From Heterostelium album PN500 (lineage: Eukaryota > Evosea > Eumycetozoa > Acytosteliales > Acytosteliaceae): a stretch of DNA of 64,000 nucleotides. The stretch covers positions 1,426,001 through 1,490,000 of the forward strand of contig NW_008805073.1 in the NCBI RefSeq assembly GCF_000004825.1, written 5' to 3'. The notes under the pieces are model-generated. The model ran no database searches and was not told where the DNA came from. It was given only the letters and a program-made list of their open reading frames with translations. Below are positions 1-64,000 of the stretch, in pieces. Position 1 is the stretch's first letter. Every line of letters starts with the position of its first letter. Position numbers and translations under genes: made by a program.

Positions 1-551
1 AATAAAATAATAAATTTACAATAAATATTTATATTTAATAAAATATGAGTTGAAGTTTCTATTAAGAATTTAAAAAATAAAAAAAAAGAGGCGATTAAAA
101 TATCTTTTATCTAAAGTCTTGACCTCCGAATTCGTAGGTTCCAGAAATTTTTGACTTTCGGATTGTGTCATGATGTATGACGATGAGTTGCTGTTATATC
201 ATTTTACTAAAATTAATGAACTGAAAGTGTTGTTTTATAAATCTTTACAAATAAATAATATTTTGATTGATAAATAAAATGATAATAATAATAATTATAT
301 AATTACAATATAAAAAGATACAATATATTTGAATTCATATGATTTAACTAAAAATTTTTGAACTGTGATTTAATAATATACATATATATATATATATATA
401 TATAACTGGCAATGATATAAGATTATTCAAATAATTATGTTTTTTTTTTTCTTTTTTCGTTTTGGTCGACTGATCGTTTCGTTTAATTTATTTTTTTAAT
501 TTATTTTGAGAAATAACACTCCAAAGTAGAATTAGAATAGATAGAGTTGAA
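1..551. promoter_or_regulatory. Upstream region of DEAD-box helicase gene
   Basis: AT-rich non-coding DNA with a (TA)n run near 382-404, then a T-rich run (440-451) about 100 bp before the helicase start codon, the usual oligo-dT arrangement of dictyostelid promoters. No gene is seen reaching in from the left edge. Confidence 0.4.
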
Positions 552-2623
552 ATGTTTAATTTATTGACAACTAAATCATGTGTAGTTGTTAATAAATGTC
601 ATGGTAGTTTAGTCAATCCACTAACGACTCTATTAAAATCTACAACATCAACTACATCAGTATTCACTAGTAACAATATATATTCATTATCTTTATTTAA
701 CAATAGTTTTGCAACTACATCAACAAACTATGGTAATAACAAAAATAAAAATAGCAATAATAAATCAAAGATATCATCTATTGGTGTAAGAAAGTCAGAT
801 AGATATGAAAAATCAACAAAAGCAAGACAATCCGGTGACAGAAGTAGAGATAAATATTCATCGTCATCATCATCATCATCATCATCGTCATCACCTATAA
901 AGAATAAGAAAAAGATGTTACTTCCGATTTCAAATTCAAAGGATTTTAAGAGTGTTAATAGATTTACACAAAATGCCGCTGGATCTTCATCTATATCACC
1001 ATCATCATCATCAGCTTCAAAGTTGGTAAAACAAAAGGCAAATAAAGTAATTGTTGAACATCCAGATGAAGATGTCACTGTTATACAATCAAAGTCAACT
1101 TTTGTCGATGGTCTGAATCCTGAGCATTCTGGAAGTGGTGCAGCGTTCGCCCGACTCGGTCTAGTGCCAACGCTGGTGCAATCGCTTCGCGAGATGAACA
1201 TTACTATTCCCTCGACCATTCAGCAACTTGCGATACCAGAGATATTGTCAAAGAAATCCGATGTCCTCTTTGTTTCACAAACCGGTACCGGTAAAACACT
1301 TAGCTATCTACTGCCTGTCTTTCAGAATCTAAAGCAATCGGAGCAACGCGAACAAACCGAACTGGAAGCACAACAAGCTGACAAACAGAAGCAACTAGAA
1401 CAACAACTCAGAGACAAAGGTATCGATGATCCAAGTCGATTTGGCATCGATATAGAAGCGAGCTTATCACAGGCCAAAGAGAGAATGCCTGCCAGACCCA
1501 GAGCTATCATTCTCGTGCCAACAAGAGAGTTGGTAAAACAAGTATCTCAAGTCACCAAACAGATTGCACATCATCATAAACTATCATGTACCGGAATAGC
1601 ACGTGGTGGCGGTGAAAACGCTAAACATCTAAAAGATTTCAAAGAGAGACCGATCGATATCGTTGTTTCTACACCCGGTGTATTAATACAATTAATAGAG
1701 AATAGTAAGCAGTATATATATATATATATATAATTAGATATAACATATATATATAAACTAATTACTTACTTTTTTTTAAGAACAAATATTCTTTGGTTAT
1801 TTAGAGTATTTGGTTGTAGATGAAGCAGATTCAATGTTTACAGATGGTAAAGGATTTGATGAAGATATGAAAAAGATATTGACACCTATAGAGTATCGTT
1901 TGATGAATAAGAACATACCCGACTACAAGAATATCTATTCTGTCATTTGTAGTGCAACTTTAACACAGCAGTTGATGAGCACTATCAAATCATTATTCCC
2001 AAGTATCTCAAAGATCTCTACACCCTACATACACAAGTCACTCAACACATTAGAGCAACAATTCATAACAGTTAAAGGTGGTGATAAACATGGTAAGTTT
2101 TAAACTATCCTATACTCATTATTAAAAGCGCTAAAAAACAAAACAATTATCTAATTAACTATTTATTTTTAAAGAGGCATTATTAAGATCAGTTACACCA
2201 TCAAAGAGTAAGAAAATATTGATTTTTTGTAATTCACCAGATTCATGTAGATCTACAGAGCACTTTTTGAATGAGAATGGATTCTCTGTGACTTCATTGC
2301 ACGGCGATATACCCTCGAGGTTGAGACAGAGCAACTGGAAGGAGTTTTCAATGGGTGAGAAACAAATTCTGGTTTGTACAGACATTGCATCGCGTGGTAT
2401 AGATATCAAGTCAGTGGAACATGTCATTCTCTTTGACTTTCCTTCTAATCCTATAGACTATCTTCATCGTATCGGTAGAACTGCACGTGCAGGTCAACGT
2501 GGTGTTGTAACATCTATCATCGGTAAGAAAGATCTAGTATTATCAAACGCAATTCAAGAAGCACTTAAAAGAGGTGATAGTTTAGAATCACTTTCATCAA
2601 ATAAAAGATTAAATAAATATTAA
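552..2623 (+). CDS. DEAD-box RNA helicase, probably mitochondrial (DDX28/Mrh4-like)
   Basis: ATP-dependent RNA helicase of superfamily 2. Three exons join cleanly (552..1704, 1781..2092, 2175..2623; 637 aa). Motifs in order: Q motif (PSTIQQLAIPEIL), Walker A SQTGTGKT at about residues 242-249, PTRELV, TPGVL, DEAD at 398-401, SAT, IFCNS, TDIASRGID and HRIGRTARAG, so all core elements are intact. The first about 190 residues are basic, Ser/Asn-rich and lack acidic residues at the start, fitting a mitochondrial presequence and a disordered linker. A Gln/Glu-rich insert of about 45 residues lies between motifs I and Ia. The choice of a mitochondrial-ribosome type (DDX28, Mrh4) is inference from the presequence and the insert; the helicase call is certain. 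The gene ends 34 bp from the end of the convergent neighbour. Confidence 0.93.
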
Positions 2624-2657
2624 ATAATTTATTTATTAATAATAACACTACATTTGA

Positions 2658-3748
2658 TCAAGTTATCTTTTTACGTTTATTTCCTTCTTTTAATATCTTT
2701 ACTGGTTTAAGATTAATTGTTGTATTACTATTACTATTACTATTATTATTATTATTATTATCATTTGTAGTTGGAAGAAGAGATAGAGGTCTACCTATAA
2801 GTGGGAATTGTAGTTTCTTTGTAGCGTTGAATGCATCGTTTGTGAGTTGTAATAGTTTCTGTAGTGATTGTGGAGTTTCTGTTGAAGATGGTGTTCTAAT
2901 TGCAATTGCCATCAGTGAATGTATTCCCAAAGCACTTCTCAATGAATTGTAACAGCTATTAGGTAGTATGAGATATGGAATATTACGCATCGTAGCCATC
3001 ATCGGTATATGTTCTATCATAACATTACCACCTTGACTAGCCAATTGTGAACATATTATTATTATCTTTATATCATATAATTGTTGTTGCTGCTGCTGTT
3101 CTTGTTGTTTAAATGTAATAGGTAGCTTTTCGAGTGATTTTGTTATTTCATTTATACCTTTAACTATATATGGTTGAATCGATGGTGTTTGCCTCTCTTT
3201 GTTTAGTTGTTCTTCGAGTTGTTTGATCGCTGACTTCTTCTGTTTGGTAAGTGTAGTCACACGCTCTTTGATAGGTTTCATATCGTTTCTAATCTGTTGT
3301 AATTCATTCTCCTTCTCTTTCAAGACGGTATCACTAGTGACAGGCTCTTCTTTCGACGACTGTGTATCTCTCTTTCGTTTCTTAATGTTTGCAACACACT
3401 TTTTATTCTTGACGTAGAGTGTGTTCAGTTTATGTTGAAATTCCAATATATCTTTATGTAGAGTCGCTGCCATCGATTTCTTTTTCATCTTTATATTCAA
3501 GTCATCCCTATAAACAGATTGCAATTCCTCTACTATTTGATTTGCTACATTTTCATCTAAAACATTACTAGTGATGAAACCATTATCAGTAATTAATGAT
3601 AAATATATAATAATGATGAAATTTTACACTGTAAAAAAACAGGAATGTACATTATTACTTACAATTGATCTCCAGTGTCATAAGGAGATGATATTGTATC
3701 TCTAAATACCAAAGGTTTAGGTTTATTTCCTGCTATATTCTTTACCAT
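2658..3748 (-). CDS. L7Ae-fold RNA-binding protein, candidate RNase P/MRP subunit RPP38
   Basis: Two exons fit: 3748..3663 and 3567..2658, 331 aa, with a donor GTAAGT and an acceptor CACTAG. The N-terminal half (residues about 50-150) is charged and predicted coiled coil (KEKENELQQIRND). The segment after a Gln run, about residues 190-270, has the alternating hydrophobic pattern of an L7Ae/L30e domain: IIIICSQLA, then IPYLILP, then ALGIHSLMAIAI. The tail is Asn-rich and ends in a basic stretch (KEGNKRKKIT), suggesting the nucleolus. RPP38 in RNase P/MRP binds RNA through this fold. The fold is moderately supported; the RPP38 identity is an inference that rests on the final strand/helix pattern. 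The nearby helicase is convergent and unrelated. Confidence 0.5.
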
Positions 3749-4271
3749 TGTAACAAACTGTTAAGTTTAAAAACAAATAACCTTTTTTTTAAAAAGTTTT
3801 TGTGATCATGCACAAAAAATTTGGTTTGTTAGCGATGTCATCTTAAATCGGAATCTGGAAGGAAATTAACAACATGCAATATCATTTCATTTGTTTTTGT
3901 AAAAGAAAGCTAACTTGAGGTTTAGTACAATCATTCAATAAAATAATAGAGAATTTATAGATATTTACTTTGATAATAGTGTGTTTTTTTTTCTTATATA
4001 TTTAAGATATTTTCTCAAGACAACTAACAATGGATTGGATTTTTCATTTTGATTAATATCCGAATATTTATCAATCAGATATCTCCAGATATTAATTACT
4101 ATCAAGCTAAATTGAAAGTATCTATTAAAAAATCAAATAAATTTTTAAAACAAAATCCAGATTTATTCTATTTTAATTATTTTATTTTTTTGGTAATCAA
4201 GATATATAAATAGTCTGATTATGTTGGTTTGTGTTTTATTGATGATTAAGATAGATAAATAAATAAAGAAT
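3749..4271. promoter_or_regulatory. Divergent intergenic region
   Basis: Shared upstream region of the L7Ae-like gene (minus) and the ankyrin gene (plus). T-rich blocks and an ATATAAATAG TATA-like box at 4201-4213 lie about 60 bp before the ankyrin start. No further gene seen. Confidence 0.4.
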
Positions 4272-5336
4272 ATGGATAATCAAGTATTTAGTAGTGTATT
4301 TAGTAATGTGGTGTTAAGAAATCATATATTTAAGATGATGAAACACATTCATTCCGATGTTTACAAGTCAGTAGGATACAAATGGGATAGCGTAAAGGAA
4401 ACACCGACACTGCTTGCAACACACAACTACTTTGAAATGCTAAAAGATCTACTCTATCAAATGATCAATGCTAAAAAGAAATGGTTTCATTTTGCTATCG
4501 GCGGTCAATTGGAAAAGAAAGATGTAGAGCTACTGAATTCGACGCTTGCTGCCACCATTGTAGCGGACCGCTTCGAAATCTTTCAATACATACTCGAGCA
4601 GTATAACAATTTCGCTCTAAAGTCATCGTCGACCAACCTCATGGAGTTGGCTGTGAAACACGGTCGTTTGGAAATGGCGAAATACATCGATCATTGGTAC
4701 GACCCAAAGAGTCACAACACATTCTTTAAATACAATCAGCTCGTTGTCTTGGCAGCGGACAGTCAGAACGTCGAACTTTTGAAATGGATTATCACTGTAA
4801 AGATCTTTTCTATCTACTACTCCAAACCCGAGATTAAAGATGTGATATGGGCAGCATTGAGAAAGTCATTGATGAATGCGCGCTTCGATATGGTAAAATA
4901 CCTGATGGGATTGGCTGGCAATTTCGATATCGACTTCCAGGAGATTCACGACAAGCTGTTGGTGGCTGCCGCTGCCAGTGGTAACATCCCTATCATAGAA
5001 TGGTTACAAACTAAAGGATTTCTAATGGATGACCAAACAGAGTATAGTATGACCGCTGCCTATCACGGACATCTAGAACTTGTAAAGTATCTCATTAAGC
5101 ACCGATTGACTAAACTGACAACTCGTACCATGGATTACTCTACTGCCTCTGGCAATTTGGAGCTAGTCAAGTGGCTCCACAATAATTGTACTCAAGGTTG
5201 TACTACTGTTGCTCTCGACACCGCGATGGCATTCAACCAACAAGAGATTGTTCAATGGTTGAAAAACAATAGAACAGAAGGAAGTTCTCCAATTGAATCA
5301 GGTGTATCAGCTTTACAAATACATCATACTAATTAG
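4272..5336 (+). CDS. Ankyrin-repeat protein, dictyostelid family
   Basis: Single-exon gene, 354 aa. The N-terminus carries the family signature seen also in the two genes at 59-63 kb: a hydrophobic helix, then YKWDSVKETPTLLATHNYF. It is followed by degenerate ankyrin-type units of about 30 residues with the core pattern A..G.L.LVKYL or LELVKWLHNN (clear from residue 90 to 340). No catalytic domain is seen. The role is unknown; such repeats bind proteins. It is shorter than its two paralogs (563 and 533 aa), lacking several C-terminal units. The start follows a TATA-like box and oligo-T run. Confidence 0.85.
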   Translation: MDNQVFSSVFSNVVLRNHIFKMMKHIHSDVYKSVGYKWDSVKETPTLLATHNYFEMLKDLLYQMINAKKKWFHFAIGGQLEKKDVELLNSTLAATIVADRFEIFQYILEQYNNFALKSSSTNLMELAVKHGRLEMAKYIDHWYDPKSHNTFFKYNQLVVLAADSQNVELLKWIITVKIFSIYYSKPEIKDVIWAALRKSLMNARFDMVKYLMGLAGNFDIDFQEIHDKLLVAAAASGNIPIIEWLQTKGFLMDDQTEYSMTAAYHGHLELVKYLIKHRLTKLTTRTMDYSTASGNLELVKWLHNNCTQGCTTVALDTAMAFNQQEIVQWLKNNRTEGSSPIESGVSALQIHHTN

Positions 5337-5489
5337 TTTGTATTTATATGTAACTAAGAGAATAAATGAATATTGTACAAATATAATGGTTTTAAAAGAG
5401 TAGTAGACTAATGTTACATAATTTTTATTATTACATCTTTTTGTATATATTAATATAATCGATTATTAATATTTTTACTATTATTTGAT

Positions 5490-5744
5490 TTATAGTACAC
5501 GCATTATATGAACATTTATTTGAAATCTACGAGATGTAACACGCATGGTTGTAGAATTATCGGATTGTTCTATGTTCAATGTATTAATATTATGCAAGTC
5601 TGTACTGGTTTGAAATAGATTGGATTGATTTGATTTTAATTGGAATGAACAAAGTCCTTTAAGATTATCTAAAAGTAAAGAATATTAGTAACTAGAGTTA
5701 CAATTGATTTATTAAAGTAATAGATACATACTAATTAAAGTCAT
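5490..5744 (-). CDS. Small two-exon peptide, 63 aa, unknown
   Basis: A short gene that fits two exons: 5744..5732 (MTLI plus one base) and 5668..5490, with donor GTATGT and acceptor TTTTAG and an uninterrupted frame to TAA. The product is polar, Ser/Thr/Asn-rich (SNQSNLFQTSTDLHN) and has a basic end (TMRVTSRRFQINVHIMRVL). There is no signal peptide and no recognised domain. The MTLI start with a tiny first exon recalls the many small, developmentally expressed dictyostelid peptides, but that comparison is from memory. A TATATAAATAG box lies on the minus strand about 115 bp upstream. Confidence 0.5.
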
Positions 5745-6210
5745 TTTTATAAATATATTGTTTTAATGTAATCGTTAGTTTGAATGTAGAAGATATCTAA
5801 TCTTATTAGTTTTTGTTTATTTTGAATGTTATGTTATCTCTTAGTTCATTCATTCTCTATTTATATATGTTTGTTTTTAAAGGATCAAATGTTTAAAGTA
5901 CACTCTAACATTCAGTTGATCAGTGATGTTTAAACATGTTAAATTACACTAATCAACCTGATTATCCAATTATAATAATATTTGTAATATAGATTATAAT
6001 TTAATTGTAATCTCTTTCGAGTTCATACCGCTGTACAATATTGTTGCCAATCATATCAAGATGTAGAGTAGAGAATTGGCAAACGGCTATTACAACAGAT
6101 AGCCAAGTTGCAACCAGATTAAAAACAAAAACAACTGACAACCTAAATCATTCTATTCAATGATTAAAATTTAATTATAATAATATAAATAAAATTAAAT
6201 CATCATTTAA
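5745..6210. promoter_or_regulatory. Divergent intergenic region
   Basis: Non-coding region between the 63-aa gene (minus) and the signal-peptide exon (plus). Contains TATA-like boxes facing each way (around 5856-5868 and 6178-6190). Nothing else seen. Confidence 0.35.
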
Positions 6211-6301
6211 ATGAAGAACAATCAATTCAAACACCTATCACCTATAATAATCATATTATTATTCATATTAATATTAAGCAATGTTAGTTATGACCTATTA
6301 G
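6211..6301 (+). CDS. Orphan first exon with signal peptide
   Basis: An ATG at 6211 opens 30 codons: a basic start (MKNNQFKH), a long Ile/Leu core (IIIILLFILILS) and a cleavage-like NVSYD, ending at a GTAATT donor. This looks like exon 1 of a secreted protein. No convincing plus-strand continuation exists before the hAT element that begins at 6601, nor after it. Only a short piece (acceptor near 6513, about 13 codons) fits the frame. The gene may have been truncated by the transposon insertion, or it may encode a very short secreted peptide. Confidence 0.35.
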
Positions 6302-6393
6302 GTAATTACCATTTACTCCTATTGCAATTGCAATTGAATCATCTTTGATATCAATGATTGGTTTGAATTGCATGTGTTGTTGCTTTTGATGAC

Positions 6394-6429
6394 GAGGTGT
6401 TGTGTTGTCATTTTATTTTTTAACACCTC
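6394..6429. repeat. Short inverted repeat, G/T-rich
   Basis: GAGGTGTT at 6394-6401 and its complement AACACCTC at 6422-6429 flank a T-rich loop; further GTGTGTG follows at about 6468. G/T-rich boxes are typical of developmental promoters in dictyostelids (GBF sites). Function is inferred only. Confidence 0.3.
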
Positions 6430-6600
6430 ACAACTTACCTCATCTTTCACCAAAAGTGTGTGTTTTTGATAACACAACTACAAAAACAATACAGATTTAC
6501 AATTTTATTTATAGATAACAAATATATCTATCTCAAAATAGTATTCAAATTATAGATTCAGTTGAAGTTATAATAAAAATTAAAAAAAAAACTTTTAATA

Positions 6601-7828
6601 CTGGTTTTTTGAAAAATAAGTTAAAATACTCACTGGTGAGTTAATTTTTCGTTCCCACGAATTCTCAGCCAAACTGCACGTTAGTTAGTTTTGGTTACTT
6701 TTTCAGTTAGTTCATATTAAAATTTAAATTAAAAAAAATTATATTTGAAGCACAATGACTAGTTTATTTGTTAATATCATTTGTAAATAATTTATTTGTT
6801 GTTATTATTGTTGTTGGCATTTGTAAATAAAGATTTGTTGCAATACAATAAGACACAATCTCTTAATGTACTACTTAGCATTGATTGTCTTCTTTCGGAA
6901 AATATATAATTAGCTTTAGAGAATACAGATTCAGAAGGCACAGAAGAAGCAGGAACACACATATATTTGCGAGCAAGTTGAGCAACATATGGAAATAGGT
7001 GATTATTTTGCGACCAGAAAATTGCAGGATTAGAATATTTGCCTAGTCTCTCTTCTTCTTCAGTTACATACTGATAATTGTGGAAATCCATTAATTGCTT
7101 CTTGAGTATATCTACATTAAGCTCTATTGGTTGTGGATCTTTACTATATCTATAAAATGGATTAAATGACACTGGTGATAAATCTATTTGAGGTGTGACT
7201 TTAGCGGGTGATGTTGTTGTAGTAGGTGTTGTATTTGGTAATGTTTCATTGACTGTTACTTTAGACTTGATATCATTGATAAATATGTTCAATTGTTTAT
7301 CGGTTAATGTTAGTTCAATCTTGTTATCATCGGTAGCTTTGATCGGTACAGTAGATATAGATGGTGTTTTTGTTGGTCGGCCAGCACGGCGTTTGGTCTC
7401 TGGATTTTGAACATCTGGGGCAACTGTTACGGTATTGTCCCATATGATCTTTAAATGGGACTTGTATAATGGAGAGAATAATAACGGCAAGACAATTGCA
7501 ATTTAGATAAATCAGGTGAGGATTTGAAGCAAAACACACTTTATAGTGATTTAAACAGTTTTTTACAAAAAAGAGCGAAAAAAAACAAAAATAGGTACTT
7601 TATCTTTATCTTTTATACTATTTAATTTAGATAATAGTAATAAATTATCCATATTTATTAAATAATTTTATTAATTAACTCAATTTTTTTCTAAAATCTC
7701 AATAAAATGAAAATATTTGCAATTATTTGCATTTTTTTGCTCACTGAAAAGTAACGAACTCACTGAAGGGGTAAGTTAGTAAACGTGCCACTAACTAACT
7801 TGAACTCACCCAAATTTGAAAAAACCAG
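6601..7828 (-). mobile_element. hAT-family DNA transposon, internally reduced
   Basis: The ends are inverted copies: CTGGTTTTTT at 6601 and the same sequence read inward from 7828, followed by G/CAAA. Subterminal zones repeat short GTTAGTTAGT motifs in inverted orientation (near 6682 and 7792), the arrangement hAT transposases bind. The flanks TTTTAATA (6593-6600) and TTTTAATT (7833-7840) could be an imperfect 8-bp target duplication, but the right copy sits four bases outside the repeat. Inside is only the C-terminal part of a transposase, so the copy is non-autonomous. Confidence 0.8.
6792..7490 (-). pseudogene. hAT transposase C-terminal fragment (dimerisation domain)
   Basis: Open frame of 232 codons. 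The last about 100 residues are the hAT dimerisation region: NPAIFWSQNNHLFPYVAQLA, then PASSVPSESVFSKA and FSERRQSMLS, in the usual order. The first half is Thr/Pro-rich linker (TTPTTTTSPAKV). The RNase H-like catalytic core and the BED zinc finger that should precede it are absent, so this cannot be an active transposase alone. It might be expressed as a dimerisation-only protein. It lies wholly inside the inverted repeats. Confidence 0.8.
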
Positions 7829-7917
7829 GATGATTTTAATTTTATAATAAATAATAAATTTTTATAACTTAAGTTTTTTATGAATTTTTATTTTAAATTA
7901 TTTTTAAAAATGAGTTA

Positions 7918-8447
7918 TTAATATGAATTATTATTTTTATTAATAACTACCGAGAATGGATTTAAATCAAATAGAGGATTAAAAGAAAGCTCTTTGATAT
8001 GGTGATTGGAAATGATTGAGGTGAATCCAGTTCTAGTATGTGTGAAATATAAGATCCATTGGAATTGTGGGTATAGAATGGTTGATTGATATTTCATTTC
8101 ACTTAAATCTACTTCGCATTGATATGATCCATTGTAAGCAGTTACTGAGAGAATAGTACCATTAATGATTTGTTGGTTCATATCGATTACTCCACATTGA
8201 ATCTGATGTCCTGAATTTGGATAGAAAGGATCCAATGATGTTATCAACTTCGGTCTAGAGTTGTCAAGTATCTTGGCATTGAAAGTATTGATTTGAGTAA
8301 CATAGTTGGTAAAATGATCAGATGTATATCCCTTGACCTCAAATTTTCCTTGAAAAATCGTACCATCTAGTGTTATACTGAGACCAATAATATTCGCAAT
8401 AAAGTAATGATCACCTATATAAATCTCTTGTATCCTCTATAAATGCT
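7918..8447 (-). CDS. Orphan exon of a secreted-type protein, unknown
   Basis: The open frame runs from an acceptor-like TATAG at about 8447 to TAA at 7918, about 175 codons, with no good internal start. The sequence is rich in aromatic, Ser and Asn residues with few charges (DGTIFQGKFEVKGYTS, YNGSYQCEVDL, PQFQWILYF), and has two cysteines, like beta-rich dictyostelid surface proteins. No upstream exon was found: the DNA above 8450 has many stops. It may be the remaining 3' exon of a gene whose front was lost, or a pseudogene. It lies 90 bp from the hAT right end. Confidence 0.4.
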
Positions 8448-9094
8448 ATTATATCGGTTATATTTTCAGCCAAAAGGTATATTGAACTTTAATTGACCTA
8501 ATAATCTAAGGATTTCTTTTCTACAATTGCTTCTACCAATCATAAATAGGATTTTTTTCATTATTTAATGATATTTCGCTCACAACCTTTACTCATCCAA
8601 ACAAAGAGATGACTATTATCTGTAGAGATATTTTGTTATAATTTTATTATATCATCAATACCAAGTCATTATCTTCTTCTGGGTAAGATACCTTCCTCTT
8701 GGTGAGAAGATCGATCTCGATTTCTATTTACTGTCTCACTTTCTTTTTCTGGAAAATTGATACTTTTTTGACATTCATTAGATAGAACATTTAGTCTCTC
8801 TGATCTAGCAATGTGCTCGGCTATATAATCTGTTAATCATCATATTTATTAATACTATCTAAATCAACCTTTAAAACTATTGTTTTAAAATCTTATTATC
8901 GAATATAACTGAGATATAAACAAAATATCTTACTATTTTGGATAAAATTATATGTTAACATAATTTATTTATACATGATATAATAAAAATATATGTTAAC
9001 ATAATTTATTTATACATAACTTAAACTAAAAAATTTAAAAAAAATCTTACCTGGTGTTGTCCGTCTAAGGACAATAGAGTAGCCGCTTAGGCAA
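8448..9094. other. AT-rich intergenic region with a direct repeat
   Basis: No gene seen. Some stretches between 8450 and 8830 are less AT-rich, possibly decayed coding sequence. The direct repeat is listed separately. Confidence 0.4.
8951..9017. repeat. 26-bp perfect direct repeat
   Basis: The sequence beginning TATGTTAACATAATTTATTT occurs at 8951-8976 and again at 8992-9017. It contains the palindrome TATGTTAACATA. Two exact copies 41 bp apart in non-coding DNA suggest slippage or a duplicated protein-binding site. Confidence 0.7.
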
Positions 9095-9364
9095 TGCTAG
9101 TACCTATCAAACAATATCAATAGTATACACCAGCCAACATATGACAACAATAATAATAAAAATAATAAAAGTCAACCAACTACTACTCTATTCCCAGAGG
9201 TCACTCCTATCAATGTTCGCCAATATCCGCTTCCAACTGAACTCTTCCAGTCTAGCCTAGCGTCATCTAAGCTCCCGATCTCCTCTACCATCGTGCCTGG
9301 CCAACCGGATGGAAAACACTTGGCAATCATATGTAAGAATTTCCACGATCGGGACAGGGTGTGA
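9095..9364 (+). other. Open frame of atypical composition, unknown
   Basis: About 90 sense codons without a clear start, ending at a stop near 9364. The last 60 codons (FPEVTPINVRQYPLPTELF ... IVPGQPDGKHLAII) are much more GC-rich than the surroundings, and use codons such as CCG and GCG that neighbouring genes avoid. The front is an Asn run. I recognise no family. The sharp compositional change and position beside a rearranged locus suggest a piece of a mobile element or a displaced exon; neither is shown. Confidence 0.35.
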
Positions 9365-9381
9365 TAGGAATTATTTTTTAT

Positions 9382-12017
9382 TTAATCTCTTGATTTTTTA
9401 AGTAGCTGTCTCCTTGTCATTTGCTCACCATCTGGTAGTGTAATTTCTTGTTTGTTGTTCGAAAGTGTTAATCCAATTTCTCGGTAAACCAATGTTTGTG
9501 GATGACCTAATCTTAATGATTCCAATAATAGTTGTTGTTTAATCATTCTCAAACCATTATTGAGAGTGATAGCTTCATATTGAAATAGTGTCATTCCAAG
9601 GTTATAATAGGGTTTATAATTCTTTGGACCACATTCTATTGATTTCAAGTATAGTTGTTGTTGTGTCATTGATTGTCCATTAGGAAGAGTGATTGATTCA
9701 CCTCTTGAAAGTGTATACGCGAGGTCATTATATGATGGGGAATCGGTTGGATAACATTCTATTGATTTCAAGTATAGTTGTTGTTGTGTCATTGATTTAC
9801 CATCATTAAGTGTGATTGATTCGCCAACTGAAATTGTATTTGCCAGACTATAATATGATCGGGTTTTGTTTGGACGACATTCTATTGATTTCAAGTATAG
9901 TTGTTGTTGTGTCATTGATTGACCATTAGGAAATGTGATTGATTCACCACTTGAAAGTGTCAATGCGAAGCAATAATATGATCTGTAATAGTTTGGATCA
10001 CATTCTATTGCTTTCATGTATAGTTGTTGCTGTGTCATTGATTGACCGTTATGAAGTGCGATTGATTCACTTAAAAGTCTCTTTGCAAGGTTAAAATATG
10101 AATGTGAAAGGTTTGGATCACATTCTATTGATTTTAAGAAAAAATTTTGTTCTGTCATTCTTTGTTCACCATTAGGAAGTGTGATTGATTCACCAGGTGA
10201 AAGTTTCACTGCAATGTTATTGTATGAATAGGAATTGTTTGGATCACATTCTATTGATTTCAAGTATAGTTGTTGTTTTGTCATTGATTGACCGTTATGA
10301 AGTGTGATTGATTCACCGCTTGAAAGTGTTATTGCAAGGTTATAGTATGAATAGGAATTGGTTGGATCACATTCTATTGATTTCAAGAATAATTGTTGTT
10401 GTGTCATTGATTGTCCGTTATGAAGTGTGATTGATTCACCAATTGAAAGTTTCGCTGCAATGTTATGTATGAGTTGGAATTGTTTGGATCATATTCTATT
10501 GATTTCAAGTAAAGTTGTGTTGTGTCATTGATTGACCGTTATGAAGTGTGATTGATTCACCACTTGAAAGTGTGTTTGCAAGGTTATTATATGAACTTGA
10601 ATCGGTTGGATCGCATTCTATTGATTTCAAGTATAGTTGTTGTTGAGACATTGACTGACCATTATGAAGTGTGATTGATTCACCACTTGAAAGTGTAGCT
10701 GCAAGGTTATTATATGAATTTGAATAGGTTGGATCACATTCTATTGATTTCAAGTAAAGTTGTTGTTGTGTCATTGATTGGCCGTTATGAAGTGTGATTG
10801 ATTCACCACTTGAAAGTGTGTTTGCAAGTTTATAATATGAACTTGAATAGGTTGGATCACATTCTATTGATTTCAAGTATAGTTGTTGCTGTGTCATTGA
10901 TTGACCATTATGAAGTGTGATTGATTCACCACTTGGAAGTGTATTTGCAAGTCTATAATATGAATTTGAATAGGTTGGATCACATTCTATTGATTTCAAG
11001 TATAGTTGTTGCTGTGTCATTGATTGACCATTATGAAGTGTGATTGATTCACCACTTGGAAGTGTAGCTGCAAGGTTATGGTATAATAGGGAATCGGTTG
11101 GATCACATTCTATTGATTTCAAGTATAGTTGTTGTTTTGTCATTGATTGACCGTTATGAAGTGTGATTGATTCACCAATTGAAAGTGTTAATGCAAGGTT
11201 ATTATATGATTTGGAATTGGTTGGATCACATTCTATTGATTTCAAGTATAGTTGTTGTTCTGTCATTGATTGACCGTTATGAAGTGTGATTGATTCACCA
11301 CTTGGAAGTGTATTTGCAAGGTTATGGTATAATAGGGAATTGGTTGGACGACATTCTATTGATTTCAAGTATAGTTGTTGTTGTGTCATTGATTGACCGT
11401 TATGAAGTGTGATTGATTCACCGCTTGAAAGTATTGTTGCAAGGTTATTGTATGAGTTGGAATCGGTTGGATCATATTCTATTGATTTCAAGTATAGTTG
11501 TTGTTTTGTCATTGATTGACCGTTATGAAGTGTGATTGATTTCACCGCTTGAAAGTCTTCCTGCAAGGTTATAGTATGAGTTGGAATCGGTTGGATCACA
11601 TTCTATTGATTTCAAGTATAGTTGTTGTTTTGTCATTGATTGACCGTTATGAAGTGTGATTGATTCACCAATTGAAAGTGTTATTGCAAGGTTATTGTAT
11701 GAGTTGGAATCGGTTGGATCACATTCTATTGATTTCAAGTATAGTTGTTGTTGTGTCATTGATTGACCGTTATGAAGTGTGATTGATTCACCGCTTGAAA
11801 GTATTGTTGCAAGGTTATAGTATGAGTTGGAATCGGTTGGATCACATTCTATTGATTTCAAGTATAGTTGTTGTTTTGTCATTGATTGACCGTTATGAAG
11901 TGTGATTGATTCACCAATTGAAAGTGTTATTGCAAGGTTAAAGTATAAGTTGGAATTGGTTGGATCATTTTTTATTAAAATCAAGTAATATTTCAAGTAT
12001 AGTTGTTGTTTTGTCAT
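9382..12017 (-). pseudogene. TPR-like protein of about 21 near-identical 41-aa units, frame-broken
   Basis: A tandem array with a 123-bp period. Each unit reads about SYxNLAxTLSSGESITLHNG, then QSMTQQQLYLKSIECDP. The two halves match the helix pair of a TPR (NLA...L, LYLKSIEC.P) with a longer turn than the normal 34 residues. The first unit carries a 7-residue insert in place of SIEC; the last degenerates to a basic end. The reading frame is split into three blocks (12017-11523, 11599-10505, 10407-9382) by one inserted T near 11541 and single deletions near 10466 and 10516. Unit-to-unit DNA identity is very high in the middle and lower at the ends, so expansion is recent. It may be a decayed gene or an assembly error in a repeat. 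Function unknown. Confidence 0.7.
9382..12017. repeat. Tandem repeat array, 123-bp unit, about 21 copies
   Basis: Direct head-to-tail units seen on the plus strand as a recurring 'attgatttcaagtatagttg' block every 123 bp. Copies between 10505 and 12000 differ by only a few bases; copies below 10400 are more diverged. Confidence 0.9.
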
Positions 12018-12648
12018 TGATATCGACTATCTATAACTTCAGGTATTTTTGATCTGAACTATTGGTTTTTATCTAAATATGATTCAAGAGTTTATCTATT
12101 TTTTTGGGATTTCAAAAAAAAAAACATTGAGCAGGCACAATAAACAATTTTTCTTCATTTGAAAAAAGACTTTTCTTAGATTAAATTTGTGTTAAAACCA
12201 CATGAAACCCCTGAATACCCAAAATAGTTTGTGGTGACCACAAAAAAATGATCAGTTAAAGTGGGAGATAGCCCAAAAAATTAGTTAAGAGCTATCGAGA
12301 AAAAGAACCCACTTTAAGAACTATTTTGAAAGATTCCGGACCTGTCTTTGCAATCTATTGATGAGCTTTTCCAAAGTGGTATGAAGTTCGGGTGGGAGAC
12401 AAATGTTAGACTCTAAATTGTTGGTTGACAACAATGCAACAATCGAGTTAAATAATGGTTTGGTAGAGAAAATAATGTTGATCACCAAGAGGAGCAATAA
12501 CCAAAATATTAGAATCAGATACCACACAGTTCAACTGTTTTTTTAAAGTGTAAATCAACAATTTAGCAGTTGAAGTTTTTAAGAAAAAAAAATAATTTGC
12601 TCTGGTGCGAAATATTCTAGTTTTTTAAATGACTAATGAAAGTTAGTT
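12018..12648. other. Intergenic region with a hairpin and a small unknown ORF
   Basis: Between the TPR-like array and MAU2. Holds an inverted repeat (listed) and a minus-strand frame at 12321-12527 of 68 codons: a hydrophobic Leu/Ile start followed by a polar tail (LPPELHTTLEKLINRLQ). I cannot assign it; it may be a transposon remnant. Confidence 0.35.
12258..12315. repeat. Imperfect inverted repeat (hairpin)
   Basis: Outer arms AAAGTGGG (12258-12265) and CCCACTTT (12308-12315), inner arms GATAGC (12267-12272) and GCTATC (12291-12296). The two nested arms fit one stem with a bulge. It could be a terminal structure of a small mobile element or a structured RNA. Confidence 0.5.
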
Positions 12649-15116
12649 ATGGACAGGAATAAGAATATTGTGCATGTTGTGTGGACAACCTCTAATCAAT
12701 TGGTCGGTTGTAGTGAGATAAAGAATGCATTGAAGTGTTTGTTGATGTTGGTGGGTGGTTCTCCATCTACTCTGACCAACCTATCAGTTTCTACAACAAC
12801 AAATAATAACAATAATAGTGACAGCAGTGTTGTTGATTCTACTACTTTCAATAACAATAATAATCTCACAGTTCAAAGTAATAATAGTAGAACTGGTGGT
12901 GAATTGAAAAGAATAGAAATGAATAATATAGATGAGGCAATCACTAGAATTAGAATAGCAGAGTTACTTCTACAGTATACCTTCAATCACGATGAAGCTA
13001 GATATCATCTCGAGAAATCTGTATTCCTTCTCGATTCTGACTCTACCGATCACTCAATGGAATTACTCTGTAAGATTAGTTCTTATCTGATCGATTACTT
13101 TCACACCAACAATGCATTCAATCTCGCAAAACAATGGTTAAAGAAAGCTATTAAATATTCTATATCGTAAGTTAAAATAAAAATCTAGAACATTACTGAC
13201 TTAACTTTATTAACTTTATCATGATAAACAATATTTAGACTAAAGAATAATCAATGGTTACTTTACTTTTTAATAAAAGAATCACATATTCTATTTAGAG
13301 AGAATCAACCAAAGCCTGTATTCAACTCAATAGATCAAGCAATTAAATTAGCCATCAATATGAAAGATACATTTTGTCATGTAACTATGTTAGGATTTTA
13401 AAAGAGTTAGTTATTCTTATTAACTTTATTTGAATCTTTCTTACTTTAGTCACTTTTAAATATAACAAAATCACACTTTCTTTTGATATACTGGGATTAC
13501 AATAATATCGATGTATTACTGAATGAATCAATGGCAATGATAACAATAATGAATCAACAATTCGAACACTATAAAACACAAACAACACAACAAACTATAC
13601 AGTATCCAGATTTCTTTGTATCTATATTCAACTCCTCCAAGCTGAATCAAACAAAGCGTATGGATCTACAAATAAGAGATGCTATTGTATCATTTGAATA
13701 TGTAAGATATTACTTTATTATTATTATTATAATATTGTGGATAATTAATTAATCAACTCTATCAAAAATAGTTAAGAATCTATTATTGTTTTGTAAATAT
13801 AAACTATTTGTTTAGAATAGGTGAATATAAGAGGGTTGGTGAAGTTCTTCACAATCTGGAGTGTTATATAAAGAATATGATTGATATGATTAATGTAGAT
13901 GTTACACCGGTGAATGCTCTGTTTAGTTTCAGTGGTAGTTCTGCGCCTGGTCAGTATGGTGTAACGTACTTGCTGGTGTTGTCCTACCTGATGTTTGGTG
14001 TTTATAATCGAACGATTGGCGAACTAATGAAATCACGATACTACTTGGTCAACGCATTGCAACTGATCGATAAATATATTACGACGGTCTACAACAGTTC
14101 GAACAATGGTGATGTCGCCAATGAACAGATGACAGAGGTGCGCTCTCTTATCCGTTTGAAATTCATGATTCACGAGAATCTCTTTTATATTAGAGCGACA
14201 AGACTAGAGTTGGATGAAGCGTTCAACGAGATTCAAAATTGTAACTACCTACACAACCAATACCCATTGCTATTCTCTGACTTTGGTGACACCGTTGTAC
14301 ATACACTATCTTCAATCTACCAACAAACATTGGGTAATCACATACAATCAAAACAACATATTACAATTGCATTAAATGTAACTAGATCTAACAAAACAAC
14401 TCTACAAACTAAACATAAACACATTACTAATATCATATTACTGCCATATAGAAATCAACAAGATTTGATATGCAAATTCTATCAATTATAAGAATGGTAA
14501 TAAATACATTACATATGAATGAAATTGATACTGTAAGTGGAATCAAGCTAGATCATACAAAGTTGATTAATTAAAACTAACTTTATTATTATTATTATAG
14601 GCAAAGAAGTTAATAAATGATTACTTATTACAACTTGAGAATCATCCACAATTGGTGTTTAAAGTGGCAACATTGTTTCTGGATGGTATGACCAATCTAG
14701 GCAGTGATCCAAATGCATCGAAAGAAAAGTTCAAAGCATGCCTAAAGATGCTGCATAAGAATTTCACTCATAGTCAAATGGCAACCAATGTCCTGGTCTC
14801 TTTAATCAAGTTGATGTCACACTACCCCTCTATAGGCGATAGTAATAATCCACTGGAGAATAGCAACAATCTAAAAACAATGTTAGAGTCTGCGATCACT
14901 CTATCTACGGTTTCCTCTGATTTTGTATCACTTTGTTGTTGCTACGATAGTTCGTCTCAACCCGATTCAACTCAAAAGCAAGCATCTCTAATGATTAAAA
15001 GACATAATATAATAACCAATACAGTATCAAAAGAAGATCAACAATTATTCTTTCAATCATTAATATCAAATTCAGCAGCAGCAGCTAACTCAACGAAATC
15101 ACCTAACAACAAATAA
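12649..15116 (+). CDS. mau2: MAU2/Scc4 cohesin loader subunit
   Basis: Partner of NIPBL/Scc2 in loading the cohesin ring on chromatin. Six exons keep one frame: 12649..13166, 13239..13380, 13450..13701, 13772..14377, 14452..14532, 14601..15116 (704 aa). The N-terminus has the MAU2 hallmark IRIAELLLQYT, then ARYHLEKS, and TPR-like helices follow through the length (AKQWLKKAIKYSI, RIGEYKRVGEVLHNLE). A low-complexity Asn/Ser insert of about 40 residues sits at residues 45-85, usual for dictyostelids. Length agrees with animal MAU2 (about 610) plus insert. Exon 5 encodes only 27 residues. Another ATG at 12634 is in a different frame. The WAPL gene, which opposes loading, lies at 41 kb. Confidence 0.85.
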
Positions 15117-15233
15117 TAACAAATAAAAACAACAACAAAAAAAGAAATATAGTTATATAATAATAACTATTTTATCCACACATTTTGTTTACAAATATAA
15201 AGTTAATACTACAATATGATCATATGTTTTTCT

Positions 15234-16976
15234 TTATTTCTTTGTAAGTTCGTTAATTCTCTTCTCTAATGCTTCGACATTCAATTGAATAGTTTGCATG
15301 TTTGATTTGAATGATTCATCCATCTATAATAATAATAAGTATAATTAATTGAGATTAGTTTGGTTAATAATCATATATGATTAAAATAGTAATAGGAATA
15401 GATCTATAATTATTACCTTATTCATTACTGTACTGTTAGTCTTTAATAAAGATGTAATGTTTGACTGTTCTTTGTCAAGCTGTGTGATGTGATTGGAAAA
15501 TGATAGTCCTTCTTCGTGTAGTGATCGCAATGTATAAAGTCTGTTGATAACCGTTGGTAGTTGTTGTCCGATTACATCCCATCTGTTCATGAGTTCATAG
15601 ATTGAATTGATCTTTGACTCGTTGGTAGTCAACGACTTGGTAACCGACTCATCCTGTACCTTGACCGACTCCATCTGCTTGGTGACAAGCTTCATCTTTT
15701 GTTGTAGAACATCCAATTTACTAGAATCCAACAATGCCAACTTCTCTTTGATCTCTACCAACGATTGAGTCAATGGAATTGATAACTCCTATATTAATTA
15801 TCAAACATATCCATTAATATATATAATACTATCCTATCGATGTTATATAAACAATTTAAACTTACAGTTTTATTTCCTAAAAGAGTCTCTAATTGAGCTA
15901 ATCTCTTATCTAAATCGGTTAAACGTTGAAGTTGTTGATATTTAGCTTGATCTCCGGTATAATAGAGTTCATATTTTACATGATTTGCTGATGTTGCTGA
16001 AGTCGCTGCCGCTGAATCTGATTTATCTTTATTGTTGTCAGCTGTTTCTCCACTGCTCTCTGTGAATGATTTAATACCATTGATCAATGTTTTAGATGTA
16101 TCTCCCTGTTATATAATATAATATTAATAACTTTACTTATATATATAACCAAAAGATATGTATCTTAAATATATATGTATAGATCTTACACCTAATTGTG
16201 AATAATGTAATATTTGTCTATTCTCATCCAAGATTGGTCTTAACTTGTCATTGTCAAGCAATAACGATAATTGATTCTGTAACTCTGCCAATTGATGTGC
16301 CATCTCGACACCTTTAATACCTTGTTCAACTTCACCATTTGACTGTAGTTTATTTTTAATAAATGGTATTAAAATTAGTTATAAATATATCACTTCTTAA
16401 TAAATAGATATTTAATACACTTACATCAGCAATGATTTGTACTTCATCACGTAATGATTGTACTTCGAATTGTAAACGTTGATACTTTTGAAGCGGTGTC
16501 TCTGTCTTTTTGTCGGCGTCGGTTGCATCTGATGGAATGATATCAAAGACAGTCTGTGATTTAAAGTGTCGCTTTGTTGGTTTCTTATAGATTGAATCCG
16601 AGAAGTCTTCACCGTCATTTGTTAACTTTTTATTGGCAAACTTTGCAAATGCTTTCGATGGTACCAACGATACTCTTTCAATATTTTCATTTACCAACTC
16701 TGGTTCGTCCTAAATAAATCATAATCATCAACATCAAAATTAATAACTATAATCATGAAATCTAAATAAATACTAATTAAAGACACCTACAACTACAATA
16801 GTAGCAGCTTCAGGTACATCTGGTGTTTCAAAACTATCTGGTTGTGTTGGATCCTAATTTGATCACATAACATATTTAATTAATAATCAAAATACAATAA
16901 CTAACTAAAATGGTTGATTTATATTTTTACATACTATATCAGGTAAATTTAATATTCTCTTTGATTCTTTTGACAT
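15234..16976 (-). CDS. dynB: Dynactin subunit 2 (dynamitin, p50)
   Basis: Shoulder subunit of dynactin, which links dynein to cargo; coiled coil. Seven exons, all in phase 0: 16976..16935, 16853..16791, 16709..16425, 16342..16190, 16105..15866, 15788..15417, 15323..15234 (414 aa; animal p50 is about 400). The N-terminus keeps the dynamitin pattern LNLPDI ... SFETPDVPE, binding the Arp1 filament. A central conserved stretch (LQKYQRLQFEVQSLRDEV), then heptads, and the family block LPTVINRLYTLRSLHEEG near residue 320 confirm the call. The gene symbol is tentative. It ends 117 bp from the end of MAU2, convergent. Confidence 0.9.
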
Positions 16977-17263
16977 GTTTTGTTTATAAACTAAGTAAAT
17001 ATATATTTAACAATGAATATCTATAATATGTTTCAGTAATGTAAAAAAATAGTGTGCTTGTTGTGATCATCAAAATTGCAAAAATTAAAAAAAATTAGAA
17101 AAAAAAAAGTGTTCATTTTATTATTAAAGAATACACTTTCAAAGATCTGATTTGATTTACATGTTGGCTTGTTATATATATTAGATATAGCATATGTGTT
17201 TTATTTTAGTTTTAAAGTTTATTTGTTTTTTGATTTTTACTTTTTTGATTTTGTTTAATTAAT
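16977..17263. other. Spacer between dynamitin and Sec61 beta
   Basis: 287 bp, T-rich, upstream of the dynamitin gene and downstream of Sec61 beta. Nothing else seen. Confidence 0.4.
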
Positions 17264-17913
17264 TTATCTGGTGTATTTACCCCAGATGTGTAAAAGGATA
17301 ACAAAACCGATGAATGATAAACTTGCAATGAGAACAGCTTGTGGTCCGCTATAAAACATATTGAATGTTCAAAAATTAGTTTAACCGATTCATAATGTCT
17401 ATGTTTTGTTGAATGAAAATACTTACACCTTCAAACCGATAGCATCTTCAGAGTAATAACGGAGCATATTGTTTCCATTTCCACCTTTGGCGACGGTGGC
17501 TGGTGCTCTGTTGGTTGGGGCTACATTAACACGCCTATTTTGAAAATGATTAGATCTATTAGTTTCTATTTTATAAAAAAATAAAGTTATATATATATAT
17601 ATATATTCATTGTCCAATCAGGTTCTGTCATTTACTTCAAACACTTAAAACATTCCAATCTTTTTTTTTTTCCTATTAATGATCACAACAACATCAGCTG
17701 ACTTTAACTGATTCATTGATTTTTCATTCTATCAATCCTCCTTATTTGTTGTAATTATATTTCCGATGTCTATTTATATCGAAATGATTTGACTTGACTT
17801 TCAAAATGTTTAACTTTCTTATGAATGATTGCTTTTGACCTGACTGACATTGAATGATTTATATAACCCATTCACCTAATAATAGTTATGAAAGAATAAA
17901 AAACTTACTTCAT
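17264..17913 (-). CDS. sec61b: Sec61 beta, ER translocon subunit
   Basis: Tail-anchored small subunit of the Sec61 channel in the ER membrane. Three exons: 17913..17909 (only ATGAA), 17534..17427 and 17348..17264; 65 aa. Family signature is complete: RVNVAPTNRAP basic start, GGNGNNMLRYYSEDA, IGLKVGPQAVL, then a single membrane helix (LIASLSFIGFVILLHIW) and the terminal GKYTR. The 5-nt first coding exon is unusual but is forced by the frame (AA plus G gives Lys-2). The protein is shorter than the animal one (96 aa), lacking most of the Ser-rich N-terminus. Confidence 0.92.
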
Positions 17914-19277
17914 TTTATATTATATATTATATTATGTTAAAAATATAGAGAAATTTATATACACAAATCAATCTGAGATGGAAAAAAAAAAAAAAACAAA
18001 TTTTAAATAAGTACACTTGTTTTTTAAAAAATTGCAATTTATTGACGACTTGTGATGTGCCATTTTGATGATTCTGCATGCCTGCCCACACACACCAGTG
18101 ACAAAAAAAAATATAGTCAACACATTTTTTAAGGGTTTGAAAAAAAGTTTGACTTGGAACTTCTGTTTTTTTGAAATTTTACAACACTATTATTCAAACC
18201 AAAAGTTATAACAAACCAAATGAACAGATTATATGTATATTATATCAATAACCTTAAAAATAATTTTCTTTATTGAACCTTTCATTTAAGTCTAAAGTAA
18301 AAATAAAAAAAATAAAAAAAATAAAAATAGAATGAAAGAAATATAAAAAAGATAATTTTTTTTTATCATAAAAATATACGCCTCATCCAGATATCTAGAT
18401 GAACATATCAACTTTTTAGGTTTTGTATTTGTATATTAAAATTGAAAAGTTGAACAAATACGAATAGATGGATATTAAAAGGTATGAAGTTCGAGCTTTC
18501 TAACTTTCTCAATCACATTAATATAAAAAAAGTTTTTATTGATAAAATTTGTTTATTGCACATGGGTTTTTTCAATGGGTTATCATTGATGCCAAAAATC
18601 AAACTTTTTTTGAAAATTTTTAAAAAATAAATTTCATTAATTCCACTTTTTAGAATCAGATTGCTTGTGAGGAGCCAACATAGTTGACCCACTGATTATT
18701 ATCAAAATAAATTAAAAAAAAATTAGAAAAAAAAATAAAACAAAAAACCACACACATTGACTTCTGAACAAAAAATATCACAAAACTTCTACTTCACTGT
18801 TACAACATTCATCTCATTCCTAACTCTTAGTAATAAATAAATATAAAATTAAATATTTTAATAGTTAGAAGGAAATAGTGATCAATTTCAATTTCTAGGG
18901 TATGTCTTACATGATACCACTTTGTGTGTTTTTATCACAATCAATCAAATAAGCGGTGATTGATCCATGATGATCACCACACAATCAATCAGTCCAAACC
19001 AAAAAAGTCAATAAACAACAACAAATATCAATCAATCGAATTCAGCTTCAAATTCAGTGTCAATAATGCGAACTTCAACAACGACCGCTTTGTTTTAAAA
19101 TTATATTATAAAAAATACTTAGTTATTAACTTTTATCTTTATATTTTTTTTTTAGGTTTGATATTTTCACTTTTTCATATTTTTGTATAAATAATAAAAA
19201 AAAAACATCAACACACCAACCAACCAAACAACCATCACCAAAACCAATTGTATAATATAAATAGATAGAATAAAGTC
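17914..19277. promoter_or_regulatory. Divergent intergenic region, Sec61 beta / ARPC1
   Basis: 1.36 kb of AT-rich DNA. A C/A-rich box (CCCACACACACC at about 18086-18098) resembles the complement of G-box elements. CCAACCAACCAAACAACC near 19214 lies in the ARPC1 leader. A 76-codon frame at 18960-19190 has no family resemblance and is probably chance. Confidence 0.4.
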
Positions 19278-20735
19278 ATGTCTGCTTTTGAAGTCGAACA
19301 TTTAGCTACATGCATTACCGCTCACGCATGGAATGCTGACAGATCAAGAGTTGCTCTCTGTCCAAACAACAACGAGATTCATATCTTTGCCAAACAAGGT
19401 ACCTCATGGGTTGTCGAACATGTTTTGGTTGAGGTAAGTTCATCATCATAATCATAATCAGTCACAAAACAAAACAAAACAATCAATCAAATGAACAGCA
19501 TATTCCATTTTAGTCCAACAACCATAATTACACAGTTTGACTTTGGAATAAAACAAGTTTAACTCATTGGAATGTGTCTACTAGATTATTGGAGTTGATT
19601 CAAAGATAAATAGATAGTCTAGAGCAGATGATAATATTGTTCAATAATTTCAATTGAATTTGGTTAGTTTTGTTGGTTGGATAGATTAGTTGATTCATTT
19701 GATTGATTGATTGATTGATTGATTGGTTTGTTTATTTATATATTTTAACAATATACTTATTTCTTCTTTTGTTTTATTTAGCACGACCAAGTTGTAACAT
19801 CAATTGATTGGGCACCAAAGACCAACCGTATTGTATCATCATCACAAGATCGTAATGCTTACGTATGGACATTCAAAGATGGACAATGGAAGCCAGTTTT
19901 GGTATTGTTGCGTATCAACAGAGCTGCCACTCACGTCAAGTGGTCACCAAACGAAAACAAGTTTGCCGTTGCCTCTGGTGCCAAATTGGTTTGTATCTGT
20001 TTCTTTGAGGAGGAGCACGACTGGTGGGCATCACACCACATCAAGAAGCACAAATCCACTGTGCTCAAGGTCGACTGGCATCCAAACAACTTGCTTCTCG
20101 CCACATCGTCATCCGACTACAAAGTTCGTGTCTTTGACGCCTACGTCAAGGTTGCCGACGGTCGTAACGTCCAACGTCCATACGGAGAGATCCCATTCGG
20201 TCAACCAATTTTCGAGTTTGACCAATGCGCATCGTGGGTACACGCTTTGAAGTGGTCTGCCAGTGGATCGCGTCTCGGTTTCTCGTCGCACGACTCCACC
20301 TTGGCTGTCGCCGACTTCTCCGGTGGCGACCAACCACAAGTCCAAAAGTTGCGTCTTCGTAACTTGCCATTGCGTGATCTTCTCTTTGTCACTGAGAACT
20401 CTATTGTCGGTGTCGGACACGATTGCACACCAATCTTGATTACATGTGCCGGTGGACAGTGGAAGCTCGACGGTGAGCTCGACAAGGAGTCTGGACCAGC
20501 TGCCGGTGCCGGATCTACCTCTGCACGTAACGTCTTCCAAAACAAGGTCGACCTCGGTGAGTCCAAGGTTGACATCAAGTTGCCATACGTACACCAAAAT
20601 TGTATCACCACCATCCTTCCATTCAAAGCCACCGGTGGAGTCGTCTCTGATTTCAGTACTTCAGGTCTAGACGGAAACATCGTCATCTGGCACGTCAAGC
20701 CACTCGAAACCAAGAGTAAATTAAAGTTTGTCTAA
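19278..20735 (+). CDS. arcA: Arp2/3 complex subunit ARPC1 (p41)
   Basis: WD40 beta-propeller subunit of the Arp2/3 complex, which nucleates branched actin. Two exons, 19278..19433 and 19782..20735, give 369 aa, matching the usual 370. It starts with the family N-terminus ([18 protein letters not shown]), and shows repeated [48 protein letters not shown] and DGNIVIWHV blades. Coding GC is high and codon choice is strict (C-ending), as in highly expressed genes; the only other such gene here is the PDI. The 348-bp intron contains a (GATT)n run near 19700-19725. Confidence 0.96.
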
Positions 20736-21171
20736 ATCATTCTTTCATAATCAAAAAAAAAAAAAAAAAAAATCAACAATCTATAACATAACATCAAAAC
20801 AATGTTAATCATTAAATATATTAAAACAACAAGAAACATAAAGCTTTAACAACTTTAAAAAAAACATTAAAAAAAAAAACATTATTTAATTAATAATTTG
20901 TGTATCTTCTTTTAAAATAATAACAACAATTTATTTGAAATCTAAAAGTAGTTTAATGGAGAACAACTAAGAATATAACAATATGTTTTCTCTTTGGTTT
21001 GTTTATGTTTGTTTATAGAGTTTTCTTTGATTGACAAATGTAACGGTTACATAATTTTTACAATTACTTAATTTTCTTTGATTGACAAATATAAACTTAG
21101 TTTAAAGTTTTGTTGATGATTACTTTAAGTCTTTATAATGATTGTTGTTTAGTTTATTTGTTAATTTCAAA
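20736..21171. other. Intergenic, ARPC1 terminator side / FNIP promoter side
   Basis: A-rich runs just after the ARPC1 stop (20752-20771) and a TATA/oligo-T arrangement before 21172. A 20-bp near-repeat TTTTCTTTGATTGACAAAT occurs near 21021 and 21071. No gene. Confidence 0.4.
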
Positions 21172-22904
21172 ATGATAATAGATAACAACAACAATCAAAC
21201 AACAACAAATAAGTTGGTAGGCTTTTCACATTATTTATTAAACTATATTGTTAGAAATATAGAAGAGAACATCGATAGAATATGTTTTAGTTTGGTTTGT
21301 AAGAGATTGTATAACGAAAGAGATAAATATCTATCTTTCAATACAGATTCTATTAATATTGGAGGTTGTGATAATGTCTTTATTCAATACAACCATCCGC
21401 ATTTCAAACTACCATCGTATGACTCTACCCTAAGAAGATCAATACAATCAAAGAATGATTGTAATCTCTATATATCATCGGATATCGATATATCATTGAA
21501 TGATTTTTCTTTTAGATATAGTAAGTAGTTATAAATATATTCATAAAACAAATTATTATTATTATATTAATTATATCATTAACCAATCTTTTTTCTTTAT
21601 CTACTACTTCTTTAGAAAATATCAAAACATTAGAAAGTATTCCAACATTTATAACAAATTTGATTATATCTGTTAAAGTACATCGTGAGGATGAATCTGA
21701 GCATATATACAAATTGCTGAGCAAGTCAGAGTCGGTAAGACAGTTGATTGGTTGTCATACGCTGAAGTATGGATTACCAAAGTCATTGGAATCTCTTGTT
21801 TTCACTCATGATTTCAATGAACCTCTTGTAAGGGGATCTCTTCCCAATGGTTTGAAATCGCTTCATTTCGGAGTGCGTTTCAACCAACCTCTACAAAAAG
21901 GTATACTACCAGAGAGTCTATCATCCTTGGCATTCTGTGGAGGAGCATTCCAACATGTTTTCGAGCCTGGTATGCTTCCCTCATCGCTAAAAACATTGTT
22001 CCTAACTGAATACACACAGACTTTCAAAATGGGTGCACTCCCTCACCACCTGGAGTTTCTCAGCTATTCTGGCGCGAGAACTGTACTTGCCAAAGGTATT
22101 TTACCTACCACTATCCACACTCTACGTATGGCGCCTGACATATGGATTCAAGGCGACTTGGACCTACCAAATCTCAAAGATCTAAGTATCTATCTTCATG
22201 AAACCAATGATATTTCGCTTCCTGTTATCAACCTTGATCTGTTGCCATCAAAGCGATTGAATACTTTCAGGGTTGACCTTCCGTGCAAACTCACTGGCAA
22301 GATGCCTACCACCATTACAGATTTGAATCTCGATAACTGTGAATTTAATATCGACTCTCTATTCCCGAAACCGTTGGAGTATCACTTGGAGAGTTTGAGA
22401 ATCGATAGAAACTATTTGGCACCGATTCCATCGAACGTGAAAATCAACCGGCTATTCATTGAAGGTGAGAAATCGCCAGCCGCATCTGACCCTTTTGATT
22501 ATCTTGGTGAACTTCTACCGCTGGAGATAAGTGCACCGTTCGACCTTTTATATCAAACCTCGGAGGTTCCCTTACCAAACTCTATCAAGACTATACATTT
22601 TGCCGAGAGTGGTGTAAGAGCACTGGTTAATGTTCCACCATTACTGAATACTGTAACTTTTTCAAGACAAACAACACTCCAAAAGCTACCGAATTATATT
22701 ACGAAAATCACTAATATCATTTTTAGAGACGATTGGAATGATAGTAATATCATTATAAGAAAGTTGGACAATCATTGCTATTTATTGTTTGGTTATTATT
22801 GTAGTAAATTAGTTTCTAAACTATTCCACCAATCAAAATTGTTAAATTATTTAAAACCATATAGAGAGTGGGGAAAGAACAAAACTCAATTAAAATTAAA
22901 TTAA
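21172..22904 (+). CDS. FNIP-repeat protein with F-box-like N-terminus
   Basis: Two exons, 21172..21520 and 21616..22904, 545 aa. The N-terminus (HYLLNYIVRNIEENIDRICFSLVCKRLYN) is the F-box-like helix pair usual in this family. From about residue 165 come FNIP/IP22 units of 22 residues with the pattern F...FN.PL..G.LP..L..L.FG (for example HDFNEPLVRGSLPNGLKSLHFG, 22 residues per turn). These form an LRR-like solenoid and are hugely expanded in dictyostelids. An adaptor role in SCF ubiquitin ligases is inferred from the F-box. The start ATG at 21172 is the first in frame after a stop. Confidence 0.85.
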
Positions 22905-23422
22905 TAATTACAATAAACTTATAGATAATAATTATTATCAAAACAACTATCCTTTTTTTTTTTTATCTTATTTGGAATTGAATCATTAATTTGAGCTATG
23001 AATATTTTGAAGATCCAATCTATGTTACTATCTTTACAAAAACAAAAAAAGATAAATTAATAATTTCCTTTCTCTGTTTTTTTTTTTCAGATTTACACTT
23101 TTCATTATTTTATTTTTTGAACAGATAATGTGGAGTTAAAAATTAAATTTACCCCCTATAATTTATTTAAAATAAATCTACCACACCCTAATTATATTAA
23201 AATTATAAAATATATCCAACTATCTTAAAAGATGGTTTCTATTTTATTTTAATTTTGTTAATAGTATTTATTCTTAATGTGAAAACTAAAACAAGTTTAG
23301 ATTGTTACAATTTTATAGATATACAAAGAAATATTTTACAATGAAATAATAGAAATAAAAGATTTTCGAAAAAAAAATAATAACAATAATAAGATAATAA
23401 TTATTTCATATGACAATAATAA
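22905..23422. other. Intergenic region
   Basis: AT-rich, no gene seen; oligo-T runs at about 22951 and 23081. Confidence 0.4.
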
Positions 23423-24414
23423 ATGGAAGAAGACGAGGAAGCTAATGTTGGAACAGGTTTATTCCATTTTCAGAATCCATACTCGGTGGACGATGAAGAT
23501 TTTACCATTTGTACATTCTACGAGGTAATGCATTATATAATTACCATGGTATTCTTTATAAGTAAGAAATTTCATTATTCCATTTCAATTACAATCTATC
23601 AAGTTAAAATAGTTTAATAATTATTTATTTATATATTTCCACTACAAAATAGTTGCTTCATTTTATTTTTTCTTTTTATCATCCTTATTAGTTCAACATA
23701 TGATTAAAGATAAAATTCAAGCAGAAATACCATTTAGTACGAAATATCATCAGAGTCTATCGAATGAACAAGTTATTTCACTTTGTAATGTTCAATTTAA
23801 TGATACAATTGTAAGAAAATTAATTATCCTTGTAAAGAATTTTTAAATATTAACTGATTTTAAATATTTTTAAAAGGATATAAACATTTGTAGAGAATTT
23901 AGTAGTTCAAATATTTTGGATGGTATTATAATTCCAGAAAATAATAGTGGTGGAAGTGATTCAAATTTAATGTGTAATAATATACAGTTAAGAGGTACAA
24001 ATATATTAAATGTTATTCCATGTATTACTCTTAATAAAAACGAACATTCATTAAAGATTATAAAGAGTTTCGATATAGAGGTATTGTCAAAACCAATCAT
24101 TAAATCAAATGTAGTTATATTAGGTGGTAAGTATTATCATTTATTTGAATCAATAAATAATATATTAGGTTCTAATTTTATTATATATATTTGCTATTTA
24201 TATTTGCTATTTATATAAACAAGTAATTCCACATCGAGAAAAAGATATAGTTGATTCAAATATTTTAGTAAGAAATTTATTTGTTTTCAATATTACAAAA
24301 GATTTAGAGATCGATATGAAGGTGTCAGATAATAATTGGGATTTTTCATATTTAGGAAATCAAATTAATTACGATGGTCTAATTTCTTATTGGCAAATAT
24401 TAACTTTTCCATAA
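23423..24414 (+). CDS. Hypothetical protein, 232 aa
   Basis: I do not recognise the family. Four exons keep one frame: 23423..23561, 23692..23810, 23877..24126, 24224..24414. An acidic start (MEEDEEANVGTGLFHFQNPY) is followed by a hydrophobic segment (MHYIITMVFFIIQHM, about residues 36-50) that could be a membrane helix if the first exon is read to 23561. The rest is Ile/Asn-rich and globular-looking, with a long run of I/V-N-S beta-like pattern and the end ISYWQILTFP. A shorter exon 1 ending at 23524 would put exon 2 out of frame, so the longer one is preferred. Confidence 0.55.
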
Positions 24415-24880
24415 GATATTGGATTATTTATTATAAATAAACTATTATAATATTTTGTATATACATATAAATATTTTCTATTATAAAATTAGTAAATTGA
24501 ATCTATATTCATTCCACTATTATTAAATTTTAGGAAGTAAGTAAGTTTTTTGTTGACCAAAAGTCAATTATTAATTTAAACAAATAAGATAAAATTAGTA
24601 ATCTTTATTGGGGGACGACAAACTTGTTTTGTTTTTCACTATGAATTCATTTGTGGGTTTGTTTTTTTTTAATCATATTACAAAGGTGACGAAGCTACCC
24701 TTTTTTTTTTTATTAATTTTTTTTAAAAAAAAACAATTTTAAATCTGGAAGTGGTTACTGAGTCACCTAATAATTTGTGATTTTCAATTTAAATGATTAA
24801 ATTTTTCATTGTTTAATTTTGTTTTGTTTGTTCAAATATATATATCTTTTTATATATAATTATTTATTTATTATTAAATT
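24415..24880. promoter_or_regulatory. PDI upstream region
   Basis: Very AT-rich with several T runs (24661-24731) and a TATATATATCTTTTTATATA block about 30-45 bp before the PDI start. No gene. Confidence 0.4.
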
Positions 24881-26759
24881 ATGAAATTCAATAAATTTGT
24901 ATTATTGGCAACAATTATGTTGTTTGCCGTTGCAATCCGTGCGCATGGAGATCACGGACATCATCACGACGATGAGGAGGAAGATGGACCATCCGATGAC
25001 AATGTCATCAACATGAACGAAGTAAACTTCAACGAGGTCATCACTGAACACGATCTCGCCCTTGTTATGTTCTTTGCCCCATGGTGTGGTCACTGCAAGA
25101 ACTTGAAGCCACACTGGTCTGAGGCTTCCAAGTCACTTGCCACCAACAAGAAGGTTGCCCTCGGTAAAGTCGATTGTACTGTCGAAGCTACTCTCTGTCA
25201 ATTGAACAAGGTTGAATACTACCCAACTTTGGTCCTTTTCAGGTAAATATATATCATATATTAAAATCAAATCGCTTTTTCAAGAGAATTTATAAATTAA
25301 CATCTGCTTTCCTTTTCCTCTATATCTTTCTCTTCTTCAACTCTCTTACAATAGAAACGGTGTACCAGAGCCATTCGAATTGAATGAAAGAACTGCTTCC
25401 GGTATTGTCAACGCCCTCACATCGTATGTACAACAATATGGTGCATTTTAAACAACTGTTGAAATTGAGAATGGTTTCCAAATTTCTTTTTTCTTCTTGT
25501 TTGATATGTCCATGTTGATATCAACTTTGTTTAAAAGTTTTTAATAAACAAATATGAACAGCTCTCTAACATAATAATATAAAAAAAAAAAATACACAAA
25601 TTACAGAGAGCTTTTACCACCAATCACCAGTGTTGAAACTGAGGAAGATTTGGAAAAGTTGAAGGCTGAAGGAAAGGATGTTATTGTCGGTTTCTTTGAT
25701 AACGATCACGACGACCGTTACACCACCTTCAAGAAGTTGGTTACTCCAATGAAGAAGTTCATCAAGTTTGGTGCCGTCATCAACAAGGAGTTCTCTGCCA
25801 AGCACGTCAAATCTACTCCATCCGCCAACATCTACACCAAGTTTGAGGACTCTCCAGTTGTCCCATTCACCGGTAACTTTGAACCAGAGGAATTGACTCA
25901 ATTCATCCGTTCCAGCATTTTGCCAACTTTGGGTGAGATCAACGAACACACCTACAAGAAGTACGACGGTTGCGGTCTCCCAATTGCCTACCTCTTCATC
26001 AATCCAAAGGAGAAGGAAGCCACTGAAACCACAGTTGCCGAAGTCACCAAGATTGCCGCTGCCCACAAGGGTAAGATCGTCTTCTGTTCGGTCAACAACG
26101 TCAAGTACCCACAACAAGCCAAATACCTCGGATTGTCTGGTTCCAAGGTTCCAGCTCTCGCCATCGAGATCTCTGCCAAGGGACAAAAGTTCTTGTTCCC
26201 AGAGGACAGCGAGTGGAGTCAAACCGCCGTTTCCGAATTCGTTCAACAATATTTGGACAACAAGTTGGTCCCATTCATGAAATCCGAGCCAATTCCAGCC
26301 GACAACAGCCAATCTGTCAAGGTCATCGTTGGTAAGACCTACGAACAAATCGTCCTCGACGAGACCAAGGATGTCTTGGTTGAATTCTACGCTCCATGGT
26401 GCGGTCACTGCAAGAGTTTGGAACCAATCTACAAGCAACTCGGAGACTACATGGCCGAAAACCCACATGTCGTTATTGCCAAGGTCGATGCTACCGCCAA
26501 CGACGTTCCACCAGAACTCGCCATCCGTGGTTTCCCAACCATCAAGTACTTCAAGGCCACCGACAAGAAGAACCCAGTAGAGTACAACGGTCAACGTGAT
26601 CTCGCATCATTGGTCGAATTCATCCAAGAGCACTCCACCCAAACTTTGAAGTTCTCAAAGACCGTCGAGGAATTCTCCGGAGTTGAAGCCGAAAGCGATA
26701 TTGATGAGGAACCAGAAGTTGCCGTCAAGAAGAACAAGCTCCCACATGACGAACTCTAA
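24881..26759 (+). CDS. Protein disulfide isomerase, ER lumen
   Basis: Forms and rearranges disulfides in the ER. Three exons: 24881..25242, 25355..25423, 25607..26759 (527 aa). It has a signal peptide (residues 1-21), a His/Asp-rich stretch (HGDHGHHHDDEEE), a first thioredoxin domain with APWCGHC at about 69-72, two redox-inactive domains (b, b'), a second APWCGHC at about 409-412, an acidic linker and the ER-retrieval signal HDEL. The a-b-b'-a' plan and length match classical PDI/ERp57. High GC and C-ending codons imply high expression. Splitting exon 2 into only 23 codons is odd but the phases agree. Confidence 0.95.
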
Positions 26760-26981
26760 ATTAAATAATAAATAATAGTTATAATAATAAAAATAATACT
26801 CGTAAAAAAAAAAGATTTAATTTATAGGAAAAAAACTAAATAAATTATTTTCTTTTATTTTTGTATAAATAAATTTCTATAAACTTAAGAGTCACTAAAT
26901 ATTACTACTATTTATTTGTTTGGTATACAACATACTATAATATACATATTTATTATTTTTTATAAAGAATAACTTAGTTAA

Positions 26982-29900
26982 TTAACTGCCTATTCTTGAT
27001 AGTTTGGATTTCAATTTTTGAGATTCATAATTGATAATTCTTCTCTTTTTGATGTAAATGATTGCACCAACAGCAGCAGCAATAGTAAATATGCCGACAA
27101 CAGTGACAATGGTAGCGATTTCCCATGCTTTCAAACCTTTGGTCTTACATCCTCCATCAACGTTGATTAGTACGTTGAAACTTGGATCGATCAAACAGTA
27201 TGCACATTGCGGTAAAGAAACACCAATCCACATTTGGTCATCAGTTTGATTGACAATTTCATTCTTTGAATAGGCAGGTCTACCGTTTGAAAGAACAACA
27301 GGTAAGAAGTTTCCATAGAAAGCAACACCATTCTTAATAATCTTTAGGTACTGTACAGAGTTATCAAGTTGATTTACACCAATGGTTTCTTTTGACTCAG
27401 CACAATCCGATGGTACATTACTTTGTTCAGTGGAGAATACAACTCTTAGAGTATTTAAGGTTGATAGATACTCCCATCCATCTATTTGAACGGTTACTTT
27501 AAGTGAATTGGGTGGTAAGTTTGATGTTACACCTGCAAACTCAACGGTTCTTGGATCTGGCGAGTATTGAATGGTTACAATTACAAAAAGATCTGGTCTT
27601 GTATTGTTTAGATAATAGTAGAGGCTTGTTAATGTTTGGTTTTCTTCTTTTCTATAGTTCCAACTATTAGTTAGCAATTCAAAGGCAACAGACGCGTCTG
27701 GACCTAGCTCTTGAATCGATACCATATTGAAATCGAATTGATGGTCATCAGCAATAAAAGAAGCGGATGGAGTAGTTGAGTTTGGATTAATAGTTCCACC
27801 AGATGTCTTTGAGTCGCAATAGAATCCACTGAATCCACCAGCACAACTGCAATATCCATTTACACAACTACCATGATTATTGCATATCACAGGATTGGAA
27901 TCAGTTGGATCGATACAATATGTTAAGTTTAATGGAACTATTTAGTTTGATAACAAATAATTAGTAAAAATATAAACAGTTATTCTAACAATTTACTTAC
28001 CAATTACCATATTTGAATAATGTACAAAATTGTCGATGGTTACTGTTAAATTGGTTTGTCCCTTTGGTAAGGATGAAACACCACAGGTTATATTGTAGAT
28101 ACCCCAGAATGAGACTTTACAGCTTTGTTGACCGATTGTAACTACTGGTTTACTATTCTTTCTACCAAAGAAACCATAGATTTGTACATCACCACCCTGA
28201 GTAGTTACTGTGGAGGTTGAGGTAACTACAGGATACATCATCACAAAAGTTCCATTCCCATTGAATGAGAGATATGGACTTGACATGTTAACACTTAGAA
28301 GCTCTGACGTAAAGTCAATGATTGGTTTGGTTATAGTACAATTCAAAGTATCGGCAACCAACGATGTAACAACACAAAGTTGATTATTTACATTTGTACT
28401 GTAAATCCAAGTACTATTGAAAGTACCTTTAATAGAAACATATAACGCAAACTCTGTTTGTTGTCCAGAGATAGATTGAATATTTGTAACTTTTAAAAAA
28501 ATAAAAAAAAAAGTTAGAAAATAAATATAAAAAAAAGAAATAAAATAAAATACATACCATCAGTGACCCAATCTAATTGATAATAAAGTTGGAATATTGA
28601 TGAAAACATAACATTTTGACTACCAAAAGATGGAAGATTTGAAAGTTCAAAGAGTGAATTTGGTACAATTACTTTCAAGTTTGGTGAGGTATCTTCATTG
28701 AAACCATATCCAAGATTTTTACCACTAATAGTGATTTTACCTTGTGATGAAGGTGTCATTACATATGTTATTGAATTAATTTGATAGGCTTTTGAAATTT
28801 TAGTAAATGGTTGAGATGGTTTTAATATTTGAAAACTTACGACAAGTAAAATTTGGGTCGATTTGAATAGTTGATGGCATTCCATTCGAAAGTAAATCCC
28901 AGCAACAATAAATGCAATCTGGAACTGAGGTAATATTAGTTCCTGTCAGTGAGAGTTTACTGGTGGCACAGAATTTTTCTGAAACACTTCCATTAACCAG
29001 CTCCATATTGTTGATACTCAAACTAAAGAACTTAATAGCTGAATATTCATCTGGAATTGTACCGGTCATGCTATTATTGTATAAATATCTATATTATTCT
29101 TTTAATTAATATTAAATTTAAGTTTTTAAATTTTTAATTTTTACTTACAGAGTAATATTCTTATCTGCAAACCATTTAGCCTGGGGCCAAGAATTATAAG
29201 TTGGACTTTCAATGATATAACTAGTTATAAATTTTTAATAAATATTAAAGCTAAATATAATTTAATAAAATTGTTATTTTCTTACAGTTCTGATAAATTC
29301 TTTGCATCTATAATTGGAGAGCTTATACCGGAGAATTGACTTTAATTGGGGTTTGTTAGTATTACAGAATTTTTTATTTTAAAAGTCTAATACTTACACT
29401 CTTTTTAATGAAGGTAGCATTGTCAAGTTCATTGGTGAAAAAGATCCATCAAAAAAGAAAAGAGATTTAATGTTTGGTGCATCCGTTACAGTACAATCTA
29501 CATTTTGCAATACCCTAATAAAGTAGAAATTAATAAATAATTATTTTAATATTTTTATATATTGTAATATCTTACAACAAATTTAGTGTTTTAGAACTAA
29601 GAATAAGAGAAGCTGACGAAGCTGCATTTAAATTCCTATATTATATGAATATCAAAAAAAGTCAAAATTAAATATAGGTTTTTTTAATTTCAATTTTGCT
29701 ATAACTTACAATCCTTCTAATATTGGAAAATTATCACCAATGATGAGATTAAGATTAGGAATATAAAAGACTGTTAAAAATCTAATTTTGTATTGCTCGT
29801 TGGGATTAATTATGATCTTCATAGAAGGATCGATTTGACCATATAAAGATACTTTATAAATATTTAATAAACTACTTGGGATATCTGAGGAAAGCGTAGA

Positions 29901-30651
29901 GAGGGGTCCATTTTCACTAATAAAAATGGTGTTAGAAATATTAACTTTTAAAGGTATTTAATACTATTTAAGACTTACAATAATACTAATTTTGGTAAAT
30001 TCTGAGGGAAATTTGAAGGAATAGTAAAGTTTTCTGAATTTAAACTTTATAAAGAAAGAATAAATATTAAATCTTAAAAAAAATTAAAAAATTTAATATT
30101 CAAGACTTACCAAATAGAATTTAAAGCAATTTGATTTGGATTGTCTAATTTATCCAAAATACTAATACTTAAATTTTTAACTGGATACCTTGGCGAAGAG
30201 GAAAATTCTACTAGGTAAGGTAGATTTATCTCTAATAGTGGATCTGGAAAACCATTATCGTATGGAATCTCATTAGCAATTACTCTAAAAATTTAAAGTT
30301 AAAATTAGATTTAAATAACGTTAATATTTATCGAAATATACTTACACTATTGTGACATGTTCTATATCATCCAGATCTGTAATACATGTGATTGACTCGA
30401 ATACAATATTGTTATTAATAGATTTACAATCAGTTTTAGTAATATTCCACGGTAAAGAATATTGTTGAGCTATCCATATTAAAGATTGAACTATTTATTA
30501 ATAAATAAAAAAACAAAAATAAATGTTGTTAATATTTGTTAATTTTAATTAATAAAATTTAAAAATTACCTTCTGTTTCAGGTAATTTTTGACTATTAGT
30601 TAAAATAGTTGAAAGAACTAATATTATAAAAATATATAATATTTTGACCAT
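26982..30651 (-). CDS. ComC-like receptor: LRR, IPT/TIG, EGF, membrane helix
   Basis: A multi-exon type I surface protein. Exon 1 (30651..30570) encodes a signal peptide (VKILYIFIILVLS). Exon 2 (30490..30346) has an LRR-cap pattern (WNITKTDC). Then about eight short exons each end near an LRR turn, a one-repeat-per-exon layout. From 29069 to 28000 come a CxxC-rich linker and beta-rich IPT/TIG-type modules (SSQGKITISGKNLGYG is diagnostic). At about 27890-27810 lies an EGF module (NNHGSCVNGYCSCAGGFSG), then a further extracellular domain, a membrane helix (EIATIVTVVGIFTIAAAV) and a short basic tail of about 25 residues. This architecture is that of the dictyostelid ComC family; a role in development or adhesion is inferred. 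Internal exon boundaries were not all resolved. Confidence 0.8.
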
Positions 30652-31182
30652 ATTTATTTATTATTTACAAATAATATTAAACTTTAAAAAAGTTTGATAA
30701 GATTAAACTTGTTAATAATAAATAATAGTTAGTCACTCTTCCCTCAATCAGATCCTGTTAAGAAAGGTTTGCTTTCCAAAATTAATACCAAAAATAAAAT
30801 ATTATAGTATCGTTCTGGTGTATACCAAATTGTGTCAACAATAACAACTTCACTGGTTTATTCGCAACACCAGCAAAAGCATCATTTAATCCATTTTTAA
30901 TAGATCCCAAAACTGATTAAATATCGGTGTTTGTTTGAAAATAGCAAGTTCTCATTAGGTGGAGGGGTAGAGTGCTATTTTTCTTTTCCCAAATCTTATA
31001 AAAAAGTGTGTTTATTATTTTTTAAAACAAGTGATGACGAGATGTTTTTGCTGGAGGCAGGTCTAAAAAGAATATAAAGATGTGTTTTTTCAAAAATAAA
31101 AAAATTGATGATGTTGTGTTAGCAACTAACAAAAACCGTGATCACCACAGATCTCACACAAAATATCTATCAAAAAAAAATA

Positions 31183-31315
31183 GAGAAGTTTTTAGGGATT
31201 AAAAAATCTATACTAAAATCTAGATTTCTAAATCTTTAAGAAAAAACAATATTAATAATAGCTGTTTAACATTTTTTTTTTTTAATGCAGATTTTTTAAT
31301 CCCTAAAATCTTCTT
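31183..31315. repeat. Inverted repeat, possible MITE
   Basis: TTTTAGGGATTAAAAAATCT at 31190-31209 is matched exactly in inverted form by 31289-31308, and the match extends outward through GAAG with one mismatch. The loop is 79 bp of AT-rich DNA. Such short elements with 20-30-bp terminal repeats resemble MITEs; no target duplication was confirmed. Confidence 0.6.
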
Positions 31316-31690
31316 CTTTTAATGATATTCAAAGTATTCTTATTCTTTTTGTGCTTAGTGATTGAAATTAGAATAGATTTTTGTAACTATTGGAGAACAA
31401 ACATAAATAAATCATAATTTTTTGTTCGTGTATTCAATAGATTTTTATTATTATCAGCTTGTTCTTAATACTTTAATAAATCATGATACCTTTATAATCA
31501 ATAAGGTTTACAACAGGCTAAACACTAGCTAATATTGTAATGTCACATGAGAGAATATCTTAATTTAATTTCAAATAAGATAAAAGATCCCCGAATGAAT
31601 ACTTCACAGTCACTGATTCATTTGATTAGTTTCATTCCACATTCTCATTTATAAAAAATAGTAACAAACAAGAGAAATATAATAATAAAA

Positions 31691-32002
31691 AAAGGATTGT
31701 ATTTTCAAATGAGTGATTGTGTATGATTTGAAATCATGTCAATTTCTCATCAAAAGTCAACCAATATTTTAATCATGTTTTTTTGTTTTTTTTTTCTTTA
31801 ATTATATTTATGAAGTGTTAACAATACTAATAGTCCGAAGTCAATATAGACGATTGTATTCGGGTGGAGAGTGTTCATTTTATCTGTCATTACGATCGAT
31901 ATGTTCATACCAAAGTCCTTGGCATAACATTAAGGATTGTATTATCGAATGAGTGATTGTATGATTTGTTAGAAATCATGCCAATTTTATATCAAAAGTC
32001 GA
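31691..32002. repeat. Diverged direct duplication of about 70 bp
   Basis: The segment beginning AAGGATTGTATT at about 31692-31761 recurs at about 31932-32002. Shared blocks include ATGAGTGATTGT, ATGATTTG, GAAATCATG and ATCAAAAGTC. Small gaps separate the blocks. It lies in non-coding DNA. Confidence 0.65.
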
Positions 32003-32369
32003 ATCGTCAACTGAAATTATGGTTGCTTAATCAAAAAAAAAAGCTAAAACCAACAATATTTTTTATCCGTAAAAAAAAAACGAAACATCTGAAGACACCT
32101 GAACTACCAAGACAAAATAAAAATAAAATAATAATAAAAAAAAATAATCAATATCTGGTGATATGTGGGCAAATAGATAAAATTAGCTAAATTGAGTGAT
32201 TAAATCAATATTAAATTTCTTAGTATGAATTGATTACCAAAAGTACTAGTTAGAAAAAAAAAAAACAAAAACAAATAGCAGTATCTTGGTTATCTTGATC
32301 TTTAATATCCATATATTAAATAAAGATAATAAAAACATTTTTATTTTAATATTATTATTATTATTATTA

Positions 32370-33550
32370 TTATATTGTCTTTGGCATATATCTTGCAAAA
32401 GTGAGATATCCTGTGTGTCCTCTCTCGATGGTCACAGGTTTCGCTTGTAATTTATGATAGTTTTCACCGCTGATACCACCAATGCTAAACGGTTCAATCT
32501 TTCCATTCTCCCACTTCTTTCTTTTGTATGTTTTCTTTTCGTTACTGCTTGTTTCACCATCTTTATCTTTCAATTTACTTTCAATCTTTTGGAATGGATT
32601 ATTTAAGAATAATTCTTGATCTTCTTGAATTCTAATATCTATATTTCTAAGTAATACTTCAATTGTTTTAATCTCTATAATATTATATTGATCAAACATA
32701 AGTTAATAAGTAATTATTTTATCTTTTTTTTTTTCTATTCTTTATAATTGTTGAATGCGATGTAACATACCTTCGAAATCTGATTCATCTAACTTTAAAC
32801 AAACAGTCTGTACTTGTTCTATACATGGTGAGAATGAGCAGAGCATTCCACCTTCACGCATCACTGCAACGGCGTGGTCAATTGCTTCCCATGGCGATGG
32901 CAAGTCGAGGAAGACGGCATCGATGTTTCCGATCATTCCTTCGATCTCTGGCAGTTTGAATCCGTCCTTACAGACGTTACGATGTGTCACTGTGATGTAC
33001 TGGTCGATTCCATTGTCGGTAAAGTCACGAACAGCATGCTTAGCACGCTCCTCGTGGAATTCAAATGTATATAAATGACCCTCTGGTGCAATGGTACGTG
33101 CGAACGAGGTGGACAACGATCCACTGCCAGTTCCCGACTCCACCACTTTCGATCCGTTCTTCACCTCAAGATTAAACAAAACCGTACTGATATCCAAATT
33201 AAAGAGAATCTGAGTACGATGATCCAGTGTAATACTCCACAACTCTGGTGTCATATGTAAGATATGCATGAAACCACTACCATCTTCTGAAGCAACCTGT
33301 TTGTTTTTGTTTTAACAACAATGTTTTATAAGTTATTAACTAATTATTTATCTATCTATACCATTTAAGCTCTTAATGATAAGCATACCTTTGCACCATA
33401 TTCACAACCAATTAAACGTTTATGTAAGAATGATCCAAATTTACTGTTATATGTACTACCTGTTTTGATGGTGACGAGTGCCATCTTCTCACGGTTGAAG
33501 TAGACAACCACTCTATCACCTTCTTCAATCAATTTTTTTGCTTTAAACAT
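32370..33550 (-). CDS. trmt61a: tRNA (adenine-58-N1) methyltransferase catalytic subunit Trm61
   Basis: Methylates A58 in the tRNA T-loop as a heterotetramer with Trm6, using SAM, in the nucleus. Three exons: 33550..33389, 33296..32771, 32674..32370 (330 aa). The N-terminal beta domain starts IEEGDRVVVYFNREKM. HILHMTPELWSITLDHRTQI is the family signature, and the SAM-binding loop is VVESGTGSGSLS. The catalytic-site motif is FLDLPSPWEAI. The C-terminus has a conserved GHTGYLTFARY close. Length fits human TRMT61A (289) with a charged Lys-rich insert near residue 270. A neighbour encoding Trm6 is not in this window. Confidence 0.95.
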
Positions 33551-34544
33551 CTTTTTTTCTTATTTAATCTATTCAATCTATAAACAAACAAACAAATTCA
33601 TAGATCTATAAATCACTCTTTATTTATTTTTAAAATCGATAAAATTTAACGAATAATTTTTTTGAAAAATACAAGATTTTTTTTTTACATCCATCAGTCA
33701 TTAAAGTTATTCTGGACTTTATCTTTAATGATTCAAAAAAAAGGTTACAATTTCAATATAACAATAAATCAAAACATATAACTTTGTTTGAAGTATTATA
33801 ATCAAACTATCATTTATTGGTGGAAAAAAAAAAAATAATAATATGATAAAATATAAAACAAATATTATCTTTTATAAACATTATTGTACCTGATGTGTCT
33901 ATATACATATAAACATATCAATATATCTATGTTGTATTAACGATGAAATATCTTTTTTTGTTTTTAAAAATTTAGAGTGTGGTGGGTTGGTGGTTTGTAA
34001 AGATTAAGATTGGGTTATTTGTTTTTTCCTTTATCATTTAAATGTTATTTTAACAATGAAAACAATGTTATTTTTATTTTTAAATGTTGGTTAGTTAATA
34101 TATCATACAACATTGTTACATTATTGTTATTTATTTATTTTATAAAAAAAAAATAATATCTTTTCAGATTCGAAATTCATAGCAAACTTTGCAATTTTTT
34201 TCAATTGATGATGTATGATTGGGTTTTGTTGAAAAAAAAATTCAAATAATATCAAAAAAAAAAAAAAAAAATCTATTATGTAAATTTTATTTTTCATCAC
34301 TCAAGATCAAAGTAGTTTATCACATTCCAATAGTCATATTCATAGTTAATAGTCACATTATAAATTAATTATCAACATTCTTTAAAAAAAAAAAATAATC
34401 ATTTTTATTTTCATTGGAGTATAAATAGTTAGTTCATTAGTTCATTTATTTATATATAAAGTTTGTTTTTTTTTTTATGATCGAGAATAGATAGAATAAC
34501 AGCAACACATCAAGTTATTAGTATTCTAATATTCGAATAGTAAG
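33551..34544. promoter_or_regulatory. Divergent intergenic region, Trm61 / TBC1D23
   Basis: 994 bp, AT-rich. GTGTGGTGGGTTGGTGGTTTG at about 33976-33996 is a G/T-rich box on the plus strand, G-box-like. A GAGTATAAATAG TATA-like box at about 34418-34429 is followed by an oligo-T run upstream of the TBC1D23 start. No gene. Confidence 0.45.
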
Positions 34545-37500
34545 ATGATAAACAGTAGTAGTCATCATATTCATAGTCAAAATCTTGAATCATCGGTCAG
34601 AGACATCCTCGATAGGAATTCAAATCCTGATTTGTCTTATGAGGAGTGGAGCCACTCGAAACAACAGATAAAGAATCTATGTGGTAACTTTGAATCTATT
34701 CCAACTAATTTGCGATTTCTTATTTGGAAAGTAATGTATCAATTAAAAACAAACAACCATAAAACAAACAACCACAAAAACAAAACAAAACTAACACTTT
34801 ATCAAATGAATGAATACTACTGCAGCATATAGTATGTCATAATAATTTGAATAGCAATGAATTGGTTATACCATCACTCAATGGAAGTAATGGACAGATT
34901 CAAACATCGATTCAATTGAATCAGTCGGTCGATGTCAAGCTGAATCTGTCAATGTCCAACAACAGCTATCATCCTACACCGATATTCCACAATGAAATGC
35001 TCAACAGAGACTGCACACATCTAGCAACCGAATACAAACTATTCGATCAAATCAGAATGTTTGTACGTCAAGATATACAAGGAAGTCAAAAGTTAAATGA
35101 ACAACATAACAATAATAGCAGCAGTAACAATGGTAATGGTAATGGTAATGGTAATGGTGATAGTGATTTCGTACCATCTTCAGAATTACTAGATTCATTG
35201 GATATCGATATGATATCGGAGCGGCTACAGCGATTCGTTAGAAACTTTTGTTTGACAACCTCCAGAGAGTATAGCATCAATGTGGCACAGCTGATATCAC
35301 CATTCGTTGTATTATCGTTTGCCGATGAGATCGTATCGAATCTCCGTGATCCCAATTTACCACAAAACTCTGAAGAAGACTGGATGAATCTAAGTATTAA
35401 AATAGTTGAGAATCTATCATTAAGTGGATTGTTACCTTATCCTTCTGCACATCCAATTCTATTGTAAGTTTTTTACAGAATATCTATATTATTATTTTTG
35501 ACAAAGCAGACAGACAGACAGACAGACAGACATTTTACTAACACAACTCAATCAATAACACAGATGTGATAGTGAAATGTTTAGAATATTATTATTATAT
35601 CACGATCCAATCTTATCATACTTTTTTGAACAAAGAAGTGTATTTACACAACTTTATTTCTATGAATGGGTAGGTTATCTTTTGATTCTATTCATTCATT
35701 CTCATAAATATTAACCTCTAGTCAATCAATATATTATTAGATTAATCATATGTTTTGTGGATGTACTGATTTAATGTTTTTAGTACAGTTGTGGGATATT
35801 CTGCTATTCCATGAGAATCAAGACTTCTATTTATATTTCTCAATGGCATTATTGAAATCAAAACGGTAATATCGTGCTATGATATATGTAAAGATGATTT
35901 TCTATTGATTATTAATATTAATTACTATTGAATAGTGAACAAATTCTAGCGATAAAAGGTACAGCAAAAGATATTCTAGCGGTATTGGATGAGAAGTCCA
36001 TTGCAACGAGTGTATCGAATCAGTCTAGACTACCAGGATTAATTAAACATGCAGAGATATTCAGAAAGTCAACACCGATTTCATTCTTGAGAAATTGGAA
36101 TAGATTCTATACCAGTTGCAAGCATCCAAGCGGACCAAGACTTGACACTATCAATCAGATCTACAATGAATATAAATATTCAATATGCATGGGTATCGAT
36201 GTTGAAGAAATGATTTTAAAGTCACCACTTGGAAAAGATCCTGTAAGTAAATAGAATACATAATAATACTATACAAAACAAATACTAACTCATTTAATTT
36301 CATTAATTTAGAAAATAAGAGAGAAATTACAATATTATATACAAGATGATGAACCTATTGAATGTAATTTGGTTGTATTTGATTGTAGACCATACAAGTA
36401 TTTCAAGAGTGGAAGATTCCCAAATGCAAATCATCTACCACCTGGCTTGCTAATTAGCCAGCCCGAAGAGTTTGACGGTGTCAAAAAGTCATTCCAAGAT
36501 ATCAAAGGTATTTCACATCTGGCATTCTATGATAATTGGTTCCAATTTAATACTCTACTTGAAAAGAATGATGCTGATACCAATGACAATGGTGACATGA
36601 ACATGAACATATTAAGATTCTTAAAAGAAGGTTTTCCATACATAAGTAAAGTTCCATCTGGTTTTAAAAGTATGTAAATTAATTCGTCAAATGATAATAA
36701 TGTTTAAAAAGGATATTGAATAATAATAATAACATCTTATTTATTTTTTAGAAATACATGATATTTTCTTGGCAAAAGGATTGGAATTAAATGTACATGA
36801 ATTCAATAGATGTCCAGTTTGTAATCCCGATGCTTTAAATAACCCATTGCCACCAAAATCTCAACCTAATTCACCTGTTGTTGTACAGCCAAAGAAGGAG
36901 AATTGGTTGATGAATAAATTCAAGATTGGACAAAGCAGAGATAAACAACCATCGACTCCAAACAAGTCTTCGCCCATCAATGTAACTCCACAGTCTTCAC
37001 CACAGCAATTTATTCACACATCGGCCAACAGCAACAACAATTCACCAGATACCAAAGATAGAAGTTTTACAATGGGAAGTTCACCACTAAATAAAAGTGG
37101 TGTTCGATCTATTATGTTGTCACCGACCAGACTGCTGGCTAGCAGTGGAGACAATCATCACAACGGAATGCCACACATCGGTGGCACCAACACCGTTCAC
37201 GACGAACGTTTCCATGCAGAGTACCAGCAGTTTGATAAAGAATTCCAAAAGACTGGAATGCAATTCCAAGTTGATTCCGACGACGATCAAGAACCCGATG
37301 ATTTCAAGAACAACCCGAGATTCTATTACTTTGGATCGTTGGCGGATATCGATGATGAAGGTGGTCACTATTATCGCGATTACAATACACTGTTGATTCC
37401 CAACCCAGTGTTTGACGCCGACCGCGAAGTCAAGGTGCGCAAGCAGATCGAGGAGAGTCTCAAGGAGTATCGTGGAATCGATGAATGGCTGGAAGGCGAT

Positions 37501-37851
37501 CACTTTATTTACGAGTGTGCCGAGTACACCACTGAGTCGATCAACACCAAGTGCTATGCCATCGTGACAGAGGATACATTTATGGTGCTAAAGGAGCATC
37601 CGTCGTGTGGTGGCTACGTAAAAGAAGATTGTAAATATAGTTTAGCACAAATCCAATTCAATCCAAGCAACCCAGCAATATTAGAATTCGATTTACATTT
37701 TGACAACAACAGCAACAACAAAATCAATGAGAGCCAACCAACAGAGCAAAGAAAACAATTTTTATTCGGGGATGTAGAAACTATAAATTCAATTCAAAAA
37801 CGATCAACTAAATTAAAACTGAAATCACCACCTACAATAACTCAACATTAA
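34545..37851 (+). CDS. TBC1D23 homolog (TBC, rhodanese, C-terminal PH-like)
   Basis: In animals this trans-Golgi protein tethers endosome-derived vesicles by binding golgins and the FAM21/WASH complex. Seven exons: 34545..34730, 34826..35463, 35564..35669, 35741..35865, 35936..36242, 36312..36669, 36752..37851 (939 aa). The TBC domain spans about residues 20-440. Recognisable parts are YEEWSHSKQQIKNL, PILSYFFEQRSVF, and the helix LMFLVQLWDILLF. No canonical IxxDxxR catalytic finger was recognised, as in the catalytically dead animal protein. The rhodanese-like domain (about 460-580) contains LVVFDCRPYKYFKSGRFPNA. The last third is Ser/Asn-rich and ends in the PH-like region. Human TBC1D23 is 699 aa; the excess is low complexity. 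Confidence 0.85.
35507..35531 (+). repeat. (GACA)n microsatellite in an intron
   Basis: Six GACA units inside the second intron of the TBC1D23 gene. It is the only GC-containing tetranucleotide repeat of note in the window besides (GATT)n. Confidence 0.8.
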
Positions 37852-39347
37852 ATCAAATAAATTATGTATAAAAATTTTTAATAACCAAAGTAATTTTTGA
37901 TTATTGAAATACATTCATTGGTGATTCAATTTAAGTGAACTTCGTATTATTGTTAAAATTGTGATCTAATTTTTCTGTATATTTTAATCTTTGATTTATT
38001 TGATGTTTTACTAATTTCTTTACTCAAAGCTGTTAAAATTGAAATTTCTATAATTGGATTTTAAGATTTAATAATAAATTTATTTATTTATAAAAGAAAT
38101 ATAAGTTGTCTCATGACTGTTTACAGATTTTTTTTTTTGTTTTATATTTTAAAATACATCTTTCGATATCATTTAAAATATTCATATTAATTTAGAATTG
38201 TAACGTTACAAATTAATTAATTGGTCATCTTTATTGTTAAATAGAGGATTATAAACTTTTTTTAAATCAAAAAATATATTTTCCTCAAATAATAATTAGC
38301 TAATTTTAAATCAAAACAAATTATCTTTTAAAGAATAAGTTTATTAATAAATTATTAATATTAAATAAAGTTTAAAGAAATTTTAATTTTAAGGATATTG
38401 ATATGTGTTAAAAGCAATGAATGGTAACGTTATTGTGTATCGTTCACAAATTTTAAACAAATTTTAAAATAGAAAACAATTAATTGTTATTTTTTGAATA
38501 AAAAAAAGATAATTTGTTTAAAAATACGAAATCTTAATTATAACTATTGAGATAATATATTTTAATTAAAATATCAAAATTTATATTCATTACAGTTAAT
38601 TATTAAAGAAAAGTTTAGTTTTTGGATTTTTTTCTAAAAAATATTTATTTTGGAAATAAATAATTAATCGTGTATCCACCAATAATTTTAATTATAAGTA
38701 TAAAAACTATTTATTTTATAGTTTCTGTTATATTTTATAGTTTATTTGTAAAAGTTTTATATAATTTGGATAAAGTTATGGAAAGATATATTTGATTTTA
38801 TGATTTTGTAGAAATAATATTATTTTTTGTACCATTAATTTTTTTGAAAAAAATTTATCCTCATAGCCCAAAATATTTATAGAAATAAAAAAAAAAGATA
38901 AATCGATGTTACAGGTAGAAAGTTTTGAGTGAAATGAATGGAATATTCATTATTTCCAGAGTGTCGTTGGATCGGAAATTTAGATTGATCAATATATTTG
39001 CTCATCTTTGCATTTGCTGATTATTGTTTTTGCTATTATTATTTTGTTTTTTGGGGTTTAAAAGATAGGCTTGGTGATTACCATTTTGTATGATTAAATT
39101 TGAATTGTGGCGCGATATCATTTGTTGTATTGCGATTGGGATTTTGAAAGAAACCAAATATTATTCCAATTATTCTGTATTTAATTTGAAATCATTCTTT
39201 ATATTTTCTTGTGAATTCCACTATAAATACTGGTTATTTGTTGTTGATTTTTCATTTCACAAACAATTATACAAATAAAATTTGTTATATAAATAAATAA
39301 TACTTATCTTTTCAAATCCAACATATTTAATTTAATAAATATTGAAA
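37852..39347. other. Intergenic region, 1.5 kb
   Basis: Extremely AT-rich between TBC1D23 and the histone H3 variant, with no convincing coding segment. A 62-codon frame at 39090-39278 looks like chance. The last 60 bp before 39348 are A/T with no clear histone-type element. Confidence 0.4.
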
Positions 39348-40101
<754 letters not shown>

Positions 40102-41182
40102 CCTGTTTATTTGAATATTAATGTTAAAATAATATTAATTGTGTACAACAATAACTATATATGATTGAAATCAATCATGTTTTGTTTTTTTTTTTTTTTT
40201 TAATCTAAAAATAAATAAATAAATAAATAAAATTAATTTAAATTTCCAAAAAAAAAAAAAAGGGGGTGAACCTCAATTCAATTATTTTGCGATAAAACAT
40301 AAAAAATCACCATTTCTCATAAAAATGACTTCAACTTTACTTAAAACTATACAAAGAGAATACAATATTATTCAACAAGAGTTTGTCTGGGCTGTCCAAT
40401 AGGGAGAGGGTGAATTTCGCATTGGAAGATTGTTTTAAAAGATAAAGGGGTTGCTAATATCTATGGGCTAGATTATAAGTACATTAGCAAGCATAAAAGT
40501 AGATCAATACAAAGGGTATTGTTTAAACAATGGATCACAAAAAGAGAGAAGATCGCTCTAAGAGGTATTGTGAGCTTTCAGGAAAGACTATCCCAAGTCA
40601 AACAAAGAAAGGTAAAGATCATCGATAAGAATCTGATCAAATCAAAACAAGAAAATGAGCAACCACTGGTGGATAGCTAAGCTAGATTATATATATGAGA
40701 AAGATGTTTCATTAGACAACACACATTAAAAGGGTGAGTTGTTTGTCCATGAAATGAATATCTATCATTGATATCAAATCAGCTCGCAGTACCAACATTA
40801 CTCAATGCTTGTTTGTTGAGTCAGTAGCGCATACCTTTTTTAACAGAAATGCAAGTGTTCTATCTATTTAGGGCGACAACAGTCCAACATTGGATATTTT
40901 ATTCCTAATCCAAGTGGTACAGCATTTTGTACCAGATAGTATCACAAAAAATTAAAAATTTATTTTTATTTTTTTATATTATTAAAGATATATTAGATTA
41001 ACCTAAATGGTAATAACTAAATAAATAAAATAATTGTTTATAATATATTATTAAAGGGTAACCAAAAAATTCTTTGAAAATAATAATTGTTTATTTTTCT
41101 GTAATGAGCACACATCCACATTTATATAATTAAAAATAACCTATTGATTTTGCTGAATGCTTTCATTAGGAAAGATAATAAT
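40102..41182. other. Intergenic region with decayed coding-like island
   Basis: Region between the H3 variant and WAPL. 40265-40945 is distinctly less AT-rich than its flanks and holds the coding-like frames listed separately. The rest is A/T-rich with a TATA-like element before WAPL. Confidence 0.4.
40325..40680 (+). pseudogene. Decayed coding island, unknown
   Basis: Two open frames sit side by side. ATG at 40325 gives 25 residues (MTSTLLKTIQREYNIIQQEF) ending at 40402. A second frame, one base offset, runs 40414..40680 for 88 codons with no start: about WKIVLKDKGVANIYGLDY, then SRSIQRVLFKQWITK and a basic, Lys-rich end. Codon use and basic composition look like real protein. No family is recognised. 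A short intron, a broken gene, or a mobile-element remnant would all fit. A third frame with FIPNPSGTAF near 40905-40940 may belong to the same relic. Confidence 0.35.
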
Positions 41183-44100
41183 ATGTCACAGTCTTTTCAA
41201 TCACCATCACAAAAGACAGACTCGATCAATAACAACAACAACAACAACAGCATCAACAATAGTAACAATAACAACAGTAGCTTAAGTTTTTGGAGTAGAG
41301 CATCTTCAACATCATCTTCCTCCTCTTCCTCGTATACATTATCATCTTCAAACTCAAAGTGGCAATTCAATAAAAGAAAGATCACAACTGATACAACTAC
41401 CTCTACCACCACCTCTACTACAACTACTACCACTACAACTGTAGAACATAATAATAGTAATAGTCTTAGTGATAACAATAGCAACAGTAGGTATTATAAT
41501 ATTTTAATAATCAATCTTACACTCTATTAATGATTGAATATTTTAGGTAGTACACCAAAGTCAACACTTACACTTCTACAAAGATTAAGTAATCTTAGAA
41601 ATCTGACAAACAACAACAATAATAGTAGTAGTTTGACGAGTAACAAGAAAATTGAAACATCAAATGTTTTAGAGAGTACTAAAGATGAAGTGGTTCAACC
41701 AATAGCAAAGATTTCGAATGAAATTAGTAGTAGTAGTAATAATCATGATAGAAACAATAGGAGTGATAATACTATCATTTGTAATGATGATAGTCTGACA
41801 CAACCAGATGAATATTCAAGTACATCTTTAGATAATAATAGCAATAATAATAATAATAATGGTGGTGGCGAAGAGAGTAGTATAGTAAAAAAGGAAACTA
41901 AACAATCATCATTCGATGATTTCGATTTATATGAGGTGGAAGAAGAAGAATCTAGACCGAAACCACCACCAAAGAAATCGAAATCAGAGATCATTTTACC
42001 GGATAAACCGTCTATCGTTAAAACAGTAAAGAGTTCACCTTTACCCAAAAGTAGATCGAAATCAACAATATCCTCAAGTCAATCTCCTTCAACATCCTCT
42101 TCATTATCTTCAACTACAATAAGCAATACACCAACCAGATCTAGATCTAAATCAAAACTAAACAAATCAATCGATCAAATTGAAATTGATAAACCAGATA
42201 AGAAACCAACAACCACAACAACAACAACAAAGAGGAAAAAGACAACATCCGCAAAAAGTAAAAAGAAGGCAAACAGCAATAAGGAGGATGAAGATCCATC
42301 TTCAGATGGTAAAGAAAACAGTGATAGTTCATATGTATCAGTAACAGCGAGGATTTTGAAATCAAAGAAATCGAATGTAAATAAGCGATCGAAACAATCT
42401 TTAAAGATGAGTTCTGGGGAATTCGATGATAGTGATAATGATGATAAATATGATGATAACGATATTAATCATTATGATAAAGAGTGTGTTAATGCCAGCT
42501 ATAGCGACGACGACGACGATGATGATCATGACAACGATAGTAATTGGTCATCTCAGCAACAGATCGAAGAAATATCATTCGATAGTGAGGAGAGCGAGTT
42601 GTGTAGATCGCTTCAATCCGATCAACCTAAAGTAGTACTCAGTAGTCTACTTGATATTGCTAGTAGACTTGTATCTGACACACACGCTACATCACTCTCA
42701 CTTCGTTCACTCAATCTAATGTCAGATCTAAACGATTCACTTTTAGGATTGACCAATAGTGTAAACAACAACAACAACAATAATAATAATAACAGTAATA
42801 ATAATAACAACGATAATGTTTCAAATAATAACAATAGTAATAATACCGATTCAAATAAAAATAGACCAATATTGAATAGTGAAGATCTGTATCAACAGTT
42901 TCTTTCTGTATCTACAGATACCACTTCTACTTCCACCGCTACCTCTTTATCTCAACAACAATCATCACAACAATCACCTACATTAGGTTCATCAAATAAT
43001 AGTAGCAAGAGAGTAAAGAGATCTTCTTCATTGGGATCAATTAAAGATGGTGGACATGATGGATTACAAAACAATGCAATTAGTCCAATTAAGATGAGCC
43101 AGAGTCATAAATGGTGTAAGTTCTCACCACAGGAATATAGAGATGTTAATTTGTCAGCTTGTTTCATATACTATGCATTGTCCTGTCAACACTCCAACCT
43201 CGATCACTTTACACCAGAGACACTGAGGTATCTACTTGACCAAGCCACTGTAATTCCAGAGAACTACCAAGTCGAATACTTTACGACACCAACGAAACTA
43301 CCGAAATCACCAAAGTCACCTGGTGGTAGAAGATTAAATTCTACACATGTATGTAATTCTAATATTTTTACATTTATATACATCTTAACACTAACATACA
43401 AACAAATGTACATTTAAACATTTAAAAATCAAGTGTACAGCAATTAATAATTTGTTTCAAAACTATGTTGGAGACACTGCTAGAGCATCGTCTTCGGTAT
43501 CATCGATTGCAATTATGACACTTGCACAGCTGATATCGCACAAGCACTTTAGCAATGCTCTGAGGAATCAGTATAGAGATTACGATATATTGGAAGGTCT
43601 AATTAAACTACTATCTAAATATACATTATATTTGAATCCATTGATAGAAGTATGTATAACAATCAAAAACAACCATTGGTATATGAAACTAACTATTGTT
43701 GATTTAGACAACTTCTGTATCACCTAAATTCATTGGAAACATAGAGAGAATATTAAAGATCATGGAAGAGTGTGTAGCTGAGAACAAACTAAATAGAGCA
43801 CACATAAGTTCAATAAGATCTTCACTTTCTATATTCATTACATTGATATCATATTTACAAAGTATGTTGTTCTTAATAATAATAATTACAAATACTAATT
43901 ACTTATTAATAACTTATATATATATAATACAGATTTGATGGTTAAATATAAAGAAAGATTAAGTGGAATAGATATTAGAATTGGAGGTACTGAGTGTATC
44001 ATGTCGATACTTAACTTTCTTTTAAATATGACTCATAATAATCGATTAAGTTCGAGTATCATCGGATCATTAGACTCTCCCTATAAATATGAATCAAAAG

Positions 44101-44969
44101 AAAGAATAGAAATAGTTGATAATGTTAGTGATTATATAGATAATATATCAAAGAATATTAATATTAATAATAATAATAATAATAGTAATAATAATAATAA
44201 TAAATCATTAACACCAAAAAAGATATTATATCTAAGTCAAATGGCAAGTTGTAAACACTTTGGTATTCAAACGGTTATCAATTTGCTCAAGATAGAGGTA
44301 CCAGAGAAGTTTGATATTGCGCAACTCTCTGTGACTCTCTTAGTCAATCTGGTGGAGAACAATCCAGAGAATCGAGAGAGATTCCGTTCGAATCAAGGTG
44401 CCATCGAATCGATTCTAAATATCTATATGTGGAGAACATCTGAGCGTACACTCACTCGATTCACCTCAAAGACCCAAGAAAAAGTGGCTTCGTCGTATCT
44501 GGTTATTCTAATTGGATTTCTGGTGAAAGACAACCCTACCAACCGGAAGATTGTCGACACCATGCTGCCTAGTGACCGGTCGTACCTGCCCATGGTTAAT
44601 CTACTGAAAGATTTCATCCTATTCCAAGGTGGCAATGGAATTCTATCAAAGGAAATCTATAAGATTTGTGATAATCTAATAACAGATGTATTCTTAAAAG
44701 AGACTGCAACTACTATGTCAACAAAGCAAAAAGAGAATGAAGAGAAATCAGATACTACCATTCAACAGCAACAACAACAACAACCTACACAATCTGAAAT
44801 TCAATCAGCACTTAAAGACTATATTGAATTCAAGAATAAGTTTGAAGAGAAATATCGATATGGTGCATACGATCAAGAATCAGATAGTGATGGTGATGAT
44901 AAAGATAAATCAAAAGAAACAACCAAATCTACAACATCAAAAACAACAACAAAATTACAAATAAACTAA
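41183..44969 (+). CDS. WAPL cohesin-release factor
   Basis: Opens the SMC3/kleisin gate and removes cohesin from chromatin. Five exons: 41183..41486, 41547..43352, 43441..43649, 43708..43861, 43933..44969 (1169 aa). The first about 450 residues are disordered, with Ser, Asn, Asp and Lys runs. The conserved helical WAPL domain starts near VVLSSLLDIASRLVSD (residue about 460). Later come LAQLISHKHFSNALRNQYRD, FDIAQLSVTLLVNLVENNPENR, and near the end VASSYLVILIGFLVKDN and LPMVNLLKDFILFQ, which line up with the C-terminal WAPL signature. The gene structure was fixed by frame continuity; exon 2 end at 43352 rather than 43348 is required by phase. The upstream in-frame TTG region is non-coding. Confidence 0.85.
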
Positions 44970-47620
44970 TTTGGTTAATTAAATTAAAATTAAAGGTAAA
45001 GTTGTTTTAATTATTAAAGAGTTTCGATTCTAAAATGTTAAGTTTGAACAACAATTTAATTCATGGAAGGACTTTAATCAATCAATCTTATCTAATAATT
45101 TAAAATAAACACACAGTGTGTACTTTAAGACTTTAGAGTGAAATTGTATTATTAGATTCCAGTTTTGTGAATAGTTTTCTACTCCCACTCTTTGGTGAAT
45201 CAATGGGAAGCCACCTGACCCACATCATATTTTTTTGGAGTGCCCACTAATTTTTTTCGATTATTTTCAAGTTTTTTTTTGGTTATTGTAATTGTGTGTG
45301 TGATTAACAAAAACATGAATCGAATCGAAGATTTGGGATAGATTGATTTCTTTGATTATTGATTTTTTATTAAATTTTTATTTAATTAAAAATAAAAAAA
45401 AGGTTATTATGTTTTATGCAAACAAACCAACACCATTGATTATCTCCCTGATTAAACATAGCAAACAAAAAAAAAAACAGCACTCGTTTACAGATTTATT
45501 TGTTAATTGACTAAAGATTTTTAGAGTAATACATAAAATAATAATAATTAAAAGTAATCTATCTATAATAGAAATAATAATATCTTAATTCGTAACGAAA
45601 CACTAAACTATTTATGACATTTAAAAGAAAAGAAAAATAGTAAGTGATGTTTGAACATGATTTACTTTTTGGTTTTTTAATTTTGCTTTGGAAAATTAAA
45701 AGTGAAATTATAAGAAATGAAATGGTAGAGAATATTAAAGATAGGTTATAAAGATAACCATGTTTTATTGGTTATTTGTTTGTTGGTTTCTCCATACCAT
45801 TTCAAAGATGTGTGTATGTTGTTTATTTTATTATTGTGTATTCACCACTATCTTTTACCACCATCACCAAACACAATTCCACATTCATTGTATTTTTTGT
45901 GGGTGTGGTAATAAAGGTGGGGAATGTGTTATTTTATTTTATTTTATTTTATCTGTAGATAAAAAAAAAACAATTAATAATATTGCACAAACTATTATTG
46001 GATGGACATTAAATTTGGAAAAAATAAATAAATAGATTGAGTGTTTGTTTGTTTTAAAATATTAGTGACATTATATTAATTAAAGTTTTGTGAGAATATA
46101 GTCAAACAGTCACAAAAAATGAAATTAACAACTAACAAACTATCATTAACTTCCCACACATTATCAACCCACCCAATATCACACCGAAATGAACAAGTTC
46201 ATTCCTATTAGTCAAGCAAACAAACAACAATGCAAAAAAAAAAAAACCAAAAACCAATCATCCGTCATCAATCACCTATCATCTACCCAATTCCCCATTC
46301 ATTCCCACCCCCAAATTACATACTGTTAGAGATATAACATTTTTCATTTCCTTTGCTTTCCTTTTATTCATTCATCAGACCAATATAATAATGTGAAATC
46401 ATTTCCTCAATTCCTTTATTGTTTTCGAATGGTGTGCAATTATAATTATTAACATCCTATATAAAATATGTGTATGTATGTATCTATCGCAGCAAAGCAA
46501 AAACATCTATATTAGTGAATATAAATGTGTGCTATTAATACTTTTTGTTTAAAATTACCTTTGAAATTTTAAATAAAATTGAATCAAAAGTGTTGAAAGT
46601 GTATTGCTAGCAACCATTATCTCATCATCATCTTTATTATTATTATAATAAACAAATTTTATTTTGAATTGAAAATTAGTATTAACAGCAAATATATCAT
46701 TTATAAAACAAAGAAAAGCAAAGTAGCAAAGTTTAGCAAAACAAAAACACAAACAAAATCTAGTTTACATTAATATATAATTACCATACATCATCTTCAA
46801 AAGTAGTATCATAATCGTTGCTAACAACAACAATAACAACAATAACAACAATAATAATATGTTATAATTATTGTTCATTCCCTTCCCTCTTTCCATAAAT
46901 TTTTTTTTTTTGTCAGCTTACATAGCAAATTGTATCAGTTTATCAAGTTGCAACTAGTTTATTTTTAATTCACTTAGTTATATTTTATTTTATTTATTTA
47001 TTTATTTGTTTGTTTGTTCAACAACATATGAGATTATAGTAATTTGTGAACAGTTCTTCTATTTTATTTATATGATCTTATACCCTACACCTCTTACTCA
47101 ACAACATTGACAAATAAGAGGACACAACCAATTCAAATACAATCACATTCACATATATACACAACGATACAGTGAAAACAGCAATATATCTGATATTGTC
47201 TTTTCGTCACCAGATAATATAATATCAAACACTCACTAGCAAAAAAAAACCACTAACATCACAACAACTGAACAGGTTAACCCGTTTTTTTACACTATTT
47301 ATTTTAAAACATCTATCATTCACTTGTATATCACATATATATATATATCAGTTCAATATCAATAATAGTTACTAACAATTTATAATAATTGAAACATTCA
47401 GATAAATACATTAAAACAATATCTAATAATCAATAGGTCAGGTTGAATACATACTTGTTATCTTCATTTTAATTAAAATTAAATCATATCATTTTCATAC
47501 AATCAATCAATTAGCCAATTCAAACCAATCAATTAAATTAAATTCAATTCAATCAGTTAGTTATATTAGTATTCTAAATTAATAGAGTAAAAGAAAAAGA
47601 AATACAAAGTTTTATAAAGA
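44970..47620. promoter_or_regulatory. Long intergenic region with G-rich and C-rich boxes
   Basis: 2.65 kb, the largest gap here, upstream of the RhoGAP gene. G-rich boxes GTGGGTGTGGT (about 45898-45909) and AAAGGTGGGGAATGTG (about 45915-45930) and a C-rich stretch ATTCCCACCCCC (about 46303-46314) resemble GBF-type G-boxes in both orientations. Many ORFs of 60-90 codons here are low complexity and unlike proteins. A long complex promoter for a developmental gene is an inference. Confidence 0.45.
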
Positions 47621-49279
47621 ATGAAATTTGGAAAAAAGAAAGAGAAGGAAGAAGACTCTCTAAGTCCAAGTAAGAAGGAAAAGAAGGAAAAGAAAGAAAA
47701 GGATAAAAAGGAATAAAAAGAGTAAAAAAGATGGTAGCAATGATTCATCGTCTGCAACCAGTACAGCAGCATCACCACAACCACCAACGAATGTCAGTGC
47801 ACCCAGTGGAAAGGTGTTTGGATCTAGACTGATAGACAACATGGAGATACCACCAATCATTATTCAAACCATAGAGTATTTAGAAGCGAATGCACTTCAA
47901 ACTCCTGGAATATTCAGAGAGAGTGGATCACAACAACAGATCATGCAATATCGTACATTGTTCGAACAGGAGAAGCCAGTGGTTTTCCAACCTCACGAAT
48001 GTCATGTCGTTGCATCCATCCTTAAATTATATCTTCGTGGACTGCAAGACCCACTTTTATCTTTTGAAAATGTATGCTTAAACATTACATATACTCATCA
48101 TTCACAGTTGACTAAAACTCCTGATTTAAATTTAGTATAATATGTTTGTTGCATGTGAATCTATCAATGATGAGAAGGTTAAGCTTGAAGTTGTAAAGAA
48201 AGTCTTGAAGTCTTTTGCCATTGACCAATCTAAAGGTCTTAAAGTATATATTTGAATTCTTGGTTAAAGTTGTTGCTAATTCCGAAACCAACAAGATGAC
48301 TACTGATTCATGTATGTATAAACAAAGTTTAGATTATACAATTGATAATCAATGCCTGTTTTTTATTAATATAATTGTTATTTTATTATTGCTAGTGAGT
48401 GTTGTATTTTTACCAACAATTTTAAGACCAGAAGCACATACCGATCAAGAGGTACTACAATTCACAGTTGAAGACTCAAAGAGCACAAAGACATTGATGG
48501 CGACCATCATTTGCAACTATGAAAGCATCTTTGAAGACAACAGTCTGTTTGTTAGAACCAGACAGACCAGAGCAATCACAGAGTTCTGTACTACCAATCC
48601 ACACGTTAAATATCCACAGCAATTAAATAAAGCACCATTACCACCTCCACCAACTCTTTCCATTTCACCGGGCAACTCATCGGCATCAACACCTTCACTC
48701 ATCAGTCCAAGAACAATATCCATCCCAACACCGTCGCCATTACCAGCCATCCCAATTCCAAACAACAACAGTCTGAGTAATACATCACCCAATATAACAC
48801 CAAGCTCAACACCAACATCTAGCGCACCATCTACACCATCTTCATCATCACTACTCATCGCAACAACAACAGCTACTGCCTCCACTTCACCACCACCACC
48901 ACCAACATCATCGCCAGCATCGACTACATTTACTTCACCACCACCATTTTTAGAGATACCAACTTCAGTACCATTTACACTTCCACCAATACCATCAAGT
49001 CATAGCAACAGTACATTATCAATACCAACCTCATCTTTACCACCATCTACACAAACACCACTTTCACCGACACCCAACGCAACAGAAGAACCAAAAAAAT
49101 CACTTCCAGCACTTCCCGACAAACGAAATAATTTAAAAACACCACCACCTTTACCCGCCAAACCACCAACTCTTTTTGTACCCAAACCTTTGCCAAGAGT
49201 AGGTGAGGCACCCGGATATAATAATAAATGGTTTGGTGAGCCGGAAACAAGACCACGATCAAGTACAACAGCTGTCTAA
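47621..49279 (+). CDS. RhoGAP-domain protein with proline-rich tail, frame disturbed twice
   Basis: GTPase-activating protein for Rho/Rac. Start at 47621 ([19 protein letters not shown], basic). RhoGAP begins at FGSRLIDN, with [13 protein letters not shown], then the arginine-finger loop [26 protein letters not shown], the helix [12 protein letters not shown] and the conserved [10 protein letters not shown]. Exons fit 47621..48078, about 48150..48311, 48396..49279. The frame shifts twice: one extra T at 47714 in a Lys codon run, and one extra T in the TTTT at 48213-48216, interrupting KSLPLTNLK. Removing either T restores homologous sequence. The tail (after residue 240) is Pro/Ser/Thr-rich with SH3-binding runs ([14 protein letters not shown]). 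Either two sequencing errors or a young pseudogene. Confidence 0.75.
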
Positions 49280-49378
49280 TCGAGACAAAAAATCTTAATA
49301 AACAAACAATTTATTTATAAAATTAAGAAAATTATCAATTTTAATTGTCAACGATTGGGATTTATTAAAAATTTAATT

Positions 49379-49632
49379 TTATGATTTAGAATCCAATACA
49401 ACAACTCCAACAAAGACAACCACCATTAAATACATTGAAATAGCTAAAGATGATATTGTTGGTTCCTCTTCTTCCAATACATCGATATTATTTTTTGGAT
49501 TCATGATTGAAATACCATCATTGTCTTCAAAGTCAGCTACATCATCACCTATGAACGATACTAATTCTAATAAACTTAGTTCAAAAAAAAAAATAGATAA
49601 GTATTGATATTTGAATGTTGAACTTACATCAT
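49379..49632 (-). CDS. Tail-anchored micro-protein, 66 aa
   Basis: Fits two exons: 49632..49628 (ATGAT only) and 49574..49379, with donor GTAAGT and acceptor CTAAG. The product has an acidic cytosolic part (GDDVADFEDNDGISIM, then LEEEEPTISS) and a single membrane helix of about 20 residues (LAISMYLMVVVFVGVVVL) close to the C-terminus, ending DSKS. This is the layout of a tail-anchored protein. I know no family with this sequence. Its gene abuts the RhoGAP end (100 bp). Confidence 0.55.
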
Positions 49633-49872
49633 TTTGTTTTTTTTAATTGATACTAATTTTTGTTCATAATTTGTAGAAAGAGTGGACTATTTATAACAAA
49701 ATTTTAGGTAATATAGACATTTGACACTAAACTACCTTAAAAGATGTGTCATACCTTAAATTTTAAAATTAATAATTTTTTACAAAGAAAGATTGCTAAA
49801 GTAAAGAAAAAAAAAAAGGAAATGATAAAATAATGTTTATAAAATTTTAATCTACTGCACTAGTTGATTAAA

Positions 49873-50612
49873 TTAAGGCTTTACTATTTTCCATATAATA
49901 ATAAATACTACTGCCAACACAATTAATAAAATCAGACCCATGATTAGCTTGTCTGTTGCCATTTTTCTTGCGAATGCTCTCATTTGTCTGGTTGCTAGTT
50001 TTAAATTATCTTCCACCTGATTGAGGTTCTCATCTATTTTTTTTAGTTGTTGATTTTGATGTTCCATTCCACTTAAAGTATTTATTCCAATCTCTACCAT
50101 TTCAACTCCTTGAGCCTCCATTCTGGTTATTGCTTCTTTATCTTGTTGTTGCAGTCTCTTTGCTTGGGCCATATCTTGATTATATTGATTTTGTGCTTGG
50201 TCGTTTATTGGGATGGCAATTTCCCCTGTATTTGTTGGATCACCTTCATTTTGTTTCTCTGCCCATCTCAATTCATTTTCAAGCTTACGAAGAGTTTCAT
50301 CGTATTGCTTTGCTTTTGTTTCATATTCAGTTTGTTCTTTTTTCTCTAATATTCTATATTCTCTTCTAAAACTCTTTAAATCTAAAATTAAAAGAAGATT
50401 AACAAATGTTTTGGCTAATTTAAATAACTATTAAATACAATACAATTTCTTGCTACTTTTAATCTTTCATCTAGATGTTCAGCATTTTGTCTTATATCTA
50501 ATATATTTTTTTTTTTCTTGGCTGCAGCTGATTTAATATCTTTGATTCCTTTTTCAAGCTCTACAACTTTTAAAAAATCTTGTTCGTATTCGCCTAATAA
50601 AATCGTTGACAT
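49873..50612 (-). CDS. Qb-type SNARE, NPSN/Vti1-like
   Basis: Membrane-fusion SNARE. Two exons: 50612..50444 and 50381..49873 (225 aa). The N-terminal helices (LLGEYEQDFLKVVELEKGI ... LDERLKVARN) and second block (LKSFRREYRILEKKEQ) match the NPSN/Vti1-type Habc bundle. The SNARE helix is about residues 125-195 (MVEIGINTLSGMEHQNQQL, with a central Gln), followed by a basic stretch and a C-terminal helix anchor (LIMGLILLIVLAVVFIIIW). The FRREYR segment favours NPSN, a SNARE class known from plants and some protists. Vti1 is the alternative. Confidence 0.7.
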
Positions 50613-50884
50613 ATATATTTATTTTATCTTATATAATTATTTTTTTTTAATTTATTTATATTAATTGTTTTTTTTATTCACCAAAGTTTTTATATATAAA
50701 TAGAATGAGTTGTTATAAGAAGGAGTTTTTTAATTATACAACTTTCCCTCATTCACAGTTTTTGTTCAAAGAATTTTTTTCACCACAAAAATTTTTCAAT
50801 CACCGAATTTTTTTCTCAATAGTCTAACAGCATTGCATGTTTTTTCATTATATTTGATGGAATTTATATTATTTTCTTTATTTG

Positions 50885-51574
50885 TTATTGTCTTTGGGTA
50901 AGATCATCTTGATTATAATATTTACACATAAAAGTTAAACCTAAAGTTTGATCACCTTTTGGAGCTAAATCAGGATATTCAAATGGAATGTCATCACCTT
51001 CTCTTTGATATCCGTAGGACTTTGAGTACCAATTGAAAATCTCTTCACGGCAACTGATTATACTGAGTATCGATTTCTTTACTTTCCAAACCTCTGACAT
51101 CTGACGTTCTGCGACGTTCATCAAGATCGAACCAATTCCGTCACTCTGATATGCAGGGTCAACAGCCAGCATATGAAGCTCACCAATATCCATCGATGTA
51201 GGTTGTCTATCACATTCGATACATCCAACAATCTCGCCGGTCGGTTTCCATTTTGCTGCGTTGTCAATGCTTGCGCCATCTACGTTGTTGTTGTTGTCAT
51301 TGTTGTCAGTGTTTGCAGCATCAGTGTTTTCAACTACTTTCTCTAATACAAAAAGAACATCCAAATCTCTACTCTTTGCATAGTATTTCTCTAGCTGCTC
51401 TACATTCAAACGGATACCGGTAATCAACTCTTTAGTGGTAGTCCATGATTCAACATCAGGTTTGCCCAAGAAAGCCCAACTAACGATTTGAACTAACTTT
51501 TCGAAATCTCTTGGTTCAGCGTATCTACACAACAATTTAGTGTTTGATTTTTTTGTTTTAAAATATTCATTCAT
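50885..51574 (-). CDS. GNAT-family N-acetyltransferase
   Basis: Single exon, 229 aa. Acetyl-CoA-binding motif A is clear near residue 135: ELHMLAVDPAYQSDGIGSIL, with the Q-x-x-G-x-G/A loop. The motif B helix includes REEIFNWYSKSYGYQREGDD. The N-terminal strand is RYAEPRDFEKLVQIVSWAF. An Asn/Asp-rich loop of about 15 residues (DNNDNNNNVDG) interrupts the domain at residue 90. The substrate is unknown; single-domain GNATs of this size act on small amines or peptides. Confidence 0.8.
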   Translation of the reverse strand: MNEYFKTKKSNTKLLCRYAEPRDFEKLVQIVSWAFLGKPDVESWTTTKELITGIRLNVEQLEKYYAKSRDLDVLFVLEKVVENTDAANTDNNDNNNNVDGASIDNAAKWKPTGEIVGCIECDRQPTSMDIGELHMLAVDPAYQSDGIGSILMNVAERQMSEVWKVKKSILSIISCREEIFNWYSKSYGYQREGDDIPFEYPDLAPKGDQTLGLTFMCKYYNQDDLTQRQ

Positions 51575-51837
51575 TTTTAGATATATTGTAATAAAGTGTA
51601 TAAAAAAAAAAAAAAAGCATTTCGTTTAAAACGTGTCTTAAAAAATAAGTTTTTTTCAAAAAATGTAAATTAAAAATTAAATTAAATTTTTTTAAAAAGA
51701 TATTTAAATTTTTTGATAAATGATGGTAAAATAAGATGACCTTTCATTAAAATTTAGAGTGTTTCAGAACTTTGGATGATGAATGCAAATATTTGCATTG
51801 AAATTTCTTTTATTTATCAAATAAAACTATTTTTTTT

Positions 51838-52301
51838 TTAAATAAGTAAACTGGTAGAGTTACAAGATAATAAAGAGTAGTAAAATTCACTTCCTGGGTA
51901 TGGTGGGTTCCAACTAGTATAGTAAGTAGCAACAAAAGCATAACTATTGCTCAAAGCTACACTTATTTTGATATAGGAGACGATTCGGTTGGTATTTGAA
52001 TTATAAACAGTTCCTAATCCAGAGTATGTTCCATCTTGATTCTGAGTTGCATTGACTATAAACGTGTTGCTTGGATTCTTTGCATCAAAGGTATTGAGTA
52101 CACCATTTTCCATTGAAAGTCCTGCAACAACTGGTGCTGAGCAATCCGAAGAATCTTGATGATAAATCCAAAGACCTTGAGTAATCGGAGATGCTATTTT
52201 TTTTTTTTGGTTAATAGATTATAATATATTTTTTTATTAAAAAAATACTTACATCTAACCAATAAAATTAAAAAGAATAAAAAGACAAAATACTTTAACA
52301 T
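51838..52301 (-). CDS. Small secreted protein A (134 aa)
   Basis: Two exons: 52301..52253 (signal peptide MLKYFVFLFFLILLVR) and 52193..51838. The mature part starts SPITQGLWIYHQDSSDC and is beta-rich with few charges (DGTYSGLGTVYNS, SYAFVATYYTS) and two or three Cys (SDCS, LLSCNST). The next gene upstream is a paralog with the same exon split, the same QW/LW plus His start and a Cys at a corresponding position. Function unknown; probably an extracellular carbohydrate-binding or matrix protein by shape alone. Confidence 0.65.
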
Positions 52302-52663
52302 CCTATAATATATATATTTAAGAAAAAGTGATATTGTAAGATCTGGATGCCATTCTTTTTATAGATGTTTGACGAGAAACGAAAAGATAAGATTTTTACT
52401 TTTTTTTTGGAACCCAAGGATTTTTGTTATTCTTGATAGTTTAAAACTATTAGATTTGATTTGTAAAGAATTAGTTTAATTTTTAAATATTAAGGATATA
52501 TGTTTTTGTCAAAGATAATCATCTATTTGAAAAGTTGAAGGATTTATCAATATATCGCTCGTCAAACTTACCAGGATAAATGATTTGAAGCCGATTGTTA
52601 ATATATCACCAAAGTATATAGATTTTAGTTAGATGTTTAATTATATTTAGGTAAAGCGTTTTA
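52302..52663. other. Spacer between two secreted paralogs
   Basis: AT-rich promoter region of protein A (minus strand). Some sequences are less AT-rich near 52355-52400. No gene. Confidence 0.35.
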
Positions 52664-53190
52664 TTATATGAAAACAGTAGCAGAGTATTCATCTACTATA
52701 TTTGATTCGTCGTCTGAAGAATCATTACAAGTCGATAGAGAATAGTAATAAGTATCACCAGTAAAGCCGCTGCTAGAAGAATAAACGGCTATGAAGGCAA
52801 ATGGGTTGTAAATGGTACCTTTTACGTTGGTATAGGCGTAGATATGTAGATTTCTATAGAGTGCACCGTATCCTTGGAATGTTCCATCATTGTTAACCGT
52901 TACATTGGTCAAGTAGAGGAAACCCTCTGGTGAGATTGTACTAATCATACCATTTTTCTTTACCAGATTCATAGTTTGTGGTGTACTACATTTATTTGAA
53001 CCATGTAAAGTCCATTGTCCTGCTGCTAACTCCTCTGTTTATGAAGAATAATAATAATAATAATTATAATAGTATTTAAGTATAAAGCAATTAAATATCA
53101 AAGTGTAGTGATGATAGTAAACATACTTGCAATTGTAAATGTATTAAACAAAGCTACTAATACAATAAAAGATATAATTAATTTATTCAT
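52664..53190 (-). CDS. Small secreted protein B (144 aa), paralog of A
   Basis: Two exons: 53190..53127 (signal peptide MNKLIISFIVLVALFNTFTIA) and 53034..52664. The mature chain starts ELAAGQWTLHGSNKCSTPQ, and shares with protein A the W-x-x-H-x-x-x-x-C opening, the DGTFQGYGALYRN block (DGTYSGLGTVYNS in A), the AFxAxYxSS strand and a YYSLSTCN close (YYSLLSCN in A). An acidic end follows (DSSDDESNIVDEY). A and B are a tandem duplication with conserved intron phase. Confidence 0.7.
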
Positions 53191-53523
53191 TTCTATAAGT
53201 GATTTAAATGATTAACGATAACTTGATTATTTAACAATTATTATTGATTTTAATCATCACATTTTTATCTTTCAAGATATCTTTGATTTATTTTAAAATA
53301 AATATCTAGATATATTAATAAATTTCGTCATTCTTCCAGAATTCTTGAAGATATTTCATATCGGAAACTCTGCCTACCATCTTATGTTGTGATCATATTT
53401 GTTGATTATTTGGATATGTTAATGACTTGATACACACAAATTGTAATTTGAAATGATGAAATGAAAGATAAGAGTTATATATATATATATATATATATTC
53501 AATATTGGTAGTTATTTTATTTA
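53191..53523. promoter_or_regulatory. Region upstream of secreted protein B
   Basis: 333 bp AT-rich with a (TA)n run at about 53478-53500; also the end side of the phosphomevalonate kinase gene. No gene. Confidence 0.35.
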
Positions 53524-55278
53524 TTATTGTGGTAAAGTATCTTGAATTACACCGGTTGGATCTTCACTCAATACCAATGGCAATACCTTACATTGGCTCC
53601 ATTTCATCCATTCTTCTTTTATGGATTGTGCACTCTGGTCGCTGAGTGTAATTGAAAAGAGTGCGTCGAATCCACCCGCACCAGGAACACCCGATGCAAC
53701 ACAACCTAGAACCTCCATGGTATGATCGGCAAGGTTTGACTGCTCGACTGGCTCCAATGGAACATCGGCTAGTTCACCCATCTTTCTAAGTAATCTTCTG
53801 ATCTCTAAAAACGATGATCTAACCAATTGAATTTGCTTGATAACCTGATCGTTATTACCTTTCGATAGTAACTCTAACCATTTAGATTGCGAGGTACTAG
53901 CCAGCAATGAAAGTGTATTGAAATAACTATTACTGTCGCTACCATGCAACTGATGTAACTCATTGAATGCTTTCTTTACCAAACCATTTGAAGTATGTAA
54001 GTCATCCCAAAGTTGTTTTGCTAAAAATCAAAATAAATTAATATAAGTATTAGTTTAGCATTCATCTCTAGGCTAGACTATATTAATAACTTACATATCT
54101 CTGGATTTGATTTTCTCCATTCTAAAACTTTCTTTACCATCACAGGAGTATTGGATCCAATGCTTACGTCTGCCAACAACAATTGTAAGCCAGCTGGCAA
54201 TGCCATAGAATGATGTTCATTATCCCATTTTCTATAATTATCAAGTCTATTTTTAAATTAGTTATATTGATATTGGAATAATGTTTAATTAAATGTCTGT
54301 AGATAGCTTTTAAATACATACTTGACAGAGTTATAATCTTCTTGTAAAACAGATTGAAGTAATTGCTCTGGTGTTGGTGTAATGTTCTTATCGTAGTGAT
54401 CTAGAATACCTTGAATGAGATCCGGTGAGAATCTTCTATATACTTGACTACCGAATACAGCTGAACTGATATCGAATCCACTTCCGATCTTGCCTTGTGC
54501 AACACAATGACAGAGCTGAGCAAGATTATGTAAAAGTGTCTTTTCACGCAACAACTTGACTTTATCACTCTGATTCTTCAAATCGATCACCTTGAAAAAC
54601 GACAATAGAGCAGCAGTCAACGAGCTAACCAAAGCTGCAGAACTTCCCAAACCAGTCTTTTGTAGCTCATCCAATGTAGTAGTCAAAGGCAGGAATTGTG
54701 GTAAAGTCTTTAATGATTCATATGATATTGGTAAACCTCTTTGTTTTAACTTTAGTAAAATAAATAAAAAAAAAGAAGTTGTTATTACATATAAAACTAC
54801 TAGTAGTTATTAAATATTAACATACTTGTGGAATTTGAGAATAGAAATCATTTGCACCCATAATAGTTATATATAAACCTTGCATAAGGATATCGATGAA
54901 TTGTGATTGTTCAATGAGTGACTGAATGACAATGAGTGTATAGAACAGTGTCTTCTCAACGTATCTATTCTCTTTGTAGGTGGTTGGATTTGCTGGTTGT
55001 ATTTCGATGACCGACGGTTGATTAGGACGATACACAATGTGATATTGTTGCTCCGATTTGAACTGTGGTGATGACAATGTCAATTTATAATGATGGTGAT
55101 CACCATTACCTGTTGTTACTGTACTATTTTGCTGTTCGATAGGTTTGATAGTAGTATAGAACCTTGAATTGATAGTGAAAACAATACCATCAAACAATCT
55201 ATCTAAAACCAAGTAACCACCTGTAACCAACACTTTTCCAGGTGCCGAACAACATACTTCTTTTTCACAACTACTCAT
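53524..55278 (-). CDS. Phosphomevalonate kinase (GHMP family, ERG8 type)
   Basis: Phosphorylates mevalonate 5-phosphate in the mevalonate pathway to sterols and prenyl groups. Four exons: 55278..54826, 54749..54322, 54246..54095, 54020..53524 (509 aa; yeast Erg8 is 451). GHMP motif 1 is [16 protein letters not shown] at residue about 10, motif 2 the ATP loop [14 protein letters not shown] at about 190, and motif 3 is [15 protein letters not shown] near residue 460. The [16 protein letters not shown] block is diagnostic of ERG8. The animal-type enzyme (PMVK, a P-loop kinase) is not homologous, so this is the fungal/plant form. Confidence 0.95.
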
Positions 55279-55478
55279 TATTTAGATCTATATAATATAT
55301 ATTTCTATTAAAGTAAATAACTATATTAATATTAAAATAAGATTAACCAAAATAGAAAATAAAAAACACAATGTCAGACGAAACCTGTTGGACAAATTTG
55401 TCCAACACATTTTTTTGATATACTTTTCATTTTTTATTTTTTATTTTTTTTGAAAAGGTTATTATTTTGTTTGTTTAT
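55279..55478. other. Spacer between PMK and RING genes
   Basis: 200 bp holding the PMK upstream region and the RING gene end. A short inverted repeat (GGACAAATTTGTCC at 55390-55403) is a perfect palindrome. No gene. Confidence 0.35.
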
Positions 55479-57371
55479 TTATAAATAAATTTTTCTAAGT
55501 TCATTTGGTGTTGTAATGATATTACATTGTGGACACCATTTCTTAACTTTGAGTGCATTCAACCAACATTGTTCACAGTGAACATGCCAACACTTGATAC
55601 TGACCAACGGAACTTGATAGTTACTTAGACATACCAAACAATTCGGTACATTCTGTAGTAGCTTGTCTTGTTCTCTTATTCTTTCTTTTAATGATTCAAT
55701 TATTATACTATTACCACCATTATTACTGTTATTATTTACATTATTATTTACATTTTTTGTTGTTGTAGTTGTTGTAGTTGTTGATGTCGTTGTTGTAGAT
55801 GATGATGATGGTGCTGTTGTTATTAAATGATTTAAACTTGGTTTTTCTATTGCTGATAAACTATCTACTGTGTATTGAACTTGTCCGTATTGAACAGTAT
55901 CATCTTCCTCTATGTCCAAGTCGATATCTTCGTTGGTTGCATCTTTGTGTCTCGGTACGATATCGTGATAGCCATTGGGAATCAAGCTGCATGCACGAAT
56001 ACGTGTTTCACCTGCAAACTCATATACCTCTACGCCTGGTGGTAAATCAGAGTAGTCTTCTTCCTCTTCATTGGCTTTTCTCTTGTTTTGTTGTGTTGTT
56101 GATTTAGGTGGTCTACCTCTTCCTCTCTTTGGTGTTGTTGTTGTTGCATTTGCATTAGCATTTGCATTTGCATTAGCATTACCATTTCCACTCTCTAAAC
56201 ATCTATCTAAATGTAAGTTGAAATCACTCATATCTCCACTAACTTGCTCTCCACAAACAAAACATTTCTGTATACTATTATTACTATTATTACTACTATT
56301 ACTACTGATGTTGCTTGTACTATTATTATTGGTGGTAGTGGTGGTGGTAGTACCGCTGCTGACACTGCTATCAATTGAGTTTCTTGATGAATTTAGTAAA
56401 GTTGCAGATCTCTTTTCTCGTTTCGCTCTGATGTTGCCAATAGATTGGTTGATGTCGTCAAACTCTGAAACAGTACCGGTTGCTTGCATGTGTGTCTTTA
56501 TCAATGCGTTGATTGTCGATGATCTTCTTGGTCTATTAGCTGACAGTGTTTGATAGGATCCGGATTCATCCTCAAAAGATGGAAGACTTTCCTCAGATGC
56601 CAACTTCTTCAACTCCATCTCATAATGCTCCTGATATTTATCTTGATCGATCTTTATCTTACAGATAGGACATATCGATTTAGATAGATAATCTCCGTCA
56701 TCATCCTGTTGTTGTTGTTGTTCTTGTTGTTTTTGTTGCTCCAACAGCTTCAATTGTTTCTTTGTTAACTTTGGTGATGCTGTATTGGCAGCTTTTGGTG
56801 GCGATGCCAAAGGAAATCCATTATTATCTAATTTTACTTTTGCTTTATATTTTAATTAAGATAGAGAAGAGAAGAGAAGAGAAGAGAAGAGAGATGTTAA
56901 TAAACATTTAAGTTCTAATTGTCTTGCATCTAATAATTGATATTTACGAGGTCTACCACGTCCTCTTTTCACTGGTACTAATGGTTCAACATCTAAAGAA
57001 GATGAAGGTGTTGCTATTGGGGTTGTTGAATCTATTGAATCTATTGAAGCTGTAGTTGTTGTGGTGGTTGTTGTTGTTGGTGTTGCTAGTGTTGCTATTG
57101 CTACTGGTATTGCTATAGCTGGTGCCGTAGTTGCAGAATCTGAAATCGGTGTATTTAAAATAGGCATATGCTCTTCCAAAAACGGTGTTTCAGTGATACC
57201 CTCCTCTTCATTTTCCAATAGTGAACCAATACTACTACTTGCTAACTCTTCATTCTCCTGTGTTGACAAAAGATGTTGTTGCTCTATTGTTTGTTCTTGA
57301 TTCAAGTGTTGTTGTAAACTACTATTACTATTTGCTATAAATTCTTGAAATGTAGATTCTGAAAACATCAT
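55479..57371 (-). CDS. RNF220-like RING E3 ubiquitin ligase with two AT-hooks
   Basis: Two exons: 57371..56906 and 56842..55479 (609 aa). The first exon encodes a Gln/Thr/Ser-rich region ending in an AT-hook-like KRGRGRPRK. Then follow CxxC zinc motifs (ICPICKIKIDQDKYQEHYE and KCFVCGEQVSGDMSDFNLHL), a second AT-hook (KRGRGRPPK), a conserved block (GVEVYEFAGETRIRACSL) and a C-terminal RING: CLVCLSNYQVPLVSIKCWHV, then CEQCWL and CPQC. The end, ITTPNELRKIYL, matches the RNF220 C-terminus (ITSPGDLRRIYL in my memory of the animal protein). RNF220 ubiquitinates nuclear factors. DNA binding is inferred from the AT-hooks. The donor GTTTATT is weak, so the exon junction is less sure. Confidence 0.8.
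56866..56893 (-). repeat. (TCTCT)n polypyrimidine tract in intron
   Basis: The minus strand reads as repeated TCTCTTCTCT, five units, within the intron of the RNF220-like gene. It may strengthen the 3' splice site. Confidence 0.7.
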
Positions 57372-58148
57372 ATTTTAAACTATCGATTTCTGTTTCTTAC
57401 TATGAAAAAATAAAATAAATTAAAAAAAAAAAACAAGATTTAAATAAACATCCGACTACGCCGAGATATATTAGATATTTTATTAACAATGTTGGGTGTG
57501 AGTGTGTGGTGAACAACAGATGGATGATGTTGTTTGATAGATTTAGATTTCTTTCGTCTTCTCAGATCACAATCATCAATTTCACTTTTGGCGAAAGCGA
57601 ACGTTTTCATCAATTCAATAATGTCATTGGCATGCCAGTGTGAGTGTCGCACCTCGCTTCACCATGGTGTTGCACCAGCGACTCGTCTGCTTGCACGTCA
57701 AAACTTTCTTTTTTTTTTAATTTTTTTATTTTTCATTAAAGAAGTTCGTTGGTGTTTTTTATTAAAAAAAGAAATTCAAAAAGATCGACCACAGCCCCAT
57801 ACAAACAACCACACCTTTTCACGACTTTTGATGAAAAACTAAACAACCACTTAATATAGAACAAAATCTTTTTTGTTTACATACAAAACAAAAAGCAAAT
57901 AAAAAATGAATAAAACGATTTGTTTGATATTTTTTTGTTTTATTTAGTTTTTCTATTTTTAATAAATAAATAATTAATACTTAATTATTACTATTACTAA
58001 ATTGTATCATCAACAAACACTTGTATGACAAACTAAACAATTTCATCCATTGATCAACCTTTTACTTTTTTTTTAACAATTATATTACACACGATTAGAT
58101 TATATTTATCATTTATATAAATCTTTTTTTAAATATATATTTTCAGAA
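57372..58148. promoter_or_regulatory. Divergent promoter with a GC-richer ORF-like island
   Basis: 777 bp between the RING gene and the methyltransferase. At 57440-57660 on the minus strand a 73-codon frame reads HSHWHANDIIELMKTFAFAK, then DDCDLRRRKKSKSIKQHH. Its GC is well above the flanks and it could be a small exon or upstream ORF, but I see no splice partner. The rest is AT-rich. Confidence 0.4.
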
Positions 58149-59061
58149 ATGACAAAAACAATAGGTAAAAAAAAGAATAAAGATTTCAAATTTCTATATT
58201 TTTTTACTTATTAATTTATTTTAATAGATTATGGAGAAAGAGAATATTGGGATCAGAGATATGAAGATGATAAAAAGAAGAGACCACATTTCGATTGGTA
58301 TCATGGTTATAAGACTTTGAAACCATTCCTTTCTAAATATTTTTTAAAGTTGGACAGAATTTTAATGCTTGGTTGTGGTATGTTTGGAAATTTAGTGTGA
58401 AAAACAAAACAAACAATTTTTGTTGCCGACATGTTGTTGTTTACTAATAATCGTATCTTTAAATTTAGGAAATAGTAAATTGGGTGAAGATATGAATGAC
58501 GATGAATATAAGGAGATTGTAAATATTGACTTTTCAGATGTATTAATACAAGATATGAAGAACAGAACCGTCGGTAGAGAAGGATTAGAGTATCTGACAA
58601 TGGATGGCAGAGATATGGACTTTGAGAGTGATTCTTTCGATTCTATTTTTGACAAGGGTACAATCGATGCTGTGATGTGCAGCGACGACGACAATTCCAA
58701 TGCAAAGCGAATGATTACCGAGGTTTCGAGAGTGTTGAAGCCTGGTGGTTTCTTTGTGGTGATGACCTATGGTTCACCAGAGAACCGATTGCCAGTGCTC
58801 AATGTTGCCAACTACAACTGGACCGTCTACATGAGAATGTTAGGAACATCTCCAGATGCTCAAAGTAATCAATGTCACTATATCTACATTATGAGAAAGA
58901 ACATAGCGAATTCCGATAACTCTACAGCCGATCAGGCTTCCCTACAACAACTCAAATCAATTGCAACCAATCCATTCGATCCAAGTACCGAACATTTCGA
59001 AACCTATTTATATTCTTCAGTTGGAAAGATTGCATTAGAAGTTACACCAGTAGTTAAATAA
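58149..59061 (+). CDS. Class I SAM methyltransferase, EEF1AKMT4/METTL13-like
   Basis: Three exons: 58149..58164 (16 nt), 58228..58377, 58469..59061 (252 aa). The N-terminal EYWDQRYEDDKKKRPHFDWYHGY is diagnostic of the METTL13/EEF1AKMT4 group (YWDxRY...EWFG type). The SAM loop is ILMLGCGNSKLGED, acidic post-II is VNIDFSDVLI, post-III is DSIFDKGTIDAVMC, and the core close is EVSRVLKPGGFFVVMTYGSP. In animals these enzymes methylate lysine of elongation factor eEF1A. Substrate here is inferred. The very short first exon is fixed by frame. Confidence 0.88.
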
Positions 59062-59352
59062 TAAAGATTATCTTTTTTTTTTTCTCATTTTATTTTTCTT
59101 TTTAATTTGATAATAACACAAGTATGTCTTCAATTTGATATATGTTACAAATAAAGAAAGGTCAAATTCAATTTTATATAATTAACAATCTATTGATTTA
59201 CCATTATCTTTTACTATTCTTAACTACTAAATCAAATCCAGATTATTTCTGAAAAAATTAGGTATTGTTTTTTTTTTTTTAAGCTCCCATTGAAAAACAT
59301 GTTTACTTTTTGGAATCATTTTGTACTTTAGAATCTTAGTAGATAGATATGA

Positions 59353-61044
59353 ATGATGGAATCAAATTCTTTCAAAAAAATAATAAATAATAAATATTTG
59401 TCAAGTTGTATATTTAGATTTATAAATGAGTTTGGAAGTAATCAAGTTGCTAGATACTACAAGTGGTCTCACGTGGTTGTATCTCTACCAACGTTGCTCA
59501 CCTATGGTTATTTAGATCAGTTGAAACGCTCGATCGATAATAATTTGATATGTTTTGTATCACATCATCAAGCCTCAGCTGTCCATGCTATTGATCTGTT
59601 CAATCACATAAGAATCTACTTGCACTATATCATTAGGTTTGGCTATTACGATATGATAGTGTATCTCTCTAGTAAATATAGAAATAAGAATTGGTATGTC
59701 GCAGACTGTGTAATCAATTCACTGGCGTATCGTCGTTGGAATTTCGTTCGATTCTTCATGGAGAATAGATTCTCTGAGATCGATCGGGAGTTCTACCCAA
59801 AGATTATATCTTCTGCAGCCATCTCCACCGACATGGATATATTGAGATACACATGCGAGAAACTCAATTACTTTCAAATCGACAAGCTATCTTTCTATCA
59901 TCTGGTGGAGTGTGGATATTCCAATATCGTTAAGTACTTTCTCGAGCCTAATCAAAGCAATAAGAGCGGTACAATGGAATGTCCTTCGGAAGCGGCAGAG
60001 AGAGCAGCTCAGAGATCTGCACCAAACCTACTAGAGTATTTCAGTGAGAATCATCCATCGACAATAACAACTAAAGTATTGGATACACTTGCCAAGCAAG
60101 GTGATTTCACACTCCTTAAGAAGCTAATTGGCCGTCACACTAAGGTTGAATGCTCTACTTTGGCAATAGATCAAGCGGCAATGAATGGAAAGCTAACAAT
60201 CGTTCAATGGTTAACAGAGAATTCAAAGAGTGGATGTTCTACAGACGCGCTAGACTATGCAGCTGAACGAGGTCATCTAAATATTGTTGAATATCTGCAC
60301 CATAATCGAGTGGAAGGATGTACAAAGCGAGCATTAAATTTAGCAGCAACAAACGGTCACCTGGAGGTCGTTAAGTTCTTACATTATAATCGAAGTGAAG
60401 GATGTACTACCGCTGCAGCAGATGGTGCATCACAGAATGGACATCTTGAAACACTTCGGTTCCTACTGGACAATCGTAGTGAGGGTTATTCAAACCAGAT
60501 ATTAGACAAGACAGCCAAGAGAGGATCGATAGAAACACTCAAATTCCTTGGAGAGCGAACTACAGATTTGAAAGTACACAGCAATACTCTTAGCAATTGT
60601 TCAAACTTTGGGTATTTAGAGGTGATCCAGCATTTGGTGGAAGTCTATCGAGTTCCAATCGATAGCAAATCGATCGAAAAAGCAATCATTTTCAACTATA
60701 TCGATATAGTTAGATATCTGCTGGCTAACAGTGATGGTGTTCATAGAAGATACCAATGTAGTCCAGAACAGTTGAAAATGATCATAACAAGCGATAACCT
60801 TGATATGTTAAAGTTACTTTGGGAGTATCAGACATTTACACAGCTGAGTTTCGGTACTCTCGCATTACATGGTAGATTTGAAATGATACAGTACTCAATA
60901 GATAATAAGATTCATCTGTATGGAACAGATATTACTACACACATGTTTAAACTCAGAGGATTTCAATCTAGATTTCCATTACGACATGATTTCGAACAAT
61001 GGTATTTAGATTTATTTGCAAAAATAAATATTACAAATAAGTGA
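59353..61044 (+). CDS. Ankyrin-repeat protein, 563 aa
   Basis: Single exon. The N-terminal module (IFRFINEFGSNQVARYYKWS, then VVVSLPTLLTYGYLDQL) is that of the dictyostelid ankyrin family; about 12 ankyrin-type units follow, e.g. ALDYAAERGHLNIVEYLHHN, ALNLAATNGHLEVVKFLHYN. Residues 210-400 are almost the same as in the convergent paralog at 61127-62728 (shared ENHPSTIT, DTLAKQG, NRVEGCTKRALNLAATNGHL). Ends are more diverged. No catalytic domain. Confidence 0.88.
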   Translation: MMESNSFKKIINNKYLSSCIFRFINEFGSNQVARYYKWSHVVVSLPTLLTYGYLDQLKRSIDNNLICFVSHHQASAVHAIDLFNHIRIYLHYIIRFGYYDMIVYLSSKYRNKNWYVADCVINSLAYRRWNFVRFFMENRFSEIDREFYPKIISSAAISTDMDILRYTCEKLNYFQIDKLSFYHLVECGYSNIVKYFLEPNQSNKSGTMECPSEAAERAAQRSAPNLLEYFSENHPSTITTKVLDTLAKQGDFTLLKKLIGRHTKVECSTLAIDQAAMNGKLTIVQWLTENSKSGCSTDALDYAAERGHLNIVEYLHHNRVEGCTKRALNLAATNGHLEVVKFLHYNRSEGCTTAAADGASQNGHLETLRFLLDNRSEGYSNQILDKTAKRGSIETLKFLGERTTDLKVHSNTLSNCSNFGYLEVIQHLVEVYRVPIDSKSIEKAIIFNYIDIVRYLLANSDGVHRRYQCSPEQLKMIITSDNLDMLKLLWEYQTFTQLSFGTLALHGRFEMIQYSIDNKIHLYGTDITTHMFKLRGFQSRFPLRHDFEQWYLDLFAKINITNK

Positions 61045-61126
61045 TTGTTTTGTAAACCAATTAGAATAACAATAAATATTAATAAATTACTGTTATAATT
61101 TAACATTTTAATTTATTAATTATTAA

Positions 61127-62728
61127 TTAACAGTAAGGTATATTTAAATAAAGAGATTGTTTCATTTTTTCAATGGAACATTTTGGACCATAAATATGAA
61201 TATTGTTGTCAAGAGCATATTTAAACATTTCATATCTGTTGTTATACGAAAGTGTCCTGATACATAGTTTTGCACATAATTTCTTCTCCCATAGAATCTT
61301 TAGTAGATCAAAGTAGTTTTTCTCGACGACTTTTATCATTCGCTGATTGTTGCATTGGATAGGCTGGAAATCAGCAAACTCTAGAAGATATTTAAGCATA
61401 GTTGTGTCGTTATTCAAGATAGCCAAATCGATAGCGGCATCATTATATTTCATACCACATTCCTGGTGAAGGTATTTGACGACTTCAAGGCGACGCGATG
61501 ATACACAGTTGTTAAAGATGTTGGTATTATTGAATCGTAGTGAGGGACCTCCTTTTTTAATTGAAATAAGGTATTTCAATACTTCTAATTGACCTGCATG
61601 AGCTACTTTATCCAATATATTAACGCCATACTGTTCGGTTCGATTGTCAAGCAGGAATTTAAGTGTTTCAAGATGTCCATTGACTGCTGCGCCTTCTGCC
61701 GCCTTGGTATTACAACCTTCACTTCGATTATAATGTAAGAACTTAACGACTTGTAGGTGACCGTTTGTTGCTGCTAAATTTAACGCTCGTTTTGTACATC
61801 CTTCCACTCGATTGCTATGAAGAAACTCAACAACACTCAGATGACCTCGTTCAGCTGCATAATCTAGTGCATCGGAAGTACATCCAGTTTTGGAGTGTTC
61901 CGTTAACCACTGGACAATATTAAAGTGTCCGTTCATCGCTGCTAAATCAATCGCTGCTGTAGTACCTCCAATGCTATGCTGCTCAAGTAGTTGACGCATA
62001 ATACCCAAACTACCTTGCTTGGCAAGTGTATCGATGACTTTGCGTGTTATGGTAGATGGATGATTCTCACTGAAATACATAACCATTTCATTGCTCTGAT
62101 AATGTGCAGCGTCGACGGCGGAATCGATTGGACACTCCATAACACAGTTGTTATTCTTGCCATTCGGTTCCAAGAAGTATTTAACCACATCAAGCTTACC
62201 ACCTATTATAACAGAGTTTAGGTTGTCTTTTGACAGATAGTATCGGTCAAACTTTTCACATACGTATCGGACTATATCGATTGAACAGCCTATTGCGCAC
62301 ATTGACACAGCCACCGAAATCAATGAAGAATTGAAATCTGAGAATCTATTGTCAACGAAGAACCTGATGTATCTTTCCTTTCTCATAACTAAAGATCTAT
62401 ATAGTGCGTTGTGCAATGACCACTTTACATTTTTAAACTTGTTGTGGAAGAACTCGAGAATCTCCATATGATCGAATCTGACAAGGTACTCGAGATGATC
62501 GTTGAACGATTGGAAACTGAGATTGTTGTTTCCACGAGTCATCTTTTCTATTATCGGTAAATAACCATAGCTCATTGCTGCCGGTATTGAACAAACAACA
62601 TCATTCCATCTTAATGATTTAATTTTCGATAATCTACTTGTTATTTCTTTTACATAACTAAATATCAACTTGAATAATATTTTATTTCTAAGAATATTAA
62701 AAAATTTGATTGTTTGTAAGTTATTCAT
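61127..62728 (-). CDS. Ankyrin-repeat protein, 533 aa, convergent paralog
   Basis: Single exon on the minus strand, ends 82 bp from the end of its partner. Same architecture: N-terminal VKEITSRLSKIKSLRWNDV, SIPAAMSYGYLPIIEKM, then ankyrin-type units. The middle block (GCTSDALDYAAERGHLSVVE, RVEGCTKRALNLAATNGHL) is highly conserved with the partner, while the front and the last 130 residues are diverged, suggesting gene conversion confined to the core or selection on it. Confidence 0.88.
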   Translation of the reverse strand: MNNLQTIKFFNILRNKILFKLIFSYVKEITSRLSKIKSLRWNDVVCSIPAAMSYGYLPIIEKMTRGNNNLSFQSFNDHLEYLVRFDHMEILEFFHNKFKNVKWSLHNALYRSLVMRKERYIRFFVDNRFSDFNSSLISVAVSMCAIGCSIDIVRYVCEKFDRYYLSKDNLNSVIIGGKLDVVKYFLEPNGKNNNCVMECPIDSAVDAAHYQSNEMVMYFSENHPSTITRKVIDTLAKQGSLGIMRQLLEQHSIGGTTAAIDLAAMNGHFNIVQWLTEHSKTGCTSDALDYAAERGHLSVVEFLHSNRVEGCTKRALNLAATNGHLQVVKFLHYNRSEGCNTKAAEGAAVNGHLETLKFLLDNRTEQYGVNILDKVAHAGQLEVLKYLISIKKGGPSLRFNNTNIFNNCVSSRRLEVVKYLHQECGMKYNDAAIDLAILNNDTTMLKYLLEFADFQPIQCNNQRMIKVVEKNYFDLLKILWEKKLCAKLCIRTLSYNNRYEMFKYALDNNIHIYGPKCSIEKMKQSLYLNIPYC

Positions 62729-63047
62729 TTTCGAAGTTGAAAAAACAAAAAAGTAAAGAATTTTAAGTTTTGTTAATAAAGTATTTAATTCTTAATCTTT
62801 TACCAACATCTAATTTATTTTAAGAAACTTACAAGAATTTTTAAAGACTTATTAATAATTTTAAGTTGTACACTCAAAAGACACGTTATACTTCTAGATT
62901 CAAATAACTTTGTTATTTGAAATATAAATATATTGTAGTTAATAAGAAAAAAAAAAAAAAAAGTCAATTTTTTAATTTAAATAAATAAATAATTTTGATT
63001 TATTTTAGATTTTAGAGTTGGATCTAAATGATATTGGTTGTTGTTGT
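62729..63047. other. Intergenic region
   Basis: AT-rich, upstream of the minus ankyrin gene and downstream of the GPI protein. No gene. Confidence 0.35.
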
Positions 63048-64000
63048 TTATTGAACCAAAGCCAAGACTAAGAAAGTAAGGGCAGCGACAATAATCTTGG
63101 AGACTTGGACTCCTGAGGCATCATTGGTTCCTCCAGCGGCAGTAGTTCCTCTTGGTGGGAAAGTTCCTCCAGCGGCAGTGGTGACTGGGGCAGAAGTTTG
63201 ACCGGTGGTAGTTTGTCCTGTTGGAGAGAATGTTTGTTAGTTATATTTATCAATTTAAAACTTACATGTATCGATCGCTGTTAGTAGATAAAGAAGGATG
63301 GATTTTTATAATTTAAAGAAGGATGGATAGTTGATGAACTTTTAAATATATCTATACCATTTGGAACACAGATCCATGTGCATGGGGTACCTATTAATAT
63401 TAATAATTATTTGTTAGTATTTGTTGTTAGATTTATTAGAGAATAGAGAATAGAGAAAAGAGTGATAAGAGTACCAGTAGTGGTAATAAGTTTTGTAGTA
63501 TTGTGTGTAATAGTAGAAATAGATGCTGCTGTAGAGAATGAAGTAGTGGGTGTTGTGCTTTCAGCTACTGTTTGTGAAGTAGTGAATTGTGTTGTAGTTG
63601 GAATAGATGTTGTTTGTGATATAGTGATTGGTGTTGTAGTTGTTGTGGTGGTTGTTGGAATAGATGTTGTTTGTGATGTAGTGAAAGATGAGGTAGAAGA
63701 AGTAAGAGGAGGAGTAGTAGAAGTAGTAGAAGAAGGAGTAGTAGTTGTAGATATTTTACCAGTGACAACAGTTGGGGATGGAGTTCCAGTGGTTGGTGGT
63801 TGAGTTGGTGGGGTAGTTGGTGGTTGAGTTGGTGGTTGAGTGGCTCTGCAGGACATATCAACGTTGATATCGACGACTTGGGTTGAGGTGTAGAATACTT
63901 GACCGTTTCTTGAGAATGAGCATGAGAACCATCCAGAGAGACCATTGTTGACGTTCTTACCGTTGGCACCAACACCGACTTGCAATAACATACCGTCGAA
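63048..64000 (-). CDS. GPI-anchored mucin-like cell-surface protein (5' cut by window)
   Basis: Partial; the N-terminus lies beyond the right edge. Three exons seen: up to 64000..63475, 63390..63358 (33 nt) and 63217..63048, in matching phases. The chain has a beta-rich domain with two Cys (LSGWFSCSFSRNG, DINVDMSC), then a Pro/Thr linker (TQPPTQPPTTPPTQPP), a long Thr/Ser-rich mucin-like stretch, a short CTWICVPNGQ block, a TTAAGGT-rich part with a likely attachment site (GGTNDASG) and a hydrophobic end (IIVAALTFLVLALVQ) typical of GPI signals. The product is therefore probably an O-glycosylated surface protein. The N-terminal domain family is not recognised. Confidence 0.75.

Follow-up and report, generated by a model that had tools for sequence, protein, structure and literature searches.

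The canonical TPR is a unit of 34 residues whose helix A and helix B recur along a solenoid, as in O-GlcNAc transferase, SPINDLY and the consensus TPRs, with conserved small and aromatic core positions and a variable concave face. The available text of Magliery and Regan (PMC1261162) places the greatest variability at TPR positions 2, 5, 9, 12, 13, 33 and 34, which are exposed on that face. In fungal NLRs, the TPR, ANK and WD repeats are described as near-identical units with variable concave positions, preceded by a NACHT or NB-ARC domain and marked by positive selection and repeat-number polymorphism (Dyrka et al. 2014, PMC4986451, available part). In Chlamydiota, families joining TPR or LRR repeats with F-box, OTU and other domains have been reported (Domman et al. 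2014, PMC4209131); the part of that text available makes no mention of a 41-residue unit. Among titles and the opening parts of abstracts, mostly of journals outside subscription, no literature was evident on a 41-residue or hairpin TPR, or on TPR expansion or transfer in dictyostelids, a weak indication that the 41-residue hairpin TPR is undescribed. The repeat presented here is of that type; it departs in length from a very common protein-binding repeat and can be recognised by its motif and period.

The window analysed is a stretch of 64,000 nucleotides from the amoeba Heterostelium album PN500. Its minus strand carries, from 12017 down to 9382, an array of 21 units of the 41-residue TPR, counted by unit starts, the last of which lies at 9546. 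The first ATG (12017) coincides with the start of helix B of unit 1, and unit 21 is followed by a hairpin, a short helix and the stop codon (9382-9384). The preliminary description had proposed about 21 units of exactly 123 bp; the number and period agree with the unit starts and with TRF (9624-11967, period 123, 19.1 copies, score 3194), while exact length applies to 14 of the 20 spacings, the remaining six being 135, 124, 122, 122, 126 and 120 bp.

Three one-base departures in length divide the array into three ORFs, all on the minus strand. The first, 11523-12017, encodes 164 aa and holds units 1 to 4, with a unit 1 of 135 bp; the second, 10505-11599 (364 aa), holds units 5 to 12 and parts of units 4 and 13; the third, 9382-10407 (341 aa), holds units 14 to 21 and the C-terminal half unit. 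The departures lie in unit 4 (11513-11636, 124 bp by unit spacing) and in units 12 and 13 (10408-10651, 122 bp each), where frame-breaking single-base changes had been noted earlier, near 11541, 10516 and 10466. The gene may thus be dead. It may equally be intact, with the breaks introduced by assembly or sequencing errors in a difficult repeat, an explanation to which we give somewhat less than an even chance. All three departures are of a single base and fall among closely similar units, an error-prone setting, and assembly goes wrong more easily in a repeat array than in a unique gene; on the other hand, the window's other long ORFs are open.

All three ORFs match TPR_17 (PF13431) above its curated cut-off of 24.4 bits: ORF 9382-10407 with 216.5 bits (E-value 7.8e-67), ORF 10505-11599 with 302.5 bits (2.1e-94, the best) and ORF 11523-12017 with 150.1 bits (1.4e-45). 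By Pfam membership the units are therefore genuine TPRs, and their period of 41 residues sets them apart from the 34 residues of the canonical form, in keeping with the initial view of a TPR-like but non-standard repeat. Scattered short Pfam matches, a few of them above the cut-off and none with a single passing stretch, also fall on the array; the many small matches of this kind to repeats, in the window and in the chlamydial arrays described below, are taken as repeat artefacts. The best sequence matches of the array among solved structures are engineered TPRs and O-GlcNAc transferase.

Structure prediction suggests where the additional residues lie. For the middle ORF alone, AlphaFold gave one model with a pLDDT of 85 and four others at 34-50; for the C-terminal ORF, supplied with an alignment of window translations, five runs agreed (pLDDT 88.9-90.3). 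Both models contain a repeating series of strand, turn, strand, helix, helix, with antiparallel helix pairs stacked as a solenoid. A beta-hairpin is thus predicted between helix A and helix B of each unit, which gives a form to the unusual turn between helices remarked on at the outset and would distinguish the array from canonical TPR solenoids, with which it shares the helix A/helix B repeat, the conserved small and aromatic core positions and the variable concave face. The nearest solved folds found by Foldseek are ordinary TPR solenoids, with query TM-scores of 0.39-0.58 among the ten best per model.

The units have multiplied more than once. Among the core units, defined below, silent differences amount to 3.96 per pair on 27.2 silent sites, about 0.15. 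Several pairs are closer than this core average (2/4 and 2/5 at 98% identity, 3/7 at 96%, 9/10 at 95%, 6/8 at 94%), so duplication was repeated and partly recent. Near-identity of the middle units including silent sites, as first claimed, is thus borne out in part, and unit turnover is supported. The C-terminal units are more divergent, unit 21 being 50-60% identical to the others. Duplication in higher-order blocks was considered and rejected, unit identity being independent of distance (88.8-91.4% at lags 1-9, units 2-14).

The distribution of changes was analysed in 14 of the 21 units, all of exactly 123 bp (units 1, 4, 12, 13, 15, 16 and 21 were left out), and in a core set of ten of these (units 2, 3, 5-11 and 14). 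Events are inferred changes counted once per column. TPR numbering was mapped by hand, and the six groove codons are the published variable positions other than 33. Within helix A, variation in the core units falls on residues equivalent to TPR positions 34, 2, 5, 9, 12 and 13; positions 3, 6 and 10 change less, and 4, 7, 8 and 11 do not change at all. The six groove codons hold 16 of the 26 amino-acid events in the core (expected 15%, p 1e-7), the others being four elsewhere in helix A and six in helix B. Hairpin and buried codons hold none of the 26 (expected 35%, p 1.5e-5), and yet 4 of the 12 silent events (expected about 42%, p 0.77; Fisher p 0.007 for amino-acid versus silent events). 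This absence is limited to the ten core units, as in the 14-unit set the hairpin has 11 amino-acid events and the buried codons three. The concentration in the groove, together with the lack of change in hairpin and buried codons, indicates that divergence among the core units took place in coding sequence whose frame was constrained.

For either unit set, changes are more concentrated on the seven published variable positions than in any of 100000 permutations; when permutation is restricted to codons 16-30, 644 and 161 of 100000 attain the observed concentration in the two sets. Some observations count against the groove reading. Within the core, unit position 3, which belongs to helix B, ranks fifth in variability, and the published groove position 33 is invariant, so not all variation lies at the groove. 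The comparison of changing with silent events, groove versus rest, gives no significant excess of the kind that diversifying selection would leave (Fisher p 0.16 in the core, 0.35 in all 14 units).

Two mutational explanations for the divergence of helix A were also considered. Pairwise silent difference is 0.24 in helix A versus 0.09 elsewhere, as a divergent helix-A cassette between homogenised flanks would produce; per column, the silent excess in helix A is not significant (6 of 12, expected 36%, p 0.37), and that at the groove is marginal (4 of 12, p 0.048). Selection is preferred as the explanation, and some cassette effect is possible. In diversity-generating retroelements mutation is confined to A; here, judged by eye, all bases are involved, and this source was rejected.

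These patterns bear on whether the three indels have left the array a drifting pseudogene. That it is one seems quite possible, if not quite probable. Three frame breaks within 2.6 kb speak for decay, with none found in the neighbouring DEAD-box helicase and GCD14 genes, where profile matches continue across the introns. Against it, no stop codon is seen within the units apart from the frame switches, an outcome with a chance of about 0.06 over 38 neutral point changes, and the hairpin and buried codons of the core are free of amino-acid events. The lack of in-unit stops and the constrained core codons mean that, if the gene is dead, it died recently.

Taken as a gene, the locus would encode, or would until recently have encoded, a free-standing TPR solenoid about 21 units long, with every unit built of helix A, beta-hairpin and helix B. 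The A helices would line a predicted groove that may bind peptides or protein surfaces, and the hairpins, near-constant in the core units, would probably form a structural edge. Growth of the array by repeated unit duplication, with changes tolerated or favoured mainly in the groove, would give each unit a somewhat different contact surface. Expression of the array and binding of a ligand are inferred.

Neither the groove position of the variation nor the relatives of the array in Chlamydiota figured in the preliminary description. A first scan of genome contigs with whole ORFs gave no match. With three-unit rows as narrow peptide patterns, one contig was found, JAKEHU010000017.1 of a Chlamydiae MAG, whose protein (L001) has 1053 residues and units mostly 41 residues apart; it is 45% identical to the window ORF over 349 residues, in register, with the hairpin motif common to both. 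When this chlamydial array served as query, 8 of 232 Chlamydiota genomes matched at E<=1e-20, and with the window array as query 10 of 232 matched at E<=1e-10. In a wider set of 332 relatives the same eight genomes matched and the 100 further genomes did not; since the phylum search comprised 232 genomes, these 100 are taken to fall outside Chlamydiota. Three extra phylum control sets (G300, G250 and G280) amounted to only 2, 2 and 1 genomes and were uninformative.

The chlamydial array proteins (L001, L020-L029) have the 41-residue unit and motif of the window array and are internally more divergent. Units were located with a profile built from 14 window and five chlamydial units. After phase correction their steps are mostly 41 residues, some being 38-47 or about double, and those of L025 and L037 are 40. 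The hairpin motif between helix A and helix B, whose fold is predicted for the window array, accompanies the 41-residue step in both lineages. Two plasmid proteins serving as TPR controls step differently, one (L041) by five steps of 34, one of 78 and one of 41, the other (L042) by two of 68. In one Chlamydiota genome (G102), a second array of the 41-residue repeat (L022, 5637-7591, minus strand) runs through three consecutive overlapping ORFs, so that a chlamydial copy also appears split.

Among the chlamydial units, too, variability is highest at the groove positions (3.26 bits versus an overall 1.87, p 1e-4; based on 47 of the 81 units matched in L020-L029, with none from L025 or L026 and L001 left out), and variability by position correlates between chlamydial and window units (rho 0.55). 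Groove variability is general to TPRs, and the chlamydial pattern therefore supports the groove and not common descent. A tree of 87 of the 132 matched stretches, with one outgroup unit and no useful root, separates the 19 window units included from the rest by a single split (support 0.615), which fits local growth of the array. Chlamydial units are on average 34-48% identical to those of the window, with L027 and L001 the closest, and any transfer would accordingly not be recent.

A repeat common to an amoebal genome and to some Chlamydiota, a group that includes amoeba symbionts, suggests gene exchange. The simplest history would be lateral exchange of a protein-binding TPR module, in one direction or the other, between amoeba and chlamydial symbionts, followed by expansion; we hold this tentatively, at a little under even confidence. 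Opportunity exists, as D. discoideum is commonly host to Chlamydiae (PMC11114107, available part). The absence of the repeat from 224 of the 232 Chlamydiota genomes at 1e-20 counts against such exchange. That patchiness, with 8 of 232 genomes matching, instead favours an old amoebal or general eukaryotic family acquired by Chlamydiota from their hosts. The occurrence of the repeat beside MYND, F-box and LRR domains in one chlamydial protein (L021) points the same way, and Chlamydiota may have acquired other eukaryote-like domains similarly; but the array, unlike two of its neighbours, which fit introns, shows none, a weak argument against its being an old amoebal gene, and we consider this origin rather unlikely. 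The sharing may also reflect a wider distribution, the genomes searched being non-eukaryotic.

Convergence, in which a TPR in the amoeba and another in Chlamydiota independently gained the seven-residue hairpin, appears very improbable. TPR insertions are common in general. Groove variability in both lineages is likewise usual for TPRs (PMC1261162, available part), yet convergence has to account for an alignment of 349 residues that is in register, 45% identical and alike in its hairpin motif, as against the 19-24% identity of ordinary plasmid TPRs.

Those plasmid relatives comprise five records at 19-24% identity to the array, and the two examined (L041 and L042) proved to be ordinary TPRs. 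A viral source was also rejected: two alignment scans and one DNA-pattern scan of viral contigs revealed no relative of the array, nor did a search of phages. A BFVD fold search gave three matches at E<=0.001, with 13-14% identity, to giant-virus or archaeal-virus TPR/Sel1 proteins.

Domains accompanying the repeat were sought by a Pfam scan of ten chlamydial array ORFs. MYND, F-box and LRR matches in L021 are above the cut-off with passing stretches. In L001, a pentapeptide-repeat match (PF00805) ahead of the units reaches 39.2 bits against a cut-off of 20.2, with no single stretch passing; L025 has several families above the cut-off and no passing stretch, and the beta-propeller matches in L024 are below it. 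No accepted partner domain was found by Pfam in the other ORFs scanned, and an OTU-like stretch noticed by eye in L020 had no Pfam support. L001 and L021 thus carry further domains, in contrast to the window array, which has none accepted. By description, the comparison for the chlamydial proteins is with the TPR/F-box/OTU families of Domman et al. (2014, PMC4209131, available part).

Near-identical hairpin-TPR units with variable concave positions resemble the repeat domains of fungal immune receptors (Dyrka et al. 2014). By this analogy, the amoeba could have co-opted a chlamydial host-interaction repeat as a fast-evolving recognition or decoy protein diversified mainly in its groove, an improbable reading in our estimation. 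In contrast to the fungal NLRs, neither a NACHT nor an NB-ARC domain is present in the three ORFs or in the 69-residue ORF upstream (12321-12530), and the window, as a single sequence, offers changes strongly concentrated on the groove, with no significant excess of changing over silent events, where the fungal repeats have positive selection and repeat-number polymorphism. If the link between amoeba and Chlamydiota is true, the repeat would mark the exchange of genes between amoebae and symbionts and provide a natural test of TPR groove variation on a constant frame. It would also be a candidate module for target recognition by chlamydial proteins, of which one has ubiquitin-pathway-type domains.

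The window has a G+C content of about 31%. A cohesin-loading-factor-like gene adjoins the array, and a dynamitin gene is also present. The exons of the nearby DEAD-box helicase and GCD14 genes are joined in frame by GT-AG introns, with GTAAGC, GTAAGT, GTATGC and GTATGT as likely donors; several acceptors are compatible, the 96-base final intron of GCD14 being the exception. Such eukaryotic neighbours make the array part of a eukaryotic chromosome in the assembly. Pfam further identifies an FNIP-repeat gene (21660-22904, plus strand) and a ComC supersandwich domain (26982-27890, minus strand), the latter accompanied by an EGF-like match that falls slightly short of the cut-off; FNIP repeats and the ComC supersandwich domain are typical of dictyostelids, and both point to one here.

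The locus had been called transposon-rich. What was found is a hAT transposase C-terminal dimerisation region, apparently without the rest of the element (6792-7490, minus strand; PF05699, 2.9e-14), and, directly past the array stop codon, an unclassified segment of higher G+C content (9040-9370, 42%) with short ORFs on both strands, and nothing further. A 69-residue minus-strand ORF in that segment has no Pfam match, and the segment is possibly a mobile-element remnant.

Some further open stretches flank the array on the minus strand. One of 172 residues (7918-8436) has no accepted Pfam match and resembles, by eye, dictyostelid surface proteins; the upstream stretch of 69 residues (12321-12530) has a hydrophobic segment and no Pfam match. 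Elsewhere in the window, two adjoining ankyrin-repeat genes in opposed orientation (59353-61044, plus strand, and 61127-62728, minus strand) are 77% identical over 441 bp, which points to an inverted duplication.
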